The translations under genes and the position numbers were made by a program. The notes under the pieces are model-generated. The model saw nothing but the letters and a program-made list of their open reading frames with translations, was not told the DNA's origin and did not search any database. A DNA stretch of 64,000 nucleotides from Pirellulales bacterium. GTDB taxonomy: Bacteria > Planctomycetota > Planctomycetia > Pirellulales > Lacipirellulaceae. This document shows, piece after piece, positions 1 to 64,000 of this stretch (position 1 is the first letter of the stretch; the number at the start of each line of letters is the position of its first letter). Where the stretch lies: NCBI GenBank assembly GCA_019636345.1, contig JAHBXQ010000012.1:1-64000 (forward strand). Reading direction: 5' to 3'.

Positions 1-145
1 TGCACCGCTCGTCGCCGACTTCCGAGTAGAAGACATGCGCCTGACCGAAGCTCAACGCGAACGTCTGACAACGGTCCGGATGCTTGTGCAGCAGGTAGCC
101 GAGGTCGGTCGCCGGGCGGTGGGTCGTGGCGATCGTGAGCAGCAT
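1..145 (-). CDS. hen1: Hen1 3'-terminal RNA ribose 2'-O-methyltransferase, N-terminal fragment
   Basis: Reading down from an ATG at 145, the first 48 residues begin MLLTIATTHRPATDLGYLLH and continue with an ALSFGQAHVFYSE stretch. This is the typical opening of bacterial Hen1, where the conserved start is MLLTITTTHxPATDLGYLLHKHP followed by SFGxAHVFYPE. Hen1 methylates the 2'-OH of the 3'-terminal nucleotide of a cleaved RNA before ligation and works with the Pnkp kinase-phosphatase-ligase in RNA repair. Only the N-terminal, family-specific domain lies in the window; the methyltransferase domain and any adjacent pnkp lie beyond base 1. No longer in-frame start is needed because the motif begins at the Met. 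The assignment rests on recognition of the conserved N-terminus. Confidence 0.85.
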   Translation of the reverse strand, partial: MLLTIATTHRPATDLGYLLHKHPDRCQTFALSFGQAHVFYSEVGDERC

Positions 146-214
146 ATGACAAAAGTCTATCAGATGCGCCTTGATCGAGCGACGCATGGTCGACTTTTCG
201 CGCAATGCAGTGCT

Positions 215-475
215 TCACTGCTTGCCGCCTTGCCAATCCGAGTTCGCGCCCAAGAGAGTCTGCGTAAGCTTACCCCCCGAGACGACAAGCTCCGACAGCG
301 CCTCGCCGACGTGCCGATTCTCGATGACGAGGGGGTCGGCATCGCTTTCCTCTGCCGCCAACAGCGCGCTCTTTCGAAGCAGCTCGCGAATGAACGCGGC
401 AGTAGCGATCCCCCTGCTCCGACGGATTTAGATCGTCCCCGACGACGTCCGACCGCTTGTGCGCTCGATTAGCTC
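215..475 (-). pseudogene. Decayed AAA-family ATPase, C-terminal remnant
   Basis: The frame ending in TGA at 215-217 encodes about 70 residues with AFIRELLRKSALLAAEE, then VGEALSELVVSGGKLTQTLLG. This is the typical C-terminal lid of AAA ATPases, where helix residues FIRELLRRAAL precede a second helix and a (L)T(R/Q)SLLG tail. The frame is cut by a TAA at 428-430. Just upstream in the same frame is GELIERTSG, which resembles the strand that normally leads into the lid, so the stop appears to interrupt one former gene. Further upstream (476-768) no AAA Walker motifs can be read in any frame and no other gene is visible. I infer a truncated, stop-containing remnant lying 70 bp upstream of hen1 on the same strand. 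The family is fairly clear; the exact extent is not. Confidence 0.6.
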
Positions 476-768
476 GCCGCTTTGGAACCGCGCCTCCGCG
501 TCGACCCGACGCCAGTTTGTCACGCAGTCGCTGCAAGTCATCGCGAAGTGACAAAATCCGCCGCCTGCGGGCGATGGCTCGTTGACTGCTCCTTGGCAGT
601 CCCGTATCGCTGCCGTGAAAACAAGCGGCGGGGGCCGGACAGCCTCCCGACGCGAGCGGCCGCACGACGTTTCGGCGGCCGCGTCACTCGCCATTCATGA
701 ACCTGCCCGGGGCGTCGACGCACCAATGTCGCCGCAGGCTTGCGCGAGTGCGACAGAGACAATCTGCC

Positions 769-2742
769 TTATCGCCGGCGCTTTCGCTTCGATTTCTTGG
801 CGTTCTGCTTGCGTCTGCGGTCTCGAAGTCTCTCGGCCCGCTCTCGCTCCCACGCGAAGTACTCCTGGAACATCCACTCCAGAAAGCGATCGGTTTCCTC
901 CCACGCCGGTCGGAGGTGCTGCAGGCAGATCGCCGCCTCCTCGGGACTGCCGAGGGCGTAGGCCTCGGGCATCATCGGCGGTTCGTCGGACAGCAACAGC
1001 TTCATTACGTGGTCGTTGCCCTTGAAGGCCGCGCGAATCGCCTTTTTGGCCTTGGGGGAGCTCCCGCCGCCGCGGAACTCGACGAGCGCCTTCATGTACA
1101 ACCACAAGGCCGACCCTTCTGGGTACTGGTCGAGCACCTCGACGGCTTCGGCGTCGCGGTCCTGTTCGATCAGCAACGGAACAAGCTCGTACCGCACGCC
1201 CTGGTTGTCGTTGGGGTTGAGCGTGAGCATCTCTCGGTACTGTTCGATCGCGTCGCTGAGCTGACCGGCATCGGCCAATGCGACCGCCAGGCCCTCGCAA
1301 GCGCGCATGAAGGGCCGCGTCTCGTGGAATCCCCAGAATTGGCCCGCCAATTCCTCCATGTCTTTGCCCAGCGCCGTGGCCGCCGATTGCTTGGCGTTCC
1401 GGAACATTTCGATCCGGGCGTCGACCGCCCGCGTTGACTCGGCAACCAGAATGGCGGCTTCAATGTGGTTCGGGTCCTTGGTCAGCGCCTCCCGAGCCAA
1501 CAGCACCCGTCGTCGGCCGAAGCATCCCAGTGCATCCTGGTAGAGAGCTTCCGCACGCTCGGCAGGCGTATTGCGGGGCAGTTCGAAGTCATCCAGCCTG
1601 CGGCCCGTGAACTGAGCGTTAATTGCCTCGTTCAACTCGTCGATATCCAGGTCGCCGCCGACGGAGTCGATGAATTCCTGCACGCGGCGGAAATGGATCT
1701 CATGGCTTCGGCGGTCGGGCATCTTGCCCCGCCGAATCCACTCGGCGCGATCAGGCGGATCGACCAGATTGGGGATGGAGAATGCGCACTTGCGACGTTT
1801 GCCTGACAACTGAATCCACTTGGTCCAGCATCTGGAGTCCAACTCCTCTTCGGACGTCTGGGCGAGGCCTCTGAGCACGATCGTCAGGAAGTCGATTTCG
1901 ATGGGCGTCGGTCGGCGAGGTCCAGCCGGCAAAAAAAGATTGGCATCGGGAAACGCCTCTCCGGTTTCCAGCGGCAGGTCGAGTTCCTTCCATAGCTCGA
2001 CGTCTTCCGACGCCGCATCGGCGGGGCTCTCGTAGACGAAGCTGAACAAGCTCATCTGCCGAGGATCGATCTCTTGGGCCATCAGGCCGTAGTGGTCCTC
2101 GTCGTCTTGGTAGAAGCCAAGTCCGTAGCTCTGCGCTCCTGCGCCGAGAACGACGGCGTGCTTCATAAGGCGGGGCGGCCTAGGCGTTTCAATTTTGATC
2201 AGGTCAGCGTCGTCCAGCACTTCCCACAGCTTGGCCCGGTAGAACTCGGCGGCCGCTGCGGCATATTCTCGCAACTGGTCGTCGCTGCATCCCGCTTCCC
2301 GGAGCGACGGCAACGACGGCAGCGATGGCGACGCGACCGATTGGACGTGCTCGGCCAGTTCCCTGACGACCGTAGTCCAGTCGCCCATCTTGGCTCGGTA
2401 GTGCACGACGGTTCCTGATTCAGCCAAGCGCCGATTCAAGGCGTCGGCAAACTGGCGATCGTTGCAGTCGATCTGCGCGGGCCGGTAGGGAAACTCGTGT
2501 CTTTCCGACAGCTCGAGCATGGCGTCGACGAACTGGTCGAAGGCGTCATCGGCGTCCGCCATGACGGGCTGGGCGTGGATCAACTCGCTCGGCACGCCCC
2601 GCCACAAGATGAGGCCGATCCGGCTGGGCGCCTCAGCGGCCGGAATCCCCGTCAAATCAGCCAACGTGGCGACGCCGCCCTGCCATATCTCGTCCGGATT
2701 GACCGGCAGCGACAGAAACTCCTTGAACGTTCGGCCGTCCAT
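769..2742 (-). CDS. ST7/TPR-like protein with uncharacterised N-terminal domains
   Basis: This 657-residue protein has no signal peptide or membrane segment, so it is probably cytoplasmic. The N-terminal half (about 1-390) matches nothing I can name with confidence; it resembles uncharacterised DUF domains with many Trp and Asp residues. The C-terminal half (about 400-620) reads as helical repeats with the pattern LNPNDNQGVRYELVPLLIE, then paired helices around AVEVLDQYP and a GSPEEAAICL segment. That pattern is characteristic of bacterial proteins related to the ST7 family. The protein ends in a strongly basic tail (RRRKQNAKKSKRKRRR). It stands alone on the minus strand, 186 bp downstream of the ABC adaptor gene. 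A protein-protein scaffold role is plausible but not shown. Confidence 0.75.
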   Translation of the reverse strand: MDGRTFKEFLSLPVNPDEIWQGGVATLADLTGIPAAEAPSRIGLILWRGVPSELIHAQPVMADADDAFDQFVDAMLELSERHEFPYRPAQIDCNDRQFADALNRRLAESGTVVHYRAKMGDWTTVVRELAEHVQSVASPSLPSLPSLREAGCSDDQLREYAAAAAEFYRAKLWEVLDDADLIKIETPRPPRLMKHAVVLGAGAQSYGLGFYQDDEDHYGLMAQEIDPRQMSLFSFVYESPADAASEDVELWKELDLPLETGEAFPDANLFLPAGPRRPTPIEIDFLTIVLRGLAQTSEEELDSRCWTKWIQLSGKRRKCAFSIPNLVDPPDRAEWIRRGKMPDRRSHEIHFRRVQEFIDSVGGDLDIDELNEAINAQFTGRRLDDFELPRNTPAERAEALYQDALGCFGRRRVLLAREALTKDPNHIEAAILVAESTRAVDARIEMFRNAKQSAATALGKDMEELAGQFWGFHETRPFMRACEGLAVALADAGQLSDAIEQYREMLTLNPNDNQGVRYELVPLLIEQDRDAEAVEVLDQYPEGSALWLYMKALVEFRGGGSSPKAKKAIRAAFKGNDHVMKLLLSDEPPMMPEAYALGSPEEAAICLQHLRPAWEETDRFLEWMFQEYFAWERERAERLRDRRRKQNAKKSKRKRRR

Positions 2743-2928
2743 TCTCAGCCCTTTCTGCCTTTCGCGAGGATGCGGCGCCGAGCGATTGACCGCGATTCCG
2801 TCGGCCTTCGCGTGACAAGAAGCTTAACGTAGTACTGTTCGCCGGTTTGGTGAAGTCTTGCCTGCTGCGCAGCGGCGCATGGCTTGGCTCGTCCTTCATC
2901 CTGTCAGCAAGCTGATCGGCCCTGGCCT

Positions 2929-4161
2929 TTACCGGGGCACGACCGCCGCTCCGTCGGCCACGTTGTCGCCTGGGTGAACGACGACCATGTCGCCGGGTGC
3001 GAGGCCCGCGACGACCTCGGCTTCCAGTCCGTTGTGCAGGCCGATCTTCACGAGCTTCTCGCGGGCGATCCCTTCGACGACCTGGAACACGGCCCACTGG
3101 TCGCCGACGCGGAACAGGGCGCTGGTGGGCGCTTTGATCACGTCCTTCGCCTCGGCGGCGACGATCCGGGCCTCGACGCGGAAGCCGTCCCCCAACGCGG
3201 CCCGCTCCTCGGGCGGGTCGACTAGGTCGACAATCACGTTGACGCGCTGCTCCTCGACGCCCAGGGTCGAGATCTTCGTGAAGGCCGAGGGCTCGACGAG
3301 ACGGACTTGACCATGCAGCGGCTTGGGGCCGCCCCAGTGTTCCAAGAGGACCTCGGCGCCCGGCTTGATCCGCACCGCGTCGCGCGACAGGACGTCGATC
3401 TCGACTTCCAGGTCGGTCGGGTCGCCGAGCTCGAGCAAGTTCGCCCCCGGAGCGACCACGGCGCTGCTCTCCTGCAGGATGCGCAGCACCCGCCCGTCGA
3501 TCGGGGCGAGGATCCGCAGGTTCGTGTCGCCATTGGCCTCGGCGGCGAGCAACTCCTTGGCAGTCGCTCCGCCGGGACGCGATCGCAGCAGCGCGGCGCG
3601 GGCCTGATCGAGTTCAAACTGGGCGATGTCCTCCGCATATTGGGCGCTGCGCACCAGCGCCGAGCGGGCTTGATACGTCATCAGCTTGGCGTCGACTTCG
3701 CTCTCGCTGACGGCTTGCGGGGTTTGCCGACGGGCGTCGCGCGCCCGACGCAACTCGGTCTCGGCGAGCGTCTGATTGGCGATCGCCTCCTCCAGCAGGG
3801 GCGCCATCCGCTTGAGCTTCGACTCGGCGGCGCGGACCGCCGCCTCGGCCTGCAGCACGGTGCGGGCGTCGAGCAAGTCGGGGTCGCGGGGCTCGATGAT
3901 CGCCAGCAGCGTCTCGCCCGATTCGATCTCGTCCCCCGGGTCGAGATCGATCCGCAGCAGCCGTCCCCCCAGCGGGGCCGAGACGACATATCGCTCGCGG
4001 ATGCGCGTCTTGCCGTCTTGGTCGACCGTATCGCGGATGTCGCCGCGGGTGACGGCGGCCATGTCGACCTCGACCGGCGCCGGCATCAGACCGTAGACCA
4101 GCGCCGCCGCGACCGCCGCGACGAGCAGACCAAGCAGCAGTTTACGACCGAGACTTCGCAT
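2929..4161 (-). CDS. HlyD-type periplasmic adaptor of an ABC exporter
   Basis: This is a membrane-fusion protein of about 410 residues. An N-terminal membrane anchor (LLLGLLVAAVAAALVYGL) is followed by a beta-barrel/lipoyl half (RDTVDQDGKTRIRERYVV, LGGRLLRIDLDPGDEI), a long coiled-coil hairpin rich in Glu and Arg (about 100-200), the second lipoyl half (LRILAPIDGRVLRI) and C-terminal barrel domains ending in GDMVVVHPGDN. It should link the inner-membrane permease encoded upstream to an outer-membrane channel. I place the start at the Met before the anchor (MRSLGRKLLLG); a start 10 codons further upstream is also possible and would leave only 4 bp to the permease stop. It is the last gene of a three-gene operon. 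The substrate is unknown. Confidence 0.9.
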   Translation of the reverse strand: MRSLGRKLLLGLLVAAVAAALVYGLMPAPVEVDMAAVTRGDIRDTVDQDGKTRIRERYVVSAPLGGRLLRIDLDPGDEIESGETLLAIIEPRDPDLLDARTVLQAEAAVRAAESKLKRMAPLLEEAIANQTLAETELRRARDARRQTPQAVSESEVDAKLMTYQARSALVRSAQYAEDIAQFELDQARAALLRSRPGGATAKELLAAEANGDTNLRILAPIDGRVLRILQESSAVVAPGANLLELGDPTDLEVEIDVLSRDAVRIKPGAEVLLEHWGGPKPLHGQVRLVEPSAFTKISTLGVEEQRVNVIVDLVDPPEERAALGDGFRVEARIVAAEAKDVIKAPTSALFRVGDQWAVFQVVEGIAREKLVKIGLHNGLEAEVVAGLAPGDMVVVHPGDNVADGAAVVPR

Positions 4162-4195
4162 GGAGATCGGAGTTTGGAGAAACGGTCGCACGCGA

Positions 4196-6565
4196 TCACT
4201 CGCGCGACTTCAGCACCGCCACGAGGTCGAGGTGGTCGAGGCTGCGGCGGACGATCAGGCCGCTTGCGGCGGCGGCCAGGATGACGACCGTCGCGGCCCA
4301 GGCGTAGGTTTTGTTGCTGACCACCAGCGGGAAGCGAAACAGCTCCTGATCGAACGCCGTGCACATGTACCACGCGAACCCGCGACCGACGACCAGTCCC
4401 AGCGGGATCGCCAGCGCGGTGACGATCGCCAGCTCTCCCAGCAGGATCGCCGAGATCTCGCCGCGGGTGAAGCCCATGACGCGCAGCGTCGCCAACTCAC
4501 GGCCCCGCTCGGCCAGCGAAATGCGGGCGCTGTTGTACACGACCCCGACGGCGATCACCACGGCGAAAAACAGGTTGATCGACTTCATCACCCGCAGGTT
4601 CTCGGCGATCGTCGCGTTGAAGCTGCGGACGGCGTGCTCTTTGACGTTCACCGAGGCGACGCCGGGGGTCTCTTTCAGTTCACGGTAGAGCGATTCCTGG
4701 TACGACGAATCGACGAGCATTTGCACGCCGGTCACGACGGGGCCCTCGCGCATCAGCCGCCGCAGGGCGTCGATCTCCATGTAGGCCGACAGGCCCGCAA
4801 AGTCCTGCAGCGTCGCGGCGACCAGCACGCGGACGCGGGGGCGCTTCTCCTGGAGCACCTCGACCTCGACCCAGTCGCCGACGTTGATCCCCAGCACCTC
4901 GGCGAGCTTCTTGGAGAGCAGCAGCCCGTCGGGGGGGAGCGGCGTCTCGCGGCCGTCCATGTTCACGAGCCCCAAGAGGTCCGAGTCGCGACGAATCCCC
5001 TGGATGCCCACGCGGCGCGAGCGCGGCCCGGCTCGCAGTCGCGCCGAGACGGATCGAGTCGGTTCGGCGCGCAGCACCCCCGGCATGCGGCTCACCTCGA
5101 ACAAGGCCCGCTCGGCGACAGGCTCGTTCGTGCCGATCGCCATGTCGTACTTCTGCACCCAGTGAAACTGAGCGGCCATCATGTAATCGACCGAGTCCTG
5201 AAAAAAGTTCCCCAGCACCAAGACCGCCGCCGCCAGCGAGATGGCGAACGTGGACAGCGCGGTCTTGAACGGATGTCGTTCGAGTTGGCGGACGATCATC
5301 AGCAGCACCGGCGGAATGAGATGCCCCAGGCCGAGCCGCTCCATGAGCGTGGCGCCGAACGACGCGGGGGGCTCGGGGCGCATCGCCTCGGCGGGGGGAA
5401 GTCGGATGGCGCGGATCACGGCGCCGAGGGTCCCCAGCACCCCGGCCAAGGCGCTCACCCCGGCCGCCGCCGCGAGAACCGAGAAGTAGATGCGGTACTG
5501 AAATTCGGGGAAGTGAAACAGCTTGGCGTACATCGACGTGGTGACGCGCCCGAACCACAATCCGCCGGGGATCCCCAGCGCCAAGGCGCCCCCGACGATC
5601 AGCAGCACCATCGTGACGTAGTGCCAGCCGACCTCGAGGTTCGAGTAGCCGAACGCCTTGAGGGCCGCGATCTGTTCCCGCTGGCTGTTGATGGTGCGCG
5701 ACATGACGACGTTCAGCAGGAACGCCGCCACTCCCAGGAAGATCGACGGGGCGAACATCCCCATGTTGCGGTTTTGTTCGATCTCGTTGTCGACGAACTG
5801 GTGCGAAAGTTGATCGCGGCGTCCGTACGCGCCGAGCCCGCCGTAGCGCTCGGTCAGCTCGTCGAGCCGCTGGATGACGTCCGCCTCGTTCGCGCCCCGC
5901 AACAGCGACAGCGAGACGTCGTTGAACGCCTCGTCGAGATCGTACGCGATGGAGAGCGCCTCCTCGTTCATGAAGAAGACGCCGAAGTGGGCGTTGTCGG
6001 GCACGATGTCGCCCGGCTTAATCTCGTAGATGTACTCGGGCGACAACACGATCCCCACGATCCGCAACCGCTTCATCCGGCCGTTGATGATCGCGGCGAT
6101 CGTGTCGTCGAGCTGGAGATTGTTGGCGATCGTGAACGCCTCGCTGGCGAGCGTTTCGTCGTCGGCCAGCGGAGTCAGCCATCGCCCGCGGCGGAGGTAC
6201 AGGCGGTTGAGCGCCGGCTCGCGGCCGTCGGGGACGGAGATCAGCCGCCCGCTGGCGGGCTCCGCGAGGCCGGGAACGCTGAGGTTCACCGGAACGACGA
6301 TCCGCGTCTGCACGCGGGCGACGCCGGGGATCTCGGCGATCCGGGCCGCGAGCGTGTTCGGGGCCCGTTTGACGCTGGCGAAGACCTGGGCGAAATCGAA
6401 CCGCTCGTAGTAGGTCCGCTGCGTCAGGTCGAGCGAGTGGAGCATGCTCCGCGACAGAATGAACAGCGCCACCCCGCACGACATGACGATCGCCACCGCC
6501 GAGGCGAGCCCCTTGATCTGCCAGAGATCGCGAAGCGTCTTGCGGTGGAGGGCGGAGAGGAGCAT
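4196..6565 (-). CDS. ABC transporter permease with two FtsX-type domains
   Basis: A 789-residue permease. It has an N-terminal membrane helix ([20 protein letters not shown]), a large periplasmic domain (about 50-270), three helices around [15 protein letters not shown] and the [17 protein letters not shown] region, then a second cycle: helix ([15 protein letters not shown]), extracytoplasmic domain, and three C-terminal helices including [16 protein letters not shown]. That last motif is the classic FtsX/MacB cytoplasmic coupling loop, and an equivalent ([12 protein letters not shown]) occurs in the first half. The duplicated FtsX architecture is typical of LolCDE/MacB-like exporters, here fused in a single chain. 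It lies between the ATPase gene (75 bp upstream) and the adaptor gene. The likely job is export or mechanotransmission; the substrate is not indicated. Confidence 0.92.
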
Positions 6566-6640
6566 GGGGCTCGGCCTGCGAGTGATGCGACTGGCCGCGA
6601 AGACTGTGCTCGACGTAGACCGCGACGGCGCGACTTTTGA

Positions 6641-7447
6641 CTACCAATCGAGTTCGCACGCCGGGCGGCGAGTCTTGTTGACGTCGACGCTGGTGATCCG
6701 TCCCGCGGAGACGTGGATGACGCGGTCGGCCATCTCGGCGATGACGGCGTTGTGCGTGATCACCGCGGTGGTCGTCCCCAGGTCGGCGTTGATTCGCTCG
6801 ATCGCCTCGAGCACGAGGATGCCGGTCTGCACGTCGAGCGCGCCGGTCGGTTCGTCGCACAACAGGACGTCGGGCTGCTTCGCCACGGCGCGGGCGATCG
6901 CCACGCGCTGCTGCTCGCCCCCCGAGAGCTGGGCCGGAAAGTGATTCATCCGCTCGCCCAGGTCGACCATCCGCAGCGCCTCGGCGGGATCCATCGGGTC
7001 GCGGGCGATCTCGGTGATGAGGCTGACGTTCTCCAGAGCCGTGAGGCTGGGGATGAGATTGTAAAACTGAAAGACGAACCCGACGTGATCGCGACGATAG
7101 CGGGTCAAGGCGCCGTCGTCGAACTCGGTCAGCTCGCGGTCGCGATAGTGGACCGAGCCTGCGGTGGGCGAGTCGAGCCCGCCGAGGATGTTGAGCAGCG
7201 TGCTCTTGCCGCTGCCCGAGGCGCCCAGCAGCACGACGAACTCCCCGGCGTAGAGATCGAGGTCGATGCCGCGCAGGGCCTGCACGTCGACCTCGCCCAT
7301 ATGATAGGTCTTCGTGACCCCGCGCGCGGCGAAGACGCTGGGACGCGCAGCAACAGTGGGGAGATTCGCGGCAGTCACGCGGCTCAAGCGACGGAATCGA
7401 AGCACGGGGGGACAAGCAAGTATCGCGCCGGGACCGCCGGGCGTCAA
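6641..7447 (-). CDS. ABC transporter ATP-binding protein (LolD/MacB type)
   Basis: The nucleotide-binding subunit of the operon. Walker A is GASGSGKS (about residues 75-82), the Q-loop is in [18 protein letters not shown], the signature is [14 protein letters not shown], Walker B is [12 protein letters not shown], and the switch His is in AVITHN. The FYNLIP/LTALEN Q-loop and the short (about 230-residue) core are typical of the LolD/MacB family that pairs with FtsX-type permeases. The first ~35 residues before [16 protein letters not shown] have no family equivalent, so the true start may be one of the downstream GTG or other codons; the ATG at 7447 is the longest choice. It is the first gene of the operon. 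The short intergenic space to 7558 must carry divergent promoters for this operon and the TIGR03790 gene. Confidence 0.92.
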
Positions 7448-7557
7448 ATCGCGAACGTGTCCCAGTCCTCGATTTGTCTCGCAGCGGCGTCAGGGGTACA
7501 ACGACGATAGTCCGCTAGCGGGCTAGCCGCACTTCTTTGTGAGAACTGGACTCGTCT

Positions 7558-9252
7558 ATGAACCGCCTGACGCCGTTGTTGTTCACGGCGACGCTCCTCG
7601 TGCTGCTGTTTGCGCAGCGGGCTGACGCGGGGGGCGGGCCGCAGAACGTGTTTCTGGTGGCCAATCCCGAAAGTCCCGAGTCGCTGCGGATCGCCAACGA
7701 ATACGTCGCAATGCGCGGCATTCCCGGCGGCAACGTGTTCTACCTGCCGTGGAATCCGGCGCAATTCCGCACCCGGGGCGCCACGTTTCGGGACAAAATC
7801 CTGCTGCCGATCCTCAAGGAGTTGGACGCCCGGAATCTGGGCGGGCAGATCGATCAGGTCGTCTACAGCTCTCACTATCCTTGGTTCGTCGATTTTCGCG
7901 ATCTTCACCCCGTCGCCGAGCAGCGGTCGATCGACATGCCGGTGGCGTCGTTGACGGGCGCCACTTATCTGTACCAGTTCATCGTCGCCGATCGGCGGGA
8001 GTTCACGGCGCTCAACACGAATTTCTACTTTCAAGAGCCGACTGCGGGAGTCACCAAATCGCAGGCCTTCCACAGCCATGCCTCCTGGCAGCCAGATGCC
8101 AAAGCGGGCGCCGAGGGGCTGCGATACTTGATGGCGACCGCGCTGGCGGCGAACGTTCAGAGCATGCGCGACGCGGACGACGCGGTGCGGTACTTGCGAC
8201 GAGCGGTCGACGCCGACGGCAAGAAGCCGCACGGGGTGTTCGTGTACATGGACAACAGCCCCAACCCCCGCACGCTGGCGCGACGCGCCGGATTTGAGGC
8301 GGCGATCGCGGAATTGGAGTCGCTGGGCCAGCAGGCGAGCATCGTCAAAGGAATCGTGCCCAGCGGGCAACGAGCCGTGTCGGGAATCACGACCGGGGCC
8401 CCGCAGGTGCGGCTGGCGGGTTCCAACAGCACGCTCGTTCCCGGGGCGATCGTCGACAATCTGACCAGTCATGGCGGTTACTTCGCCCCGCCCCGGACCG
8501 AAAAGTCGCAGACCTTGCTCACCGACTATCTGCATTACGGCGCCGCCGGGGCCTCGGGGACGGTGATCGAGCCGTTCGCCGTCCCGCAGAAGTTTCCGGC
8601 CCCGACGCTTCACGTTCACTATGCCCGCGGCTGTTCGCTGGCCGAAGCGTTTTATCAGTCGGTGCAAGGACCGTTTCAACTGCTGATCGTCGGCGATCCG
8701 CTGTGCCAACCCTGGGCGACGATCGGCAGGGTCGACCCCGCATTGCCGGGACTCCTGCCGTCGCTCGCAGGGACCGTCGAGTTGAAGCCGACCGTGACGT
8801 ATTCCGACGACGCTCGCGCCGAACGGCTCGAGTTGTTCGTCGACGGTCGCCGGGCCGCGATCGCGGCTCAGGGCCAGCCGCTGTCGATCGACACCGCGAA
8901 GCTGGGCGACGGCTACCATCGGTTCGACGTCGTGGCGATCGGCGCGACGCCGATCGAGACGCAAAGCCGCTGGAGCGATTGGATCATGGTCAGAAACGGT
9001 CGTGATGCGTTGCAGTTGTCGGCCGTTCCCGGCGGGTCGTCGGGGCAGGAGATCGTCGTCCAGGCGACGTGCACCCGCGAGGCCGAGATCGTCCTGCTGC
9101 ACAACGGGCGCGAGGCAGGAAAGATTTCCGGCCGCAGCGGGCAGGCTTCGATCCCCAAAAGCTTGCTCGGCCCCGGCCCCGTGCTGATCGAAGCGCGCAC
9201 GACCGACACGCCCCCGCTGTCGTCACGACCGCTGAAACTGCAGGTCGACTGA
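7558..9252 (+). CDS. TIGR03790 family secreted protein
   Basis: A 564-residue protein with a signal peptide (LFTATLLVLLFAQRADAG). It then has GGGPQNVFLVANPESPES and IANEYVAMRGIPGGNVFYLPW, the hallmark opening of the TIGR03790 family, in which the text NxxSxxSxxIAxYYxxxRxIP is conserved. The family is common in planctomycetes and verrucomicrobia, and its biochemical function is not known. The middle part contains GVFVYMDNSPNPRTLARRAGF and GAAGASGTVIEPF, the latter reminiscent of cysteine-peptidase-like folds. The C-terminal 170 residues look like Ig-like or carbohydrate-associated modules ending in LSSRPLKLQVD. It is divergent from the ABC operon. A GC-rich hairpin (9251-9267) directly overlaps the stop codon and could act in termination, although no T-run follows. 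Confidence 0.85.
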   Translation: MNRLTPLLFTATLLVLLFAQRADAGGGPQNVFLVANPESPESLRIANEYVAMRGIPGGNVFYLPWNPAQFRTRGATFRDKILLPILKELDARNLGGQIDQVVYSSHYPWFVDFRDLHPVAEQRSIDMPVASLTGATYLYQFIVADRREFTALNTNFYFQEPTAGVTKSQAFHSHASWQPDAKAGAEGLRYLMATALAANVQSMRDADDAVRYLRRAVDADGKKPHGVFVYMDNSPNPRTLARRAGFEAAIAELESLGQQASIVKGIVPSGQRAVSGITTGAPQVRLAGSNSTLVPGAIVDNLTSHGGYFAPPRTEKSQTLLTDYLHYGAAGASGTVIEPFAVPQKFPAPTLHVHYARGCSLAEAFYQSVQGPFQLLIVGDPLCQPWATIGRVDPALPGLLPSLAGTVELKPTVTYSDDARAERLELFVDGRRAAIAAQGQPLSIDTAKLGDGYHRFDVVAIGATPIETQSRWSDWIMVRNGRDALQLSAVPGGSSGQEIVVQATCTREAEIVLLHNGREAGKISGRSGQASIPKSLLGPGPVLIEARTTDTPPLSSRPLKLQVD

Positions 9253-9671
9253 CCCCGCGCGGGGGTCGCAGGCGCAATCGGCACGATCGGCGCCAGACGG
9301 CGAAGAGTCCTGTCGCGGCCGAGCGGTCGTGCGGGCGGCGCCGGCTGTGCGGCCAGGGGGAGTCGCGGCATCGTTGACACTCCCCAAGCCGGGGATACGA
9401 TGGACTTTACGTCACGGGAGCCAGGACCGTCCCCCGGCGGCGGGAGGCGACCGCAGCGTCGTCTCAGGCGGCCGCGACCCTCTCTTGTTCGACGGGGATG
9501 ACGGCGACGTGAGATCGCACGAGGCGTTCTGCCTGCATCCCGCCGACGCGGGCGTTCGCCCGCCGGTCGGATGCTTTGATTCTTGAGACTCGACGAATTT
9601 GCCGCGTCGCCTCCGGGCGACTCGTCCTTACGCACCGCACTTCACGCACACTCTCGTTGCTCTGAGCATTC
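9253..9671 (+). other. Non-coding stretch upstream of the large TPR gene
   Basis: No reading frame here has a convincing start, family resemblance or codon pattern. It begins with the small hairpin gacccc-gcgcg-ggggtc at 9251-9267, and the remainder presumably carries the promoter and leader of the TPR gene. I can see no clear -35/-10 pair, which is usual for high-GC planctomycete DNA. Confidence 0.5.
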
Positions 9672-12600
9672 ATGAAACGGTATCGCGTCAACTATCCGCT
9701 CTTGTTCGGCTTGGTCGCATTGGTCGTGGTTGCGGCGCCGAGCCTCTATTTTCTGTGGCGCTATCAGATCAGCCGTAACGCCGATCGGCTCCAGACCCGC
9801 GCCGAAGAGGCGATGAAGGAGGACGATCTGTTGGCCGCCCTGGAGAACATGGCGCGCTACGTGGCCTTACGCCCCGACGACATCGACGCCCAGCGAGCCG
9901 CCAGCAAGATCGCGCTCGATGCGATGAACACGCGCAACGCCACGAACGAGGCGCTGATCACGGCGTACAGCGTGCTGCAGGAGGGGGTGGCGAAGACCGG
10001 CGACAACGAAATCCGCCGGCGGCTGATCGACGTGCTGCCGAAGTTCGGTTACTTCTCTCGCGCGATCGTCGAGATCGACGAGCTGATTCGCTCCGGGTCC
10101 AAGGAGCAGAAGCTGTATACGCTCAAGGCGCAGTGCTTGGCGGCCGTGAGAGACTTGCCGGCCATGGAAGCCTTGATCGCCTCGGCGATCGGCTACGACG
10201 CGAAGACGGACGAGTTTGATCTCAAGAAGGCCGCGGCTCCCAACGAGCCGATGCTCTATTTCCTCATGGCCCAAGACATGAAGTTTCGCGGCGAGAAGCC
10301 CGAGCTGGCCGATCGGGTCATGGAGCAGTTGATCATCGCGAACCCCGACTCCGCCGAAGCCTACATTTACCGCCAGCAGTATCTGATGGCCCTGAGCGCC
10401 GAAGCGAATCTCGAGGCGCAGCGGATCACCGACAGCGCAAAATCGACGGGCAAGAGCGACGAAGAGGCCGCGGAAGCGGCGAAAGAGAAGACCGAACTGG
10501 CCGTCGAGCTTAAGCGAGAGGCTTACGCGGCCCTCGACCGAGCGAACGTGCTGGATCCGAAGTTGGACAACGTGCTGTTCGCCATGGGGGAACGAGCCAC
10601 GGTGATGTACGCCGAGGCCCTGCAGGAGGGAACGTCGCGCGAGGAGGCGGCCCCGCTGCTTGACGAAGCCGCGCGCTACTTCGCGGCCGGCGCCAAGGAG
10701 TACCCTGATCAGTCGAGATTTATTCTCCGACAGGCGGCCGTCGAAGCGCAACGAGAGGAATATGACAAAGCGATCCAGGTCCTGGAGCGGGGCTTGACGA
10801 TCTTCAAGCTGCCGGGCGCGAATGCGTTGCCGCTGTACAACCTCCGGATCGAACTGTTGCTGCAGAAGAACGACTTCAAGGGGGTCGAGGACGCGATCGC
10901 CGAGCTGCGCAAGTACAACGACGGCGACGTGAAGGCGCTCGCCAACTTCAACGAGGGGCGTTTGCAACTCGTGAACAAGCAGTGGGCGAAGGCCGCCAAG
11001 ACGTTGCGACTGGCCAAGGCCCGTCTGCTGCGATTCGGCGAGATTCAGGCGAACGCCAGCTTCTTTCAAGGGGTCGCCCACGAGCAACTGGGGCAGTACG
11101 ACCTGGCCCTGGAAGCCTACGAGTGGGCCCTCTCGAAGAACCCGAACATGGATCGGGCGTTGTCTGCCTGGACGAGCCTGAAGACTCGCTACCGTGGCGC
11201 CGGCGCCCCAGACGACTCCGTCGCCAACAGCCTCGAGCAACGGATCGAGCAGGAATTGGCCAAGCCGACTGACGAACAGGAATGGACGACCATCGGCAAG
11301 CAGATCGCGGCGATGGTCGAGGAACGCGGTCTCAGCGAGGCCGCCGGCGAGGCGATCAAGGCTCAGGTCTTGCTGCGGCGAGCCGAGGCCGCGACGTCGC
11401 TCGAGGCCAAGGAAGCGCTCTTCCAGCAGAGCCGAGACGTCATCAAGAAAGCCTTCACGCTCGACAAGACGAACATCCGCGTGCGGATCCTGGCGATCCG
11501 ACTGCTGCAGATGGAGCCCGGCAAGGGGCCGACCGCGGCGCTGAAACTGCTCGACCAGATGCTGACCGATCCGAGCGTGAAGGATTCGCCGGAACTGCGC
11601 GCCTTGCGGGCCGAGTTGCTGGTCGCCCAGGGCGATCCGGACGTGCGCAGCCAACTGGCCGCCGTGCTCGAGGGAATCGAGGACTGGCCGAGCAACGAGC
11701 AAGGGGCGGTCTATTTCGCGGTCGGGGGACGGTTCGCCCAGATCGGCGCCTACGAGGAAGCGCAAGCGGCCCTCGCACAAGCCGCCGAGCGAACACCCAC
11801 CAGTCTGCCGATCAGTAAGCTGATGTTCGACGTGGCGTTGCAGCGCCGCGACGCGGTCGGCATCAAGCAGGCCCAGGAGCAGATCAAGGAAATCCTCGGC
11901 AGCGAGGACGACCCGGACTATATCCTGTCGGAAGTTCGTCGCCGGATGACGCTCAGTTCCGGCGCCGAGGGGGGGGAGAAGGAATTGCAGGCCGCTGAGC
12001 AGATGCTCGACGAAGCTTTGAAGCGTCGGCCCCGGTGGTCGGAGTTGTGGGTCGTCAAGGGGCAGTTGGAATTGGGACTCCACCAGAACGTCGATGCCGC
12101 GCTCAAGGCGTTCGACATGGCCCTGGAAACGGGGCCGGCGAACACCAACGCCTTGCGCATTCAAATCGGGCTCCTGGCCGACCGCGGAGAGTTCGCCAAG
12201 GCCGCTGAGAAAGTCAAACTGATCCCCGCGGCGGCGATTCCCGAAGTCCTCGGCCGAGTCGGCGCGACCGTGCTGCGCGGAGTCGGAGACTTGAAAGGGG
12301 CGTACGATGCGGCTGCCAAGGTCGCTGAGAGTCAGCCTTCGAGCGCCGACACGCAGATCTGGTTCGCCGACCACGCCGTCGCGGCCGAGAAGTTCCCCGA
12401 GGCCGAGAAGGCGCTCCGCGCCGCCGCCGAAATCAACCCCGGCGAGCCGATGCTGTGGTCCAAACTCATCGGCCTGTTCGCCCAGACGAAGCAGTACGAC
12501 AAGCTGGAAAGCGTACTGCGCGAGGCCCACTTGGCGCTCGACGAGGAGTACCTGCCGTTGCTCAACGCTCGGTACTACGAAATGCAGGGTCGGTGGAGCG

Positions 12601-14132
12601 CCGCAGAGGACATCTACCTGTCGGCCTATAAGATGCGGATGGATGAGACCGAAGTGTTGCAGCGCCTGGCCGAATTCTATCTCAACTGGCCTGTCGCCCA
12701 GCAGGGAGACCCGCGCCGCGCTGCCCCCTATCTCAATCGCCTGATGAGGATGGGAGACGAAGGAAAGCTTCAGCCCGGCGACCCCTACGTGGCCTGGGCG
12801 CGTCGTCGCGCCGCGGCGCTCTTGGCGGCCGACGGGTCGTTCGCCAGCGCCGTCAAGGCCGAGAAGCTGATTGATCCGCTCGTGAACGTCGACAATCCTG
12901 ATCCCGAGGATCTCCGCAGCCTGGCGCTGGTGCTGACCAACCGCATGGACCCCGACTCGCGATTGCGGGCGATCGACGTTTGGGAGCGGCTCCGCAAGTC
13001 GGGGCAAATCCGGACCGGCGAGATCCTGCTGTTGGGCCAACTCCTCACGGGTTCGGGGCGATTGGAGAACGCCCAGCAACTGCTTGAAGACGCCATCTCG
13101 CGGAATCCGGACAATATCGAGATCATTCGCGGGTACGCCCGACTGCTGATCGATCAACGCGACTTCGTTCGCGCGCGTCGGCAGATCGCCGCGTTGGAGC
13201 GCAAGGGAGGCATGCCGGGGGTGGTCGCCGAATTGCAACTGCGTCTCGCCGCCCGCAGCGGCGACAAGGCCCGAACGCGCGAGCTTCTGACGTCGATGAC
13301 GCCCCCGTTGAATCTGATGACGGAGCGAGATCTGGAGAGCGTGCGTAGCATCGGCCAGTTGGCGAACGAAATCGGGGACCACGAGTACGCCCTGTCGATG
13401 GCGACCGAGTACGCCAAACGCAAGCCGGAAGGGCAGCTTGAACTCGCTCGCATGATGGGCCGCTTCGGCGACGCCGAGGAGAGCATGACGCTGCTCAAGC
13501 GGCTGTTCGACGACAATCTCGACGACGTCTTGCGGGCGGCGCTGGAGATTTACCGCGCACGGCGCGCCGAATCGGGGGACAAGCTTGATGATGCCGTGAG
13601 CAGCTTCGTCCGCCGGGCGATCAACGACGATCCGGAAAACGCCCAGCGACTGGTGTTGCAGGCCGAAGCGTACGAAATTCGCGAGGAGTACGACGCGGCG
13701 ATCGACGCCTACGGCGCGTTGGTTCAGCGAGACGACTTGCCCGGCATGGTGCGGGCCACCGCGCTCAACAACTTTGCATACCTGCTGGCGCTCAAAGGGG
13801 AGAAGACTCGGCTCGACGACGCGTTGAAGGCGGTCGACGAGTCGGCCGAACTGCTGGGCCCCATTTCCGACATTCTCGACACGCGCGCGGTCGTCCATAT
13901 GGCCCGCGACGACTTCAAATCGGCGGCGGCCGATATGAAGAAGTCGATCCAGATCGGCCCCACGCCGAGCAAGTATTACCATCTGGCTCGCGCGCTGTAC
14001 TACGCCGGCGACAAGGACGGAGCAATCGACGCCTGGCGCCGCGGGCTTGAGGAAGGTCTCGATCTCAAGGCGATTTCCGATTTGGAGCACCAGCAGTACG
14101 AGGAATTCGCTCGCACAATCGAATCCGAGTAA
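9672..14132 (+). CDS. Very large membrane-anchored TPR protein
   Basis: A 1486-residue protein. It opens with a short basic segment and one membrane helix (LLFGLVALVVVAAPSLYFLWRY, about 10-32); no cleavage site is evident, so it is probably anchored with the bulk outside the cytoplasm. The rest is helical tetratricopeptide-type repeats almost from end to end. Examples are EEAMKEDDLLAALENMARYV near the N-terminus, HEQLGQYDLALEAYEWALSK, LENAQQLLEDAISRNPDNIE, and DDFKSAAADMKKSIQIGPTPSKYYHLARALYYAGDKDGAIDAW at the end, where the pattern is split across helices. TPR solenoids organise protein complexes; in exosortase/PEP-CTERM bacteria such giant TPR proteins often belong to export or polysaccharide machineries, but no partner is proven here. 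The next two genes lie on the same strand, the first 163 bp downstream. Confidence 0.85.
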   Translation: MKRYRVNYPLLFGLVALVVVAAPSLYFLWRYQISRNADRLQTRAEEAMKEDDLLAALENMARYVALRPDDIDAQRAASKIALDAMNTRNATNEALITAYSVLQEGVAKTGDNEIRRRLIDVLPKFGYFSRAIVEIDELIRSGSKEQKLYTLKAQCLAAVRDLPAMEALIASAIGYDAKTDEFDLKKAAAPNEPMLYFLMAQDMKFRGEKPELADRVMEQLIIANPDSAEAYIYRQQYLMALSAEANLEAQRITDSAKSTGKSDEEAAEAAKEKTELAVELKREAYAALDRANVLDPKLDNVLFAMGERATVMYAEALQEGTSREEAAPLLDEAARYFAAGAKEYPDQSRFILRQAAVEAQREEYDKAIQVLERGLTIFKLPGANALPLYNLRIELLLQKNDFKGVEDAIAELRKYNDGDVKALANFNEGRLQLVNKQWAKAAKTLRLAKARLLRFGEIQANASFFQGVAHEQLGQYDLALEAYEWALSKNPNMDRALSAWTSLKTRYRGAGAPDDSVANSLEQRIEQELAKPTDEQEWTTIGKQIAAMVEERGLSEAAGEAIKAQVLLRRAEAATSLEAKEALFQQSRDVIKKAFTLDKTNIRVRILAIRLLQMEPGKGPTAALKLLDQMLTDPSVKDSPELRALRAELLVAQGDPDVRSQLAAVLEGIEDWPSNEQGAVYFAVGGRFAQIGAYEEAQAALAQAAERTPTSLPISKLMFDVALQRRDAVGIKQAQEQIKEILGSEDDPDYILSEVRRRMTLSSGAEGGEKELQAAEQMLDEALKRRPRWSELWVVKGQLELGLHQNVDAALKAFDMALETGPANTNALRIQIGLLADRGEFAKAAEKVKLIPAAAIPEVLGRVGATVLRGVGDLKGAYDAAAKVAESQPSSADTQIWFADHAVAAEKFPEAEKALRAAAEINPGEPMLWSKLIGLFAQTKQYDKLESVLREAHLALDEEYLPLLNARYYEMQGRWSAAEDIYLSAYKMRMDETEVLQRLAEFYLNWPVAQQGDPRRAAPYLNRLMRMGDEGKLQPGDPYVAWARRRAAALLAADGSFASAVKAEKLIDPLVNVDNPDPEDLRSLALVLTNRMDPDSRLRAIDVWERLRKSGQIRTGEILLLGQLLTGSGRLENAQQLLEDAISRNPDNIEIIRGYARLLIDQRDFVRARRQIAALERKGGMPGVVAELQLRLAARSGDKARTRELLTSMTPPLNLMTERDLESVRSIGQLANEIGDHEYALSMATEYAKRKPEGQLELARMMGRFGDAEESMTLLKRLFDDNLDDVLRAALEIYRARRAESGDKLDDAVSSFVRRAINDDPENAQRLVLQAEAYEIREEYDAAIDAYGALVQRDDLPGMVRATALNNFAYLLALKGEKTRLDDALKAVDESAELLGPISDILDTRAVVHMARDDFKSAAADMKKSIQIGPTPSKYYHLARALYYAGDKDGAIDAWRRGLEEGLDLKAISDLEHQQYEEFARTIESE

Positions 14133-14295
14133 GCTCCCGCAACTCGACCGTGGATTCGGCGAGCGACGAGGTCGGCGTTCGCCGGGCCGTCGTTGTTGGC
14201 CCCGAATCGGCTGATTAAGATGCTAGTTGTCAACCCGCGCCGCATCGTCGGCGCCACCCCTGTTTGCCTCGTGTTCTGAGGACGGGAACGACGTC

Positions 14296-16380
14296 ATGTT
14301 CAGTTCGCTCTATCGCCCCTGCCGCCGATCGGCCGGCTTGATTCCTTGCTTGTTCGCCCTCGCCTTCGGCGCGGTCGGGACGACCTCGCGACCCGCGGCG
14401 GCTCAGCTCGACGACGCCAACTCGGCGGTGTTCGGGCGCGGGCTGCATGCCTACTACGCAGGTCGGCTCGGTGAAGCCGATCAGTACTTCTCGCAGGCGA
14501 TTGACGCCGGCGTCGTCGACCCGCGGGTCTACTACTTCCGCGGGGTGTCGCGTCTGCAGCAGGGACGACGGTACGAAGCCGAGCAGGACCTGCAAGTCGG
14601 GGCGAGCTTCGAGGCCCAACGGCCGGGCGTCGCTCACGTCGTCAATCAATCGCTGATGCGGGTGCAAGGCGCCCACCGACAGGTGCTCGAGCGCTATCGC
14701 CGCTCCGCGAAGATCGCTCAGGCGGGGACGGCGCAGGTCGCGAGCCAGGCTCGCTACCAACAGCGCGCGACCCGCGAGAGTTGGGTCCTGCGGAAGCCGG
14801 CGCTCGTGCCGCTCGAGCAGCTTGCCCAGCCGGGAGCAGTCGGGTTTGCGACCCCTGAGGCCGTGACCGAGCGCGTCGTCGCGGGGCCCGTCGAGGCGAC
14901 CCCGGCGCCGATGCTGGAACCGGTTCCGCAGCCGCCGGTCGCTGAAAGTCAGCCCGCCCCCCTGGCCGATGCCCCGGCGCCCGATCTCGCAGATCCTGCG
15001 GAGGGGGACGTCCTCGGCATCGCTCCGCCTGCGGAGGAGCCCGTCGAAACCATGCCGGCCGACGACGCGGCCGACGACGTGTTTGCCGACGCGACCCCTG
15101 CGGAGTCAATGGAACCTGCTGTTCCCGACGCCGCGGCTGAGCCGGCCGAGGACGATCCCTTCGGCGAGAGCGTCGTCGAGGCGCCTGCTTCAGACGCTGC
15201 GGCGATGGAGGAGCCTGTCGCGTCCGCCCCGCCTGAGGACGCTTTCGGCGTCGACGCGGACGAGGCGCCGATGACGGACGACCCCTTTGCCGACGAAAGC
15301 CCCTTTGGGGATGAAACGGCTGAGGAGATGGTGGAACAGCCCGCCGAACCCGACGTTGCCGAAGCGCCGGCGGCAGAGCCGAGCGAGGACGCCGAAGCCG
15401 CGCCTGGCGAGGCGGGGGACGATCCCTTCGGCGAGGACCCCTTCGGCAGTGCGCGTGAGGATGCGGGCGATTTCTCGCAGCCGGCGATGGAGGACGAGGC
15501 GAGCTCGGCGGAAGAGGATGCCGCCGCGATGCCTGCCGAGTCCGACGCGGTCACGGAGGAGGACCCGTTCACGGTCGACGCGGCCGAGGGACCGATGATC
15601 GACGACGCGGATCCGTTCGGAAGCGACGACGCGGAGCCGATGGCCGACGAGCCGACCGAAGACGAACCCGCCGCGGTTGATCCGTTCGCTGACGAGCCCG
15701 AAGTTCCCGCGGAGGAGTCCGACGCCGAGGCGGCGATGGCCGACCCGTTCGGCGAGTTTTCTGGCGCCGATTCCGACGCCGAAGCGACTGCTGCGGCTGA
15801 CGATGCCGAGGCTCCGGCTGCCGCCGAGGAAATGGCCGACGAAACCGAATCTGCCGCCGAAGAAGCGGTTGACGAAGCCGCCGACCGGCCTGCCGCCCCG
15901 GCAGAGACCGAAGCGGACCCGATGGACGATCCGTTCGGGGACTTTGGGGACGACGACGCGGCAGCCGCTGACAGGGATGTCGCCGACGTGGACGTCGCCG
16001 ACGAGGATGCCGCCGCGGAGGATGCTGCGACCGGCGCTGAGAACGACGCGGCGGCTGAGGATGATGACGCGGCGATGGACGACCCCTTCGGGGATGCCGA
16101 CTCCGACCCGACGGAGGCCGAAGAGGATGCGTCCGCTGATGCGGACGAGTCCGAGGAGGCCGTCGAAGATCAGAGCGAGGCCGCGATGACGGAGGACGAC
16201 GACCCGTTCGGCGAGTCCGCGGAGGCGACCGATTCCGAAGACTCCGAAGGAGCAAGCGACGAAGAGGCGACCGAGGAAGCCGACGAGGAGGCCCCGGCCG
16301 CGGACGAATCTGCTGCTGACGAGGCTGCAGACGCCGAAGCGTCTGCAGAGGACGACTTCGATCCCTTCTTCGGAGAGTGA
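14296..16380 (+). CDS. Secreted TPR-headed protein with long acidic DPFG-repeat tail
   Basis: About 694 residues from an ATG at 14296 that precedes a clear signal peptide (LIPCLFALAFGAVGTTSRPAAAQ); a TTG at 14227 in the same frame would put extra residues before it. Residues ~30-130 form two or three TPR-like helices (GLHAYYAGRLGEADQYFSQA, YYFRGVSRLQQGRRYEAEQD). From about residue 200 to the end the sequence is low-complexity Asp/Glu/Ala/Pro, with some twelve copies of a short DPFG-like motif (DDPFGES, EDPFGSA, ADPFGEF, DDPFGDF, DFDPFFGE). Such a chain would be extremely acidic and probably disordered, with the motifs acting as regularly spaced binding elements or calcium ligands. It lies 6 bp upstream of a lipoprotein gene, with which it is presumably co-transcribed. 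I know no named family for the tail. Confidence 0.8.
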   Translation: MFSSLYRPCRRSAGLIPCLFALAFGAVGTTSRPAAAQLDDANSAVFGRGLHAYYAGRLGEADQYFSQAIDAGVVDPRVYYFRGVSRLQQGRRYEAEQDLQVGASFEAQRPGVAHVVNQSLMRVQGAHRQVLERYRRSAKIAQAGTAQVASQARYQQRATRESWVLRKPALVPLEQLAQPGAVGFATPEAVTERVVAGPVEATPAPMLEPVPQPPVAESQPAPLADAPAPDLADPAEGDVLGIAPPAEEPVETMPADDAADDVFADATPAESMEPAVPDAAAEPAEDDPFGESVVEAPASDAAAMEEPVASAPPEDAFGVDADEAPMTDDPFADESPFGDETAEEMVEQPAEPDVAEAPAAEPSEDAEAAPGEAGDDPFGEDPFGSAREDAGDFSQPAMEDEASSAEEDAAAMPAESDAVTEEDPFTVDAAEGPMIDDADPFGSDDAEPMADEPTEDEPAAVDPFADEPEVPAEESDAEAAMADPFGEFSGADSDAEATAAADDAEAPAAAEEMADETESAAEEAVDEAADRPAAPAETEADPMDDPFGDFGDDDAAAADRDVADVDVADEDAAAEDAATGAENDAAAEDDDAAMDDPFGDADSDPTEAEEDASADADESEEAVEDQSEAAMTEDDDPFGESAEATDSEDSEGASDEEATEEADEEAPAADESAADEAADAEASAEDDFDPFFGE

Positions 16381-16386
16381 TCGCGC

Positions 16387-16878
16387 ATGAAATCGATCAA
16401 CTCCTGGAACCGAAGACGGCATGCGGGCCGTCGGCGATTGGCGACGCTGTGCGCTATGTTGCTCGCAACGCTGGCGTCGTGCAGTCGCCCGCCGGCGCCG
16501 ATCGTTGCGCCGGACGCCGAGCGCGACGACCTCGAAGTGGTCGTCGACCGCTTGCGCAACGTGCTGGGCGAGTCGACGCCCGCCACGTCCATTCCCAACG
16601 TCACGGTCGTTCCGACCACCCGGATCGTGAAGGAGTACGACATGCAACCGGCGGCGGACGGGCGTCCGGCTGCCGCGACGATCACGATTCGCACGATCCC
16701 CGGCCGGGCCGCGCTGGCCGAAAAGCGGGGCGACGTCGACAACCCGGCCGAGTCAGTCGAGGACTCTTCGACCGACGAGACGTATCAGCTTGCCTACGGC
16801 GAGAAAGGCTGGGAACTCGTCGAGCAACCGCAGACCGAAGTCGAGAAGTTGTGGTTCGTGTACGCCCTGCCGGATTGA
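16387..16878 (+). CDS. Small putative lipoprotein
   Basis: A 163-residue protein with a basic N-terminus, a hydrophobic stretch and a lipobox LASC placing the lipidated Cys at residue 32, so it should be anchored to a membrane facing the periplasm. The mature part has no domain I recognise; it contains a DLEVVVDRLRNVLGE helix and ends in a TYQLAYGEKGWELVEQP region. Its start is 6 bp after the stop of the acidic repeat protein, which argues for one transcript and a related job. A membrane-tethered partner of that protein is a reasonable inference only. Confidence 0.75.
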   Translation: MKSINSWNRRRHAGRRRLATLCAMLLATLASCSRPPAPIVAPDAERDDLEVVVDRLRNVLGESTPATSIPNVTVVPTTRIVKEYDMQPAADGRPAAATITIRTIPGRAALAEKRGDVDNPAESVEDSSTDETYQLAYGEKGWELVEQPQTEVEKLWFVYALPD

Positions 16879-16984
16879 TCCGCAGAGCGACTCCTCGCGC
16901 GGTTGTCTGCAACGCGCAGCGCACCGGGCTCGACAACTGATTTCGGCGTGGCCGCCGACTCGCATCGCGCCAGGCGCATCGGCG

Positions 16985-19492
16985 CTATGGCCCGACCGCT
17001 CCTGCAGGGTTGGCGGCAACGTGATCAGCTGCGCGACTCGCCTGATATTCGTAGGCGGCTGACGGCACGTAGCGGGACGCAGCGGCGGACGAATTGGCTG
17101 CGAACGGATTGGCCGGTCGCGCCGGGCCCGCCGCTTGCGGCGGGACGGTCGCGTCGGCGTCCCCAGCGGGCGCGTCGCGGCGGAACGGGTTGAGTTGCGC
17201 CGCGGCCGCTTGTCCTCCTGGGGCGACGGGGACGGTCGCGGACTGTTGCCCGGGGGCGGGCATTGGCGTCGTGACCGGCGTCGGCTGGTAAGCCGCAGCC
17301 GGCGCCACGTTCCCCGACGACCCGTCCTCGATCACCGCCGGCAGCGGTTGGACCGTCGACAGGCCCGTTGCCGCGGGCGACGACAGGTTCATCGCCGAGG
17401 GATTGTTCATGGTTTGCGGCGCCGGGATCTCCTCGATCGGCGTCGCGTCGTCGGTTCGCTGTTCCAGCGCTCCCGGCGGGACGCTCTCGACCCCTGCCCC
17501 GCTCCGCTGGCCGTACGGCCAGCGGCTGATCACGCCGGGACGGGTGAAGCCGTAGTCGATGAAGGCGGCGGCGTCGCGGCTCCGTGCGCGGCGCAGCGCG
17601 TCGAAGTGCGCCTTGCCGGGCCAGGGACCCTCGGCCAGGTAGACGCCGTTGTACTCCAAGAGCGAGTCCTTGTTGAAATGGACTCGGGCGATCGCCCGGT
17701 TGTAATCCACCAGCGAGCGGTACGTGGCGCTTTCCGACTCGGCCCGGCGACGCTGGGCGTCGAGCAGGAAGTCGAGCGTCTGGCGACCGACGTCGTACAG
17801 GGCTTGCCGGGCCTGCACTTCGTCCTCCGAGGCGAGCCGGCGATTGAAATTCGTCTGGGCGACCTCGTAATTGAAATCGAGATCGCGAATCGCGTCCGAC
17901 AGGTCGTGGGTGATTTCCAACTCCAGGTCCTGGAGGATCGCCCGTTCGCGCGACAACAGCATTTGGTGGTGACGCACGCCGGCCATGGCGGTGCGGAAGC
18001 CGATCGGCATGGTCATCTGCAGGCCGAGCTGCCACTCCTGAAATCGGCCGTCGGTCAGCACTTCCCAGGCGTTCGAGCCGTCGGCGAACGGCCCCAAACC
18101 GTTGCCGCTGGAGTTGATGAGCTTGTCGCCGGCGCCGAGCCAGCGGTACCGCCCGGCGAAGTCCAACCGCGGCATGACTTGGTTCTTGGCGGCGATGAGT
18201 TCGAGTTCGCGCCGCTTGACCAACCACTTCTGCTTGCGGATCTCTGCCTTGCGGACGAGCGCCTCGGCGTGGATGGCGGACCAGTCGAAGTGGACTCGCG
18301 CGGTCGTCAGTTCGTCGCTGGGACGAATGAGTCGGCTGTCGGTCGCCGCGAGCCCCATGGCGTACCGCAAGCGGTTCTCGACGCGCAACAACGACGTGAG
18401 CGCGGTCTGCACCTGCGATTGGAACAGGAAGTACTGCGAGCGAGCCTGCGATTCCTGGTCGGCCTCGCCGCCGGTCTGCCCGGCGCGTTGCAGGGCCTTG
18501 ACCCGCTGCCAGGTGACCAGCGCGCTTTGCAGGCCGACCTTGCGGGCTTCCAGATCGCGGTAGGAGAAATAGAGTTCCCAGTAGGCGTCCTCGACCCCCA
18601 GCACGAAGTTCCGCACGCCGATCTCGAAATCGGTCAGCGCGACGTCGTGCCGGATGCGGGCGATCACCACGCCGTCGATCGGATTGAGCTGCCCAGCGGC
18701 GGCCTGTTGAAAGGACGACGGCCCGGCGATGCGGTTCACTTGCGTGCCGCCCCCCTGCAGCAACGGCCGGTTGAACGACGCCTCGATGTTCACGTTCCAG
18801 TCGCTCGGCTGGATCCGGCTGCCGTTGTTGTTTTGGTCGTACGCGTAATTGTTGGCGATGCCGAAGGTCGAACCGTCGGCGGTCGTCTTGGTGATGCCGA
18901 AGTTCCCCTGCCCGACGTCTTGCCGGAAGTTGGGGGCGAAGAAGTCGGGAATCGCCGCCAACCCGAAGTTCTGCGGCCGGTCGTTGTACTGCCACAGCAA
19001 GCTGCTGTTGAACTGGGCGTCGAACGCGGCAAGCGCGGCCTCGACGCCGGTGCCGGCGAACTGGCTCGAATTCGAAAAGCCCGTGCCGCTCTCGATGAGC
19101 GCGGGATCGAACACGGTCGTCACGTTCGATCCCTGCAAAGTGATCGTCGAGGGGGCGGTCGTCGAGATGTTCTGCCCGTTGTCGGTAATCCGGCCGCCGA
19201 GCTGCCGCAGGACCTGGCTGTTTTCAAGCGCAATGCGAGTTGCTTCCTCGAGCGTGAGATCCCAGAACTGATAGTCGCTGAAATTGGCGAGCGTCAGCGG
19301 CGGCTGGCTCGCGGCGGTCTCGACGAGCGGTTCGGTCGCGACGTCGGGGTACTCGATCGCCGTGGCGACGTCGAGATAATGCGAGAGATCGCCGTCCTCG
19401 CGAAAGAAGAACGGCTGCGTCGGCTGGCAGCCGCTGACGAACGTCAGCAGGCAGAGCCAGAGGCTGATGGTGGAGCGGAGTTCGCGGTTCAT
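16985..19492 (-). CDS. TolC-family outer-membrane efflux lipoprotein
   Basis: About 835 residues from an ATG at 19492 that begins MNRELRSTISLWLCLLTFVS followed by GC, a lipoprotein signal with Cys22; longer in-frame starts add a tail with no family match. The body shows TolC features: LTLEEATRIALENSQVLRQLGG near residue 95, then two long helical repeats with AYWELYFSYRDLEARKVGL and later DLEITHDLSDAIRDLDFNYE, LYDVGRQTLDFLLDAQRRRAE and SLVDYNRAIARVHFNKDSLLE. TolC proteins form the trimeric outer-membrane channel for export systems. The length exceeds the usual 450-500 residues because of an insert of about 150 residues after the first helix and a Pro/Ala-rich C-terminal tail of about 180 residues, both common in planctomycete homologues. 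It may serve the ABC exporter of this window, but the linkage is only by proximity. Confidence 0.9.
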   Translation of the reverse strand: MNRELRSTISLWLCLLTFVSGCQPTQPFFFREDGDLSHYLDVATAIEYPDVATEPLVETAASQPPLTLANFSDYQFWDLTLEEATRIALENSQVLRQLGGRITDNGQNISTTAPSTITLQGSNVTTVFDPALIESGTGFSNSSQFAGTGVEAALAAFDAQFNSSLLWQYNDRPQNFGLAAIPDFFAPNFRQDVGQGNFGITKTTADGSTFGIANNYAYDQNNNGSRIQPSDWNVNIEASFNRPLLQGGGTQVNRIAGPSSFQQAAAGQLNPIDGVVIARIRHDVALTDFEIGVRNFVLGVEDAYWELYFSYRDLEARKVGLQSALVTWQRVKALQRAGQTGGEADQESQARSQYFLFQSQVQTALTSLLRVENRLRYAMGLAATDSRLIRPSDELTTARVHFDWSAIHAEALVRKAEIRKQKWLVKRRELELIAAKNQVMPRLDFAGRYRWLGAGDKLINSSGNGLGPFADGSNAWEVLTDGRFQEWQLGLQMTMPIGFRTAMAGVRHHQMLLSRERAILQDLELEITHDLSDAIRDLDFNYEVAQTNFNRRLASEDEVQARQALYDVGRQTLDFLLDAQRRRAESESATYRSLVDYNRAIARVHFNKDSLLEYNGVYLAEGPWPGKAHFDALRRARSRDAAAFIDYGFTRPGVISRWPYGQRSGAGVESVPPGALEQRTDDATPIEEIPAPQTMNNPSAMNLSSPAATGLSTVQPLPAVIEDGSSGNVAPAAAYQPTPVTTPMPAPGQQSATVPVAPGGQAAAAQLNPFRRDAPAGDADATVPPQAAGPARPANPFAANSSAAASRYVPSAAYEYQASRAADHVAANPAGAVGP

Positions 19493-19837
19493 GACGCTCG
19501 ACGTCTCGCTGGGAGGACCTGCCCGGCGCGAGCCTCGGCTCGGCCGGTCGATCTGGCTGCCGACGATCGCCGGACGCCGTTCGCCCGTCGACCGTTTGAG
19601 GGTCGCGCCCTCGTCCCCCCGGACGAGATCTCCGCCGCCGTCGCGCAACGTCTCGCGACGAGCGCACCGCAGGCGGAGCAATCCGCAATGGTGTTATCGT
19701 CCGCCCAATCGGCAAACTTTCGCACAAGAGACGTGTGCGAGAGAGAAATTCGCAGCAACGCTTGCTAGCTGCGGCGTAAGAACGCGCCAAAGAGCCGCAA
19801 GGCGCCTGCCCGCCCAAGCCGCAAGACGTCACCTTGT

Positions 19838-19915
19838 CCGAGCCGCGAGGCGTCAGCCCGCGGAGCAGCGAAGTGTGCCGCCGGCCGCTCCGCGGGCTGA
19901 CGCCTCGCGGCTCGG
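19838..19915. repeat. Perfect 29-bp inverted repeat with 20-bp loop
   Basis: The left arm (19838-19866) starts ccgagccgcgaggcgtcagc and its right partner (19887-19915) ends with its exact reverse complement, 29 of 29 bases pairing around a 20-base loop. It sits between the DUF11 gene stop and the TolC gene start on the same strand. Very similar 'GCCGCGAGGCGTCAGCCC' palindromes are dispersed widely in planctomycete genomes. It could act as a terminator between the two genes, but no T-run follows, and REP-like mobile DNA is the better description. Confidence 0.85.
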
Positions 19916-19974
19916 GGGGAGGCAAACGTTGCGACCGGGGCGGTTTGCGCTTCGCGGGCCGACGGAAGGCTCTC

Positions 19975-22314
19975 TTACTGATCCGCGTACACGCGGGTGC
20001 TTTCTTCTTCGGTGAGCGGCTGTTGCAGGTCGTCCGAGCCGACCTGGACGCGCAAGCGTTGGTCGCCGGGGCTCACCGCTTGCACCGTGATGCGGAAAAT
20101 CGATTCGCCCCGCGGCGGCAGTTGCGGCAAGGGCGAGAAGGCGATGCGGTCGTTCTCGACCGTGTGGCGCGTCTCCCCCTCGGCGGTCAACACCCGCATG
20201 CCGGGGGTGAGCTGAGCCGCAACTTGCACGTTGGTCGCCGCCTTGGAACCTTGGTTGCGGACCCGGATTTCGTAGGTCGTCTTTCCGCCGACTTCGATCA
20301 GGTCCTCGAGGTCCGACACGTTGATCGTCAGCGCCGCGAGCCCCTCGACCCGCACCCGCGCCTCGGCCTCCGCCTCCAGCCCGCGGGCCGCTTTGGACTC
20401 GGTCTTGATCATGTGATCGCCCGGTTCGATCGGCAGCGCGACCAGCTCGACCGCGCCGCGCTCGTTCGCCGGCAACTCGGCCAAGCTCCAGTAGATGCTG
20501 TGGGTCGCCGCGTCGTACTCGCCCAGGTTGTTCGCGCTGACGAACTTGAGTCCCTTCGACAGGTGCGAGACGAGCTGCACGTCGTGAGCCGCGGCCGTGC
20601 CGGGGTTCTCGACGCTGACGGTGTACTTGGCGGGTCGTTCGAGATAGCGCATTTGCGGACCTTCGATCGACAGCTTCAAGTCGGGGGCGAGGATCTCGAA
20701 TTCGCAGCCGGCTTGGACTTCCAGGTTCGCGTCGGCTCGGGCGACCATCACGTTCTGCACGATGCCCGCTTGGGCCGCGGTGAGAACCAGCTCGATGGTG
20801 CGCGACTCGCCGGCCCGCAGCGTGCCGATTTCGTACTCCAGCGAGGGCCCCGCGTCGTGAATCACCGCCTCGGGGACGTTCTCCAACAGCATGACGCCGG
20901 TTGCGTCCCCTGTGCCGGGGTTCGAGACTTCGACCTGCACAAGGTGCCGCTCGCCGATCATCACCCGCGGCTGCGAGGCGAGCCGCAACGCAAGTTGCGG
21001 CCGCGTGCAACGGGCCCGCGCCGAGGCGTGGGCGGCAAACGTCACCGTGGCGACGCTCCCCAGTTCCCCTTCCTCGGCGGGGATGAGTTCCATTTCGACG
21101 AGCCGCTCCTCGCCCGCCGACAACGTCCCCAGGTCCCAGGCGACGTCGGCGCCCGCGACGCTCGCCCGCGGGGCGGTCCCGACGAGCTTCGTCCCCTGCG
21201 GAATTTGGTCATGGATCGTCACGCCATGGGCGGCCCGCTGGCCGACGTTCTTCACGCGCACCGCAAACGTGCACTTCTTGCCGACTTGGATCTCGTCGGG
21301 GCCGAGTTTCTGAATCGCCAAGGTCGGGGTCTGGGCCCCTTCGAGTCCGCGCTCGCCGGGGCGGCCGGTCCCCTCGGCCGTTTGGATGCCGGGGGTCGGG
21401 GTGAGCCCCGGATTGCCGGAGACCGCTCCGTACGGAGAATCCTGGCGACCGTCCCCTGGCGGCGACACGGGTGCGGCGCTCGCCAGATACGGGTTGGTCA
21501 CTTCGCGCGGCGTGGGAGACAGCGACCGGGCGTCGTCGGAGCCATAGGCGCCGGCCGTCGGCGTCGGCGTTGCAAGCGGCGCCGCAGCAAAGGCGTTCAT
21601 CGGCTCGGCGGTCGATTCAACGCCGTACGCCGCTGCGGGATCGTGCGGCGGCTCAGCGACCAGCGGCGCTTCGGTTGCAGGTTCCTCGACCGGCGTTGGC
21701 GTCGCGAAGGCGTTGGCGAATTGCTGATCGATGGGGGTGCTCGCGTACCGACCCGCGGCGACCGGGGCGGCGGCAGGAGGGGCCGTCGCTGCGGGGGCCG
21801 GCTCGCGGAAAGCGTTTCGGGCGTCGGGTTCGTCGCTCGGTTCGGCGAACGCCGAGTCGGGGATCGCGACGCGATTTCGCAGCGGATTGTCCTCCCCGGC
21901 GTTTTGGCCGCGGGCGACTTCGGGGGCCGTGTCCTCGGCCGTGCGAGATTGCGTCGAACCGACCGATGCGGACGCCGCGGCGTAGCGATCGCCGTAGCTG
22001 GCGGCGGCAAACGGATTGACGGGAGCAGCCGCAGCCGAGGTCGCTTCGACCGGCGCCCCGACGTAGCGGTTCTCGGCGGGCGCGAACCCGGCGTCGTAGC
22101 GCGGCGCGCTGCGGATCTCGTCGTCGCCGAACAGTTGGCGAACCCGCTCGCTGCTGACGCCGGATTGTTTCTCGGCGATCTGGGCGTCGGGCTGGCGTTG
22201 AGCGACGTAGCGGAACAGCCCCGCCCCGCCGCCGGTGAACAGCCCCAGCGACAAGGCCCACGGGGCGACGCGCCGCACCAACGAACGACGAACCGGCGTG
22301 ATCGTGACTTCCAT
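19975..22314 (-). CDS. DUF11-repeat surface protein
   Basis: A 779-residue protein. A basic start and one hydrophobic segment (VAPWALSLGLFTGGGAGLFRYV, about 16-38) anchor or export it. Residues ~40-330 are a Pro/Ala-rich linker. Four DUF11-type beta-sandwich repeats follow (approximately 335-450, 455-560, 565-670, 680-775), each with a NxGxxxAxxVxxxxxxPxG pattern, for example KNVGQRAAHGVTIHDQIPQG, SNPGTGDATGVMLLENVP, ENPGTAAAHDVQLVSHLSKG and RNQGSKAATNVQVAAQLTPG. DUF11 repeats make extended stalks on cell-surface proteins of planctomycetes and actinobacteria. It lies upstream of the TolC gene on the same strand with the 29-bp palindrome between, so joint transcription is uncertain. A structural surface role is inferred from the family. 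Confidence 0.87.
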   Translation of the reverse strand: MEVTITPVRRSLVRRVAPWALSLGLFTGGGAGLFRYVAQRQPDAQIAEKQSGVSSERVRQLFGDDEIRSAPRYDAGFAPAENRYVGAPVEATSAAAAPVNPFAAASYGDRYAAASASVGSTQSRTAEDTAPEVARGQNAGEDNPLRNRVAIPDSAFAEPSDEPDARNAFREPAPAATAPPAAAPVAAGRYASTPIDQQFANAFATPTPVEEPATEAPLVAEPPHDPAAAYGVESTAEPMNAFAAAPLATPTPTAGAYGSDDARSLSPTPREVTNPYLASAAPVSPPGDGRQDSPYGAVSGNPGLTPTPGIQTAEGTGRPGERGLEGAQTPTLAIQKLGPDEIQVGKKCTFAVRVKNVGQRAAHGVTIHDQIPQGTKLVGTAPRASVAGADVAWDLGTLSAGEERLVEMELIPAEEGELGSVATVTFAAHASARARCTRPQLALRLASQPRVMIGERHLVQVEVSNPGTGDATGVMLLENVPEAVIHDAGPSLEYEIGTLRAGESRTIELVLTAAQAGIVQNVMVARADANLEVQAGCEFEILAPDLKLSIEGPQMRYLERPAKYTVSVENPGTAAAHDVQLVSHLSKGLKFVSANNLGEYDAATHSIYWSLAELPANERGAVELVALPIEPGDHMIKTESKAARGLEAEAEARVRVEGLAALTINVSDLEDLIEVGGKTTYEIRVRNQGSKAATNVQVAAQLTPGMRVLTAEGETRHTVENDRIAFSPLPQLPPRGESIFRITVQAVSPGDQRLRVQVGSDDLQQPLTEEESTRVYADQ

Positions 22315-22487
22315 GACGACTGATCCCGATCAAGAACAAGCAGAACGACGCAATCGCCGCGGCTTCGTGCCGACGGCGCGTGGGCGCGGACGATCCGCGC
22401 GCACGGACTCACCAGGGGCGGTAAGTAGCAAACCCCTGCCGAGGCGAGAAGAGCAATCGCACGCGGCGAACAACCCGGCGGCAGGTA

Positions 22488-22610
22488 GTGATCCCATTTG
22501 CCAAACGGATGGGTGGCTGGGGTCGAACGAAGTGAGCCCCCAGCGGATTTCCTGGGGGCTCCGCTGAGCTGCGACCCCAGGCGCCCTTCCAAGGCCGCAA
22601 ATGGTATCAC
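22488..22610. repeat. MITE-like palindromic repeat, copy 1
   Basis: A 123-bp element with imperfect terminal inverted repeats (left gtgatcccatttgc, right gcaaatggtatcac; one mismatch in 14). Its inner part has ctggggtcgaacgaagtgag followed by a ccccag/ctgggg hairpin. It is nearly identical to the element at 43070-43192 and shares its core with the shorter one at 45396-45492. It lies between the divergent-facing neighbours at 22314 and 22699 and contains no gene. Just outside both ends is the string cccggcggcaggt, which could be a target-site-like duplication or part of a larger repeat unit. Confidence 0.85.
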
Positions 22611-22698
22611 GACCCGGCGGCAGGTCTCGCGGTGGACGTATTTCACCGCGGCGTGTGCAGAAATCGCAGTGGAGGACGTCGAGCGTCGTGAGGGTACG

Positions 22699-23895
22699 CT
22701 AGCGGGCAAGACTCCCAGGCCAAGCGACGTGAAAATGTCCGGGAGCCGCGTTTCGGCGTCTCCCGCTGAACCGCGTTGCTCGGCGCCCCCTGCGGTGCAA
22801 TCCGAAACGCAAACTCAGCAGGCCGCCGAGGATCGTCGCGGCGCCGGCGCCCGGTTCCGGCACGGCCGTCGCCGCGACGCTGGCGCCGACCGTCGCGCCG
22901 TAATGACGCTGCCAGGCGAGAAAGTCGGCCCCGTCGGTGGCGCCGCTCGCGTCGGCGTCTCCCGCGGCGGACAGGCCGAAGGCGTTGCGCCATATGGTCA
23001 GGTCGGCGGCGTTGACGGCGTAGTTGCCGTCGAAATCGCCGACCGGGGGGGCGAGCTTCGCCAGCGGCAGTTCTTGGAAGAACTGGCCGATGTACCGCAG
23101 GTGCTCAAGGTGGGAATCGCCGTCGGCGCCCGTGGCGCCCCAGAGTCTGAAGTTGCCCGAGACCGCCTGCCGGTAGAAGTTGAGCGTCCCCAGCCCGTTG
23201 TAGTTGACCGACTGGGGCGAGATTCCCAGCGACTGCAACAGCTCGTCGCCGCACTCGGCGGTGCTCTCGTAGGTGTAGGTGGGGACTTGCGAGTGGCTGA
23301 ACAGAAAGGTCTTCTGCCCGTTCTTGGCTTGGGCGGCGAAAGCCTTGTAGTCGACCATCTGCGAGTCGAGCGGCGTGCCGTCGCCCGCGGTCGTGGCGTA
23401 CAACGAATCGGCCGCCAGCAGGGCGTCGATCGTGCTGCGGTAGCTGGCCGACTTGAGGATCTCGCGAACCGCCCCGTAACCGGCGCTGAACGACGAGACC
23501 CCCAACTGATCCCAGGTCAGCGTGCCGGCAAAGTCGGTTTGGGCGCGGACTTTGGTCAGCGCCTCGTCCAGCAGCGTCTGAAACAGCGACGCGTTGGAGA
23601 ACGGCGTCGAGTACGCGCTCGACAGCCCGCTGTAGTTGACCGTGACGATGATCGAGTTGAGCCGGGCGTAACGCGCGTTGTTCCAGACGACCTGCTTGTC
23701 GCCGTGAAAGTGGACCAGCAGGTCGGCGACGTCTCCGGGCCGGTGCTGATAAGTGCTGGGGATGAACAACCGCCACGCCGAGTTCGACATGGCGATCTCG
23801 CGTCCCGAGGCGACGGGAACCTGCGCCGCGACAGGCCGGGTCGCAGCGGGCAGGACGAGAGTCGACAGTACGACGATGTCGCGAACGATCCGCAT
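22699..23895 (-). CDS. Secreted alpha/beta-hydrolase-like protein with dockerin repeats and PEP-CTERM tail
   Basis: A 398-residue protein. A signal peptide (VVLSTLVLPAATRPVAAQ) is followed by a hydrolase-like part with LLVHFHGDKQVVW, where an HG turn sits after a strand, and SFSAGYGAVREILKS, which looks like a nucleophile elbow with Ser in S-x-S-A-G. Residues ~285-335 contain two calcium-loop-like stretches (GDFDGNYAVNAADLTIWRNA and GDADASGATDGADFLAWQRH) of dockerin type I style. VPEPGAGAATILGGLL then marks a PEP-CTERM sorting signal recognised by an exosortase in the membrane. Unusually, about 26 further basic residues follow the normal end. I infer a surface-sorted hydrolase; the substrate is unknown. 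It is convergent with nothing and stands alone. Confidence 0.8.
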   Translation of the reverse strand: MRIVRDIVVLSTLVLPAATRPVAAQVPVASGREIAMSNSAWRLFIPSTYQHRPGDVADLLVHFHGDKQVVWNNARYARLNSIIVTVNYSGLSSAYSTPFSNASLFQTLLDEALTKVRAQTDFAGTLTWDQLGVSSFSAGYGAVREILKSASYRSTIDALLAADSLYATTAGDGTPLDSQMVDYKAFAAQAKNGQKTFLFSHSQVPTYTYESTAECGDELLQSLGISPQSVNYNGLGTLNFYRQAVSGNFRLWGATGADGDSHLEHLRYIGQFFQELPLAKLAPPVGDFDGNYAVNAADLTIWRNAFGLSAAGDADASGATDGADFLAWQRHYGATVGASVAATAVPEPGAGAATILGGLLSLRFGLHRRGRRATRFSGRRRNAAPGHFHVAWPGSLAR

Positions 23896-24045
23896 GACGG
23901 TCTCGCGGCCCGGAACAGGAACAAGGGGAGGCCCAAAACCGCCATTGTACTCGCTCCGGCGGCCAAAATCGCGGATTCGGCACGCCGTTTCAGCAGGACC
24001 GCAAAGTCGCTGGGCGGTTTGCCTTCATCCTTGCCAGGCGTTCCG

Positions 24046-25311
24046 CTATTGGCGGTCGACGTCGGCGTCGTCCACGATCAGCGGCTCGCCTTTGCCGGGC
24101 GAGACGCTGACGTTTCGCAGCGTGACGCCGCGGGCGTGACGGATCTCCAGCCCCGCGCGGGCCGACTCGATCCGCACGTTCTCGAGCAGGACGTTCTCAA
24201 GCGGACTCTCCGGCAGGCCGACCAGGAACCCTGCATCCTTGGTGCTCGTGGCCGTGAGATTGCGAATCGTGATGTTGCGATACTTGGGGGTCGTTCCGGT
24301 CACCGGCTGCGGCTTGTCGGTCGCGGGGATTTTGGGGTAGTAGCTGGTGATCGTGATCGCCCCGGCGACGTTCTTCATCGTGATGTTCTCGCAGAGGAGG
24401 TTCTCGACGGTCCCTCCACGTTTGCGATCGCTCTTGATGCGGATGCCGTTGTCGGTGTTCTCGAACGTGCAGTCGCGCACCACCACGTCCTTGACCCCGC
24501 CGACCGTCTCGCTGCCGATCGACATGCCGTGGCCATGCTTGAAGGTGCAGTCGGTCACGGTCAGCCCGTGGGCGGCGAATTCGCGTCCGTCGGCTCGTTT
24601 GCCTGACTTCACGGCGATGTTGTCGTCGCCGACGTCGATGAGGCACCGCCGGACGACGACGTCGACGCACATGCTGGGATCGATGGCGTCGGTGTTGGGC
24701 GCCCGTTCGGGGGCCAGGAACGTGGCGTCCTCGACGAGCACGCCGTCGCACTCGGTGGGGACGAAGTGGAACTTCGGCGCGTTCTGGATCGTCACCCCGC
24801 GCACGGTGAGGTTCTTCACCCGGGTGAGCACGATGAGATTGGGTCGCGGCAGGGTGTAGCCCGACTGCTTCTGCCGAGCTTCCTCGGCCGCTTGCCACCA
24901 CGCCTGACCGCCGCCGTCGATCGTGCCTTCGCCCTCGATGACGACGTCCTCGAGGTCTTTGCCGCCGAGAAAGGGATGGAACGCGTCGGGTTTGTCGGTC
25001 CGCTCGAACGCCGCTCGCTCGCTGGTCGCCAGCAGCGTGGCGCCCTGTTCCAACCGCAGCGTCGTCTTGGTGCGAATCGTCAGCGGCTCGCTGAGGTAAG
25101 TCCCCGGGGGGAGCAGCACCACGCCTCCCCCCGCCTTGCCGCAAGCGTTCAGCGACTCTTGCAGCGCTTGCGTGTCGAGCGTCTTTCCGTCGCCCGTGGC
25201 GCCGGCGTCGCGGACGTTGAAGACGTGCTGCGCCGCACACGGCGCAGCGAGGACGAGACACGCCAGCAAGCCAAACCCAAGCGGGGCCAGCAACTTGTTC
25301 ATCGTGGTCAC
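24046..25311 (-). CDS. Glycoside hydrolase family 28 (polygalacturonase-like)
   Basis: A 421-residue secreted protein with signal peptide (LLACLVLAAPCAAQ). It begins with the pectin-lyase-fold entry FNVRDAGATGDGKTLDTQAL and has all GH28 signatures in order: NTDAID (206-211), GDD (228-230), GHGMSIGSE (260-268) and RIK (291-293), providing the catalytic Asp residues, the His and the substrate-binding Arg/Lys. GH28 enzymes hydrolyse alpha-1,4 linkages of galacturonans by inversion on a right-handed beta-helix; the repeated N(I/L)T(V/I) turns of that helix are visible. Length fits the family. The neighbouring hydrolase-like PEP-CTERM gene suggests extracellular polysaccharide use. A related activity on rhamnogalacturonan or xylogalacturonan cannot be excluded. 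Confidence 0.93.
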   Translation of the reverse strand: MTTMNKLLAPLGFGLLACLVLAAPCAAQHVFNVRDAGATGDGKTLDTQALQESLNACGKAGGGVVLLPPGTYLSEPLTIRTKTTLRLEQGATLLATSERAAFERTDKPDAFHPFLGGKDLEDVVIEGEGTIDGGGQAWWQAAEEARQKQSGYTLPRPNLIVLTRVKNLTVRGVTIQNAPKFHFVPTECDGVLVEDATFLAPERAPNTDAIDPSMCVDVVVRRCLIDVGDDNIAVKSGKRADGREFAAHGLTVTDCTFKHGHGMSIGSETVGGVKDVVVRDCTFENTDNGIRIKSDRKRGGTVENLLCENITMKNVAGAITITSYYPKIPATDKPQPVTGTTPKYRNITIRNLTATSTKDAGFLVGLPESPLENVLLENVRIESARAGLEIRHARGVTLRNVSVSPGKGEPLIVDDADVDRQ

Positions 25312-25524
25312 CGGATCGCGAACAGCGAATTAAGGAGAGAGGACGACAAGCCGACGGCAGCGGCGTCAACGTCAGCCGCCGTCAGTCACGCCTTTCAGCA
25401 AAGCTGCCGGCACAGCGGACCGCAAGGGGGGCGCGAGCGAATCAGACGACTTGCGCGACGGTCGTGCGAAGAATCGTCTGAAGCGAGCCCCAGTTGCTGC
25501 GTTTTATGGGTCGTCCCCGTTCGC

Positions 25525-26985
25525 TCACCGCGGCAGCACGATGCGAAACCGCGCTCCCGGACGGCCGTCGTCAAGGACCGACAGCCGACCGCCGTGGGCT
25601 TCGACGACGCGCATGGCGATGGCCATTCCCAGGCCCGTGCCGCGCGCTTTGGTCGTGAAGAACGGCTCGAAGACGCGCCGCCGTTGCTCGATGGTCAGCC
25701 CCGGACCGTTGTCGGCAATCTCGATCTCGATCGCCTCTTTCTCCCCCAGCGTGGTCGGGCGCACCGCGATCGTCGCCTCGACCGGGTCGCGGCAGGCCGC
25801 CAGCGAGTTCTCGAAGAAGTTGCGAAACGCCTGCACCAAGCGGAATCGATCGATCCGGACGGCTGGGTAGGAATCGCCGATCTCCTCGACGAGTCGGCAC
25901 TGCCGCCCGGCACGCTGCGGGGCGAGCATCCCCCACGCCTCGCGCCACACGCCGGCCAGCTCCGCCTCGCGCAGCTCGACATGGATCGGCGCCGCGTAGC
26001 TGCGCACCTCGTCCAAGAGCGAGTTGAGTCCGTCGGTCGCCCGGGCGACGTCCCCCAAGAGCTCAGCCAAAGCGCCGTCCTCGCCGACGCGAAGTTGCGC
26101 CGAATCGAGCGCGATGTGAATCCGCTGCAGATAGTTGCGGCTCTCGTGGGCGAGCGTTGAGACCGTCTGCCCGATCATCGCCAGTCGCTCGGCCTGTTTG
26201 ACCTGGCGTTCGGCTTCCTTGCGCTCCGTGAGATCGCGGACGATTCCGGTGAAGAGGCGTTCCTCGCCGAGGTCGATTTCACTGATCGCCAAATCGATGG
26301 GGAACCGCTGGCCGCTCTTGCGCAGCCCCTCCGACTCGCGGCCGATGCCGATGATCCTCTTCTCGCCGGTCGACAGATAGCGCTGCAGGTAAGCGTCGTG
26401 CTCCGAGGCGTACGGCTCGGGCATGAGCAGCTTGACGTTATGGCCCACGACCTCGGCGGCCGCGTAGCCGAACATTTGCTCGCCGGCCGGGTTGATCGAG
26501 TGGACGATCCCGCGCTCGTCGATCGTGACGATCGCGTCGACCGCCGAGTCGAGGATCGCCCGGGTGTGGGCGGCGAGCGCAGGGCTGCTCGCCGCGGCGT
26601 CGACGTGGACGCAGACCCAACTCGACGGGGGCCCGGAGCCGTCCCCCAGCGGGGCGGCCCGCAGGTTGTAGGCGCGCCACGCCCCGTCGTGGCGACGATA
26701 GCGGAGCTCGGCGGTGAAGGGTTCGCCCGCGGCGATTCGCCGCTGCCACTCGTCGCACACCGACCCGCCGTCGGCGGCGGCGAAGGTCGCGTCGAGCCAG
26801 CCCCAACCGAGGGCGGCCTGGTCGCTGGCGCCGGTGAAACGTCGCCACTGCGGATTGAACCACTGGGCCGCGCCGTCGGGGCCGTGGGTCGACAGGAACA
26901 GGGGCAAGGGCCCGACGCCGGCAAGGGCCTCGACGACCTCGCCGACGGTGGCGGCAGATGAGGGGTGCGGCGGTTCAGGAGTCAT
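25525..26985 (-). CDS. FixL-like PAS sensor histidine kinase
   Basis: About 486 residues from the ATG at 26985. A first PAS domain (about 25-130) and a second (about 143-255) are followed by a kinase core. The second PAS reads LLMPEPYASEHDAYLQRYLS then TGEKRIIGIGRESEGLRKSG, which matches the heme PAS of FixL; His196 corresponds to the proximal heme ligand and Arg216 to the distal Arg that senses oxygen. The kinase part has an H-box with His280 (LAHESRNYL), an N-box (FRNFFENSLAA), a G1 box (DNGPGL) and a GTGLGMAIA box. No membrane segment is present, so it is a soluble sensor. The adjacent gene upstream encodes a Crp-like cyclic-nucleotide-binding domain. Its response-regulator partner is not adjacent. 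Confidence 0.88.
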   Translation of the reverse strand: MTPEPPHPSSAATVGEVVEALAGVGPLPLFLSTHGPDGAAQWFNPQWRRFTGASDQAALGWGWLDATFAAADGGSVCDEWQRRIAAGEPFTAELRYRRHDGAWRAYNLRAAPLGDGSGPPSSWVCVHVDAAASSPALAAHTRAILDSAVDAIVTIDERGIVHSINPAGEQMFGYAAAEVVGHNVKLLMPEPYASEHDAYLQRYLSTGEKRIIGIGRESEGLRKSGQRFPIDLAISEIDLGEERLFTGIVRDLTERKEAERQVKQAERLAMIGQTVSTLAHESRNYLQRIHIALDSAQLRVGEDGALAELLGDVARATDGLNSLLDEVRSYAAPIHVELREAELAGVWREAWGMLAPQRAGRQCRLVEEIGDSYPAVRIDRFRLVQAFRNFFENSLAACRDPVEATIAVRPTTLGEKEAIEIEIADNGPGLTIEQRRRVFEPFFTTKARGTGLGMAIAMRVVEAHGGRLSVLDDGRPGARFRIVLPR

Positions 26986-27126
26986 GGCCCGTATTGTAGC
27001 AGCCCGCCGCGCCCGATCGATCGGGGGGCTGCGAGACGGGAGGACGCGCAAGAGGAAGACGGAGGTTCGATCAGCTTGCCCCAGAGTCCAATCGTCCCAT
27101 GGTCCCCCTGGCCCGGCCCCGCCCCC

Positions 27127-27618
27127 TCAATCCGACTCCAGGACGAGGTCCGGCAACTGGGCGCCGCACAGGTCGAGCATTTGCAGCCGGGTCGCCATGA
27201 GACGCTCCTCGAGCACCTTGGCGGTCCGGCGCATGATTTCGAACCCGAACTGCGAATCCTGGGCGCAGAGTTCCAACAGGGCGTGTCCGTCGAATGCCAG
27301 CACGGTCGTCGGCTGCAGCGTGTGGGCGGTCGCCGAGAAGCGGTCGCTCTCCACGAGCGGCGACCAGCCCATCAGTTCGCCGTCGTCGACGGTCATCATC
27401 ATGCGGTGACCGGTGGCCGGGGTGCAGTTGGCGAGGGCCACTTTGCCGTGGACGATCAGGTAGACGTCCTTGGCGTCGTCGTACTCCTCGAAGATGGTCG
27501 TCTGGGCCGGGAACTTGGCGACCCGGGCGATGGCAGCCAGGCGGTCGAGCTGCGCTTCGCTCAGCCCGTGCAGGAAGTCGGCCTTGATAAGGGCCGCTTT
27601 GACGTCAATCGTGCTCAT
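27127..27618 (-). CDS. Stand-alone cyclic-nucleotide-binding (Crp-type) domain protein
   Basis: A 163-residue protein with one cNMP-binding fold: LHGLSEAQLDRLAAIARVAK, then the barrel with GELMGW and VESDRFSATAHTLQPTTV, then a C-terminal helix ERLMATRLQMLDL. The usual phosphate-binding cassette motif (G-E-x-x-x-x-x-R-A) is altered to GELMGWSPLVESDRFSATA, so ligand binding may differ from Crp. There is no helix-turn-helix, so it does not act as a DNA-binding regulator by itself. It follows the same orientation as the histidine kinase downstream (141 bp gap) and may form a signalling module with it. Function is unknown beyond the fold. Confidence 0.85.
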   Translation of the reverse strand: MSTIDVKAALIKADFLHGLSEAQLDRLAAIARVAKFPAQTTIFEEYDDAKDVYLIVHGKVALANCTPATGHRMMMTVDDGELMGWSPLVESDRFSATAHTLQPTTVLAFDGHALLELCAQDSQFGFEIMRRTAKVLEERLMATRLQMLDLCGAQLPDLVLESD

Positions 27619-27886
27619 GAGAGAAGGCCTCCAATCTCGGCCGGCCCGCGCCGGCTCCCACGCAGAGCCAAGCGGGCAAACCTACTGTTCTTTCGTCCGC
27701 AAATCTAGTTCCGCTTCGGCGTCCGACTTGGGATCCGTCTCGACCGCCTGGAGTTTGACGTCCCACTCGGCGCCGTCAGCTTACGTTCTCGTTATGCTCG
27801 TCGGCCCAATTCGACTTATACTGGCAACTGACAAGAGCGGGGCCCCGACTTGTCTTTGGTCGCCGCTTGTTCGTTCCGAGCCGTCG

Positions 27887-28438
27887 ATGAGTTCCGCCGT
27901 CATTCATATCAACCGCTATCCGAACCGGCGATTCTACTGCCGCTCCACGAGCGAGTACGTTTCGCTCGAGCGGATCGAGCAGTTTGTTCGCGACGGCGCG
28001 ACGGTCGAGATTCGCGACAGCCACACTCAGCAGGATATCACGCGGATCGTGCTGGCCCAGTTGCTTATCGAGCGGCAGCCGGAAAAGATCGCGCTGTTTC
28101 CGACGCCGATGCTCCACTTGCTGCTGCGGGCGAACGACCTGATGACGGACTTTCTGCGGAGCTACTTCCGCGATTCGCTGACTTATCTCGAGTATTTGCA
28201 GAAGCACGGGGCGACGGCCCGACTGTCGCAGCCGATTCACTGGCTGCAGTCGTGGTTGGAAGGAGCGGCCCGCCGAGCCGGGGTCGGCCCGGCCCCCGCC
28301 GGCGACGACGAACCTCCGCCCTCCGGCTCGCCCGCGGAACTGGCTGAGCGAATCGCCGAGTTGGAATCGCGCTTGCGGCGATTGGAGCATGGCGAACAAG
28401 AGGAGGACGGGGGAGACCATGGGACGAGGGGATTATAG
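27887..28438 (+). CDS. Polyhydroxyalkanoate synthesis regulator (PhaR-type N-terminal domain)
   Basis: A 183-residue protein starting at the ATG before SSAVIHINRYPNRRFYCRST. The first ~60 residues match the PHB/PHA accumulation regulator DNA-binding domain, which runs IKKYPNRRLYDTxTSxYITL and then EDITRxxLxQIIxE; here SEYVSLERIEQFVRDG and QQDITRIVLAQLLIERQ. The next segment (LLLRANDLMTDFLRSYFRDS LTYLEY region) resembles the second helical domain of PhaR. The C-terminus has a coiled-coil (ELAERIAELESRLRRLE). PhaR represses phasin and PHA genes and senses PHA granules. No PHA synthase is near, so its target here is not shown. A short minus-strand open frame (27682-27780) lies just upstream and is discussed in the findings. 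Confidence 0.88.
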   Translation: MSSAVIHINRYPNRRFYCRSTSEYVSLERIEQFVRDGATVEIRDSHTQQDITRIVLAQLLIERQPEKIALFPTPMLHLLLRANDLMTDFLRSYFRDSLTYLEYLQKHGATARLSQPIHWLQSWLEGAARRAGVGPAPAGDDEPPPSGSPAELAERIAELESRLRRLEHGEQEEDGGDHGTRGL

Positions 28439-28512
28439 AACCGGCGGGCGAGGCGAATTCTTGTCGGGGCGCGTCCTGCGTCGGGTCAGCCCTTCGCGCC
28501 GGCCCTCCCCCC

Positions 28513-29526
28513 TCACACCACGTGCCGCGAGGTGAACTCCGCGAGGGTTTGGACGTAATTGGCGCGCTCCAGGCCGCTGGGGTCAGGGGCGTTTTCACGA
28601 CTCATGCTGCCGCGAAGCTGACCGACGGACTTGTATTCTTGCTCCTCCATCCAGGTTCTCAAGGCCTCGAGGGTCGTCGCCGCGAAACCTGGGCCGTTGG
28701 CCAGCAGGGCGCAGGTCATCATCACCGCGTCGGCGCCAACCAGCAGCAGCTTGGCGACGCAGGCCGCGCTGTGCACCCCGCTGGTCGCGGCCAGCGACAC
28801 CGTCGGCAGTTGATCGCGCAGAATGGCGATCCACCGCAGCGGCACGCGGGCCTCATGCGGTTGGCTGAACACCAGCTCCGGCTTGATCCGCAGCCGGTCG
28901 AGATCGAGGTCGGGCTCCAAGTACCGATTGAACAGCACCAACCCGTCGGCCCCGGCGAGCGCGAGCTGCGCCGCGAAATTCGGCAACGCCGAAAATTGGG
29001 CCCCGATCTTCACGGCCAGCGGGATCTCAATCGCGTCGCGGACCTTGGCCACGAGGTTGACGTACCGCGCCTCGACGTCGGCAGCCGTCATCTCGGGGTC
29101 GGTCGGGACGAAGTAGATGTTGAGTTCCAACGCGTCGGCGCCTGCCGACTCGATCCGCCGGGCGTAGTCGACCCAACCCCCGGGGGACGAAGCGTTGAGA
29201 CTGCCGATGATCGGGATCGACAGCCGCCGCTTGGCGTCCTCGATCCGCTCCAGGTAGGCGCTGGGGGTCGAAAAGGCGTCCTTCAACTCGGGAAAGTAAT
29301 CGAGCGACTCGGCGTTGGCGTCGGTCTGGTAGTCGTAGAGCCGCTGCACTTCCATCTGATCGTGCAGGATTTGCTCCTCGAACAGCGAAGGCATGACCGC
29401 CGCGCCGATGCCCGCGTCCTCGAGCCGGCACAGCGACGACAGGTTTCCCGTGAGCGGCCCCGCGGAGGCCACCAGCGGGCTCCGCAACGACAGCGACAAG
29501 TACTTGGTGGTGAGATCGACGCTCAT
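28513..29526 (-). CDS. Dihydroorotate-dehydrogenase-like flavoprotein paired with PFOR
   Basis: About 337 residues from the ATG at 29526, whose ATGA overlaps the stop of the pyruvate:ferredoxin oxidoreductase gene by 4 bases, so it is translationally coupled. It begins MSVDLTTKYLSLSLRSPLVA, typical of dihydroorotate-dehydrogenase-like proteins, and has GPLTGNLSSLCRLEDAGIGA, then PIIGSLNA, LELNIYFVP, AVKIGAQFSALPNFAAQLAL and TSGVHSAACVAKLLLVGADA, i.e. the FMN-binding TIM-barrel pattern. This subfamily is commonly found next to nifJ and is probably not the pyrimidine enzyme PyrD; it may handle electrons or a ketoacid-linked step. A longer start at 29592 would overlap nifJ by 70 bases and is less likely. 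Confidence 0.88.
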   Translation of the reverse strand: MSVDLTTKYLSLSLRSPLVASAGPLTGNLSSLCRLEDAGIGAAVMPSLFEEQILHDQMEVQRLYDYQTDANAESLDYFPELKDAFSTPSAYLERIEDAKRRLSIPIIGSLNASSPGGWVDYARRIESAGADALELNIYFVPTDPEMTAADVEARYVNLVAKVRDAIEIPLAVKIGAQFSALPNFAAQLALAGADGLVLFNRYLEPDLDLDRLRIKPELVFSQPHEARVPLRWIAILRDQLPTVSLAATSGVHSAACVAKLLLVGADAVMMTCALLANGPGFAATTLEALRTWMEEQEYKSVGQLRGSMSRENAPDPSGLERANYVQTLAEFTSRHVV

Positions 29527-32500
29527 ATCGTCGGTTCCTGTTGTTGCTCGACGTCGCGACTGACGCCGGCCATCTGTTGGTAGTAATTCCACTGGTCGTT
29601 GATGTCGTCCTGGGCGAGCTTGAACAGCCGCTCGGCCTCGGCCGGGTTCGAGCGGGCCAGCATCGCGAACCGCGCCTCCTGCATGGCGACCTGCTTGAAC
29701 GGCACGGTCGGCGGACGGCTGTCGAGTTGGAACGGAGTCCCCCCGTCGTGAGCCAACCGCGGGTCATGCCGATACAACGGCCAGAAGCCCGACTGGACGA
29801 GGTCCTTCTGGTGCGTCATCGCCGTGGTCATGTTGATGCCGTGGGCGATGCAGTGGCTGTACGCCAAGATGAGCGACGGTCCCGGCCAGGACTCGGCTTC
29901 GTGGAACACGCGCACCGTTTGGGCCGGGTTGGCGCCGACGGCGATTTGGGCGACGTAGGCGTTGCCGTACTGCACGGCGAGCATTCCCAGGTCCTTCTTG
30001 CGGGCCTGCTTGCCGCCGGCGGCGAACTTGGCGATCGCCGACCGCGGGGTCGCCTTCGACGCCTGCCCCCCCGTATTGCTGTAGACCCCCGTGTCGAGCA
30101 CCAGGATGTTCACGTCCCGCCCGGTCGTCAGGACGTGGTCGAGCCCTCCGAAGCCGATGTCGTACGCCCAACCGTCGCCGCCGATGATCCAGACGCTCCG
30201 CTTGATCAGAGCGTCGGCGATCGGCAACAGCCGTCGGGCCGCGTCGGCGTCGAGCTTGGCGAGCCGGTCTTTGAGCAGCGCCACCCGCTCTCGCTGTTTG
30301 GCGAAGTCCTCTTGCGTGGCCTGCGGGGCGTCGAGCAGCGCCTGCACGAAGGCGTCCCCTAATTGCCCGGCCAGCCCCTTGAGCAGTTCCTCGGCGTAGT
30401 GCCGCTGGTGGTCGGCCGCCAGTCGCAGCCCGAGGCCGAACTCGGCGTTGTCCTCGAACAGCGAGTTGTTCCACGAGGGGCCGCGACCCTGAGCGTTCTG
30501 GCTCCAGGGGGTCGTCGGCAGGTTGCCGCCGTAGATCGACGAGCAGCCGGTCGCGTTGCCGATGATCGTCCGGTCGCCGAACAGTTGGCTCAGCAGCTTC
30601 AGATACGGCGTCTCGCCGCACCCCGCGCAGGCGCCGGAGAACTCGAACAGCGGCTCGAGCATCTGCGAGCCTTTGACCGTGTCGATTTTGACCGCCGTGC
30701 GATCGAACTCGGGGAGGTCGAGGAAGTAGTCGAAGTTGGTCCGCTCGCGATCGAGATGGGGGAGCTTGGGCTCCATGTTGATCGCCTTGCGTTTGGCGAT
30801 CTCCTTGTTCTTGGCCGGGCACACGTCGACGCACACTCCGCAGCCGGTGCAGTCGTCGGGCGCCACCTGGATCGTCAGCGCCAACTCGGCCCCGTCGGCG
30901 GGCGCGGGAAGGTCTTTGCCCTTGTACTTGCGCGACTCGAACCCCGCGGGCGCCCCGGCGAGCGCCGCGGCCGAGAACGGCTTCATGCGAATCGCCGCGT
31001 GCGGGCAGACGAGCGCACAGAGTCCGCACTGGATGCAGATGTCGCCGTCCCAGATCGGAATCTCCTGGGCGATGCTCCGCTTCTCGACCTTGGCGGTCGA
31101 GGTGGGAAACGCCCCGTCGACCGGCATCGCGCTGACCGGCAGCAGGTCCCCCAACCCGGCGAGCAACTGCGACGTGACCCGCTCGACGAAATCGTCGCCG
31201 TTGGAGACGGCCAGCGCCGCCATCCGCAGCGAGCTGGTCGCCTCGACGGGGATCTCGACCTCGTGCAGCCCGTCGAGCGCCGCGTCGACCGCGGCGAAGT
31301 TCTGCTCAAGGATCGCCTCGCCCCGTTTGCCGTAGGTCTTCTTGATCGCGTCCTTGATCCGGAGAATCGCTTCGTCGCGGGGCAGGACCCCGGCCAGGGC
31401 AAAGAAGCAGACCTGCATCACCGTGTTGATTCGCCCCCCCATCCCCGCGGCGTGGGCCACCTGAAGGGCGTCGATCACGTAGAACTTGAGCCGCTTGGCG
31501 ATGATCTGCTGCTGCACCTCGCGGGGGAGCCGATCCCAGGTCTCCGTCGGTCCGTAGGGACTGTTCAGCAGGAACGTCGCCCCCGGCTCGGCGACGTTGA
31601 GCATGTCGATCCGGTCGAGAAACTGAAACTGATGGCACGCCACAAACCCGGCCCGGTCGATGACGTACGACGAGTTGATCGGCCGGGGGCTGAACCGGAC
31701 GTGGCTCACGGTGACCGAGCCGGCCTTCTTGCTGTCGTAGACGAAGTATCCCTGGGCGTACAGCGGGGTGTTCTCGCCGATGATCTTCACCGAGTTCTTG
31801 TTGGCCCCCACCGTGCCGTCGCTCCCCAGGCCGTAGAACACGGCCCGGGTCACGTCGTCGGCCTCGGTCGAGAGTTCGGGATCCCACTTCAACGACAGAT
31901 GCGTCACATCGTCGGTGATGCCGATGGTGAAGTGTCGCTTGGGCGACTCGGCCGCGAGTTCGGCGAACACGCTGGTCGCCATCGCGGGGGTGAACTCCTT
32001 GCTCGACAACCCGTAGCGGCCCCCGATGACATGCGGCAGCGGGGCCCCGGCGGGCCACGTCTCGGCAAGCGCCGCCAACACGTCGAGATAGAGCGGTTCG
32101 CCCAGCGCCCCGGGCTCCTTGCATCGATCGAGCACGGCGATCCGCTCGACCGACGGCGGCAAGGCGGCGACGAACTCCGCGGCGTCATAGGGCCGGTAGA
32201 GCCGCACCTTGAGCAAGCCGACGCGCTCCCCTCGTTCGACGAGCAGTTCGAGCGCCTCCTCGGCGGCGCCGACCCCCGAGCCCATCATCACGACCACGCG
32301 CTCCGCCTCCGGGTGGCCGACGTAGTCGAACAGGCGGTACGTTCGCCCGGTGGCCGCGGCCAGCCGGTCGAACTCCTGTTGCACGAGTCCCGGCGTCGCC
32401 AGATAGAACGGGTTGGCCGCTTCGCGGGCTTGGAAGAACACGTCGGGGTTCTGGGCCGTGCCGCGCAGCGTCGGTCGCTCGGGATTCATCCCCCGCAGGC

Positions 32501-33113
32501 GGTGTGCGCGGACGAGGTCCTCGTCGATGAACTCGCGGATCGTCGCCGGGTCGAGCAGCGCGATCTTGTTCACCTCGTGCGAGGTGCGGAAGCCGTCGAA
32601 GAAATGGACGAACGGCACGCGGGCCCGCAGCGTCGCCGCGTGGGCCACGAGGGCGAAATCGTGGGCCTCTTGCACGGTTCCCGAGCAGAGCAAAGCCCAG
32701 CCGGTGCTGCGGGCCGACATCACGTCGCTCTGGTCGCCGAAAATCGACAGGGCGTGCGTAGCCAGCGATCGGGCCGCCACGTGAAACACCGTCGGGGTCA
32801 GCTCGCCGGCGATCTTGTACATATTGGGCAGCATCAGCAGCAGCCCCTGCGACGCCGTGAAGGTCGTCGTCAGCGACCCCGCCTGCAAGGCCCCGTGGAC
32901 GGTCCCCGCAGCGCCCGCCTCGCTCTGCATTTCGATCACCTCGGGGACGACGCCGAAGATATTCGGCTTGTCTTGGGCCGACCACGCGTCGGCGAGTTCC
33001 CCCATGGGCGAGGCGGGGGTGATCGGATAGATGGCGATGACTTCGCTCGCTTGGTGAGCGACGAGCGCCGCGGCTTCATTGCCGTCGAGCGTGACGAATT
33101 GCGGCTCTTGCAC
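29523..33113 (-). CDS. nifJ: Pyruvate:ferredoxin (flavodoxin) oxidoreductase
   Basis: A 1196-residue single-chain enzyme of normal length. It catalyses oxidative decarboxylation of pyruvate with CoA to acetyl-CoA, CO2 and reduced ferredoxin. Domains follow the family order: domain I/II with YPITPASPMGELADAWS and GALQAGSLTTTFTASQGLLL near the start; the gamma-like domain around SVKIIGENTPLYAQGYFVYD; two 4Fe-4S clusters with CIQCGLCALVCPHAAIR and CTGCGVCVDVCPAKNKE near the middle; and the C-terminal TPP domain with ACAGCGETPYLKLLSQLFGD, then GDGWAYDIGFGGLDHVL and the LDTGVYSNTGGQASK metal/TPP site. It is probably cytoplasmic and made under low oxygen. It forms one operon with the flavoprotein downstream. 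This is confident by architecture. Confidence 0.96.
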   Translation of the reverse strand: MQEPQFVTLDGNEAAALVAHQASEVIAIYPITPASPMGELADAWSAQDKPNIFGVVPEVIEMQSEAGAAGTVHGALQAGSLTTTFTASQGLLLMLPNMYKIAGELTPTVFHVAARSLATHALSIFGDQSDVMSARSTGWALLCSGTVQEAHDFALVAHAATLRARVPFVHFFDGFRTSHEVNKIALLDPATIREFIDEDLVRAHRLRGMNPERPTLRGTAQNPDVFFQAREAANPFYLATPGLVQQEFDRLAAATGRTYRLFDYVGHPEAERVVVMMGSGVGAAEEALELLVERGERVGLLKVRLYRPYDAAEFVAALPPSVERIAVLDRCKEPGALGEPLYLDVLAALAETWPAGAPLPHVIGGRYGLSSKEFTPAMATSVFAELAAESPKRHFTIGITDDVTHLSLKWDPELSTEADDVTRAVFYGLGSDGTVGANKNSVKIIGENTPLYAQGYFVYDSKKAGSVTVSHVRFSPRPINSSYVIDRAGFVACHQFQFLDRIDMLNVAEPGATFLLNSPYGPTETWDRLPREVQQQIIAKRLKFYVIDALQVAHAAGMGGRINTVMQVCFFALAGVLPRDEAILRIKDAIKKTYGKRGEAILEQNFAAVDAALDGLHEVEIPVEATSSLRMAALAVSNGDDFVERVTSQLLAGLGDLLPVSAMPVDGAFPTSTAKVEKRSIAQEIPIWDGDICIQCGLCALVCPHAAIRMKPFSAAALAGAPAGFESRKYKGKDLPAPADGAELALTIQVAPDDCTGCGVCVDVCPAKNKEIAKRKAINMEPKLPHLDRERTNFDYFLDLPEFDRTAVKIDTVKGSQMLEPLFEFSGACAGCGETPYLKLLSQLFGDRTIIGNATGCSSIYGGNLPTTPWSQNAQGRGPSWNNSLFEDNAEFGLGLRLAADHQRHYAEELLKGLAGQLGDAFVQALLDAPQATQEDFAKQRERVALLKDRLAKLDADAARRLLPIADALIKRSVWIIGGDGWAYDIGFGGLDHVLTTGRDVNILVLDTGVYSNTGGQASKATPRSAIAKFAAGGKQARKKDLGMLAVQYGNAYVAQIAVGANPAQTVRVFHEAESWPGPSLILAYSHCIAHGINMTTAMTHQKDLVQSGFWPLYRHDPRLAHDGGTPFQLDSRPPTVPFKQVAMQEARFAMLARSNPAEAERLFKLAQDDINDQWNYYQQMAGVSRDVEQQQEPTI

Positions 33114-33429
33114 GTGAAGAAACTCCTGGCGGCGAGAACGAGACGGCGAGACCGGCGCGGCATTGCGGCGATGCGCACTTTCGCTCGCCGCACTCTCTCA
33201 CTGCCCTGGGCAACAACCGTACCGAAGGTCCCGCCGGCGCCGGGCGCTGCGAAATGCGTCTTCAGGCGCCCTGTCGCCGCGTGTTCGCGCGTCGATTTGC
33301 TGGAAACTGCTCACGTGGGCGATCGGAAGTGTGCGACTTGGCACAACGGCCGCGGCCAGTGTGCGGCGCGGGCCTGGGGTCTCGACCTGAGAACCCGGAA
33401 TCGAAGATCAACCGGCGCCCCCCGCCGAG
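33114..33429. other. Intergenic region upstream of nifJ
   Basis: No convincing gene. It separates the nifJ start (33113) from the stop of the sodium-pump beta subunit gene (33430), both on the minus strand, so it should hold the nifJ promoter. I see no clear palindrome or FNR-like box (TTGAT-N4-ATCAA). Confidence 0.5.
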
Positions 33430-34578
33430 TCAGCGGGCCAATTGCGACCAGAGCACGCCCGCGGCGACGGCCGAGCCGATGACTCCCGCCACGTTGGGGG
33501 CCATCGCGTGCATGAGCAGGAAGTTTTGCGGGTCTTCTTTCTGCCCAATGACGTGCACCACCCGGGCCGAGTCGGGGACGGCCGACACCCCCGCGGCGCC
33601 CAACAGCGGGTTGATCTTCTCGCGAAGGAACAAGTTCATGAACTTCGCGAACAGAATTCCTCCCGCGGTCGCGGTGGCGAACGACGCGGCGCCGAGGGCG
33701 AAGATGCCGATCGACTGGGGCGTGAGGAAGTGGTCGGCGCTGGTGCTGGCGCCCACGCAGAATCCCAGCACGATCGTCACGACGTCGATCATCGCCGTGC
33801 GGGCCGTGTTGGCGAGTCGCTCGGTCACCGTGCACTCCTTCAGCAGATTGCCGAAGAACAGCATGCCGATCAGCACGATGGCGCCAGGGGCTAACAGCCC
33901 GCAGATCAGAAACGCGGCGATCGGGAAGATGATTCGCTCGCGGCGCGACACGTGCCGCGGGGCCTTCATGCGGATCAGCCGCTCGTTCTTGGTCGTCAGC
34001 AGGTACATGATCGGCGGCTGAATGACCGGCACCAGGGCCATGTACGAGTAAGCGGCGATGGCGATGGCGCCCAGCAGCTTGGGGGCCAGCTTCGACGACA
34101 GAAAGATCGCCGTGGGGCCGTCCGCTCCGCCGATGATGCCGATGGCGCCCGACTCCTGGGGCGAGAACCCCAGCACGAGCGCTCCCAGGAACGTGCCGAA
34201 CACCCCCACCTGAGCCGCGGCGCCCAACAGCACCAGCTTGGGGTTCGACAGCATGGTCGAAAAATCGGTCATCGCGCCGATTCCCAGGAAGATCAGGGGC
34301 GGAAAAATCCCCTGCGAGACCCCCTGGTACAGGTACCACAGGACGCTCCCTTCCTGGTACACGCCGACGTTCATGCCCGCGGCCGGGGGGATGTTGCCCA
34401 CGACCACGCCGAACCCGATCGGCACCAACAGCAGCGGCTCGTAGTGCTTGGCGATTGCCAGGTAGACGAAGCACAACCCGATGACGATCATCATCGCGTT
34501 GCCCCACGTCATCTCGACGAAGGCCGTCGTTTGGACGAGCTGCGAGGCTTTCGCGCCGAGGTATTCCAATGCGCCCAT
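33430..34578 (-). CDS. Sodium-translocating decarboxylase beta subunit
   Basis: A 382-residue integral membrane protein with about nine to ten helices, matching the OadB/MmdB/GcdB beta subunit. The conserved GGADGPTAIFLSSKLAPKLLG segment (with the ADGPT loop that carries the Na+-binding Asp) and VGASTSADHFLTPQSIG, plus the late HAMAPNVAGVIGSAVAAG motif, are all present. The subunit couples decarboxylation of carboxybiotin to export of Na+ across the inner membrane. The gene starts 6 bases after the gamma-like gene stop, so it is in the same operon. Which acyl-CoA or ketoacid is used is set by the carboxyltransferase (35466-37019). Confidence 0.95.
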   Translation of the reverse strand: MGALEYLGAKASQLVQTTAFVEMTWGNAMMIVIGLCFVYLAIAKHYEPLLLVPIGFGVVVGNIPPAAGMNVGVYQEGSVLWYLYQGVSQGIFPPLIFLGIGAMTDFSTMLSNPKLVLLGAAAQVGVFGTFLGALVLGFSPQESGAIGIIGGADGPTAIFLSSKLAPKLLGAIAIAAYSYMALVPVIQPPIMYLLTTKNERLIRMKAPRHVSRRERIIFPIAAFLICGLLAPGAIVLIGMLFFGNLLKECTVTERLANTARTAMIDVVTIVLGFCVGASTSADHFLTPQSIGIFALGAASFATATAGGILFAKFMNLFLREKINPLLGAAGVSAVPDSARVVHVIGQKEDPQNFLLMHAMAPNVAGVIGSAVAAGVLWSQLAR

Positions 34579-34584
34579 GGATGT

Positions 34585-34980
34585 TTAGCGGGGCTTGTGA
34601 GACGTTTGGTGTTGCCAACGGCCTTGCTGCGCCCACGCCAATTCACGGGGGGTGAGCTCGTGCGTCCGGATGACGCGGTGCCCGGGGCCAAGCACGGTTT
34701 CCACGGCGGCCGTGAGGACCGCCACGAGCTCCTCCGACAACTCGTCGACCGGTTTCGTCACGGCGGGCTCGGGCTTCGCCCGGGGCGACAGCCGCTCGAT
34801 CCACGACATCAGCCGCGGCAAGTTGGAGATGAACGACGTGATTGCCACCAGTGCGAGAAACACGACGGTGATTCCCATGAGCGCCAGCGGAAGACCCAGG
34901 TCGTCCCACAGGGGCTCCCACGTCAGCTCGAACGACTTCGCGGCGACGTCGGCGGCGGCAATAAGGGGTGTGAGCGTCAT
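34585..34980 (-). CDS. OadG-like gamma subunit of the sodium pump
   Basis: About 131 residues from the ATG at 34980 (an earlier in-frame Met ten codons upstream is possible). One membrane helix (LPLALMGITVVFLALVAITS, about 30-52) is followed by a charged, Pro-containing cytoplasmic stretch and a C-terminal segment ending RELAWAQQGRWQHQTSH. The layout of one helix plus short charged tail, and its place between the biotin carrier and the beta subunit, mark it as the OadG/MmdD-type assembly subunit; sequence identity in this family is always low. It lies 57 bases after the biotin-carrier gene and 6 bases before the beta-subunit gene. Confidence 0.8.
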   Translation of the reverse strand: MTLTPLIAAADVAAKSFELTWEPLWDDLGLPLALMGITVVFLALVAITSFISNLPRLMSWIERLSPRAKPEPAVTKPVDELSEELVAVLTAAVETVLGPGHRVIRTHELTPRELAWAQQGRWQHQTSHKPR

Positions 34981-35037
34981 CGAGTCAGGCAACGGGCAAA
35001 GGGCGATCAAGCGGGTTCAATCTCGCGGCGGGCGTCG

Positions 35038-35427
35038 TTACTCCAGCGTCACCAGTTCCTGGCCGTCTTGCACCGACTCGCCCTCGGCGACCTTGACCGC
35101 GGCGACGGTTCCGGCGTGCGGCGCCGTGATGTTGTTCTCCATCTTCATCGCCTCGAGCACGGCCAGGACCATCCCCGCCGCGACTTCGTCGCCCGGTTTC
35201 ACCAGGACGCTCTTCACGACCCCGGCCATCGGGCTGACCACGGCGCCGGGACCGGCTGCGGCGCGCGGGGCCGAGGCCGCAGGACCGGTCGCCGGGGCCG
35301 CCGCAGCAGGCGGGGCGCCGAGCGGGGTCGCCGCCGCCGGAGCCGAGGCCGCGGGGGGATCCTCGCCGAGCACTTCGACCGTGACGTCGTAGGTCTTTTT
35401 CCCGACGGTGATGCGCAACTTTTTCAT
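35038..35427 (-). CDS. Biotin carrier protein of the sodium-pump decarboxylase
   Basis: A 129-residue protein from the ATG at 35427. The first ~22 residues (MKKLRITVGKKTYDVTVEVL) are the usual start of OadA/MmdC-type carriers. A Pro/Ala linker (about 23-60) follows, then a biotinyl domain with VVSPMAGVVKSVLVKPGDEV and the biotin-attachment motif EAMKMEN with Lys95. The biotinyl domain ends normally at VQDGQELVTLE. The carrier moves CO2 between the carboxyltransferase and the membrane beta subunit. It is 38 bases after the carboxyltransferase gene. Biotinylation would need a BirA not in this window. Confidence 0.95.
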   Translation of the reverse strand: MKKLRITVGKKTYDVTVEVLGEDPPAASAPAAATPLGAPPAAAAPATGPAASAPRAAAGPGAVVSPMAGVVKSVLVKPGDEVAAGMVLAVLEAMKMENNITAPHAGTVAAVKVAEGESVQDGQELVTLE

Positions 35428-35465
35428 AGGAGATTCGCCTTCGCCCAAATGTGCGGTGGAGGGAA

Positions 35466-37019
35466 CTACAGCGGGATCAACCCGTGCTTTTTCGGGGGCC
35501 GAGTCGCCCGCTTCGTCAGGGTGTTTCGCAACGCCAGTGAGACGATCGCTCGTGTCTCGGCCGGCTCGATGACGTCGGTGATCATTCCTCGCGACGCGGC
35601 CATGTACGGCGACGCAAATCGATCGCGGTACTCCTCGACCAACTGCTGGCGTATCGCCTGCTTGTCGGCCGCCTCGGCGAGTTCCTTGCGATACAGCACG
35701 TTGACCGCGCCGTCGGCCCCCATCACGGCGATCTCGGCCGTCGGCCAAGCCAATACGACGTCGGCCCCCAGGTCGCGGCTGCACATCGCCAAGTAGGATC
35801 CGCCGTACGCCTTGCGCGTGATGACCGTGATCTTGGGGACGGTCGCCGAGGCGTAGGCGAACAGCATCTTGGCCCCGTGGCGTATGATCCCTCCGCGCTC
35901 TTGGCTCACCCCGGGCAGGAACCCGGGGACGTCCACCAGGGTCAAGATCGGAATGTTGAATGCGTTGCAGAACCGGATGAATCGGGCGCCTTTGTCCGAA
36001 GCGTCGATGTCAAGAGTCCCCGCCTTCACCTGCGGCTGATTCGCGATCAGCCCGACGACGATCCCGTCGACCCGGGCGAAGCCGACGATGATGTTCGCGG
36101 CGAACGAGCGGTGGACCTCCAGGAACCGTCCCTGGTCGACCAACCGGCCGATCACTGCGTGCATGTCGAGCGCCTGCTTGAAGTCTTCGGGCACCAGCGC
36201 GTTCATCGCCTCGTCCTTGTCCATCACCAGATCCGGACTAGGACGGTGCGGCGGATCCTCGACGTTGTTCGAGGGAAGATACGAGAGCAGGTCGCGGGTG
36301 ATGGCGAGCGCGTGCTTGTCGTCGTCGGCGATGAAGTGGACGTTGCCGCTCACCGCGGCGTTGGCCTCGGCGCCGCCGATCTCGGCCATCGTCACGTCGA
36401 CCCCCGTCGCCGCTTTGATCACCTGCGGGCCGCAGATGAACATGTTGGCGTTGTCGCGGGTCATGATCAGAAAGTCCATCAGGGCGGGCGAGTACGCCGC
36501 CCCGCCGGCGCAGTTGCCGGCGATGACCGCGATCTGCGGGACGCAGCCCGAGAGCATCACGTTGCGGTAGAAGACCTGCCCGTAGCCGGAAAGCGAGTCG
36601 ACCCCCTCCTGAATTCGGGCGCCTCCCGAGTCGTTGATCGCGACGAAGGGCATGCCGCACTCGCCGGCGTAGTCCATCACGTCGCAGATCTTCTTGGCGT
36701 GCCGGGCGCCGAGGGCCCCGCCGCCGACGGTGGCGTCCTGGCTGAACGCGGCGACGGCCCGACCCTCGACCAGCCCGACGCCGGTGATCACGCCGTCGCA
36801 CGGCATCGGCTTGCCGTCGAGCCCGAAGTCGCGGCACGAATGCTCGACGTGCTGTCCCCATTCCTGGAGGGTCTCCGCGTCGAACAGGACGTCGAGCCGC
36901 TCGCGCGCCCCCAGCATGCCCTTCTCGCGGACCTTGTCCAAGCGGTCCTGGCCCCCGCCCAGGCTGATCGTTTCGCGCCGGCGGCGCAGGTCGTCGAGCA
37001 ATTCTTGCGGAATGGCCAT
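35466..37019 (-). CDS. Acyl-CoA carboxyltransferase (methylmalonyl-CoA decarboxylase alpha type)
   Basis: A 517-residue member of the carboxyltransferase family (PccB/MmdA). It has GMLGARERLDVLFDAETLQE at the start, FSQDATVGGGALGARHAKKI, INDSGGARIQEGVDSLSGYG as the acyl-CoA oxyanion loop, GNCAGGAAYSPALMDF and, in the second half, DVPGFLPGVSQERGGIIRHG with AYGGSYLAMCSRDLGAD as the carboxybiotin half. It should transfer the carboxyl group from an acyl-CoA, most likely (S)-methylmalonyl-CoA, to biotin. Its place in a cluster with the beta subunit, not with a biotin carboxylase, argues that it works as a decarboxylase. Glutaconyl- or malonyl-CoA remain possible. It is first of the four pump genes, 66 bases after dodecin. 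Confidence 0.93.
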   Translation of the reverse strand: MAIPQELLDDLRRRRETISLGGGQDRLDKVREKGMLGARERLDVLFDAETLQEWGQHVEHSCRDFGLDGKPMPCDGVITGVGLVEGRAVAAFSQDATVGGGALGARHAKKICDVMDYAGECGMPFVAINDSGGARIQEGVDSLSGYGQVFYRNVMLSGCVPQIAVIAGNCAGGAAYSPALMDFLIMTRDNANMFICGPQVIKAATGVDVTMAEIGGAEANAAVSGNVHFIADDDKHALAITRDLLSYLPSNNVEDPPHRPSPDLVMDKDEAMNALVPEDFKQALDMHAVIGRLVDQGRFLEVHRSFAANIIVGFARVDGIVVGLIANQPQVKAGTLDIDASDKGARFIRFCNAFNIPILTLVDVPGFLPGVSQERGGIIRHGAKMLFAYASATVPKITVITRKAYGGSYLAMCSRDLGADVVLAWPTAEIAVMGADGAVNVLYRKELAEAADKQAIRQQLVEEYRDRFASPYMAASRGMITDVIEPAETRAIVSLALRNTLTKRATRPPKKHGLIPL

Positions 37020-37085
37020 AAGGGTTCACAGTCTGCGATGAAACGATCGGGCGAGGAAGCGGATGCGGTGCAGGCGCGGTGCGGC

Positions 37086-37298
37086 CTACAGTCCCCCCTC
37101 GACGTACTTGAACGACACGTTGAGCCGGGTGCGGTAAATGATCTTGCCTTGGTCGATCTTGATGTCGCAGCGAGTCACCTCGGCGACGCGCAAATCGGCC
37201 AGTCGCTGGCCGGCGACCTCCAGGGCGTTCTTCGCCGCGTCGTCCCAGGACACTTCGCTGGTGCCGATCACTTCGATCAGCTTGTAGTAACTGCTCAT
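37086..37298 (-). CDS. Dodecin (flavin-binding small protein)
   Basis: A 70-residue protein starting at the Met before SSYYKLIEVIGTSEVSWDDA; a longer frame upstream has no family match. It shows the dodecin pattern: a first strand (KLIEVIGTS), helix (SWDDAAKNALEVAGQRLADL), then strands with VTRCDIKIDQGKIIYRTRLN and a final VSFKYVE. The usual Trp of flavin-binding dodecins (in AWVKEQ) is replaced here by VTRCDIKI, so the ligand may differ, as in some bacterial dodecins that bind CoA or lack the Trp. It is the first gene of a run with the sodium pump. It stores or buffers flavin (family knowledge). Confidence 0.88.
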   Translation of the reverse strand: MSSYYKLIEVIGTSEVSWDDAAKNALEVAGQRLADLRVAEVTRCDIKIDQGKIIYRTRLNVSFKYVEGGL

Positions 37299-37688
37299 GA
37301 TCTCGACCTCGTGCGAACAGGGCGGCTGACGGAGGGGCGCCGGCGGACTCTGGTCCCGTGCACGCAAATCCGTTGCCAATCATTCGACCGGGTTTCGCGG
37401 CCAAAGTGCGCGGGCCGGCACGCTTTGACCCCTGTTCGGCTCATCAAGTGTGCCGGAAACGACACACTCGCACAATGTGCGGCGGCAGTGCCGATCGGGG
37501 AAGATGCGCCAGCTAGCGGCCGTTTCCCGCGAGGGGCGTCCGCAATTCGGCCGAACTTGGTACGCAGGGGCAGGGATTCCCCTCGCACTCTCGCTGCGCG
37601 CGACTTGCCGTCCTCGCAGATCGATCCCGGTTGATCGACTGGAGCTTACGGCGGCGCCCGGCCGGGCCGACTCGCATAGGCTTCGTTC
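37299..37688. promoter_or_regulatory. Divergent intergenic region with two small palindromes
   Basis: This 390-bp gap separates the leftward dodecin/sodium-pump operon from the rightward porin gene and must contain both promoters. Inside are agtgtg-N10-cacact at 37447-37468 and gcacaatgtgc at 37470-37480, two adjacent dyads that could be an operator. No known binding motif is recognised. No other gene is visible. Confidence 0.4.
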
Positions 37689-39290
37689 ATGTCCGGCCGC
37701 CAGGGATGGTTTGCTGCGTCGCTGTTGTCAGGCTGGCTGGCCGCCGCGGCGGCCCGACCGGCGTCCCCGGGGATCGATCCCCCGAACCCCGCTGACGCCC
37801 CGCTGCGACTGCTCGCGACCGAGACGCAACCGCCGGTCGGGGACGAGTTGGCGTTCAGTCGCTTGGCGGAACTTGAACAGCGGATCGCCGCGCTCGAGTC
37901 GTCGACGACGGTCCCCCCGCCCCCTGCGGCGTCCGTCTCCTCGGCGAAGCTCGACCCGCTGTCGATGAGGACAGGCTGGGGCAAGAACGGTTTCCAAGCG
38001 GTCTCGGCCAACGGCGAATTTTCAATTCACGTCGGCGGCCGAGTGCAACTGGACGCGGTGGCGCTGCAAGACTCAGCGCTCGTCCTGGGCGGGGTCGGCA
38101 CGAACGACGCGCTCGACTTCCGCCGCGCTCGGCTCCGGGTCGACGGCACGATGTACCAGACCATGGACTGGTGCGTCGAGGTTGACTTCGTCAACGGCGC
38201 CGACTTCGATCCGACGAACGCCGCCTTGCCCGTGACGGCCCAAGGAGGCGACGTCGATCACGTTGTCGCTCCGACCGATTTGTGGTGGGCCTTCAACGAC
38301 TTGCCGGTGATCGGCCACATGCGTCTCGGCAATCAGAAGGAGCCGATCGGCCTGGAGCATCTCTGCAGCAGTCGGTATCTCGATTTCATGGAGCGGTCGT
38401 TTCTGCAAGACGCTTACTTCGGACCGTTCAACAACGGCTTTTCTCCGGGCGTGTCGATTTACGACTGGAACGAAGACGAAACGATCACCTACACGCTTGG
38501 CGCGTTCAAGAACGTGCAGAACGTGTTCGCCTACGACACGGGCGACAACGAGTACGCTCTCACCGGCCGCGTGGCGGGAGTCCCGTGGGCGGCCGACGAC
38601 GACGCCAAGTTGCTTCACTTGGGGCTCGCCGCCAGTTATCGCGGACTCGATCAGGACGCCGCAGTCGCGGCCGGCAACGTGCGGATGAGAAGCCGCGCTT
38701 CGCTGCGCAACGGCCCAGGGCCGCTCAATCCGAATCTTGCCGACACGAACTTCAGCGGCCGCATCTTCGCCGACGACGCGATGCTGCTCGCTCCCGAGAT
38801 CGCGCTGGCGTACGGGCCCTGGTTATGGCAGGCCGAGTACGTGGCCGGGTTCTTGAACGGCGTGATCGTCACCCCGTCGGGGGGCGTCGCGACCCCGACC
38901 GACCAGGTTTTCACCCAGGGGCAGTACGTGCAGGTCCTCTACTTCCTCACGGGCGAGCACCGCGCGTACGAACGTCACGAGGGCCGATTCGGTCGGGTGG
39001 TCCCGCACGACGACTTGCGATGGAATTCGTGCGGGTTCCGCAGTTGGGGCGCCTGGCAGATCGGCGCCCGCTACGGTTTCTTGGATCTCAACGACGGGCT
39101 CGTGCAAGGCGGATCCATCCAAGACCTCACGATCGGGCTCAACTGGTTTCTGAATCCCTTCGCCAAGTTGCAGTTCAACTACGTCCACCAGCGGGTCGAC
39201 AACACGATCCTCGACAACGCTGGCGCCGTCGTGGCGAACAACGACGGCACGCTCGACGGCTTCGGCGTGCGGTTTGCGCAGGACTTTTAA
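37689..39290 (+). CDS. OprP/OprO-like outer-membrane porin
   Basis: A 533-residue protein with a signal peptide (WFAASLLSGWLAAAAARPAS). A short coiled coil (FSRLAELEQRIAALESS, about 55-72) follows, as seen in planctomycete porins, and then a 16-strand barrel family pattern: FSIHVGGRVQLDAVAL, FRRARLRVDGTMYQTMDWCV, MRLGNQKEPIGLEHL, SVYFG-like SISIY regions, and a final strand with FGVRFAQDF ending in aromatic Phe. This is the phosphate-selective porin O/P family; in planctomycetes many paralogues exist and the actual substrate is unknown. The gene is monocistronic, with the exporter gene starting 229 bp later. Confidence 0.9.
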   Translation: MSGRQGWFAASLLSGWLAAAAARPASPGIDPPNPADAPLRLLATETQPPVGDELAFSRLAELEQRIAALESSTTVPPPPAASVSSAKLDPLSMRTGWGKNGFQAVSANGEFSIHVGGRVQLDAVALQDSALVLGGVGTNDALDFRRARLRVDGTMYQTMDWCVEVDFVNGADFDPTNAALPVTAQGGDVDHVVAPTDLWWAFNDLPVIGHMRLGNQKEPIGLEHLCSSRYLDFMERSFLQDAYFGPFNNGFSPGVSIYDWNEDETITYTLGAFKNVQNVFAYDTGDNEYALTGRVAGVPWAADDDAKLLHLGLAASYRGLDQDAAVAAGNVRMRSRASLRNGPGPLNPNLADTNFSGRIFADDAMLLAPEIALAYGPWLWQAEYVAGFLNGVIVTPSGGVATPTDQVFTQGQYVQVLYFLTGEHRAYERHEGRFGRVVPHDDLRWNSCGFRSWGAWQIGARYGFLDLNDGLVQGGSIQDLTIGLNWFLNPFAKLQFNYVHQRVDNTILDNAGAVVANNDGTLDGFGVRFAQDF

Positions 39291-39519
39291 TTCGACGGCG
39301 CTGCGCTGACCCCTCGGAAACCGCCGCTGTCACGGCTTGCTGCAATGGCCGCCGCAAGGAACCGGCATGCAACGGCGCTCCGGTCTCTTGTGCTCCTTGG
39401 CAAGTGGACCGCGATTTGCACGTCTCTTCGACGCCCCCGTCCCGCGCCCTGCCCCGAGGCGGAGATCGAACCGCTCGGGGCGTGTGCGGGATTCTGCTCG
39501 GAACGCCGTGGCGCCATTC

Positions 39520-42288
39520 ATGGAACGATCCTCCCCCCGGCCGGCCGTCTCGCTGGCCACGCTCGTTATCGCTGCGTTCTTGGCCCCGCTCGTCGGCCTG
39601 TTCGCCCTGCGCGCCGTCAAAAGCAACCGCAACGACATGTCCGAGTGGCTCCCCGCGAGTTACGAGGAGACGGCCCAACTCGAATGGTTCCGCAGCAAGT
39701 TCGCGACTGACCAATTCGTGGTCATCAGTTGGGACGGCTGTACGCTTGGCGAACCGACGAACGGGTTGGCCGACGACCCGCGAATCGAACGACTCGCCCG
39801 AGCGCTGCGCGAGGCGCGACTTCCCGAGCGGGACGGAACCCCCGGCGCCCGCTGCTTTCAACAAGTGACCACGGGGCGCGAGGCGCTCGACGATCTGACG
39901 GCTCCTCCCGCGAATCTCCCGCGCAAGCTGGCGATCGAGCGACTGCAAGGCACGCTCTTGGGTCCCGACGGTCGGCAGACCTGCATTCTCGCGACGCTCG
40001 CCCGGTCGACCGAGCACAAACTTCGCGATGTCGTCGGCCGGCCGCTCGCCGGGCCTTGGGGATTGCGCAAGGCGAAGCAGACGCCGCTGTTCAAGGCGAT
40101 TGTCCAGGCGGGGCTCAGGCCAGACGAGGTGCGACTCGGAGGCCCGCCGATCGACAACGTGTCCATCGACGAAGAGGGCGAACGGACGCTCGCCCGGCTG
40201 GCCGTCTTGTCGGGGGCCTTCGGCGCTGCGCTCGCGTGGTGGTCGTTGCGCAGTTTCCGCATGATGATGGTCGTCTTCGGTTGCGGGGCGGCCTGCGCCG
40301 CGATTTCGCTGGCGCTGGTGTCGCTGACCGGCGGGGCGGTCGACGCGATCCTCATGTCGATGCCGGCCTTGGTCTACGTGTTGGCCGTGTCGGGGGCGAT
40401 CCACTTCATCAACTACTATCGGCTCGCTGCGAACGAGCACGGCGTCGATGCGGCGGTGAACCACGCCGTCGAGCACGCCTGGAAGCCCGCCTTGTTGTGC
40501 TCGGTGACGACCGCCATCGGATTGGCGTCCCTCTCGACGAGCGACATCTTGCCGATTTGTCGGTTCGGGCTCTATTCGGCCGCCGGGGTCCTGGCCACGC
40601 TGGGGGTCTTGTTCACGATGTTGCCGGCGGTGCTCAGGTACTGGCCTTGGCGCCCTGCGGGCGTCGTCGTGTTAGGCGAGGAAGAAGCCGAGGCGACGCC
40701 CGACAATGTCTGGTCGCGTTATACGCACGGCATTTTCAAACGCCGCCGGCTCGTGCTTGCCGGCAGCGCGGCGACGATCTTCGGTTTGTGCCTGGGGTTG
40801 CCGCGGGTCGAGACGACCATCGACCTGTTGAAGCTCTTCAGCCCCGACGCCCGGCTCGTGCAGGATTACCAATGGTACGAGGAGCATCTCGGCCGCTTGG
40901 TGCCGATGGAACTTGTGATTCGTTTCCCCGCCGAGACTCTGCAGGAGGATCTGCCCGTCGACGCTCCGCTGGCGCAACTCATTCACAGCCACTCCTTCTT
41001 GGAACGGCTCGATCTGGTCGAGCTGGTCGAACGAAACATCCGCACCCGACTAGGCGCCGAGGGAGACGACCTCGTGGGCGCTACGATGTCGGCCGCCACG
41101 TTCACTCGCCCGGTGAGCGACCCCGGGCTGGGCTACGGCCGCACGGGCGAGCGGTACGTCGCCGCCGAGGAACTGCTCGACCATCGTCGGCAGATTGCCG
41201 ACACCGGCTACTTGACCGTCGATCCCGATACGGGCGAAGAGTTGTGGCGCGTGAGCGTGCGGGTTGCGGCGTTTCACACGGTCGACCACGGCGAACTGGT
41301 CGCCCGACTGCGCGCGGCGATCGAGCCGATTTTCGCCGCCGAGCGCAGCAACGCCCGCGCCCTCCGCGCGCTGGCCGCTGAACGGGGCGAGCCGCCGCGC
41401 GGCAGCCGGCTCGTGCTCTTCTCGCCCGAGGGAATCCAAACCTGGGCTCGCACCAGCGCATCGCTGCTGGCCGGCAAGCGAGTGCTCGCCGCAGGGGTCG
41501 CCAAGAAGTTCGCCGGTCTGCAGCCGGCCGAAATCGACGCCCTCAAGAATTACGACGGCGTGATCCTCAGTCCCGGCGCCTCGAAAGAAGATCGGGCCGA
41601 ACTTGTCGCGGCCGGGGCGCGGGTCGTCGCCGCGGCCGACCTCGATCTCGCCCCGAGCGACGGCAGCGACGTGGGCGTCGTCTACACCGGAGCCGTGCCG
41701 ATCGTCTACAAGGCCCAGCGCGAACTGCTCAGCAGCCTCATTCAAAGCACCTGGTGGTCGTTCGCCACGATCACGCCGCTCATGATGTTCGTCTGCCGCA
41801 GCGTGGCCGCCGGCGCGATCGTGATGATTCCCAACACGCTCCCCGTGTTGGTCGTATTCGGCGGCATGGGGTGGCTGGGCGTGCCGGTCGATATCGGCTC
41901 GATGATGGCCGCCAGCATTGCGCTGGGGGTGGCGGTCGACGACACGATCCACTTCCTCGCGTGGTTCCGGCAAGACTTGGCCCGGTTGCGCGACCGCATG
42001 CTGGCGGTCGAGGCGGCGTACGGCCGGTCGGCCGCGCCGACCCTGCAGGCGGCGCTCATCAACGGGCTGGGACTGTCGGTGTTCGCCACCAGCTCGTTCA
42101 CGCCGACGCAACGCTTCGGCTGGCTCATGCTGGCGATCCTCGTCGCCGGGGTCGTCGCCGAACTGGTCATGCTCCCCGCGCTGCTGTTCAGCCCCCTGGG
42201 CAACGCCTTCCGACCGCAAGGCTTAGGCGTCGTGCGAACCGACGGCAGCCGCGCTGCAGGTTGCGGGGACGACGCTCCCGCGGCGTAA
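39520..42288 (+). CDS. RND/MMPL superfamily transporter
   Basis: About 922 residues from an ATG at 39520 just before a membrane helix (LATLVIAAFLAPLVGLFALR). Upstream in-frame residues look non-coding. The topology is RND-like: helix 1, a large outside domain (to about 220), a block of helices (ALVYVLAVSGAIHFINYYRL, AVEHAWKPALLCSVTTAIGL, LPICRFGLYSAAGVLATLGV), a second helix with a long outer domain from about 450 to 740, and a second helical block (FATITPLMMFVCRSVAAGAI, LGVAVDDTIHFLAWFRQDLA). The D-D in GVAVDDTIHF is the proton-relay pattern of RND exporters. It is a single-chain protein of the type annotated as RND superfamily exporter or hopanoid/lipid transporter. It ends 10 bp from the convergent DedA-like gene. 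Confidence 0.9.
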   Translation: MERSSPRPAVSLATLVIAAFLAPLVGLFALRAVKSNRNDMSEWLPASYEETAQLEWFRSKFATDQFVVISWDGCTLGEPTNGLADDPRIERLARALREARLPERDGTPGARCFQQVTTGREALDDLTAPPANLPRKLAIERLQGTLLGPDGRQTCILATLARSTEHKLRDVVGRPLAGPWGLRKAKQTPLFKAIVQAGLRPDEVRLGGPPIDNVSIDEEGERTLARLAVLSGAFGAALAWWSLRSFRMMMVVFGCGAACAAISLALVSLTGGAVDAILMSMPALVYVLAVSGAIHFINYYRLAANEHGVDAAVNHAVEHAWKPALLCSVTTAIGLASLSTSDILPICRFGLYSAAGVLATLGVLFTMLPAVLRYWPWRPAGVVVLGEEEAEATPDNVWSRYTHGIFKRRRLVLAGSAATIFGLCLGLPRVETTIDLLKLFSPDARLVQDYQWYEEHLGRLVPMELVIRFPAETLQEDLPVDAPLAQLIHSHSFLERLDLVELVERNIRTRLGAEGDDLVGATMSAATFTRPVSDPGLGYGRTGERYVAAEELLDHRRQIADTGYLTVDPDTGEELWRVSVRVAAFHTVDHGELVARLRAAIEPIFAAERSNARALRALAAERGEPPRGSRLVLFSPEGIQTWARTSASLLAGKRVLAAGVAKKFAGLQPAEIDALKNYDGVILSPGASKEDRAELVAAGARVVAAADLDLAPSDGSDVGVVYTGAVPIVYKAQRELLSSLIQSTWWSFATITPLMMFVCRSVAAGAIVMIPNTLPVLVVFGGMGWLGVPVDIGSMMAASIALGVAVDDTIHFLAWFRQDLARLRDRMLAVEAAYGRSAAPTLQAALINGLGLSVFATSSFTPTQRFGWLMLAILVAGVVAELVMLPALLFSPLGNAFRPQGLGVVRTDGSRAAGCGDDAPAA

Positions 42289-42297
42289 CGAGCCTCT

Positions 42298-42969
42298 TCA
42301 GTGCGCCAGCAGCTTGAGCGCCGCGAACCCCGCGATCACCGCGGCCCCCAGGGCGAGCGTGATCCATTCCAGGTGCTTTTCCAGGATCCGCCGCACTCCG
42401 GGACCGAACCACCACATGCACGTTCCGACCAAGAAGAACCGTCCGCCGCGCCCGATCGCCGCGGCGACCACGAGCGTCGCGAGCGGGACGTAACCGTGAA
42501 ACACTCCCGCGGCAATCGTGATCACCTTGAACGGAATCGGCGTGAAGGCCGCGGTGAAGATCGTCCAGAAGGCGTTGTCGCGATACAGCTCGCCCACATG
42601 GGCGACGATCTCGGGAGTCACCCCCGGCACGTAGCGATAAAAAAAGTCGTCGAGCGCCTCCCACGCGCCGTACCCGATCAGCCACCCCAGCACGGCCCCG
42701 GCGACCGAGGCGACGGCGCTGACCGCCGCATAGAAGAACGAGCGCCGCGGTCGCGACGCCGACAGTGCGATCTGCAGCACGTCGGGCGGGATCGGAAAGA
42801 ACGAGCTCTCGGCGAACGAAATGGCCGCCAGCGCCGGCGTCCCGTACGGGGTTTCGGCCCAGTGGAGGACCCAATTGTACAGCCGGCGGATCACGCCCGG
42901 CCGCGGCGCGACCGGTTCTCCGGGAGACGGATCGAGTTCGGTCTCGGCGGCGGGGGCGTTCATCGGCAT
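42298..42969 (-). CDS. DedA/YqaA-type membrane protein (VTT domain)
   Basis: About 223 residues from the Met at 42969 (MPMNAPAAETELDP); the open frame upstream of it runs through the MITE-like repeat and is not likely to be translated. It has the VTT/SNARE-associated pattern: FAESSFFPIPPDVLQIALSA near the start (with the ESxxFPIPPE-like motif), FFYAAVSAVASVAGAVLGWL, a GYGAWEALDDFFYRYV amphipathic stretch, AFTPIPFKVITIAAGVFHG and a final pair of helices ending ALKLLAH. DedA proteins are flippases needed for membrane lipid recycling; YqaA subfamily members are less studied. It lies tail to tail with the exporter. Confidence 0.9.
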   Translation of the reverse strand: MPMNAPAAETELDPSPGEPVAPRPGVIRRLYNWVLHWAETPYGTPALAAISFAESSFFPIPPDVLQIALSASRPRRSFFYAAVSAVASVAGAVLGWLIGYGAWEALDDFFYRYVPGVTPEIVAHVGELYRDNAFWTIFTAAFTPIPFKVITIAAGVFHGYVPLATLVVAAAIGRGGRFFLVGTCMWWFGPGVRRILEKHLEWITLALGAAVIAGFAALKLLAH

Positions 42970-43069
42970 GCGGGGCGGCGGGGGCGACGGGCGGGGGAGC
43001 GATTGCGCGGTTCGACCCCGAAGTCTAGCACGCCCGAGCCATGCGCTCACCCCGCACTGACCCGAGGTC

Positions 43070-43192
43070 GTGATCCCATTTGCCCAATTGATGGGTGGCT
43101 GGGGTCGAACGAAGTGAGCCCCCAGCGGATTCCCTGGGGGCTCCGCTGCGCTGCGACCCCAGCCACCCTTCCAAGGGCGCAAACGGTCTCAC
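43070..43192. repeat. MITE-like palindromic repeat, copy 2
   Basis: 123 bp, the same length as copy 1 (22488-22610) and nearly identical in the core ctggggtcgaacgaagtgag and its following ccccag stem. It lies between the DedA-like gene start and the next small gene, with left end gtgatcccatttgc and right end gtctcac. No gene is inside; the apparent N-terminal extension of the DedA frame comes from this repeat. Confidence 0.85.
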
Positions 43193-43273
43193 GATCCGGC
43201 CCTGGCCCCGAGGATCGGCGATTTGCGCCGATTGGAGGGGCGCTTGGGATCGCAGCGCAGGGAAGGCGCCGGG

Positions 43274-43813
43274 CTACGGCGTGCCGAACTCGCCCGGCTC
43301 GAAGTCGATCGCGACTCGCCGTTCGTGCGGGGCGACGCGGTTGACCTTCCAGTCGAGCCACGCCAGCCACGGCAGCGACTTCTCCCAGCGACGCACCGCG
43401 GCCCGCAGCAACGGAACGTGTGGCGTCGTTTCGCCTTCGAGATCGCCCAGCATCTCGAGGGCCCCGCTCGTGTGGCCCTCGAGCATCAGCGCCGTCGCGA
43501 AGTTCACTTTGAGGTGAACCGGCCGGTCTTTGCGCATCCAGGTCGAGCCGGGTTGCATGACCAACCCGCGGAGGATGCGGACCGCCTCCTCGACATGGCC
43601 GGTCCGCATCAGGCAGACCGCCAAGGCGTTTTGCACTTCCAGTTCTTGGCCCCCTTTGCCGTGGGCCAGCTTGACGGCGTTGTCGTAGCGGCTCGCGTGC
43701 GCCTCGACCAGCACCCGGGCCAGCAGCGCGGCGTTGCCGGGGGGCGTGTCGCCGCTCGGCGGCGCGGGGCGGCGCTCGCGCGAGTCGGAGTCGGATGGAA
43801 TTGTCGTGGACAC
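43274..43813 (-). CDS. Small TPR-like protein
   Basis: About 179 residues from a GTG at 43813 (STTIPSDSDSRERRPAPPSG). It has no signal peptide. The body is alpha-helical with NAALLARVLVEAHASRYDNA, ALAVCLMRTGHVEEAVRILR and LKVNFATALMLEGHTSGALE, which are TPR-type helix pairs of three repeats. The end (SLPWLAWLDWKVNRVAPHER) is rich in Trp. It is oriented the same way as the antiporter gene upstream (148 bp gap). Function is unknown, probably protein interaction. Confidence 0.7.
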   Translation of the reverse strand: MSTTIPSDSDSRERRPAPPSGDTPPGNAALLARVLVEAHASRYDNAVKLAHGKGGQELEVQNALAVCLMRTGHVEEAVRILRGLVMQPGSTWMRKDRPVHLKVNFATALMLEGHTSGALEMLGDLEGETTPHVPLLRAAVRRWEKSLPWLAWLDWKVNRVAPHERRVAIDFEPGEFGTP

Positions 43814-43961
43814 GGGCGCTCTTCTCTGCTTCTCTGTCGGAAACGCTGCGCAGCGGACAGTCGAGGAACCGTCGCCCGGGCGTCGAACGACCAAGAAGCA
43901 ATTGACATGCCGGGACGTGCGCCAGGCCTCGTCACGTCGCAGCGGGCGACGACGCAATCTG

Positions 43962-45287
43962 TCAGCGACCTTCGGGGGCCGCGAGCGTGTCCAGATTGTG
44001 CTCAGGCTGTTCAGTCTCCAACCCCGGCATCCCGGCGATCAGGCGGCGCAGAATCGGGGTGGTGATCACGGTCGTCACCAGGGCCATGAGCACGAGCATC
44101 GTGAACACCGCGTCGGGGACGACTCCCAACTCCCGCCCCACGTTGATCGCCACCAACCCCATCAGCGCGCGGGTGTTCATCATCACGGCGACGCAGGAAC
44201 TCTCGCGGATCGTGCAGCCGCCGGTCCAGGCGGCCAGTCCGCAGCCCAACATCTTCCCCGCCGTGGCGGCGGCGATCACCAGCAGGCAAACCCCCCACAG
44301 CCACGGGGAGTCGAGCCGCCCGACGTCGGTGCGCAGCCCGGTCGAGGTGAAGAACACCGGCAACAGCAAGGCGTAGACCAGCGTGCGCCATTGCCGCGTC
44401 ACGGCCTCGGCAAGCGGGCGCTCGCGCGAGAGCGCGGCGCCCAGCACGAACGGCCCGAAGATGGCGAACACGCCGATCGCGCTGGTGGCCGCGGCGCTCA
44501 GCAGGACGAACACCAGCAGGATCGCGGTGGCGGCCAGATCAAGCTGCCGCGCGCGGGGCGCCCCGGCGCCCGACGTCTCCGGGGCGCCGGCGGCGAAATG
44601 CACCAGCCGCAGGCACAGCGGCCTCGCCGCGAAGAACGTCGCCGCGCAGAACACGATCAACAGCCCCAGCGATTCCACGAGCGGCCACGCCTGGAATCCG
44701 TCGCGCACCAGTGCGCTGACTCCGGCCAGCAGGATCCACCCCAGCACGTCGTCGACCGCCGCGGCTGTGATCGTCAGGGCTCCCAGACGCGAGCGGTGGA
44801 TCTTCAGTTCGATCATGATCCGTCCCAGGATCGGGATCGCCGTGATCGACAGCGCCGTCGCCACGAACATCGTGAACCCCAGCCGCGGAGTTTCTGCGGC
44901 GACCGAACCGTGTATCGCCAGGGCGGTTGCGGCGCCCAGGGCGAACGGCGTGACGATCCCGGCCACGGCGACGCGCGAAGCCGTTCGCCCCACGTGCCGC
45001 AGGTGGGTGAAGTCGAACTCCAGCCCGATCAGGAACATGAACAGCACGAGCCCCAGTTCGCTGAGGGCCCGGAAGCAGAACTCCGTCTCGGGAGCGGGGA
45101 CGAGCTGCATCCACGAGGGGGCGATCTTGCCCAACAGCGACGGGCCCAAGAGCACCCCCACGAGGATTTCGCCGACGACCTCGGGCTGCCCTGCGCGGCG
45201 AAACGCCCACGCCCCCAGCCGCGCCGCGGCGACGATCGCCGCCAACTGCAAGAGCACGGTCAGGAACAGTTCGTGAAATCCGGGCAT
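43962..45287 (-). CDS. Kef/NhaS3-type cation:proton antiporter
   Basis: About 441 residues from the ATG at 45287 (MPGFHELFLTVLLQLAAIVA). It shows the CPA2 family core: RAGQPEVVGEILVGVLLGPS LLG region, GLVLFMFLIGLEFDFTHLRH, ATALSITAIPILGRIMIELK, ITAAAVDDVLGWILLAGVSA (with the paired Asp of the exchange site) and AIFGPFVLGAALSRE. Twelve or so helices are visible. No C-terminal TrkA-N/RCK domain follows, so it is the short version. It likely exchanges Na+ or K+ for H+. Interaction with the Na+ pump of this window is possible but only inferred. Confidence 0.92.
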   Translation of the reverse strand: MPGFHELFLTVLLQLAAIVAAARLGAWAFRRAGQPEVVGEILVGVLLGPSLLGKIAPSWMQLVPAPETEFCFRALSELGLVLFMFLIGLEFDFTHLRHVGRTASRVAVAGIVTPFALGAATALAIHGSVAAETPRLGFTMFVATALSITAIPILGRIMIELKIHRSRLGALTITAAAVDDVLGWILLAGVSALVRDGFQAWPLVESLGLLIVFCAATFFAARPLCLRLVHFAAGAPETSGAGAPRARQLDLAATAILLVFVLLSAAATSAIGVFAIFGPFVLGAALSRERPLAEAVTRQWRTLVYALLLPVFFTSTGLRTDVGRLDSPWLWGVCLLVIAAATAGKMLGCGLAAWTGGCTIRESSCVAVMMNTRALMGLVAINVGRELGVVPDAVFTMLVLMALVTTVITTPILRRLIAGMPGLETEQPEHNLDTLAAPEGR

Positions 45288-45395
45288 CGTTGGCGGCTGG
45301 GGGGACGGGAAGAACGTGCGCCAGGTCGGTCGGCGTGCGGCCGACAAGTCGGGCCCATGATAGGCCAATCACGACCGGTCGACACCTCCGGCAAC

Positions 45396-45492
45396 GGGTA
45401 GTGATGCCATTTGCGCCCTTGCAAGGGTCCCCTGGGGGCTCACTTCGTTCGACCCCAGCCACTCTTCAATTTCGCAAATGGAATCACTACCC
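45396..45492. repeat. MITE-like palindromic repeat, short copy 3
   Basis: A 97-bp element with 20-bp terminal inverted repeats (left gggtagtgatgccatttgcg, right ends aatcactaccc; one mismatch). Its core cccctgggggctcacttcgt is the reverse complement of the core of copies 1 and 2, and half of the longer copies' middle hairpin is missing. It lies between the antiporter and the histidine kinase, which are divergent here, so it sits between their promoters. Confidence 0.85.
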
Positions 45493-45593
45493 GGCAATGC
45501 GGACGCCGCTGTATCCAAATCCCAATCGCGGAGAGATAATAGCTGGACGGCTTCACGGCCTGTTCAACTTCTGGACGCCAAGGCGATCTCCAC

Positions 45594-47051
45594 GTGCGTC
45601 TCTCCCTGCTCTGGCGAATGATCCTGCCGACCGTCGCGGTCAGCATGCTGCTGATGGCCCTTGGGTTGGGCTCGGCGATCTACGTCTATCGGACCAACGC
45701 CCAGGTCTCCGAACGACTCGACCACCGGGTTGCCGAGGTGCTCAAAGCCGAGGAGTTGGTCATCGCGATCCGCGACGTCCGTCAAGCGCTCGATCGTTAC
45801 CATGCGTTGAAGCTGCCGGCGTACATGGACGAGGCGACGCGCTCGGCCGTCGCCGCCGGGAAACTCCTGCAACAGCTTCGGGCGTCGGGCACGCTCTCCG
45901 CCGACGCCCCGTTGGCGAGCCAGGTGGCCGAGCTGCCGAGGCTGATCGAAGCGGCGCACGACGCAGCCCCTGACGAGTACGCCGCGATTCGGCAGGCGAT
46001 CACCCGCGAGACGTTGGCTGCGGCGATGGAACTGCTCAACGCGAACCGGCTCGAGCTCACCGAGCAAAGCCGGCAGAATCGCCTGCTCGCCGGCCGTGTT
46101 GGCACGAGCCTTGCTTTGCTTGGCGTCAGCGGGGCGGCCGCCGGGCTGCTCGCGGGATTCGGCGTCGCGCGCGGGGTGGCCAGTTCGATCGCCGAACTCG
46201 GGGGTTCGCTCCAGTCGCTCACCGCGTCGCTCGCCGCCGGCGAGCCCGCTTTGAGCCCCGCGGCCGGCTTGCCGGAACTGGTCGCCGCGATGAGCCAGGT
46301 GCGCGCCAAGACCGAAGGGATCGTCACCGAACTGGAACGCACCCGCGAGACGGCCGCCCGCGCCGACCAGTTGGCCGCCGTCGGACAGTTGGCCGCGGGC
46401 ATCGCTCACGAACTTCGCAACCCGCTGACCGCCGTCAAACTGCTGACCGACGCCGCGATCGAACAGCACGAACCGCTCGCCCTCAACGAATTGATCGTCG
46501 TCCGCGACGAGGCCGATCGAATGCAACAGATGCTGCAAACGTTCCTCGACTTCGCCCGACCGCCGCGGCTTGTTCGCAGGTCGGTCGATCTGAGCGACGT
46601 GGCCCGCCAGACGATCGAGCTCGCCAAGAGCCGAGCCGACAGGCTGGGCGTGATGCTCGTGCTCGACGCGACCGACGTCGTCGAGCTCGAGGCCGATCCG
46701 CAGCAGTTGCGGCAAGTGCTGGTGAACCTGATCTTCAACGCCATCGAGGCCCAGCCCGGCGGCGGGCGAATCGACGTCGCCGTCCGAACCGCCGGCGAGC
46801 GGGCGATCGTCGAGGTCGCCGACCGCGGGCCCGGCATCTCGCCCCAGATCGTCGCTCGTCTGTTCGAGCCGTTCGTCAGCACCAAGGAGACAGGCGTCGG
46901 CCTGGGGCTGGCGGTGTCGCAGCGGATCATCGCTTCGCACGGCGGTCGGGTCGAGGGGTTCAATCCGCCGAGCGGCGGAGCCCTGTTTCGCGTCGAACTG
47001 CCGCGCGTCCCCCAACCACTCACGGTTTCCCAAACTCCGAACCATGACTAA
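45594..47051 (+). CDS. Membrane sensor histidine kinase (NtrB-like)
   Basis: A 485-residue kinase with a GTG start at 45594. Two membrane helices (about 9-31 and 171-193: MILPTVAVSMLLMALGLGSA and LALLGVSGAAAGLLAGFGVA) bracket a helical periplasmic sensor domain. A coiled linker leads to the H-box with His272 (AAGIAHELRNPLTAVK), N-box (QVLVNLIFNAIEAQPG), G1 (DRGPGI), and GVGLGLAVSQR. The His-box form with HELRNPL is typical of kinases that pair with sigma-54 regulators. The downstream regulator gene overlaps its end by 8 bases, so the two are co-translated and form a pair. The signal is unknown. Confidence 0.93.
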   Translation: MRLSLLWRMILPTVAVSMLLMALGLGSAIYVYRTNAQVSERLDHRVAEVLKAEELVIAIRDVRQALDRYHALKLPAYMDEATRSAVAAGKLLQQLRASGTLSADAPLASQVAELPRLIEAAHDAAPDEYAAIRQAITRETLAAAMELLNANRLELTEQSRQNRLLAGRVGTSLALLGVSGAAAGLLAGFGVARGVASSIAELGGSLQSLTASLAAGEPALSPAAGLPELVAAMSQVRAKTEGIVTELERTRETAARADQLAAVGQLAAGIAHELRNPLTAVKLLTDAAIEQHEPLALNELIVVRDEADRMQQMLQTFLDFARPPRLVRRSVDLSDVARQTIELAKSRADRLGVMLVLDATDVVELEADPQQLRQVLVNLIFNAIEAQPGGGRIDVAVRTAGERAIVEVADRGPGISPQIVARLFEPFVSTKETGVGLGLAVSQRIIASHGGRVEGFNPPSGGALFRVELPRVPQPLTVSQTPNHD

Positions 47052-48492
47052 GACCCGCATTGTCATCATCGACGATGAATCCAGCGTCCGCTTTTCGCTT
47101 GTGCGGGCCCTCGGCTCCGACGACGTCGTCGTCGACGGCTACGAAACGGCCCGGGCCGGGATCGAAGCGATCGAGCGCGACGTTCCCGATCTCGTGTTGC
47201 TCGACGTCCGGCTCCCCGACATGTCGGGACTCGACGCCCTGCTCGCGCTGCGCGCCATCGACCCCAAGCTGATGGTCGTCGTCATCACGGCCCACGGCAC
47301 GACCGACACGGCGATCGAAGCCACCAAACGGGGCGCGTTCGACTACCTGCTCAAACCGTTCGAGCTGACGACGCTCCGCGCGGTGGTCGCCAAGGCGACC
47401 GAGGCGAGCCGACTGGCGCGGCGACCGACGCTGAACGCCGAACCAGGCTCGCCCCCCGCCGCTCCCACCGACTGGATCGTCGGTCGCAGCGCCGCCATGC
47501 AGGAGGTCTTCAAGGCGATCGGCCGGGTGGCCAACTCGGACGTCAACGTCCTGCTGCTCGGCGAGAGCGGGGTGGGCAAGGAACTTGTCGCCCGCGCGAT
47601 CTACCAGCACAGCAGCCGCGCGGACAAAATGTTTCACGCCATCAACTGCGCCGCGATTCCCGAGACGCTGCTTGAGAGCGAATTGTTCGGCCACGAGAAG
47701 GGGGCCTTCACCGGGGCCGAACGGCAGCGCATCGGCCGATTCGAACAGGCCACCGGCGGCACCGTGTTTCTCGACGAAATCGGCGACATGAGCCCCGCGA
47801 TTCAGGCCAAGGTGCTGCGGCTCCTTCAGGATCAACGGTTCGAGCGCGTCGGCGGCGGCGAGACGATCCAGACCGACGTGCGGATCATCGCCGCGACCAA
47901 CCAGAACCTGACCGAACTGGTCGCCGCCGGGCGGTTTCGACAGGACTTGTTCTATCGGCTGAACACCTACACGATCGCGCTGCCGCCGCTGCGCGGGCGG
48001 CGCGACGACTTGCCGCTGTTGGTCGATCATTTCATCAAGCTCCACTCCGGCGAGATCAACAAGCACGTCGAGGCGGCCGCCCCCGAGACGCTGCTGGCGC
48101 TCGAGTCCTACTCCTGGCCGGGGAACGTCCGCGAACTGCAGGGGGTCGTCAAAACCGCGCTGGTGAACGCTACGTCCGACGTGCTCACCCCCGATTGCCT
48201 TCCCGAGTCGATCCTCAGCGGCGAGGCGGCCCTGGCGAGTCTTCCCGGCGGCGGCGGCGGGCGGTTCGACCTGACGAGCTTCGTCCACCGCCTGCTCCAA
48301 TCGCGCGAGGAGGACGTCTACCGCAAGGTCATGCTCGCGGTCGATCGCATCGTGCTTGACGAAGCGCTCCATGCCGCCAACGGCAACCAGGTCGAAGCAA
48401 GCCGCTCGCTGGGCATCTCGCGGACCACCCTGCGGGCGAAGCTGCAACTGCTGTCGCAGCGCCCGGTCGAAACGCCGACCGCCAGCTCGTAG
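47044..48492 (+). CDS. NtrC-type sigma-54-dependent response regulator
   Basis: A 482-residue regulator. Receiver domain (5-120) with DD at 10-11, phospho-acceptor Asp54 ([13 protein letters not shown]) and Lys in LLKPFE. The AAA+ core follows, with Walker A GESGVGKE, the sigma-54-contact loop [17 protein letters not shown], Walker [13 protein letters not shown], sensor [11 protein letters not shown] and arginine finger region [21 protein letters not shown] linker and a Fis-type helix-turn-helix ([20 protein letters not shown]) finish the protein. It should activate transcription from -24/-12 promoters on phosphorylation by the overlapping kinase. No adjacent -24/-12 promoter was recognised. 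Confidence 0.96.
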
Positions 48493-48729
48493 CCGCTCCG
48501 GATCTTCTGCGACCACGCGCCGCCGGCGGGGCCGCGGCTCCTGGTCGGGCGATCGAAGACCGCTAGCATCCCTCCGCGCCCCCCCCTGCGGCGAATCCTG
48601 CCTTCAGGAGCGTCACTGCCTCACGGCAAAAAAACCGAGATTTCGCCCAGGTTCCCCGGTGACAGGAATCCGCAAAATCTGCCTATCATGTCGTAGGGTT
48701 CGCTTCCTTGCCAAGTCTGCAGCACGCCC

Positions 48730-49374
48730 ATGGCCAGCGCCGCCAATAACGCCGAAGTCTTTTTGTCGCAAGCACTTGCCGGCTCGCAAGAAGGCTTCGG
48801 AAGGCTGTTGTCGCTGTACCGCAACTACCTCAAGCTCCTGGTGGTCGCCCAGCTCGAACAACCGCTCCGTCGCCGGGTGAGCCCCTCGGACGTCGTCCAG
48901 GAGACCTTTCTTGAGGCCAATCGCGACTTCGACCAGTTCCGCGGCCGATCGGCTGGGGAGTTCTGCGCCTGGCTGCGGCGGATACTCGTCAACAACATCC
49001 ACCGCGCGATCGAACAGCACGCCCTGGCGGCCAAGCGGTCGGTCCACCGCGAGGTCTCGCTCGACGCCCTGGCGACCTCCCTCGAACAGTCGACGGTCCG
49101 GCTGGAGGCGATCCTCGCCGGCTCGCTCGATTCTCCCAGCGAATCGCTGCAACGCCAGGAGCAGCAGCTCGACCTGGCGAACCGCCTGGCGGCGCTGCCG
49201 CGCGATTATCGCGACGTCATCCTGTTGCGGCACATGCACGGCTTGCCGTTCGAGGAGATCGGCCGCCGCATGGACCGCTCCGCGGGGGCGGCGCGGATGG
49301 TGTGGCTCCGCGCGATCCGCCACCTGCGCGAGACGATGAACCCGGCCAGCGAAGCCGTGGGAGAGACGCCGTGA
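48730..49374 (+). CDS. ECF-type RNA polymerase sigma factor
   Basis: A 214-residue sigma factor without region 1. Region 2 contains SPSDVVQETFLEANRDFDQFRGRSAGEFCAW as continuous helices (Qx-FLEA and FRG-R are typical), and region 4 reads LPRDYRDVILLRHMHGLPFEEIGRRM with a following helix. This planctomycete ECF group is found with Ser/Thr kinases that share the transcript. Its stop TGA overlaps the start GTG of the kinase (GTGA), so the two are coupled, and a three-gene operon results. The kinase may control the sigma factor, but no anti-sigma is visible. Confidence 0.9.
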   Translation: MASAANNAEVFLSQALAGSQEGFGRLLSLYRNYLKLLVVAQLEQPLRRRVSPSDVVQETFLEANRDFDQFRGRSAGEFCAWLRRILVNNIHRAIEQHALAAKRSVHREVSLDALATSLEQSTVRLEAILAGSLDSPSESLQRQEQQLDLANRLAALPRDYRDVILLRHMHGLPFEEIGRRMDRSAGAARMVWLRAIRHLRETMNPASEAVGETP

Positions 49375-52280
49375 TTCGCGCCGCCGATCCGACTCTGCCC
49401 GACGCCGAACCGGCCGAGCAACTGCTGGCCGCGCTGATGGACGAGTACCTGATCTCGCTCGAGCACGGCGCGCCGCTCGATCTCGACGAGATGATCGCGG
49501 CCCATCCGGCGCTTGAGGCCGACATCCGAGAGTTCGCCGCCAGCGTCGAGCAGCTCCATCGTGCGGCGCAGGAATCGCCGCTCCCCGGCGAAGCGACCGA
49601 GCCGGCCCTCGAATCGATCTCCCCCGCGACCCAGCGGCTGGGAGACTATCGGATCGTCCGCGAACTGGGGCGCGGCGGCATGGGGATCGTCTACGAAGCG
49701 GAGCAGCTCTCGCTGGCCCGCCGCGTCGCGCTCAAGGTGCTCCCCTTCGCCGCAATGTGGGATCGCAAGCAATTGGCCCGGTTTCAAAACGAAGCCCGCG
49801 CGGCCGCTCAGCTCCATCATCCCCACATTGTGCCGGTGTTCGGCGTCGGGCAGGATCGCGGGGTCCACTATTACGCGATGCAGATGGTGTCCGGGCAGTC
49901 GCTCGACAAGCTGCTGGCCGATCTCCGTCGCGGCGCCGAGTTGCGCAGCGCCGAAACCGCCGGCCCCGGGGGAACGACCGCCTCGCCCGGCGCCGCCACG
50001 ATGCGCTCGCTCGTCGAGACGGCCGACCTTTCCCCCGCGCGGCGCGGGGCGGGCTTTCGCGCCTACTGCCGCGCGGTGGCCGAACTGGGCGTCCAAGCCG
50101 CCGAGGCCCTGCAGTACGCCCACGACTGCGGCGTCATCCACCGCGACGTGAAGCCCTCGAACCTCCTCCTGGACGATCGCAACGCCGCCTGGATCACCGA
50201 CTTCGGCCTCGCGCGCATTCAGGGAGACGTTGGCGTCACGGCCACGGGCGACGTCGTCGGCACGTTGCGCTACATGAGTCCCGAGCAAGCCGCGGGACAG
50301 CAAGCGCTGATCGACCCGCGGACCGACGTCTATTCCCTGGGGGCGACGCTGTACGAACTGTTGACGCTCGCCCCCGCGTTTCCGGGCGAGGATCGCCGCG
50401 AGGTGCTGCGGGCCGTCATCGAACGCGACCCGTTGCCGCTGCGCGAGCTCGCCCCGGAAATTCCCGTCGACTTGGAAACGATCGTGCTCTGCGCGCTCTC
50501 GAAGTCGCGCGAGGACCGCTACGCGACGGCGGCCGAAATGGCCGACGACCTCCGCCGGTTCCTCGAAGACAAGCCGACCCGGGCCCGGCGGCCGACGGTG
50601 ATCGATCGCGCGACGAATCTCGTCCGCCGACATCGCAGGGCGACGGCCGCCCTGGCGGGATTCCTGCTCGTCGTGGCGGTGTTGTCGACGACCGGGGCGG
50701 CCTTGTTGTCGCGCGAGCAGGCCCGCACCGCCGCGGCGCTCGAAGACGCCCAGACCAGCCTCGAGAAGGCCCGCCGGGTGGTCGATCGATTCGGCGGCCA
50801 ATTCGTCCACGAGCTCGAGCGCCTGCCGGGAAGCGAGCCGCTCCGCCGCGCCGTGCTGGCCGACACGCTCGATTACTACCGCGACTTCATCGCCCAGGCG
50901 AGCGACGACCCGCACCTCAACGCCGATCTGGCGGCCACGCAGTACCAAGCCGGCGTCATCGCCGGTCGGCTCGGCGACTTCGCCGCCGCCAACGACTTCT
51001 TGCACGCCGCGGCCGAAGAGTTCGGCCAACTCGCCGTGCGCGCCCCCCGCGGCGAGCGGCGTGACGAGTATCTCGCCCGCCAAGCCGCCTCGTGGAACAG
51101 CCTCGCCTTGGTCGAGGTCGATCACGGCGACCTGAGCGAGGCGCAGCGACTCTATCGGCTGGCCGTCGACGTGCAGCGCCCGTTGGCCGCCGGCCGCGAG
51201 GCCTCGGCCGAGAGCCGCCGCCAGTACGCCCAAATCCGGGCCAATCGCGGTCTGCTGGCGCGCCGCCAGGGCGACGCGACCGCGGCCGCGACCGATTTCG
51301 CGGCGGCGATCGCGGTGCTCGAACGGCTCGTCGCCGAAGCGCCCGCCTCGCGCGGCGCCAAGTACGATCTCGCCCTGGCGCTCAACAACCGCAGCTTCGT
51401 CGAGCAAGCAAGCGATCTGGCCGCGGCCCGGGCGTCGTGCGAATCGGCGGTTGCGCTGCTCCGCGAACTGATCGACCAATCCGAAGCGACCTCGGCCGAC
51501 CTCGTGCGGCATCAGGCCGACGTCGCGTTGTGCCTCAACAACCTCGGCGCCATCCGCGGCCACATGCAGGACGACGCGGCCGCCGCGACGGTGCTGCGCG
51601 AGGCGGCGACGATCCAGGAATCGCTGCTGCGCCGCGCCCCCGCGGTCGTTCAGCATCGCAGCGACTTGGCGATCACGCTGAACAACCTGGGTCAAGCTGA
51701 GACGCGCGCCGGCCGGCCCGCCGCGGCGCGGCAGGCGTTCCAGCGCGCCGCCGCGCTGTTCGAGCAGTTGACGCACGACTACCCCGGCGAACCCCGCTTC
51801 GCCAGCGCGTCGGCTGGCGTCCTGAACAACCAGGCGATGGCCGACGAACTGGCCGGCGACTGGTCCGCGGCCCTGGCCAAGTACGAATCGGCGATCGAGC
51901 GCCAACGCGCCGCCTGGGGCCAAGGGCCCGAGCGGTCGGCGTTCCGCGATTCGCTTAACAAGCACTACGTCAACTACGCCCGCTGCCTGCGCGCCGCGGG
52001 CCGGGTCGAGGATGCGGCCGCGGCGTGCGTCGCCCGGCGCGAACTGTGGCCCGACGACGGCCGGCAGTTGTATCGCATCGCATTGGAATTGGTCGCCACG
52101 GCCGAGGCCGCTCCATCCGGCGCCGACGCGATGCTCGCCGAGGCCGCGGCCGCGCTGGTCGCCGCCGCGGACGTCTGGAACGACGCCGACGGACCCCTGG
52201 CGGCCGAGCCGCTGCCGTCGGCGCTGCGAGATCGGGTCGCCGCCGATCTCGTCGCGCGCTTGGAAGGAGCGAAGCGATGA
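49371..52280 (+). CDS. Membrane Ser/Thr protein kinase with TPR-rich outer domain
   Basis: 969 residues from the GTG at 49371. The N-terminal 90 residues are a helical planctomycete-type lead. The kinase (about 93-400) has the Gly loop GRGGMGIVYEA, catalytic Lys122 (VALKV), HRDVKPSN at 257-264 and DFGLARI at 277-283, then SPEQAAGQ. A single membrane helix lies at about 424-446 (AALAGFLLVVAVLSTTGAAL). The outer part is a TPR-like helical solenoid (about 450-930), with QYAQIRANRGLLARRQGDAT and LNNLGAIRGHMQDDAAA. The architecture is typical of planctomycete PknB-like receptors. The downstream gene starts within its stop (ATGA). Confidence 0.93.
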   Translation: MIRAADPTLPDAEPAEQLLAALMDEYLISLEHGAPLDLDEMIAAHPALEADIREFAASVEQLHRAAQESPLPGEATEPALESISPATQRLGDYRIVRELGRGGMGIVYEAEQLSLARRVALKVLPFAAMWDRKQLARFQNEARAAAQLHHPHIVPVFGVGQDRGVHYYAMQMVSGQSLDKLLADLRRGAELRSAETAGPGGTTASPGAATMRSLVETADLSPARRGAGFRAYCRAVAELGVQAAEALQYAHDCGVIHRDVKPSNLLLDDRNAAWITDFGLARIQGDVGVTATGDVVGTLRYMSPEQAAGQQALIDPRTDVYSLGATLYELLTLAPAFPGEDRREVLRAVIERDPLPLRELAPEIPVDLETIVLCALSKSREDRYATAAEMADDLRRFLEDKPTRARRPTVIDRATNLVRRHRRATAALAGFLLVVAVLSTTGAALLSREQARTAAALEDAQTSLEKARRVVDRFGGQFVHELERLPGSEPLRRAVLADTLDYYRDFIAQASDDPHLNADLAATQYQAGVIAGRLGDFAAANDFLHAAAEEFGQLAVRAPRGERRDEYLARQAASWNSLALVEVDHGDLSEAQRLYRLAVDVQRPLAAGREASAESRRQYAQIRANRGLLARRQGDATAAATDFAAAIAVLERLVAEAPASRGAKYDLALALNNRSFVEQASDLAAARASCESAVALLRELIDQSEATSADLVRHQADVALCLNNLGAIRGHMQDDAAAATVLREAATIQESLLRRAPAVVQHRSDLAITLNNLGQAETRAGRPAAARQAFQRAAALFEQLTHDYPGEPRFASASAGVLNNQAMADELAGDWSAALAKYESAIERQRAAWGQGPERSAFRDSLNKHYVNYARCLRAAGRVEDAAAACVARRELWPDDGRQLYRIALELVATAEAAPSGADAMLAEAAAALVAAADVWNDADGPLAAEPLPSALRDRVAADLVARLEGAKR

Positions 52281-53446
52281 ACGCCTGGCTGAACGCCCTC
52301 CGACATGTCCTGCGCCGCCCTGCCGCCGCCGCGCCGCGCGCGGCTGGGCGCCGCCTCGCCTTCGAACAGGCCGAGTCGCGGCTCGCCCTGTCGACCGCCG
52401 TCGCCGTCGACTTGCCCGGGCGGTTCGACGTCGCCCCGGACAGCGGCGGCTTCGTCCTGTTGAACGAGTTCGCCGTGACTCGCTTCAACATGACCGGAGC
52501 GACCGACGCGCTGTTCTCCACGGGCGAGTGGCACGACGTCGATCCCGACGGTTTGCCGCGCGACCCCGCGGGATTCCAAGCTGCCGGCAACGACCCGTAC
52601 TCGCTCAGCGAAGTTGGGGGGAATCAGCCGCCGCAACCGCGACTCAACGTGATCCTCCCCCCGGGGGTCATGCCGGGCGCCGCGGGCGAGATCCAACTCG
52701 CCGAGGTCATGAACGGTCGCGGAACCCTGCGGCACGAACGCCCCGAGCGCGGGCTCGCCGAGCGGCCGGCCCCGACCGATCGCGTCGGCGCCGTCGTCGG
52801 CGAATCGGCCGAGCGCCCGCTGGCGACCTCGCAAGGGCGCGAGGCGGCGTTCGAGGTCGCCGGGCTCGAACAACGTCGCATCCGCCGCACGGACCAACGC
52901 GCGGCCGACCGCAACGCCGACGCCCCGGACGCGCGCCTCGCGGCGTCGTTCTCGCCGTGGGCCGCCGATCTGGCTCACGCCGCGGCGAGCATGGTCCCCG
53001 CGCTCCCCGCCGCGGCCGAACCCGCGCCCCCCGCGCAACCTGCCGCCGACGAGCCGCAGCAGCCCTCGCCCGGCGATCAGGCCGCCGCCCGCAATGCGTC
53101 GCGCGAGACCCCTTGGCCCGCGCTGCCGATCGACGAGCTCGAACTCGTCGCCGGCGAACCGGTCGCGACGACCGCTCCGCGCGATCCCGCGGGCGACTCC
53201 CCGACGGGCGACCTTCCCGCGGATCGCGACGCCGCGTTCGCCGCGTGGGGCGACTCGGCCTTGCCGATCGGCGCCGCGGCCGATCGCCAACGCACCTCGG
53301 CCGCGTGGCCCCTGTTGGCGGCGCTCGCAGCCAGCGCCTGGGCCGTCCGCGCCGTCGTGACCACGGGCGACCCGAATCCCGCCGCGCCACAACCCGCCCG
53401 CCGCCGCCCGCCATCGCCCCGCTCCCCCCTGACCGGCCGGCGCTAA
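52277..53446 (+). CDS. Third gene of the sigma/kinase operon: Ala/Pro-rich single-pass membrane protein
   Basis: 389 residues from the ATG at 52277, overlapping the kinase stop (ATGA). The first 45 residues (RLAFEQAESRLALSTAVAVD) resemble the 'E..ESR.LLS' lead found on many large planctomycete exported proteins. The middle is Ala/Pro/Asp-rich with little predicted structure, and near the end one hydrophobic stretch (SAAWPLLAALAASAWAVRAV) could be a membrane segment. No known domain is recognised. The coding pattern seems to continue after its stop in another frame (53447-53547), so the true C-terminus may be longer. Function unknown; the coupling suggests an accessory or target of the sigma/kinase pair. 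Confidence 0.75.
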   Translation: MNAWLNALRHVLRRPAAAAPRAAGRRLAFEQAESRLALSTAVAVDLPGRFDVAPDSGGFVLLNEFAVTRFNMTGATDALFSTGEWHDVDPDGLPRDPAGFQAAGNDPYSLSEVGGNQPPQPRLNVILPPGVMPGAAGEIQLAEVMNGRGTLRHERPERGLAERPAPTDRVGAVVGESAERPLATSQGREAAFEVAGLEQRRIRRTDQRAADRNADAPDARLAASFSPWAADLAHAAASMVPALPAAAEPAPPAQPAADEPQQPSPGDQAAARNASRETPWPALPIDELELVAGEPVATTAPRDPAGDSPTGDLPADRDAAFAAWGDSALPIGAAADRQRTSAAWPLLAALAASAWAVRAVVTTGDPNPAAPQPARRRPPSPRSPLTGRR

Positions 53447-53547
53447 CCGCCGATGCCGCCCGCAGCGTCCGCGAACAGGACGAACTCGACGAGGCCCAAT
53501 TCGCCGAATGGGCGAAACAGGCCAGCCGCCTGCCGGGGGAGCAGATG
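53447..53547 (+). pseudogene. Possible frameshifted C-terminal remnant of the preceding gene
   Basis: After the stop at 53446 a shifted frame (minus one) reads PALTADAARSVREQDELDEA then QFAEWAKQASRLPGEQ with strong GC-rich third positions, as in real coding DNA of this genome. It could be the former C-terminus of the protein of 52277-53446, moved out of frame by a one- or two-base change near 53400, or an independent remnant. It runs straight into the 260-bp direct repeat at 53548, which would have cut it off. Confidence 0.4.
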
Positions 53548-53807
53548 GAGGCGAGCGCCGAACCCACGCCCGCGCCTCTCCTCAGGCGCCGGGCATGCGC
53601 GTCTTCGGTTCGCCATGGCGCGCGGCGGAGGATCGCCGTGGGCATGCCGCCTTGCTTCCCGCGCGGCAATCTCGACGCCGGCTTCTTCCAGGCCCGGCAG
53701 GGCCGGCAGGTTGTCGCCAGGGCCGCGAGGCCCTGGTTGGCGGTTGGAGACAATTCGCAGCCCCAACCGGGGCGACAGAAGCGCGGCCGTTCTCAGGTCG
53801 ACGCGCG
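53548..53807. repeat. About 260-bp direct repeat, copy A
   Basis: The segment starting gaggcgagcgccg and running to tcgacgcgc matches 55892-56157 at about 85 percent by eye, including gacgccggcttcttccaggc, a central ccagggccgcgaggccctgg palindrome and gcgacagaagcgcggccg. Both copies are in the same orientation, 2.3 kb apart. A related string with GLAALATTCRP readable on the minus strand appears in both; I treat it as non-coding repetitive DNA, as in other planctomycetes. Confidence 0.8.
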
Positions 53808-53941
53808 CGGCGGGTGCGCACAACTCGTTGCCTCGCCAAGAACTGCACGATACGTTGAGGGCACGGCAGACCTCCGTCGCGACCCGCAGCCAACTGGTCT
53901 CAGCCACGTTGCCGCCAGGGCTCTGCCAAGGGGCTTACCCA

Positions 53942-54006
53942 CAGGTTTTGTGGATAAGCAGGCCATGCCGGGGCTTATCTGCGTTTTTGTGTCGAATAAC
54001 AAGTTC
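53942..54006. repeat. 66-bp repeat, copy 1
   Basis: caggttttgtggataagcag ... gtgtcgaataacaagttc. It is almost identical to 54659-54724 (the second copy is one base longer). It contains an internal inverted pair ggataagc/gcttatc. It lies just before the small membrane-protein gene. Confidence 0.85.
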
Positions 54007-54050
54007 GGCGGCAGCGAACGATTACTGATTTGCCAACACCACACAAAACT

Positions 54051-54275
54051 ATGAAGCCCATCGCTCACTGGATACCCGCAGTATTTTGCGCGTTCCTATC
54101 ACTACTCGCGCTCTCGATGCAGATCCGCTCTGACTCGGGAGATTGGAAGCCGGCATTCTATTGTTTCCTGCCCATGTGCTTCTTTTTTGTCGGCTCAACG
54201 ACATCACAGATGCAGCGGGAGATTCGGGAGTTGCGGAAGCAGCTTGCCGAGTTGCAGCAGAAGCGAGTTGATTGA
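54051..54275 (+). CDS. Small cassette-type membrane protein
   Basis: A 74-residue protein from the ATG at 54051 (a TTG seven codons upstream in frame is also possible). It has two hydrophobic stretches (AVFCAFLSLLALSMQI and AFYCFLPMCFFFVGSTTS) and a C-terminal coiled coil (QMQREIRELRKQLAELQQKR). Its base composition (about 50 percent G+C) is well below its surroundings. The stop is 9 bases before the attC-like site, exactly the arrangement of an integron gene cassette. No family is recognised; proteins of this kind are frequent in cassette arrays. Confidence 0.7.
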   Translation: MKPIAHWIPAVFCAFLSLLALSMQIRSDSGDWKPAFYCFLPMCFFFVGSTTSQMQREIRELRKQLAELQQKRVD

Positions 54276-54284
54276 CATGTTGCC

Positions 54285-54377
54285 GCCTAACCATACGCTG
54301 CAGCGAACCTAGCGGGAGCGTCGCAGTTGCAATCGTCACGTCCCGTGCGCCGGGTCGCTGAACTTGGGTCGTTAGGA
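54285..54377 (+). other. attC-like integron recombination site 1
   Basis: A 93-bp imperfect palindrome bounded by GCCTAAC (54285-54291) and GTTAGGA (54371-54377), matching the R'' (RYYYAAC) and R' (GTTRRRY, last base off) ends of attC sites. Inside, cagcgaacc on the left pairs with the complement of gggtcgctg on the right, with mismatched extra bases, as in the L''/L' boxes. It follows a short gene by 9 bases and precedes another by 7 bases. Confidence 0.75.
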
Positions 54378-54384
54378 GACTTTG

Positions 54385-54507
54385 GTGCTTCGCCTGCTCA
54401 TCATCGCAATAGTCTTGATCCTCACCGGCTGCGACGATTCGCTTGATCGGCCAATCAGCTTTGCTCTTCCTGACGGATTCAGCGGACCGTTTGTGGTCAT
54501 TGAGCAT
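54385..54507 (+). pseudogene. Truncated lipoprotein gene interrupted by an inverted-repeat element
   Basis: The GTG at 54385, 7 bases after the attC-like site, starts LRLLIIAIVLILTGCDDSLD, a clean lipoprotein signal with lipobox LTGC, followed by RPISFALPDGFSGPFVVIEH. After His/Pro the frame enters the repeated GGTGGAAAAGGGG element at 54508 and then translates repeat DNA up to a stop at 54717. It looks like a second cassette gene truncated by the insertion. No function can be named. Confidence 0.6.
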
Positions 54508-54662
54508 CCTGGGGTGGAAAAGGGGGTGGAAAAGGGGACAGGTCCATTTCATCCACTCCATCTTCCACTTCCTCAGCCCGTGCGGGACGGGGGAATGTTC
54601 GAAAAGCCACCGACGCCTGTCCGCTGTGCTAATCTGGACCTGTCCCCTTTTCCATCCCCAGG
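54508..54662. repeat. Inverted-repeat element with aaaaggggacagg arms
   Basis: The left arm (54508-54545) is cctgggg plus a duplicated gtggaaaaggg unit ending gacaggtcc; the right arm (54636-54662) is its reverse complement, ggacctgtccccttttccat and ccccagg. About 90 bp of loop DNA lies between them. Palindromes with the gtggaaaaggggacaggtcc core occur repeatedly in planctomycete genomes and may be moved by REP-associated transposases. This copy interrupts the lipoprotein gene. Confidence 0.75.
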
Positions 54663-54724
54663 TTTTGTGGATAAGCAGGCCATGCCGGGACTTATCGGCA
54701 TTGTTTGTGTCGAATAACAAGTTC
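54659..54724. repeat. 66-bp repeat, copy 2
   Basis: Nearly identical to 53942-54006, starting caggttttgtggataagcag. It overlaps the last bases of the inverted-repeat element and ends 22 bases before the DUF1559 gene. Confidence 0.85.
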
Positions 54725-54745
54725 TGCCACTAACCATAGAGAGCA

Positions 54746-55741
54746 ATGATGATGCGACGCGGGTGGACATTGGTTGAACTGTTGGTCTCGCTGGGCGTCA
54801 TAGCGATTATCATGGCCATTGCGCTCCCAGCAATACAATCTGCCCGTGAATCAGCGCGACGTCAACAGTGCCAGAATAACCTCCGGCAGATCTTGATCGC
54901 AACTCAATCGCATCATGCTGCCACCAACGCGTTGCCATCGCTTTACAATGGCGCCTCCCTAACCTACCCCCTCGCGGAATGGGATCTGTTTCATATGCAT
55001 TCTTGGCGAGTCTCTCTCCTTCCCTATATGGAGCAATCCGCGTTGAAGGTACGGTTGAATTGGGATGCCCTTGCAACCGACGACGAGAACTTGCCAGTTG
55101 CTCAAACCGTCGTCTCAACGTACATTTGCCCAAGCGGTGGAAATCCAATGGACATGGGGTGGGGACTAAAGCACGGTTCAATTGGTATTCCACCCAGCAC
55201 TATCACTGAACAAGATCGCTATCGCGTTGTCCGTAGCGATTACGACGCGATGGCTGGGATTCAGGTGCTGCCCAATCCTCTGCCACCGAATACAAACGTT
55301 CTTTCCGTCGATCACGTTCGCTGGGGAATCTGGGGCTGGCCTGTGTTCGAAACGAAGACGACGTCGGGCTCACGTTTAGCTCGGTATCGGCAGGGAATGT
55401 TCCGTGACGTTACCGATGGGCTATCACACACTCTAGCGGTCGTTGAACGGGCGGGAAAACCGAAAGACTATCTCAATGGTAAGCTCAATGTTACTAGCGA
55501 AAACCCCAATGCGGACTATCCGGGCCAGGTGGGATGGTCGGCCAGCAACACCTTTGTCTGGTCAATCAATAACGACACCGTAGGTGTGAATGAATCAAAT
55601 TCAAAAGGCATCTATTCCTTTCACCGTGGTGGCGCAAATGTTGGAATTGCCGATGGTTCAGTCCGTTTTCTATCAGACGCAACGAACTTCGAGACGTTGG
55701 TAAAGCTTTACGGCAGGTCTGACGGTGGGTTGCCGGAATGA
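54746..55741 (+). CDS. DUF1559 protein with prepilin-type N-terminus
   Basis: A 331-residue protein. It opens with the prepilin signal MMMRRGWTLVELLVSLGVIA, where cleavage after Gly6 would leave a methylated residue and Glu at +5, then a long hydrophobic helix. The DUF1559 pattern follows: AIQSARESARRQQCQNNLRQ, HSWRVSLLPYMEQSAL, CPSGGNP, DVTDGLSHTLAVVERAG and FHRGGANVGIADGSVRFLSD near the end. The fold is pseudopilin-like; the family is massively expanded in planctomycetes, and its function is unknown. G+C is near 50 percent, far below the flanks, and an attC-like site follows its stop by 7 bases, so this copy looks like an imported gene cassette. Confidence 0.93.
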   Translation: MMMRRGWTLVELLVSLGVIAIIMAIALPAIQSARESARRQQCQNNLRQILIATQSHHAATNALPSLYNGASLTYPLAEWDLFHMHSWRVSLLPYMEQSALKVRLNWDALATDDENLPVAQTVVSTYICPSGGNPMDMGWGLKHGSIGIPPSTITEQDRYRVVRSDYDAMAGIQVLPNPLPPNTNVLSVDHVRWGIWGWPVFETKTTSGSRLARYRQGMFRDVTDGLSHTLAVVERAGKPKDYLNGKLNVTSENPNADYPGQVGWSASNTFVWSINNDTVGVNESNSKGIYSFHRGGANVGIADGSVRFLSDATNFETLVKLYGRSDGGLPE

Positions 55742-55748
55742 AGACATG

Positions 55749-55850
55749 GCAGTACCAAGCGATGCAACGGAGCCAAAAATGGCGTTCCGCTTCTTTACTG
55801 AAAGCAAGATCACTCGCGCCATTTTCGCCCGCTGATCGCGGCCGTTAGGG
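55749..55850 (+). other. attC-like integron recombination site 2
   Basis: About 100 bp after the DUF1559 stop, ending in GTTAGGG (55844-55850). The left half has accaagcgatgcaacggag and the right half cgcccgctgatcgcggccgt, the usual paired boxes of attC sites found in planctomycete genomes, and aaaaatggcg pairs with cgccatttt in the middle. The left R'' end is degenerate (gtacc for ctaac), so the site may be weak or inactive. Confidence 0.65.
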
Positions 55851-55891
55851 AATCTGCGATCGCCCACGACTTTCGGACAGCGGCAGGACGT

Positions 55892-56157
55892 GAGGCGAGC
55901 GCCGGGCCGAACCCCACGCCCGCGCCTCACCTCAGGCGCCGAGCATGCGCATCTGCGGGTCGCCATGGCGCACGGCGAATGTCCGTCGTCGGCATTCCGC
56001 CTTGCGTCCCGGCGCGGCAATCTCGACGCCGACTTCTTCCAGGCCCGGCAGGGCCGGCAGGTTGTTGCCAGGGCCGCGAGGCCCTGGTGGGCGGTTGAAG
56101 ACAATTCGCAGCCCCGGCCGGGGCGACAGAAGCGCGGCCGTTCTCACGTCGACGCGC
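55892..56157. repeat. About 260-bp direct repeat, copy B
   Basis: Starts gaggcgagcgccggg and runs to tcgacgcgc; second copy of 53548-53807, same orientation. The two copies bracket the low-GC cassette block. From here to the next gene at 56347 nothing coding is seen. Confidence 0.8.
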
Positions 56158-56346
56158 TCGCCGAGGCTGCCTGCGCCGGGCGTCGCTGGCACGTCGCATG
56201 TGCGACGTGTCAAGCGGCCCGATCCGAGGTTCCCGCCCGCGTTCGCTCCCCCCCGATTCTTATAGAAAATGGGCCACCCCTTCGAGTAGAACGGAGTCAG
56301 GCGGCCGCGCTGCACATTCGCCGCAGCGGAAAAGTAGGGGGGCTCT

Positions 56347-56964
56347 ATGAATCAATCAGGACGGCCGCGATTGTTGGCCGACGAGGAACAACGTCGCGCG
56401 GTCTGCGCGCTGGTGTCGGTGGGGGCGGGGATCGGCGCGGCCGCCCGGCATGTCGGGTGCTCGACCTGGACCATCCGCCGCGAGGCGCAGCGCGACGAGG
56501 CGTTCGCTCGGCAACTGCAGGAAGCCGAGACGGCCGCCGAGTTGATGCCGCTGCGGATGATCCGCCGGGCGGCCGAGAACCACTGGCGGGCCGCCGCTTG
56601 GCTGCTCGAGCGGCTGTGCCCCGAGCGGTTCGCCCCGCGACGCCCCGACGCGGTCGCCCCCGGCGAGCTCAAGGCGCTGCTCGACAAAACGGCCGCCATC
56701 CTGGCCGACGAATGCTACGACGAAGCGCAGCGGACGCGCGTCGTCGAGCGGCTGCGGCAGCTGCAGGAGGACCACTTCGGCGAGCGCCGCGCCCGGCAAC
56801 AAGGGCCGCCCGAGCCGCCGTCGGAGATCCAGCAGTTGCTGGATCGGCTTCCCCTGGCGGGGATCGGCGCGGGGTTTTGCTCGTCGGAGCCGAGTTTTGC
56901 AAGCAAAATCGACCCCCTCGAGCTGTCGAGCGCGGCGCCCAACTGCTTGGCGGGAAAGGAGTAA
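56347..56964 (+). CDS. Helix-turn-helix protein resembling a terminase small subunit
   Basis: A 205-residue protein from the ATG at 56347. Residues ~25-65 (GAGIGAAARHVGCSTWTIRR) form a predicted helix-turn-helix. A helical middle follows (WRAAAWLLERLCPERFAPRR), then a C-terminal part with GELKALLDKTAAILADECYD and a Pro-rich tail. The helix-turn-helix with W-LLERxxPERF is a pattern of small phage-terminase-like or transposase-like proteins that are scattered in planctomycete genomes. No capsid or integrase neighbours are present. It is a lone gene next to the repeat block and could be a mobile-element remnant; its function is unknown. Confidence 0.7.
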   Translation: MNQSGRPRLLADEEQRRAVCALVSVGAGIGAAARHVGCSTWTIRREAQRDEAFARQLQEAETAAELMPLRMIRRAAENHWRAAAWLLERLCPERFAPRRPDAVAPGELKALLDKTAAILADECYDEAQRTRVVERLRQLQEDHFGERRARQQGPPEPPSEIQQLLDRLPLAGIGAGFCSSEPSFASKIDPLELSSAAPNCLAGKE

Positions 56965-57095
56965 GAGCAATATCACCCCCCGTGCCGAATGCGGGTTTTG
57001 CACGACGGAGCGTGTTAGTTTTGCTTCGACGCCGTCGCCGAGACGGGGAGCGCGGCTGTGCGCTTGCGGCGCTCGGCCCCGCTGCGCGCCTGCGC

Positions 57096-58646
57096 TCACG
57101 GCGCCTTCGGAGCCGGCAACACGAGATTTCCCGTCGCCAGCGCCCACTCGTTGTACCCCTGGGCCAGTTCGCCGACGCGGGTCGGTTGGTCGGCCGCCAG
57201 GTCGCGCGTTTCGGTGGGGTCGGACTCGACGTCGAACAGTTCCCACTGCTTGGTGAGCGAATCCCAAACGAGTTTCCACTTGCCGCGACGGATGGCGGCG
57301 TTGCCGGCGAATTCCCAGCACAGCTCCGCGGGGGGCTCGCGCCGCTCGCCGCGGAAGATCGGCGCGAGGCTTGCCCCTTCCAGCGGCACGAGATCGCGCC
57401 CGGCGAGTCGCCGGGGATGCTCGCCGCCGGCCAGATCGAGACAGGTCGGCAGCAGGTCGATGACGTGGCCGAGTTGGTCGGTCATCCCCCCCGGCGCGAC
57501 GACCCCCGGCCAGCGGACCACCAGCGGCGTGCGGACGCCTCCTTCGTGCATCCACGATTTGTAGCGACGAAACGGCGCGTTCTGAGCCCAGCCCCACGCC
57601 GGTCCGACCGCCACGTAGTCGTCGACCGGTCCCGGGCGCCGGACCGCCGGGTTGCGCCCGCCGGGCTCCTCCGAGCAGCCGCCGTTGTCGGACAACAGCA
57701 TGACGACGGTCCGGTCGGCGAGTTGCAACGCGTCGAGCTCCTGCAGCAACCGGCCGACGTTCTGATCGAGACTGTCGACCATCGCCGCGTAGACCGCCAT
57801 CCGCAGGTCCTCGAAGTCCTGGTCGGCGGTCTCCCAGGGATACGCCTGCGAGTCGGACTCGGAGAGGGTCCAATGCGGGCCGACGACCCCCAGCTCGCGC
57901 TGCCGTTGGAATCGACGGCGGCGCAGCGCCTCCCACCCGTCGCGGTACGTGCCGCGGTACTTGGCGACGTCGCTCGGCTTGGCGTGGAGCGGGTAGTGGG
58001 GCGCGGTGTAGCAGAGATGGAGGAAGAACGGCTTATCCTCGCCCGCCATCCGGCGCAAGGCGGCGATCGCCTCGTCGGTGAAGGCGTCGGTCGTGTAGTA
58101 GTCGGCGGGGAACTCGGTGATCCGCGTGAAGTTGCGCGCGAAGTAGCGGACCTCGCCCCCCTTGTAAGGCGGGTCGCGCCGTGCGGGATCGAAGTAGTTG
58201 CACGCTCCGTCGAGCAGGCCGTAGAACTCGTCGAACCCGCGATGCGCGGGATGCGTGTCGGGGCCGCGCCCCAGGTGCCACTTGCCCACGAGCGTCGTTT
58301 GGTAGCCGGCGCCCTGCAGCGCTTCGCCGACGGTCGCCATGCTGCGGTCGAGCCGGCCGTGCTCGCGGGACAACAGCCCGGTGACGAGCGAGGCCCGCGT
58401 CGTCGTGCACTTGGCGTTGTTGTAGAACTGCGTGAACCGCAGCCCTTGGGCGGCCAGCCGATCGATGTTCGGCGTCGCGATCTCGCCCCCGTAGCAACCG
58501 AGGTCGGACCACCCCATGTCGTCGCACATCACCAGGACGACGTTCGGGGGCTGCTCGGCCGCAGCGGCGGCGCCGATCAGGAGGACAAGACAAGTCGCGG
58601 CGGGGAGCGCCCCTTGGCGAAGCAGATGCGCAAAAAACGATGACAT
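57096..58646 (-). CDS. Secreted sulfatase
   Basis: A 516-residue arylsulfatase-type enzyme with a signal peptide (LPAATCLVLLIGAAAAA). The metal-binding opening PPNVVLVMCDDMGWSDLGCY (with DD at 42-43) is followed by NAKCTTTRASLVTG, where Cys80 is the residue converted to formylglycine; the third position of the C-x-P-x-R core is Thr instead of Pro or Ala. Later GKWHLG, LSDNGG and GGVRTPLVVRWPG supply the Lys/His and Asp/Asn ligands. It hydrolyses sulfate esters, probably of polysaccharides, outside the cell. Activation needs a formylglycine-generating enzyme not in the window. It belongs with the polysaccharide genes at both sides. Confidence 0.93.
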   Translation of the reverse strand: MSSFFAHLLRQGALPAATCLVLLIGAAAAAEQPPNVVLVMCDDMGWSDLGCYGGEIATPNIDRLAAQGLRFTQFYNNAKCTTTRASLVTGLLSREHGRLDRSMATVGEALQGAGYQTTLVGKWHLGRGPDTHPAHRGFDEFYGLLDGACNYFDPARRDPPYKGGEVRYFARNFTRITEFPADYYTTDAFTDEAIAALRRMAGEDKPFFLHLCYTAPHYPLHAKPSDVAKYRGTYRDGWEALRRRRFQRQRELGVVGPHWTLSESDSQAYPWETADQDFEDLRMAVYAAMVDSLDQNVGRLLQELDALQLADRTVVMLLSDNGGCSEEPGGRNPAVRRPGPVDDYVAVGPAWGWAQNAPFRRYKSWMHEGGVRTPLVVRWPGVVAPGGMTDQLGHVIDLLPTCLDLAGGEHPRRLAGRDLVPLEGASLAPIFRGERREPPAELCWEFAGNAAIRRGKWKLVWDSLTKQWELFDVESDPTETRDLAADQPTRVGELAQGYNEWALATGNLVLPAPKAP

Positions 58647-58774
58647 GAAATCGCCCGGGACGAGACGTTGGGAACAAGCGGCCCCGCGCGGTCGCAGGCG
58701 CCGCGCGAATCAGGACGCCAAAGCGAGCCAGTATAACGCAACTCGCCCGTAGCCGCCCGGCGGGCACTTGCCCC

Positions 58775-61624
58775 TCACTCGCCGCGGCGGCGACGGAGGC
58801 GGGTCGCCATCGTCGCCCCCCACGCGAGCAGCGCCGCGGCCGCCGGCTCCGGCACCGCGGTCGAGGACGCAGTCGAGGACCAAGTCGCCGGCGCTGACGC
58901 CCCGAAGTTGGTCTGCCATGTCGCCAGATCGCCGACCGCGGGGTTGCGCTGCCACGCCAAGAAGTCCGCCCCGTCGACGACGGAGTCGCCGTTGAAATCG
59001 CCGTCGATCCCGGTCGGCGTCACCAGCGCATAGCCGACGCCGTCGTACCACGTGCGGATCGCGGAGCCGGAGAGCGATTGCCAATCGTCGATGAACACGT
59101 CGACGTTCTCTCCCCCGGCGACGGTGCGCCGCCCCAGGTAGGCTCGATAGAGCAGCATCGAGTTGCCCTCCGCGGAGACCGTCTCGATGCTCGTGAACTG
59201 GTCGGCCGTGGCGTGCTGCGACCCGTACCGGCGGAAATCGACGAGGTTGTCGCTCTCCAACCCGGCCAACAGCCGCCAGTCGGCGCTCGCGTTGCTCCAG
59301 AAGTAGGCGAACATGTCGTACGTTCCGTCGGCCAGCCCGCTGAGGGTCGTCTTGAGCATCGGGGCGTTCTCGAAACCGGACTCGCTCGAGGCGAAGACGC
59401 TGCCCCCGTTGCCGACGCCGGTTCGCACGTGCCACAGGTTGTCGTTCGCGCCGGCGTTGCCGTTGGGACCGGTGGCCCCGACGGGCGTCCCGTTCAGTCG
59501 CGTCGTATTCGCCGTGGTCGCGTCGACATACGTGACCAGCCCGAGTTGTTCGTCGTCGCGGTCGACAATGCCGACGATTGCGGCGTTGATGGAATGCGCC
59601 GTCGTGTACGTGCCGCGGAACCACAGGACGGTGGGGGCTCCGCCGTGCGGATCCGGGACGATGGGCCGCAAGTTGTCGACGACGGAATTCTCGGTGACGG
59701 CCGTCCAGGACCAGTTCGCGCCGCCGTCGGCGGTCTTCCCTTTGTAAATTTCGTAAGAGCTGGTGAAGGTCGCGCCGGAAGAATCGCGCGGATCGTACGG
59801 CGTCGAGACGTAGATGGTGCTGGGGTCGCCCGGCACGAGCGCGGCGTTGCCCGTGTAGTCCTGCTCGCTGAGATCGGCGCCGCGATACAGGCGGTTGCCC
59901 ATCCGTGCGACTTCGTGGGCCGCCCACTGCCCGGTCTGTTCGTTCCAGTGCGCGAAGTGCAGGCGATGGTCGATGGGGTTGGTCGTGCTGCCGGCGCTGG
60001 TCGAACCGTCGGGGTTCCACCGCGAAACGTACAGCGCCATCGGATCGCCCGCGGCGTCAAGGTTCATGTCGACCGTCCACAGCCGGTTGTACCCCGCGCC
60101 CAGGGGATCGGCCTGCTGCACGGTCGTAAAGGCGGTGACGTCGGGCACGAACCCCGAGCCCCCGGCCGCCGTGCCGTTGTCAAAGATGTCGGCGTCGATC
60201 AGGTTGCCCGCCATGTCGAATGTTTGCCCGTTCTCGATGTAGCCCGCGTAGATGCTGTTGTTGTAATTGCGAGGATGCGTCTCCGTCGTCGTGAAATAGA
60301 TGCGGTTCACCCCGTTGGAGGCGTATTTCGGATACGCGGAATAGCCCTGCGCCGCGCTTTCGAGCAGTTGCCCGGCCCACTCGACGGTGTTCGTCGCCAT
60401 GTCGTAACGCATGATGTTGGGCATGTTTTGCGACGCGCCGTTCGTCGACAATTGGCCGTAGGAACGCGAAATGTTGTAAACCTGATCCTCGTCCGACAGA
60501 TAGAACAGGTTGTGGTAACTGACGTTGGCGGCGTTGGCGTTGCCGGTCTGATCGGCGCCCGGCACGCCGGTGAACCAGTTGAAGACCTGCTCGGTCGACC
60601 ACGACGTGCTGTCGCCCGGGTTCGTGCTCACCCGCCACCGGCTCCAGCGGTCTCCCAGCCCGCCGTTGTTGCCGTGATTGGCGTACATCGCCAGATAGCG
60701 GCCGTCCGGCAAGACCAGCAGCGCCCCGTTGTTGTGGTCGTCGACCTGGATGTTCTGGCTGGAGATCCCCGACAGGTTCGACAACTGCGTCCGTACTCGG
60801 CGACCTGTTTGCGGATTGAAGTCGACGACATCGACGATCCCTACTCCAGCCTGATACGAGGGCGAAAACCCGACCGAGTTGACCAGCACGCGGCCGTTGT
60901 TAGGATCGACGACGGCCCGCTCGTCGGAATACCACGTCCAGGCCCCGCTGCCGTCGAACTGAATGAGGTTGCCGTGCACGATCCCCGCCGGTTGCAGCGG
61001 AGCGGCGGGGGGCAAGATGCTTGCGCTGACGCTGTCGAAGCTGACGTTGCGGACCGTGCCGAAATTGTTCCACGCCGTCTGCAGCGTCAGCCGCATCGAG
61101 TTCGTCCCGACCGGGATGTCGCCGACGAGCGAAGTCGTCGCCCACGCCCCGGTTCCCGAATTGTCCGAGCTGAACGTGTACGTGTTGCCGAGCGTCGCCC
61201 CCATGCCGTCGAGAAAACTGTAGGCGACGACGGCCGTGTCGTTGGGGTCGTTGTCGTTGTACGCGAACGACACTTGCATCCGCTGGCCCCCTTGATTGAC
61301 GAGCCCGGCATAGGGACTCAGATCGACGATCTGAAACACGCCCATGTTCTGGCTCGTCGGGTAGTCGGGCTCGGGGACCTGTCGATTCGCCGTGAGGTAG
61401 TTGCTCCCCGAGTGCGCGAATGCGACGTCCCCGCCGGACGATGCGTTGGCGATGAACATCGGCCCCAGTCCGGCGACCTGCGTCCACCCCGTCGTCACGG
61501 CGGTTCCCGGCGTGCCGATCTCGAAGCTCGGATTCACGATCGTCGTCACGGGGGTTTGCCCGCGCGCCGCGGTCGTCACGCAGACGAGAGCCGCCGCACC
61601 GGTCGCCAACAGAAAGTGCCGCAT
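58775..61624 (-). CDS. BNR-repeat secreted protein with dockerin-like loop and PEP-CTERM tail
   Basis: About 949 residues from the ATG at 61624, the Met before a signal peptide (LLATGAAALVCVTTAARGQ); the upstream in-frame stretch has no signal. The first ~220 residues look like a beta-sandwich (IVNPSFEIGTPGTA, SFAYNDNDPNDTAVVAYSFL). From ~225 to ~700 the BNR_4-type propeller repeats follow: AWTWYSDERAVVDPNNGRVL, IQVDDHNNGALLVLPDGRYL, MYANHGNNGGLG, YSAYPKYASNGVNRIYFTTT. A further Ig-like region leads to GIDGDFNGDSVVDGADFLAW (dockerin-like calcium loop) and VPEPAAAALLAWGATMATRL as PEP-CTERM tail. Related proteins bind or cleave sulfated polysaccharides such as ulvan, which fits the sulfatase neighbour, but the activity is not proven. 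Confidence 0.88.
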   Translation of the reverse strand: MRHFLLATGAAALVCVTTAARGQTPVTTIVNPSFEIGTPGTAVTTGWTQVAGLGPMFIANASSGGDVAFAHSGSNYLTANRQVPEPDYPTSQNMGVFQIVDLSPYAGLVNQGGQRMQVSFAYNDNDPNDTAVVAYSFLDGMGATLGNTYTFSSDNSGTGAWATTSLVGDIPVGTNSMRLTLQTAWNNFGTVRNVSFDSVSASILPPAAPLQPAGIVHGNLIQFDGSGAWTWYSDERAVVDPNNGRVLVNSVGFSPSYQAGVGIVDVVDFNPQTGRRVRTQLSNLSGISSQNIQVDDHNNGALLVLPDGRYLAMYANHGNNGGLGDRWSRWRVSTNPGDSTSWSTEQVFNWFTGVPGADQTGNANAANVSYHNLFYLSDEDQVYNISRSYGQLSTNGASQNMPNIMRYDMATNTVEWAGQLLESAAQGYSAYPKYASNGVNRIYFTTTETHPRNYNNSIYAGYIENGQTFDMAGNLIDADIFDNGTAAGGSGFVPDVTAFTTVQQADPLGAGYNRLWTVDMNLDAAGDPMALYVSRWNPDGSTSAGSTTNPIDHRLHFAHWNEQTGQWAAHEVARMGNRLYRGADLSEQDYTGNAALVPGDPSTIYVSTPYDPRDSSGATFTSSYEIYKGKTADGGANWSWTAVTENSVVDNLRPIVPDPHGGAPTVLWFRGTYTTAHSINAAIVGIVDRDDEQLGLVTYVDATTANTTRLNGTPVGATGPNGNAGANDNLWHVRTGVGNGGSVFASSESGFENAPMLKTTLSGLADGTYDMFAYFWSNASADWRLLAGLESDNLVDFRRYGSQHATADQFTSIETVSAEGNSMLLYRAYLGRRTVAGGENVDVFIDDWQSLSGSAIRTWYDGVGYALVTPTGIDGDFNGDSVVDGADFLAWQRNPAVGDLATWQTNFGASAPATWSSTASSTAVPEPAAAALLAWGATMATRLRRRRGE

Positions 61625-62261
61625 GGATAGCCTCGGAAGTCGCTGAGCTCTGTACTGCCGCGGCGGCGCCGACGATCGGCGCGGCAGGTTCGCTCCGCCG
61701 CGCATCGCCCGCGTGCCCGCCGGGGACGATGCGGGCAGGCGCCCGAACAAAACCGCCGTCGCCGCTCGCGACCGGCCCTTCTCGCTCGGCGCGATCGCGA
61801 TGCCGACGAGCTGCCGCTCGCCGCATTCGGGACCCGAAGCGACGCCCGAGAGAAGGGGATCGCTTCACTGTAACCTTCCGCCGCAAGCCGCAGTTTCCGT
61901 ACTGCGCACTTCTGTTTCGATATTGCGTCCCGCCGTGCTCGCGGATCACAACATGGCGTATCAACCGCAGCGGCCCGGCGATGCCTCAGGCGGTTGCTCT
62001 GCTGCGCGGAGGCAGTCAGCGTACCCTCTGTTCTGTAAAAGTCCCTGCAGGGGCCGCGTTGGTGCGGGGCGTAGCGACGGCGAGCGTAGCGAGCCGGGCG
62101 AAGTCAGGTTGTCGACGTTCGACGGTCGGGGCCAAGGCGTGTTCATGACCTGTGGCGAACCGGCCTGAGCGGGGCTTGCCGGCGTGCTGGCGACTGGCTC
62201 CCGACGTGCGCGGGGGCTCCTGGAAGGCGCCCTTCGGCGCGGCGCGCGGAGCCGGCCGGCG
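61625..62261. other. Intergenic region without recognised gene
   Basis: A 637-bp gap between the BNR gene start and the hydrolase gene stop, both on the minus strand. No frame shows family motifs. A GC-rich section around 62030-62110 has short repeats of the type gcgtagcgacggcgagcgta, common in planctomycete intergenic DNA. It probably contains the promoter for the BNR gene. Confidence 0.45.
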
Positions 62262-63263
62262 TCACTTTGCTGCGGGGAGCGTCTCGTCCTTCCACTCCGA
62301 CCGAAGGCCGCGCAAGTGATGGTCGAAAAAGCGCCTTGTCATTTGCCGGACCTCGGCGGGGAATCCCTGGCCGTGGCCGGCGCCTTCGATCGTGATCAGC
62401 GTCGACGTCGCTTGAACTTGCCGCAGCGCTTGGTGCAGAAGCTCCGATTGATTGAACGGGACCAACGGATCGCGCGTGCCGTGCACGATCAGAAACGGCG
62501 CGTCGTCGGGCGTGACGTACGTCATGGGATTGGCGGCGGCGACCTTCTCCTTGTTGTCCTGAATGGGACCGCCGATCAGCAGCGCCCCCGGCGCGTCGGG
62601 GCTGTCGTGGTCGAAGCGAGCGCCGGCGAGGGCCGTCCGGTTCATCTGCAGAAAGTCGGTCGGCCCGAAGAGGTCGACCACGCAGGCGACGCGCGAGGCC
62701 GCGTCGACGTGCGGGCCGATCGTTCCTGCCATCGCCTCGACGTCGCCGCTCGTGCCGAGCACCGCGGCGAGGTGTCCTCCGGCCGAGGCGCCGACCACGC
62801 CGATCCGCTGGGGGTCGAGGCGATACTGGGGGGCGTTGGCCCGAAGCCAACGAATTGCGGCCTTGCAGTCGTGAATCTGGGCGGGCCACTTCGCCTCGCC
62901 GCTCAGTCGGTAGCCGATGCTCGCGGCGGCGTACTGCCCCGACTCGGCGTACGGCAGCGCCTGGCGCAGGTCGGTGCGCTTGTCGCCGGCAAGCCAGGCG
63001 CCGCCGTGGATGAACACGACGACGGGCAAGGGGTCGTTCGACTCGCTGCGCGGCAGGAGAAGGTCGAGCTTCTGCCGCGGATTGTCGGTCCCGGCGTAGG
63101 GGACGTCGCCCAGGAACTCGACCGAATCGGGAATCCAACGCGGCTGCGCGACCGGCTCGGCGACCGACTGGGCGACGCCGCGTCCGCCGACGAGCAACAG
63201 CATGCAGACCGCTAGGATCGGAGAACGGCAGAGCACGGCATGGATTCCCGAACAAAGCGACAA
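62262..63263 (-). CDS. Secreted esterase-like alpha/beta hydrolase
   Basis: A 333-residue protein with a signal-like N-terminus (ILAVCMLLLVGGRGVAQ). It has FIHGGAWLAGDKRTDL as the oxyanion HGGAW motif, GVVGASAGGHLAAVLG with nucleophile Ser160, HGTRDPLVP with Asp265 and GAGHGQ with His297, the complete triad of the BD-FAE / esterase group. Substrates are likely acetyl or feruloyl esters on polysaccharides, but this is inferred. It stands alone, followed 314 bp downstream by the next PEP-CTERM gene (opposite end). Start codon choice is uncertain (Met1 or a downstream Met21). Confidence 0.88.
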   Translation of the reverse strand: MSLCSGIHAVLCRSPILAVCMLLLVGGRGVAQSVAEPVAQPRWIPDSVEFLGDVPYAGTDNPRQKLDLLLPRSESNDPLPVVVFIHGGAWLAGDKRTDLRQALPYAESGQYAAASIGYRLSGEAKWPAQIHDCKAAIRWLRANAPQYRLDPQRIGVVGASAGGHLAAVLGTSGDVEAMAGTIGPHVDAASRVACVVDLFGPTDFLQMNRTALAGARFDHDSPDAPGALLIGGPIQDNKEKVAAANPMTYVTPDDAPFLIVHGTRDPLVPFNQSELLHQALRQVQATSTLITIEGAGHGQGFPAEVRQMTRRFFDHHLRGLRSEWKDETLPAAK

Positions 63264-63505
63264 GCCGGACGGGGTCGGCCGCGCGCACTTGGCCGAAACG
63301 GTTCGCCCCCGCCCGTTCTTGATACTTCGAGAGGCCGGCTGTGCCTAGTCCTGCGGTTCGGCGACGGAACCTCGCGCCGTTCGAGCCTGGGCGCCAATGG
63401 CGCGTGCGGGGGATCGTCGTCGAAGCGCCATGGCCCGTTTGCGGAGACGCCGATCCGGCGATGGACGAGCTTTCTTTGAAACGCGCGCCGCTTTGGGCCA
63501 AACGA

Positions 63506-63542
63506 CAAGGGCGGGTCGCCCGTAACGAGCCACCCGCCCTTG
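63506..63542. terminator. Strong hairpin terminator candidate
   Basis: An 11-bp perfect inverted repeat, caagggcgggt (63506-63516) and acccgcccttg (63532-63542), separated by 15 bases. It lies 35 bases past the stop of the minus-strand PEP-CTERM gene and could end that transcript. No T-run follows on the minus strand. Apart from this hairpin, the 314 bp between the hydrolase start (63263) and the PEP-CTERM stop (63578) shows nothing recognisable. Confidence 0.6.
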
Positions 63543-63577
63543 CACCGTGTCAAACTGCAACTTGTCCGGGACGGCGG

Positions 63578-64000
63578 TTACGACCGTCGGCGGAGGCCGG
63601 CGACGGCGCCCAGGAGGCCGAGGCCCGCCAGGACCAAACTGGCCGGTTCGGGGATCGTCACCTGATTGAAGCTCAGGTTGTCGATGCCGTGACGGCCGTT
63701 GGAACCGTAAGTTTCAGCGGTGCGGTTGAAGGTGAGCGTGTAGCTCTGGCCCCCTGCGCCGGTGAAGTTCGGAGCGACCGTGACGGTAGAGCCGTTGACG
63801 AACTCGACGGAATGGCTCCAGACGACGGCGGCGCTGGAGTCGGTCAATTCCAGGTCCCAGTTGGTGGTCCCCGCCGTTTCCCCGGTGTGGCCGAAGTCGA
63901 ATGAGTTGAGGACCACGGCGTAGCCGGCGTCGGCGGCGAAGACGATGGTATGCGTGCCGAAATCAAGCTGGCCGATCCGCGGGATGTTGCCCTGATTGTC
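63578..64000 (-). CDS. PEP-CTERM protein, C-terminal part
   Basis: The frame is open to the end of the window, so at least 140 residues, with the start lying beyond base 64000. The visible part reads like a beta-sandwich (IGQLDFGTHTIVFAADAGYA, VLNSFDFGHTGETAGTTNWD, YTLTFNRTAETYGSNGRHGI) and ends IPEPASLVLAGLGLLGAVAG then LRRRS, a standard PEP-CTERM sorting signal. Such proteins are exported and then processed by an exosortase in the membrane. An internal GTG at 63916 would give a short form, but the upstream coding pattern is continuous, so it is not the start. A secreted structural or adhesive protein is likely. Confidence 0.9.
   Translation of the reverse strand, partial: DNQGNIPRIGQLDFGTHTIVFAADAGYAVVLNSFDFGHTGETAGTTNWDLELTDSSAAVVWSHSVEFVNGSTVTVAPNFTGAGGQSYTLTFNRTAETYGSNGRHGIDNLSFNQVTIPEPASLVLAGLGLLGAVAGLRRRS

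Follow-up and report, generated by a model that had tools for sequence, protein, structure and literature searches.

Is a cluster of low-G+C genes bordered by two palindromes the remainder of an integron, and did its DUF1559 gene arrive there as a cassette? The cluster lies in the window, by which we mean the whole 64,000-nucleotide stretch of DNA analysed, a part of contig C12 of an assembly of 15 contigs that is 95.9% complete. An earlier note had proposed an integron-like cassette cluster with two attC-like hairpins and no integrase. The cluster is integron-derived DNA, but its layout is unlike that first reading (Table 1), as it runs from an attI-like site through a small gene, an attC, a gene broken by a MITE, a second attI-like site, and the DUF1559 gene to what is probably a decayed attC. 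The analysis supports a remnant of integron cassettes without an integrase, holding one certain attC. The first reading had missed two attI-like sites, the MITE, a single terminal repeat of a transposon, and direct repeats of ~270 bp on either side. A scan of the window at the Rfam gathering thresholds gave no match.

Table 1. Features of the cluster, in window coordinates
Feature	Position	Strand	Evidence or remark
Left flanking direct repeat D1	53548-53812	+	89% identical to 55892-56163
attI-like site W1	53929-54009	+	Exact core; 12 fetched relatives in 8 genomes
Small cassette gene	54051-54275	+	ATG at 54051; listed 81-aa ORF starts with TTG at 54030
attC1	54285-54377	+	Own scorer 51.5; covariance 33.3 bits; relatives on C3; attCs of the G424 array
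Second cassette gene, MITE-interrupted	54382-54510	+	Frame open to 54717
MITE/REP-like repeat with inverted ends	54511-54663		16 further matches in the same genome, one partial
attI-like site W2, truncated on the left at the MITE	54656-54727	+	Repeat of W1; core match
DUF1559 gene, in cassette position	54746-55741	+	PF07596, 149.7 bits
attC2, probable decayed attC with a defective R''	55749-55850	+	Own scorer 24.5; covariance 6.9 bits
Single IS terminal repeat, rve-type transposase kind	55852-55884	+	Same repeat in family genomes
Right flanking direct repeat D2	55892-56163	+	Pair of D1

The two hairpins

Both sites lie where the earlier note had placed them, starting 9 bases past the stop of the small gene (at 54275) and 7 bases past the stop of the DUF1559 gene. 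Site 1 is, as predicted from its sequence, a genuine attC. It has the boxes R'' (GCCTAAC) and R' (GTTAGGA), and its arms, GCT[G]CAGCG and CGCTGAAC, form 7 of 8 pairs with one extrahelical base. Early pattern scans for attC were too noisy, and a scorer with controls was used instead. This scorer was trained on 17 planctomycete attC sites without the window or the sequence family of site 1, and left-out training sites score 34.9 to 59.1. In the 64-kb window site 1 scores 51.5, followed by its own reverse-strand echo (35.1) and by the next place at 26.0. A covariance model of our own (not that of IntegronFinder), which was built from 14 sites excluding the site 1 family and which is mainly a sequence model, since RNAalifold supplied only the R''/R' pairs and the model has just 6 base pairs, assigns 33.3 bits to site 1 (E = 4.2e-6 over 314,559 bp). 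No other place in the window exceeds 15.5 bits, and seven control loci without arrays peak at 15.0 bits. Site 1 is also 82 to 88% identical to the attCs of an array in G424, a family member with an intact intI, and it has two relatives in its own genome, both on contig C3. Folding of the site as single-stranded DNA gave no support (z = +0.9 and +1.1). Cleavage of attC1 would fall between 54371 and 54372. An attC model for Planctomycetes has been published previously (PMC8352920).

Site 2 retains the L''/L' arms, the extrahelical base, and canonical spacing, but only 3 of 7 positions can pair between its R'' (GCAGTAC) and R' (GTTAGGG). With filters off, the covariance search of 2.9 kb gives it 6.9 bits (E = 0.36), which is not significant. 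Of 406 ORF 3' ends, taken from the window and from nine loci of the same genome, 4 match its score of 24.5 on our own scorer; the top two of those four are attC-like and belong to a different array of this genome (L131, C4:254 kb). Among 600 local Markov sequences, 1 scores as high. Single-stranded folding gave mild support (z = -1.8 and -2.3). Site 2 is at best a probable decayed attC. The claim of two attC-like hairpins is therefore borne out by site 1, which has boxes and arms and stands above background in the covariance search, but not by site 2, which lacks a proper R'' and does not.

attI-like sites and their relatives

The repeats at 53939-54009 and 54656-54727 contain AATAACAAGTT, and in two family genomes the attI stretch next to an intact intI finishes with this core. 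In G424 an attI of what we call A-type lies directly upstream of the intact gene, and in G433 the core GTCTAATAACAAGTT lies upstream of it. We had taken 50-bp direct repeats as a shared leader, a reading that was replaced by attI. Homology and position argue that W1 and W2 are attI sites. In W1 the predicted cut falls between 54003 and 54004, between AATAACAAG and TT; in W2 it would fall between 54721 and 54722.

The 12 fetched relatives of W1 and W2 (W-type) come from G392, G394, G397, G398, G402, G403, G407, and G416. They align up to the core, in which CAAGTT is kept in 10 of the 12, and beyond it all 12 diverge into different genes or sequence. Nine have an attC scoring at least 33 within 5 kb downstream. 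Two W-type sites of G402 adjoin intI remnants; none of the W-type sites seen adjoins an intact intI. A 20-base W-type pattern finds 10 stretches in 84,980 named genomes, every stretch in a record titled Planctomycetota or a known member of that phylum: five fall in named Lacipirellulaceae (three in Adhaeretor mobilis, one in Aeoliella straminimaris, one in Bythopirellula polymerisocia) and five in MAGs. Across 43 family genomes, A-type matches occur in 16 and W-type matches in 16, and 23 genomes have either or both. G424, an assembly of two contigs, has 10 A-type matches at 88 to 100% identity and one full intI over the cut-off; G432 has six such matches, and G409 and the genome of the window have five each. 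The five in our genome are at C4:426.5, C4:317.9, C2:898.1, and C4:254.9 kb, with a weak fifth at C3:21.45 kb.

Around 42 attI-like sites, namely those in fetched loci, which are a subset of the matches and generally the better ones, the position of attC is strongly one-sided. A same-strand attC occurs within 3 kb downstream of 27 of the 42 and upstream of one, W2, and 15 have none within 3 kb downstream. In total there are 43 attCs downstream, 1 upstream, and, once weaker reverse-strand echoes of the same site are removed, 0 antisense. Without the window the figures are 26 of 40 downstream and 0 of 40 upstream, and 123,654 bp of control loci contain no attC. Five of the 26 loci (L067, L174, L176, L177, and L188) supplied training attCs and are not independent.

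An intI or a remnant of one was found beside 5 of the 42 sites (6 are so classed in the motif comparison). Upstream of the cut, TANAAT, which in sequence resembles a -10 element, is present in 22 of 42; these are 22 of the 36 sites without intI or stub, versus 0 of the 6 with one (L061, L067, L130, L139, L175, and L176). It lies at -75 to -77 in 12 of 13 A-type cases and at -85 to -88 in 6 of 9 W-type cases. The motif is missing from 14 sites without intI, W1 and W2 among them, and a promoter scan of 53780-55900 gave 0 sigma-70 sites.

The DUF1559 gene and damage to the cluster

The genes between the palindromes were described as low in G+C, and they are: the DUF1559 gene has a G+C of 0.525 compared with 0.669 for the window, which puts it in the lowest 0.3% of 996-nt windows, while two other DUF1559-like genes of the same genome have values of 0.68 and 0.66. 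The small gene (G+C 0.533) is likewise below the window value and has a weak match to LapA_dom, under its cut-off. The product of the DUF1559 gene has an N-methylation motif of 21.4 bits (cut-off, 21.2). The gene begins 25 bases behind the attI-like cut point of W2, and its best matches lie in other genera (68% in G403 and 62% in G431). The position next to attI, the low G+C, and the matches in other genera fit acquisition from outside, which we consider likely from these sequence features. With 50 of 98 first-look candidates scored, 5 of the 43 genomes, our own included, have matches with an E of 1e-45 or lower, and none of those scored is a second gene in our genome.

That the gene is a cassette, as the earlier note suggested, is plausible rather than proven. 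Among 7 DUF1559-like ORFs from a motif search of 80 loci, a search that missed the known homologues L184 to L186, the attC score behind the gene is highest for that of the window (24.5), followed by homologue L187 (21.9). The further suggestion that integrons spread this family found no support in the flanking stretches inspected for four homologues, which contain neither attI nor attC. We found no description linking DUF1559 with integrons in the open-licence literature.

The second cassette gene has no Pfam match, and by eye its start looks lipoprotein-like. The MITE/REP-like element that interrupts it is ~135 bp long with inverted GGGGACAGGTCCA ends, and its copies are clustered (L040 to L055). 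The idea that the MITE targets attC was dropped, as among 17 copies attC halves were seen near two that lie outside the window (L042 and L049). The IS terminal repeat, of which the window has one copy, abuts attC2; the same repeat lies beside rve-type transposases in L194 and L196, and relatives carry intact-looking elements, which we take to be IS3 family. D1 and D2, ~270 bp each, bracket the cluster and have only three other matches in the genome, all short. When 53540-56170 was compared with the 43 family genomes, with 6 candidates per genome scored, only pieces were matched (attC-like, attI-like, DUF1559, and repeat pieces). The whole region was not among the matches; with site 1 also passing, the outcome is not the one that would count against the earlier note, namely both sites below threshold in a region conserved among relatives.

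Integrase, proposed dispersed platforms, and competing readings

Searching the window with 21 IntI queries gave no intI match at E = 1e-3, and no TIGR02249 match over the cut-off was found in the 95.9% complete assembly. The search for intI elsewhere in the genome, which the earlier note had proposed, gave fragments but no intact gene: an N-terminal fragment at C4:317.7 kb (62% over 42 aa), a C-terminal fragment at C1:504.9 kb (61% over 83 aa), and a further N-terminal fragment at C2:897.9 kb. Thus, an integron remnant without integrase is upheld, with one of its two attCs passing. What the sequences show directly is attC1, an attI family with arrays downstream, and, in this genome, intI as fragments only. 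Contig C3 has canonical attCs with short genes, and attC-like sites also occur on C4, C5, and C1. Larger attC-bearing regions with short genes are found at L059/L060 (C3:11-22 kb), L061, L067, and L131. An intI over the cut-off is present in 9 of the 43 family genomes (that of G392 is interrupted and that of G429 is partial) and in 71 of 392 sampled genomes of the phylum. Planctomycete intI genes and intI pseudogenes have been reported before (PMC2426708).

The cluster resembles a CALIN, defined with IntegronFinder as an attC cluster lacking an integron-integrase and called by default from 2 attC upward in version 2 (PMC9024848), in having attC without nearby intI, low-G+C genes, and other attC clusters in the genome. 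It differs in having one passing and one sub-threshold attC and in having attI-like sites. From the complete integrons of G424 and G433, with which it shares the attI core (and, for G424, sites related to attC1), it differs in having no intI and two attI-like sites instead of one.

Sites called attG are found where cassettes sit at chromosomal places far from intI, and they have only a short core in common. Our sites likewise hold cassettes at chromosomal places distant from intI, but what they have in common, with one another or with intI-linked attI, is ~66 to 80 bp long. The name attG is used in PMC12901181 for genomic sites used by integron integrases. The same source describes delta-attI-type cassettes of class 1 and 2 integrons, which have an attI-derived site behind an array ORF, much as W2 follows the broken gene, and which IntI1 can excise and insert. 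As described there, those cassettes keep mostly 14 to 18 nt of attI1 or attI2, whereas W2 is ~70 bp; in addition, here the MITE removes the junction of gene and W2 and blurs the left end of W2, and dispersed copies lie outside arrays.

According to PMC9024848, IntI recombines attC with attI, the cassettes nearest attI sit by a promoter, the typical integron has a single attI near the integrase, and attI detection in IntegronFinder 2 is limited to class 1, others being poorly described. In the mechanism that we propose, an integron integrase would once have placed cassettes here by recombining folded attC with attI between AATAACAAG and TT. An IntI of the Lacipirellulaceae lineage would have acted at W1 and W2, the intact intI would later have been lost from the genome, and the MITE and the IS would then have damaged the cluster. 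On balance, we read the window as holding a decayed tandem of two modules, each headed by attI, whose likeliest working form was one integrase with several promoter-attI docking platforms, acting beyond the attI beside its own gene. The several-platform form is favored because members of the W1/W2 family are dispersed, in most cases not near an intI, and many have a -10-like motif upstream. The broader proposal is more tentative, and we hold it with a little less than even confidence: Lacipirellulaceae may have a distributed integron, in which promoter-attI platforms across the chromosome, each with its own cassettes, are served in trans by one often-lost integrase, and the window would be a decayed platform pair, one member of which captured a pilin-like DUF1559 gene. 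The dispersed-platform reading is weakened by the presence of an intact intI in only 7 of the 23 site-bearing genomes (versus 2 of the 20 others); by type, the counts are 3 of 16 A-type and 4 of 16 W-type genomes, several assemblies being incomplete. It is further weakened by the lack of an intact intI beside any W-type site seen, by the 15 of 42 sites with no attC within 3 kb downstream, and by the missing -10-like motif in W1 and W2 together with the empty promoter scan.

The same 7 of 23 speaks for ordinary decay, in which an integron once stood at each attI-like copy and lost its intI, leaving that copy as a relic and the window as a plain CALIN-like remnant with no service in trans. Our own copies at C4:317.9 and C2:898.1 adjoin intI N-terminal remnants and so bear 5' stubs, the homology of the C4:426.5 copy extends into that intI stub, and nearly a third of the intI genes in an early survey, as given in PMC2426708, were pseudogenes. 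Decay accounts less well for the -10-like motif, which lies within an upstream stretch common to many sites without intI and unlike that of intI-linked attI, or for the 10 closely similar copies that G424 has alongside a full intI. We regard decay as a possible but somewhat doubtful account. It is improbable that W1 and W2 have nothing to do with attI and are leader or promoter repeats that were copied ahead of genes; in favor of this, they are repeats of ~70 to 80 bp with no intI beside either in the window, but their core is that of attI beside intact intI, homology stops at that core, and attC lies on the downstream side only. Chance palindromes, with no attC at either site and low-G+C genes that came by another route, would suit the unremarkable folding of site 1 and the sub-threshold site 2 but are scarcely credible, because site 1 stands out in both scoring methods and closely related sites occur in real arrays.

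If the several-platform reading is right, scattered attI sites bearing promoters would allow several first cassettes to be captured and expressed at once, cassette clusters that lack intI would not have to be inert remains, and DUF1559-like genes would have a testable route between planctomycetes. No description of dispersed, multicopy attI without intI was found in the titles and abstract beginnings of the open-licence literature.

Two further observations concern intI itself. G402 has two full intI genes with equal scores (C1, 2.05 and 4.12 Mb; L135 and L136), whose adjoining first 200 bases are identical and contain an attI-like end of another sequence, TATAACCAAGTT. Between intI and attI in L061, L130, L139, L140, and L175 there are palindrome-like stretches, ATATGTATAC or variants of it, which might be a control site for intI.
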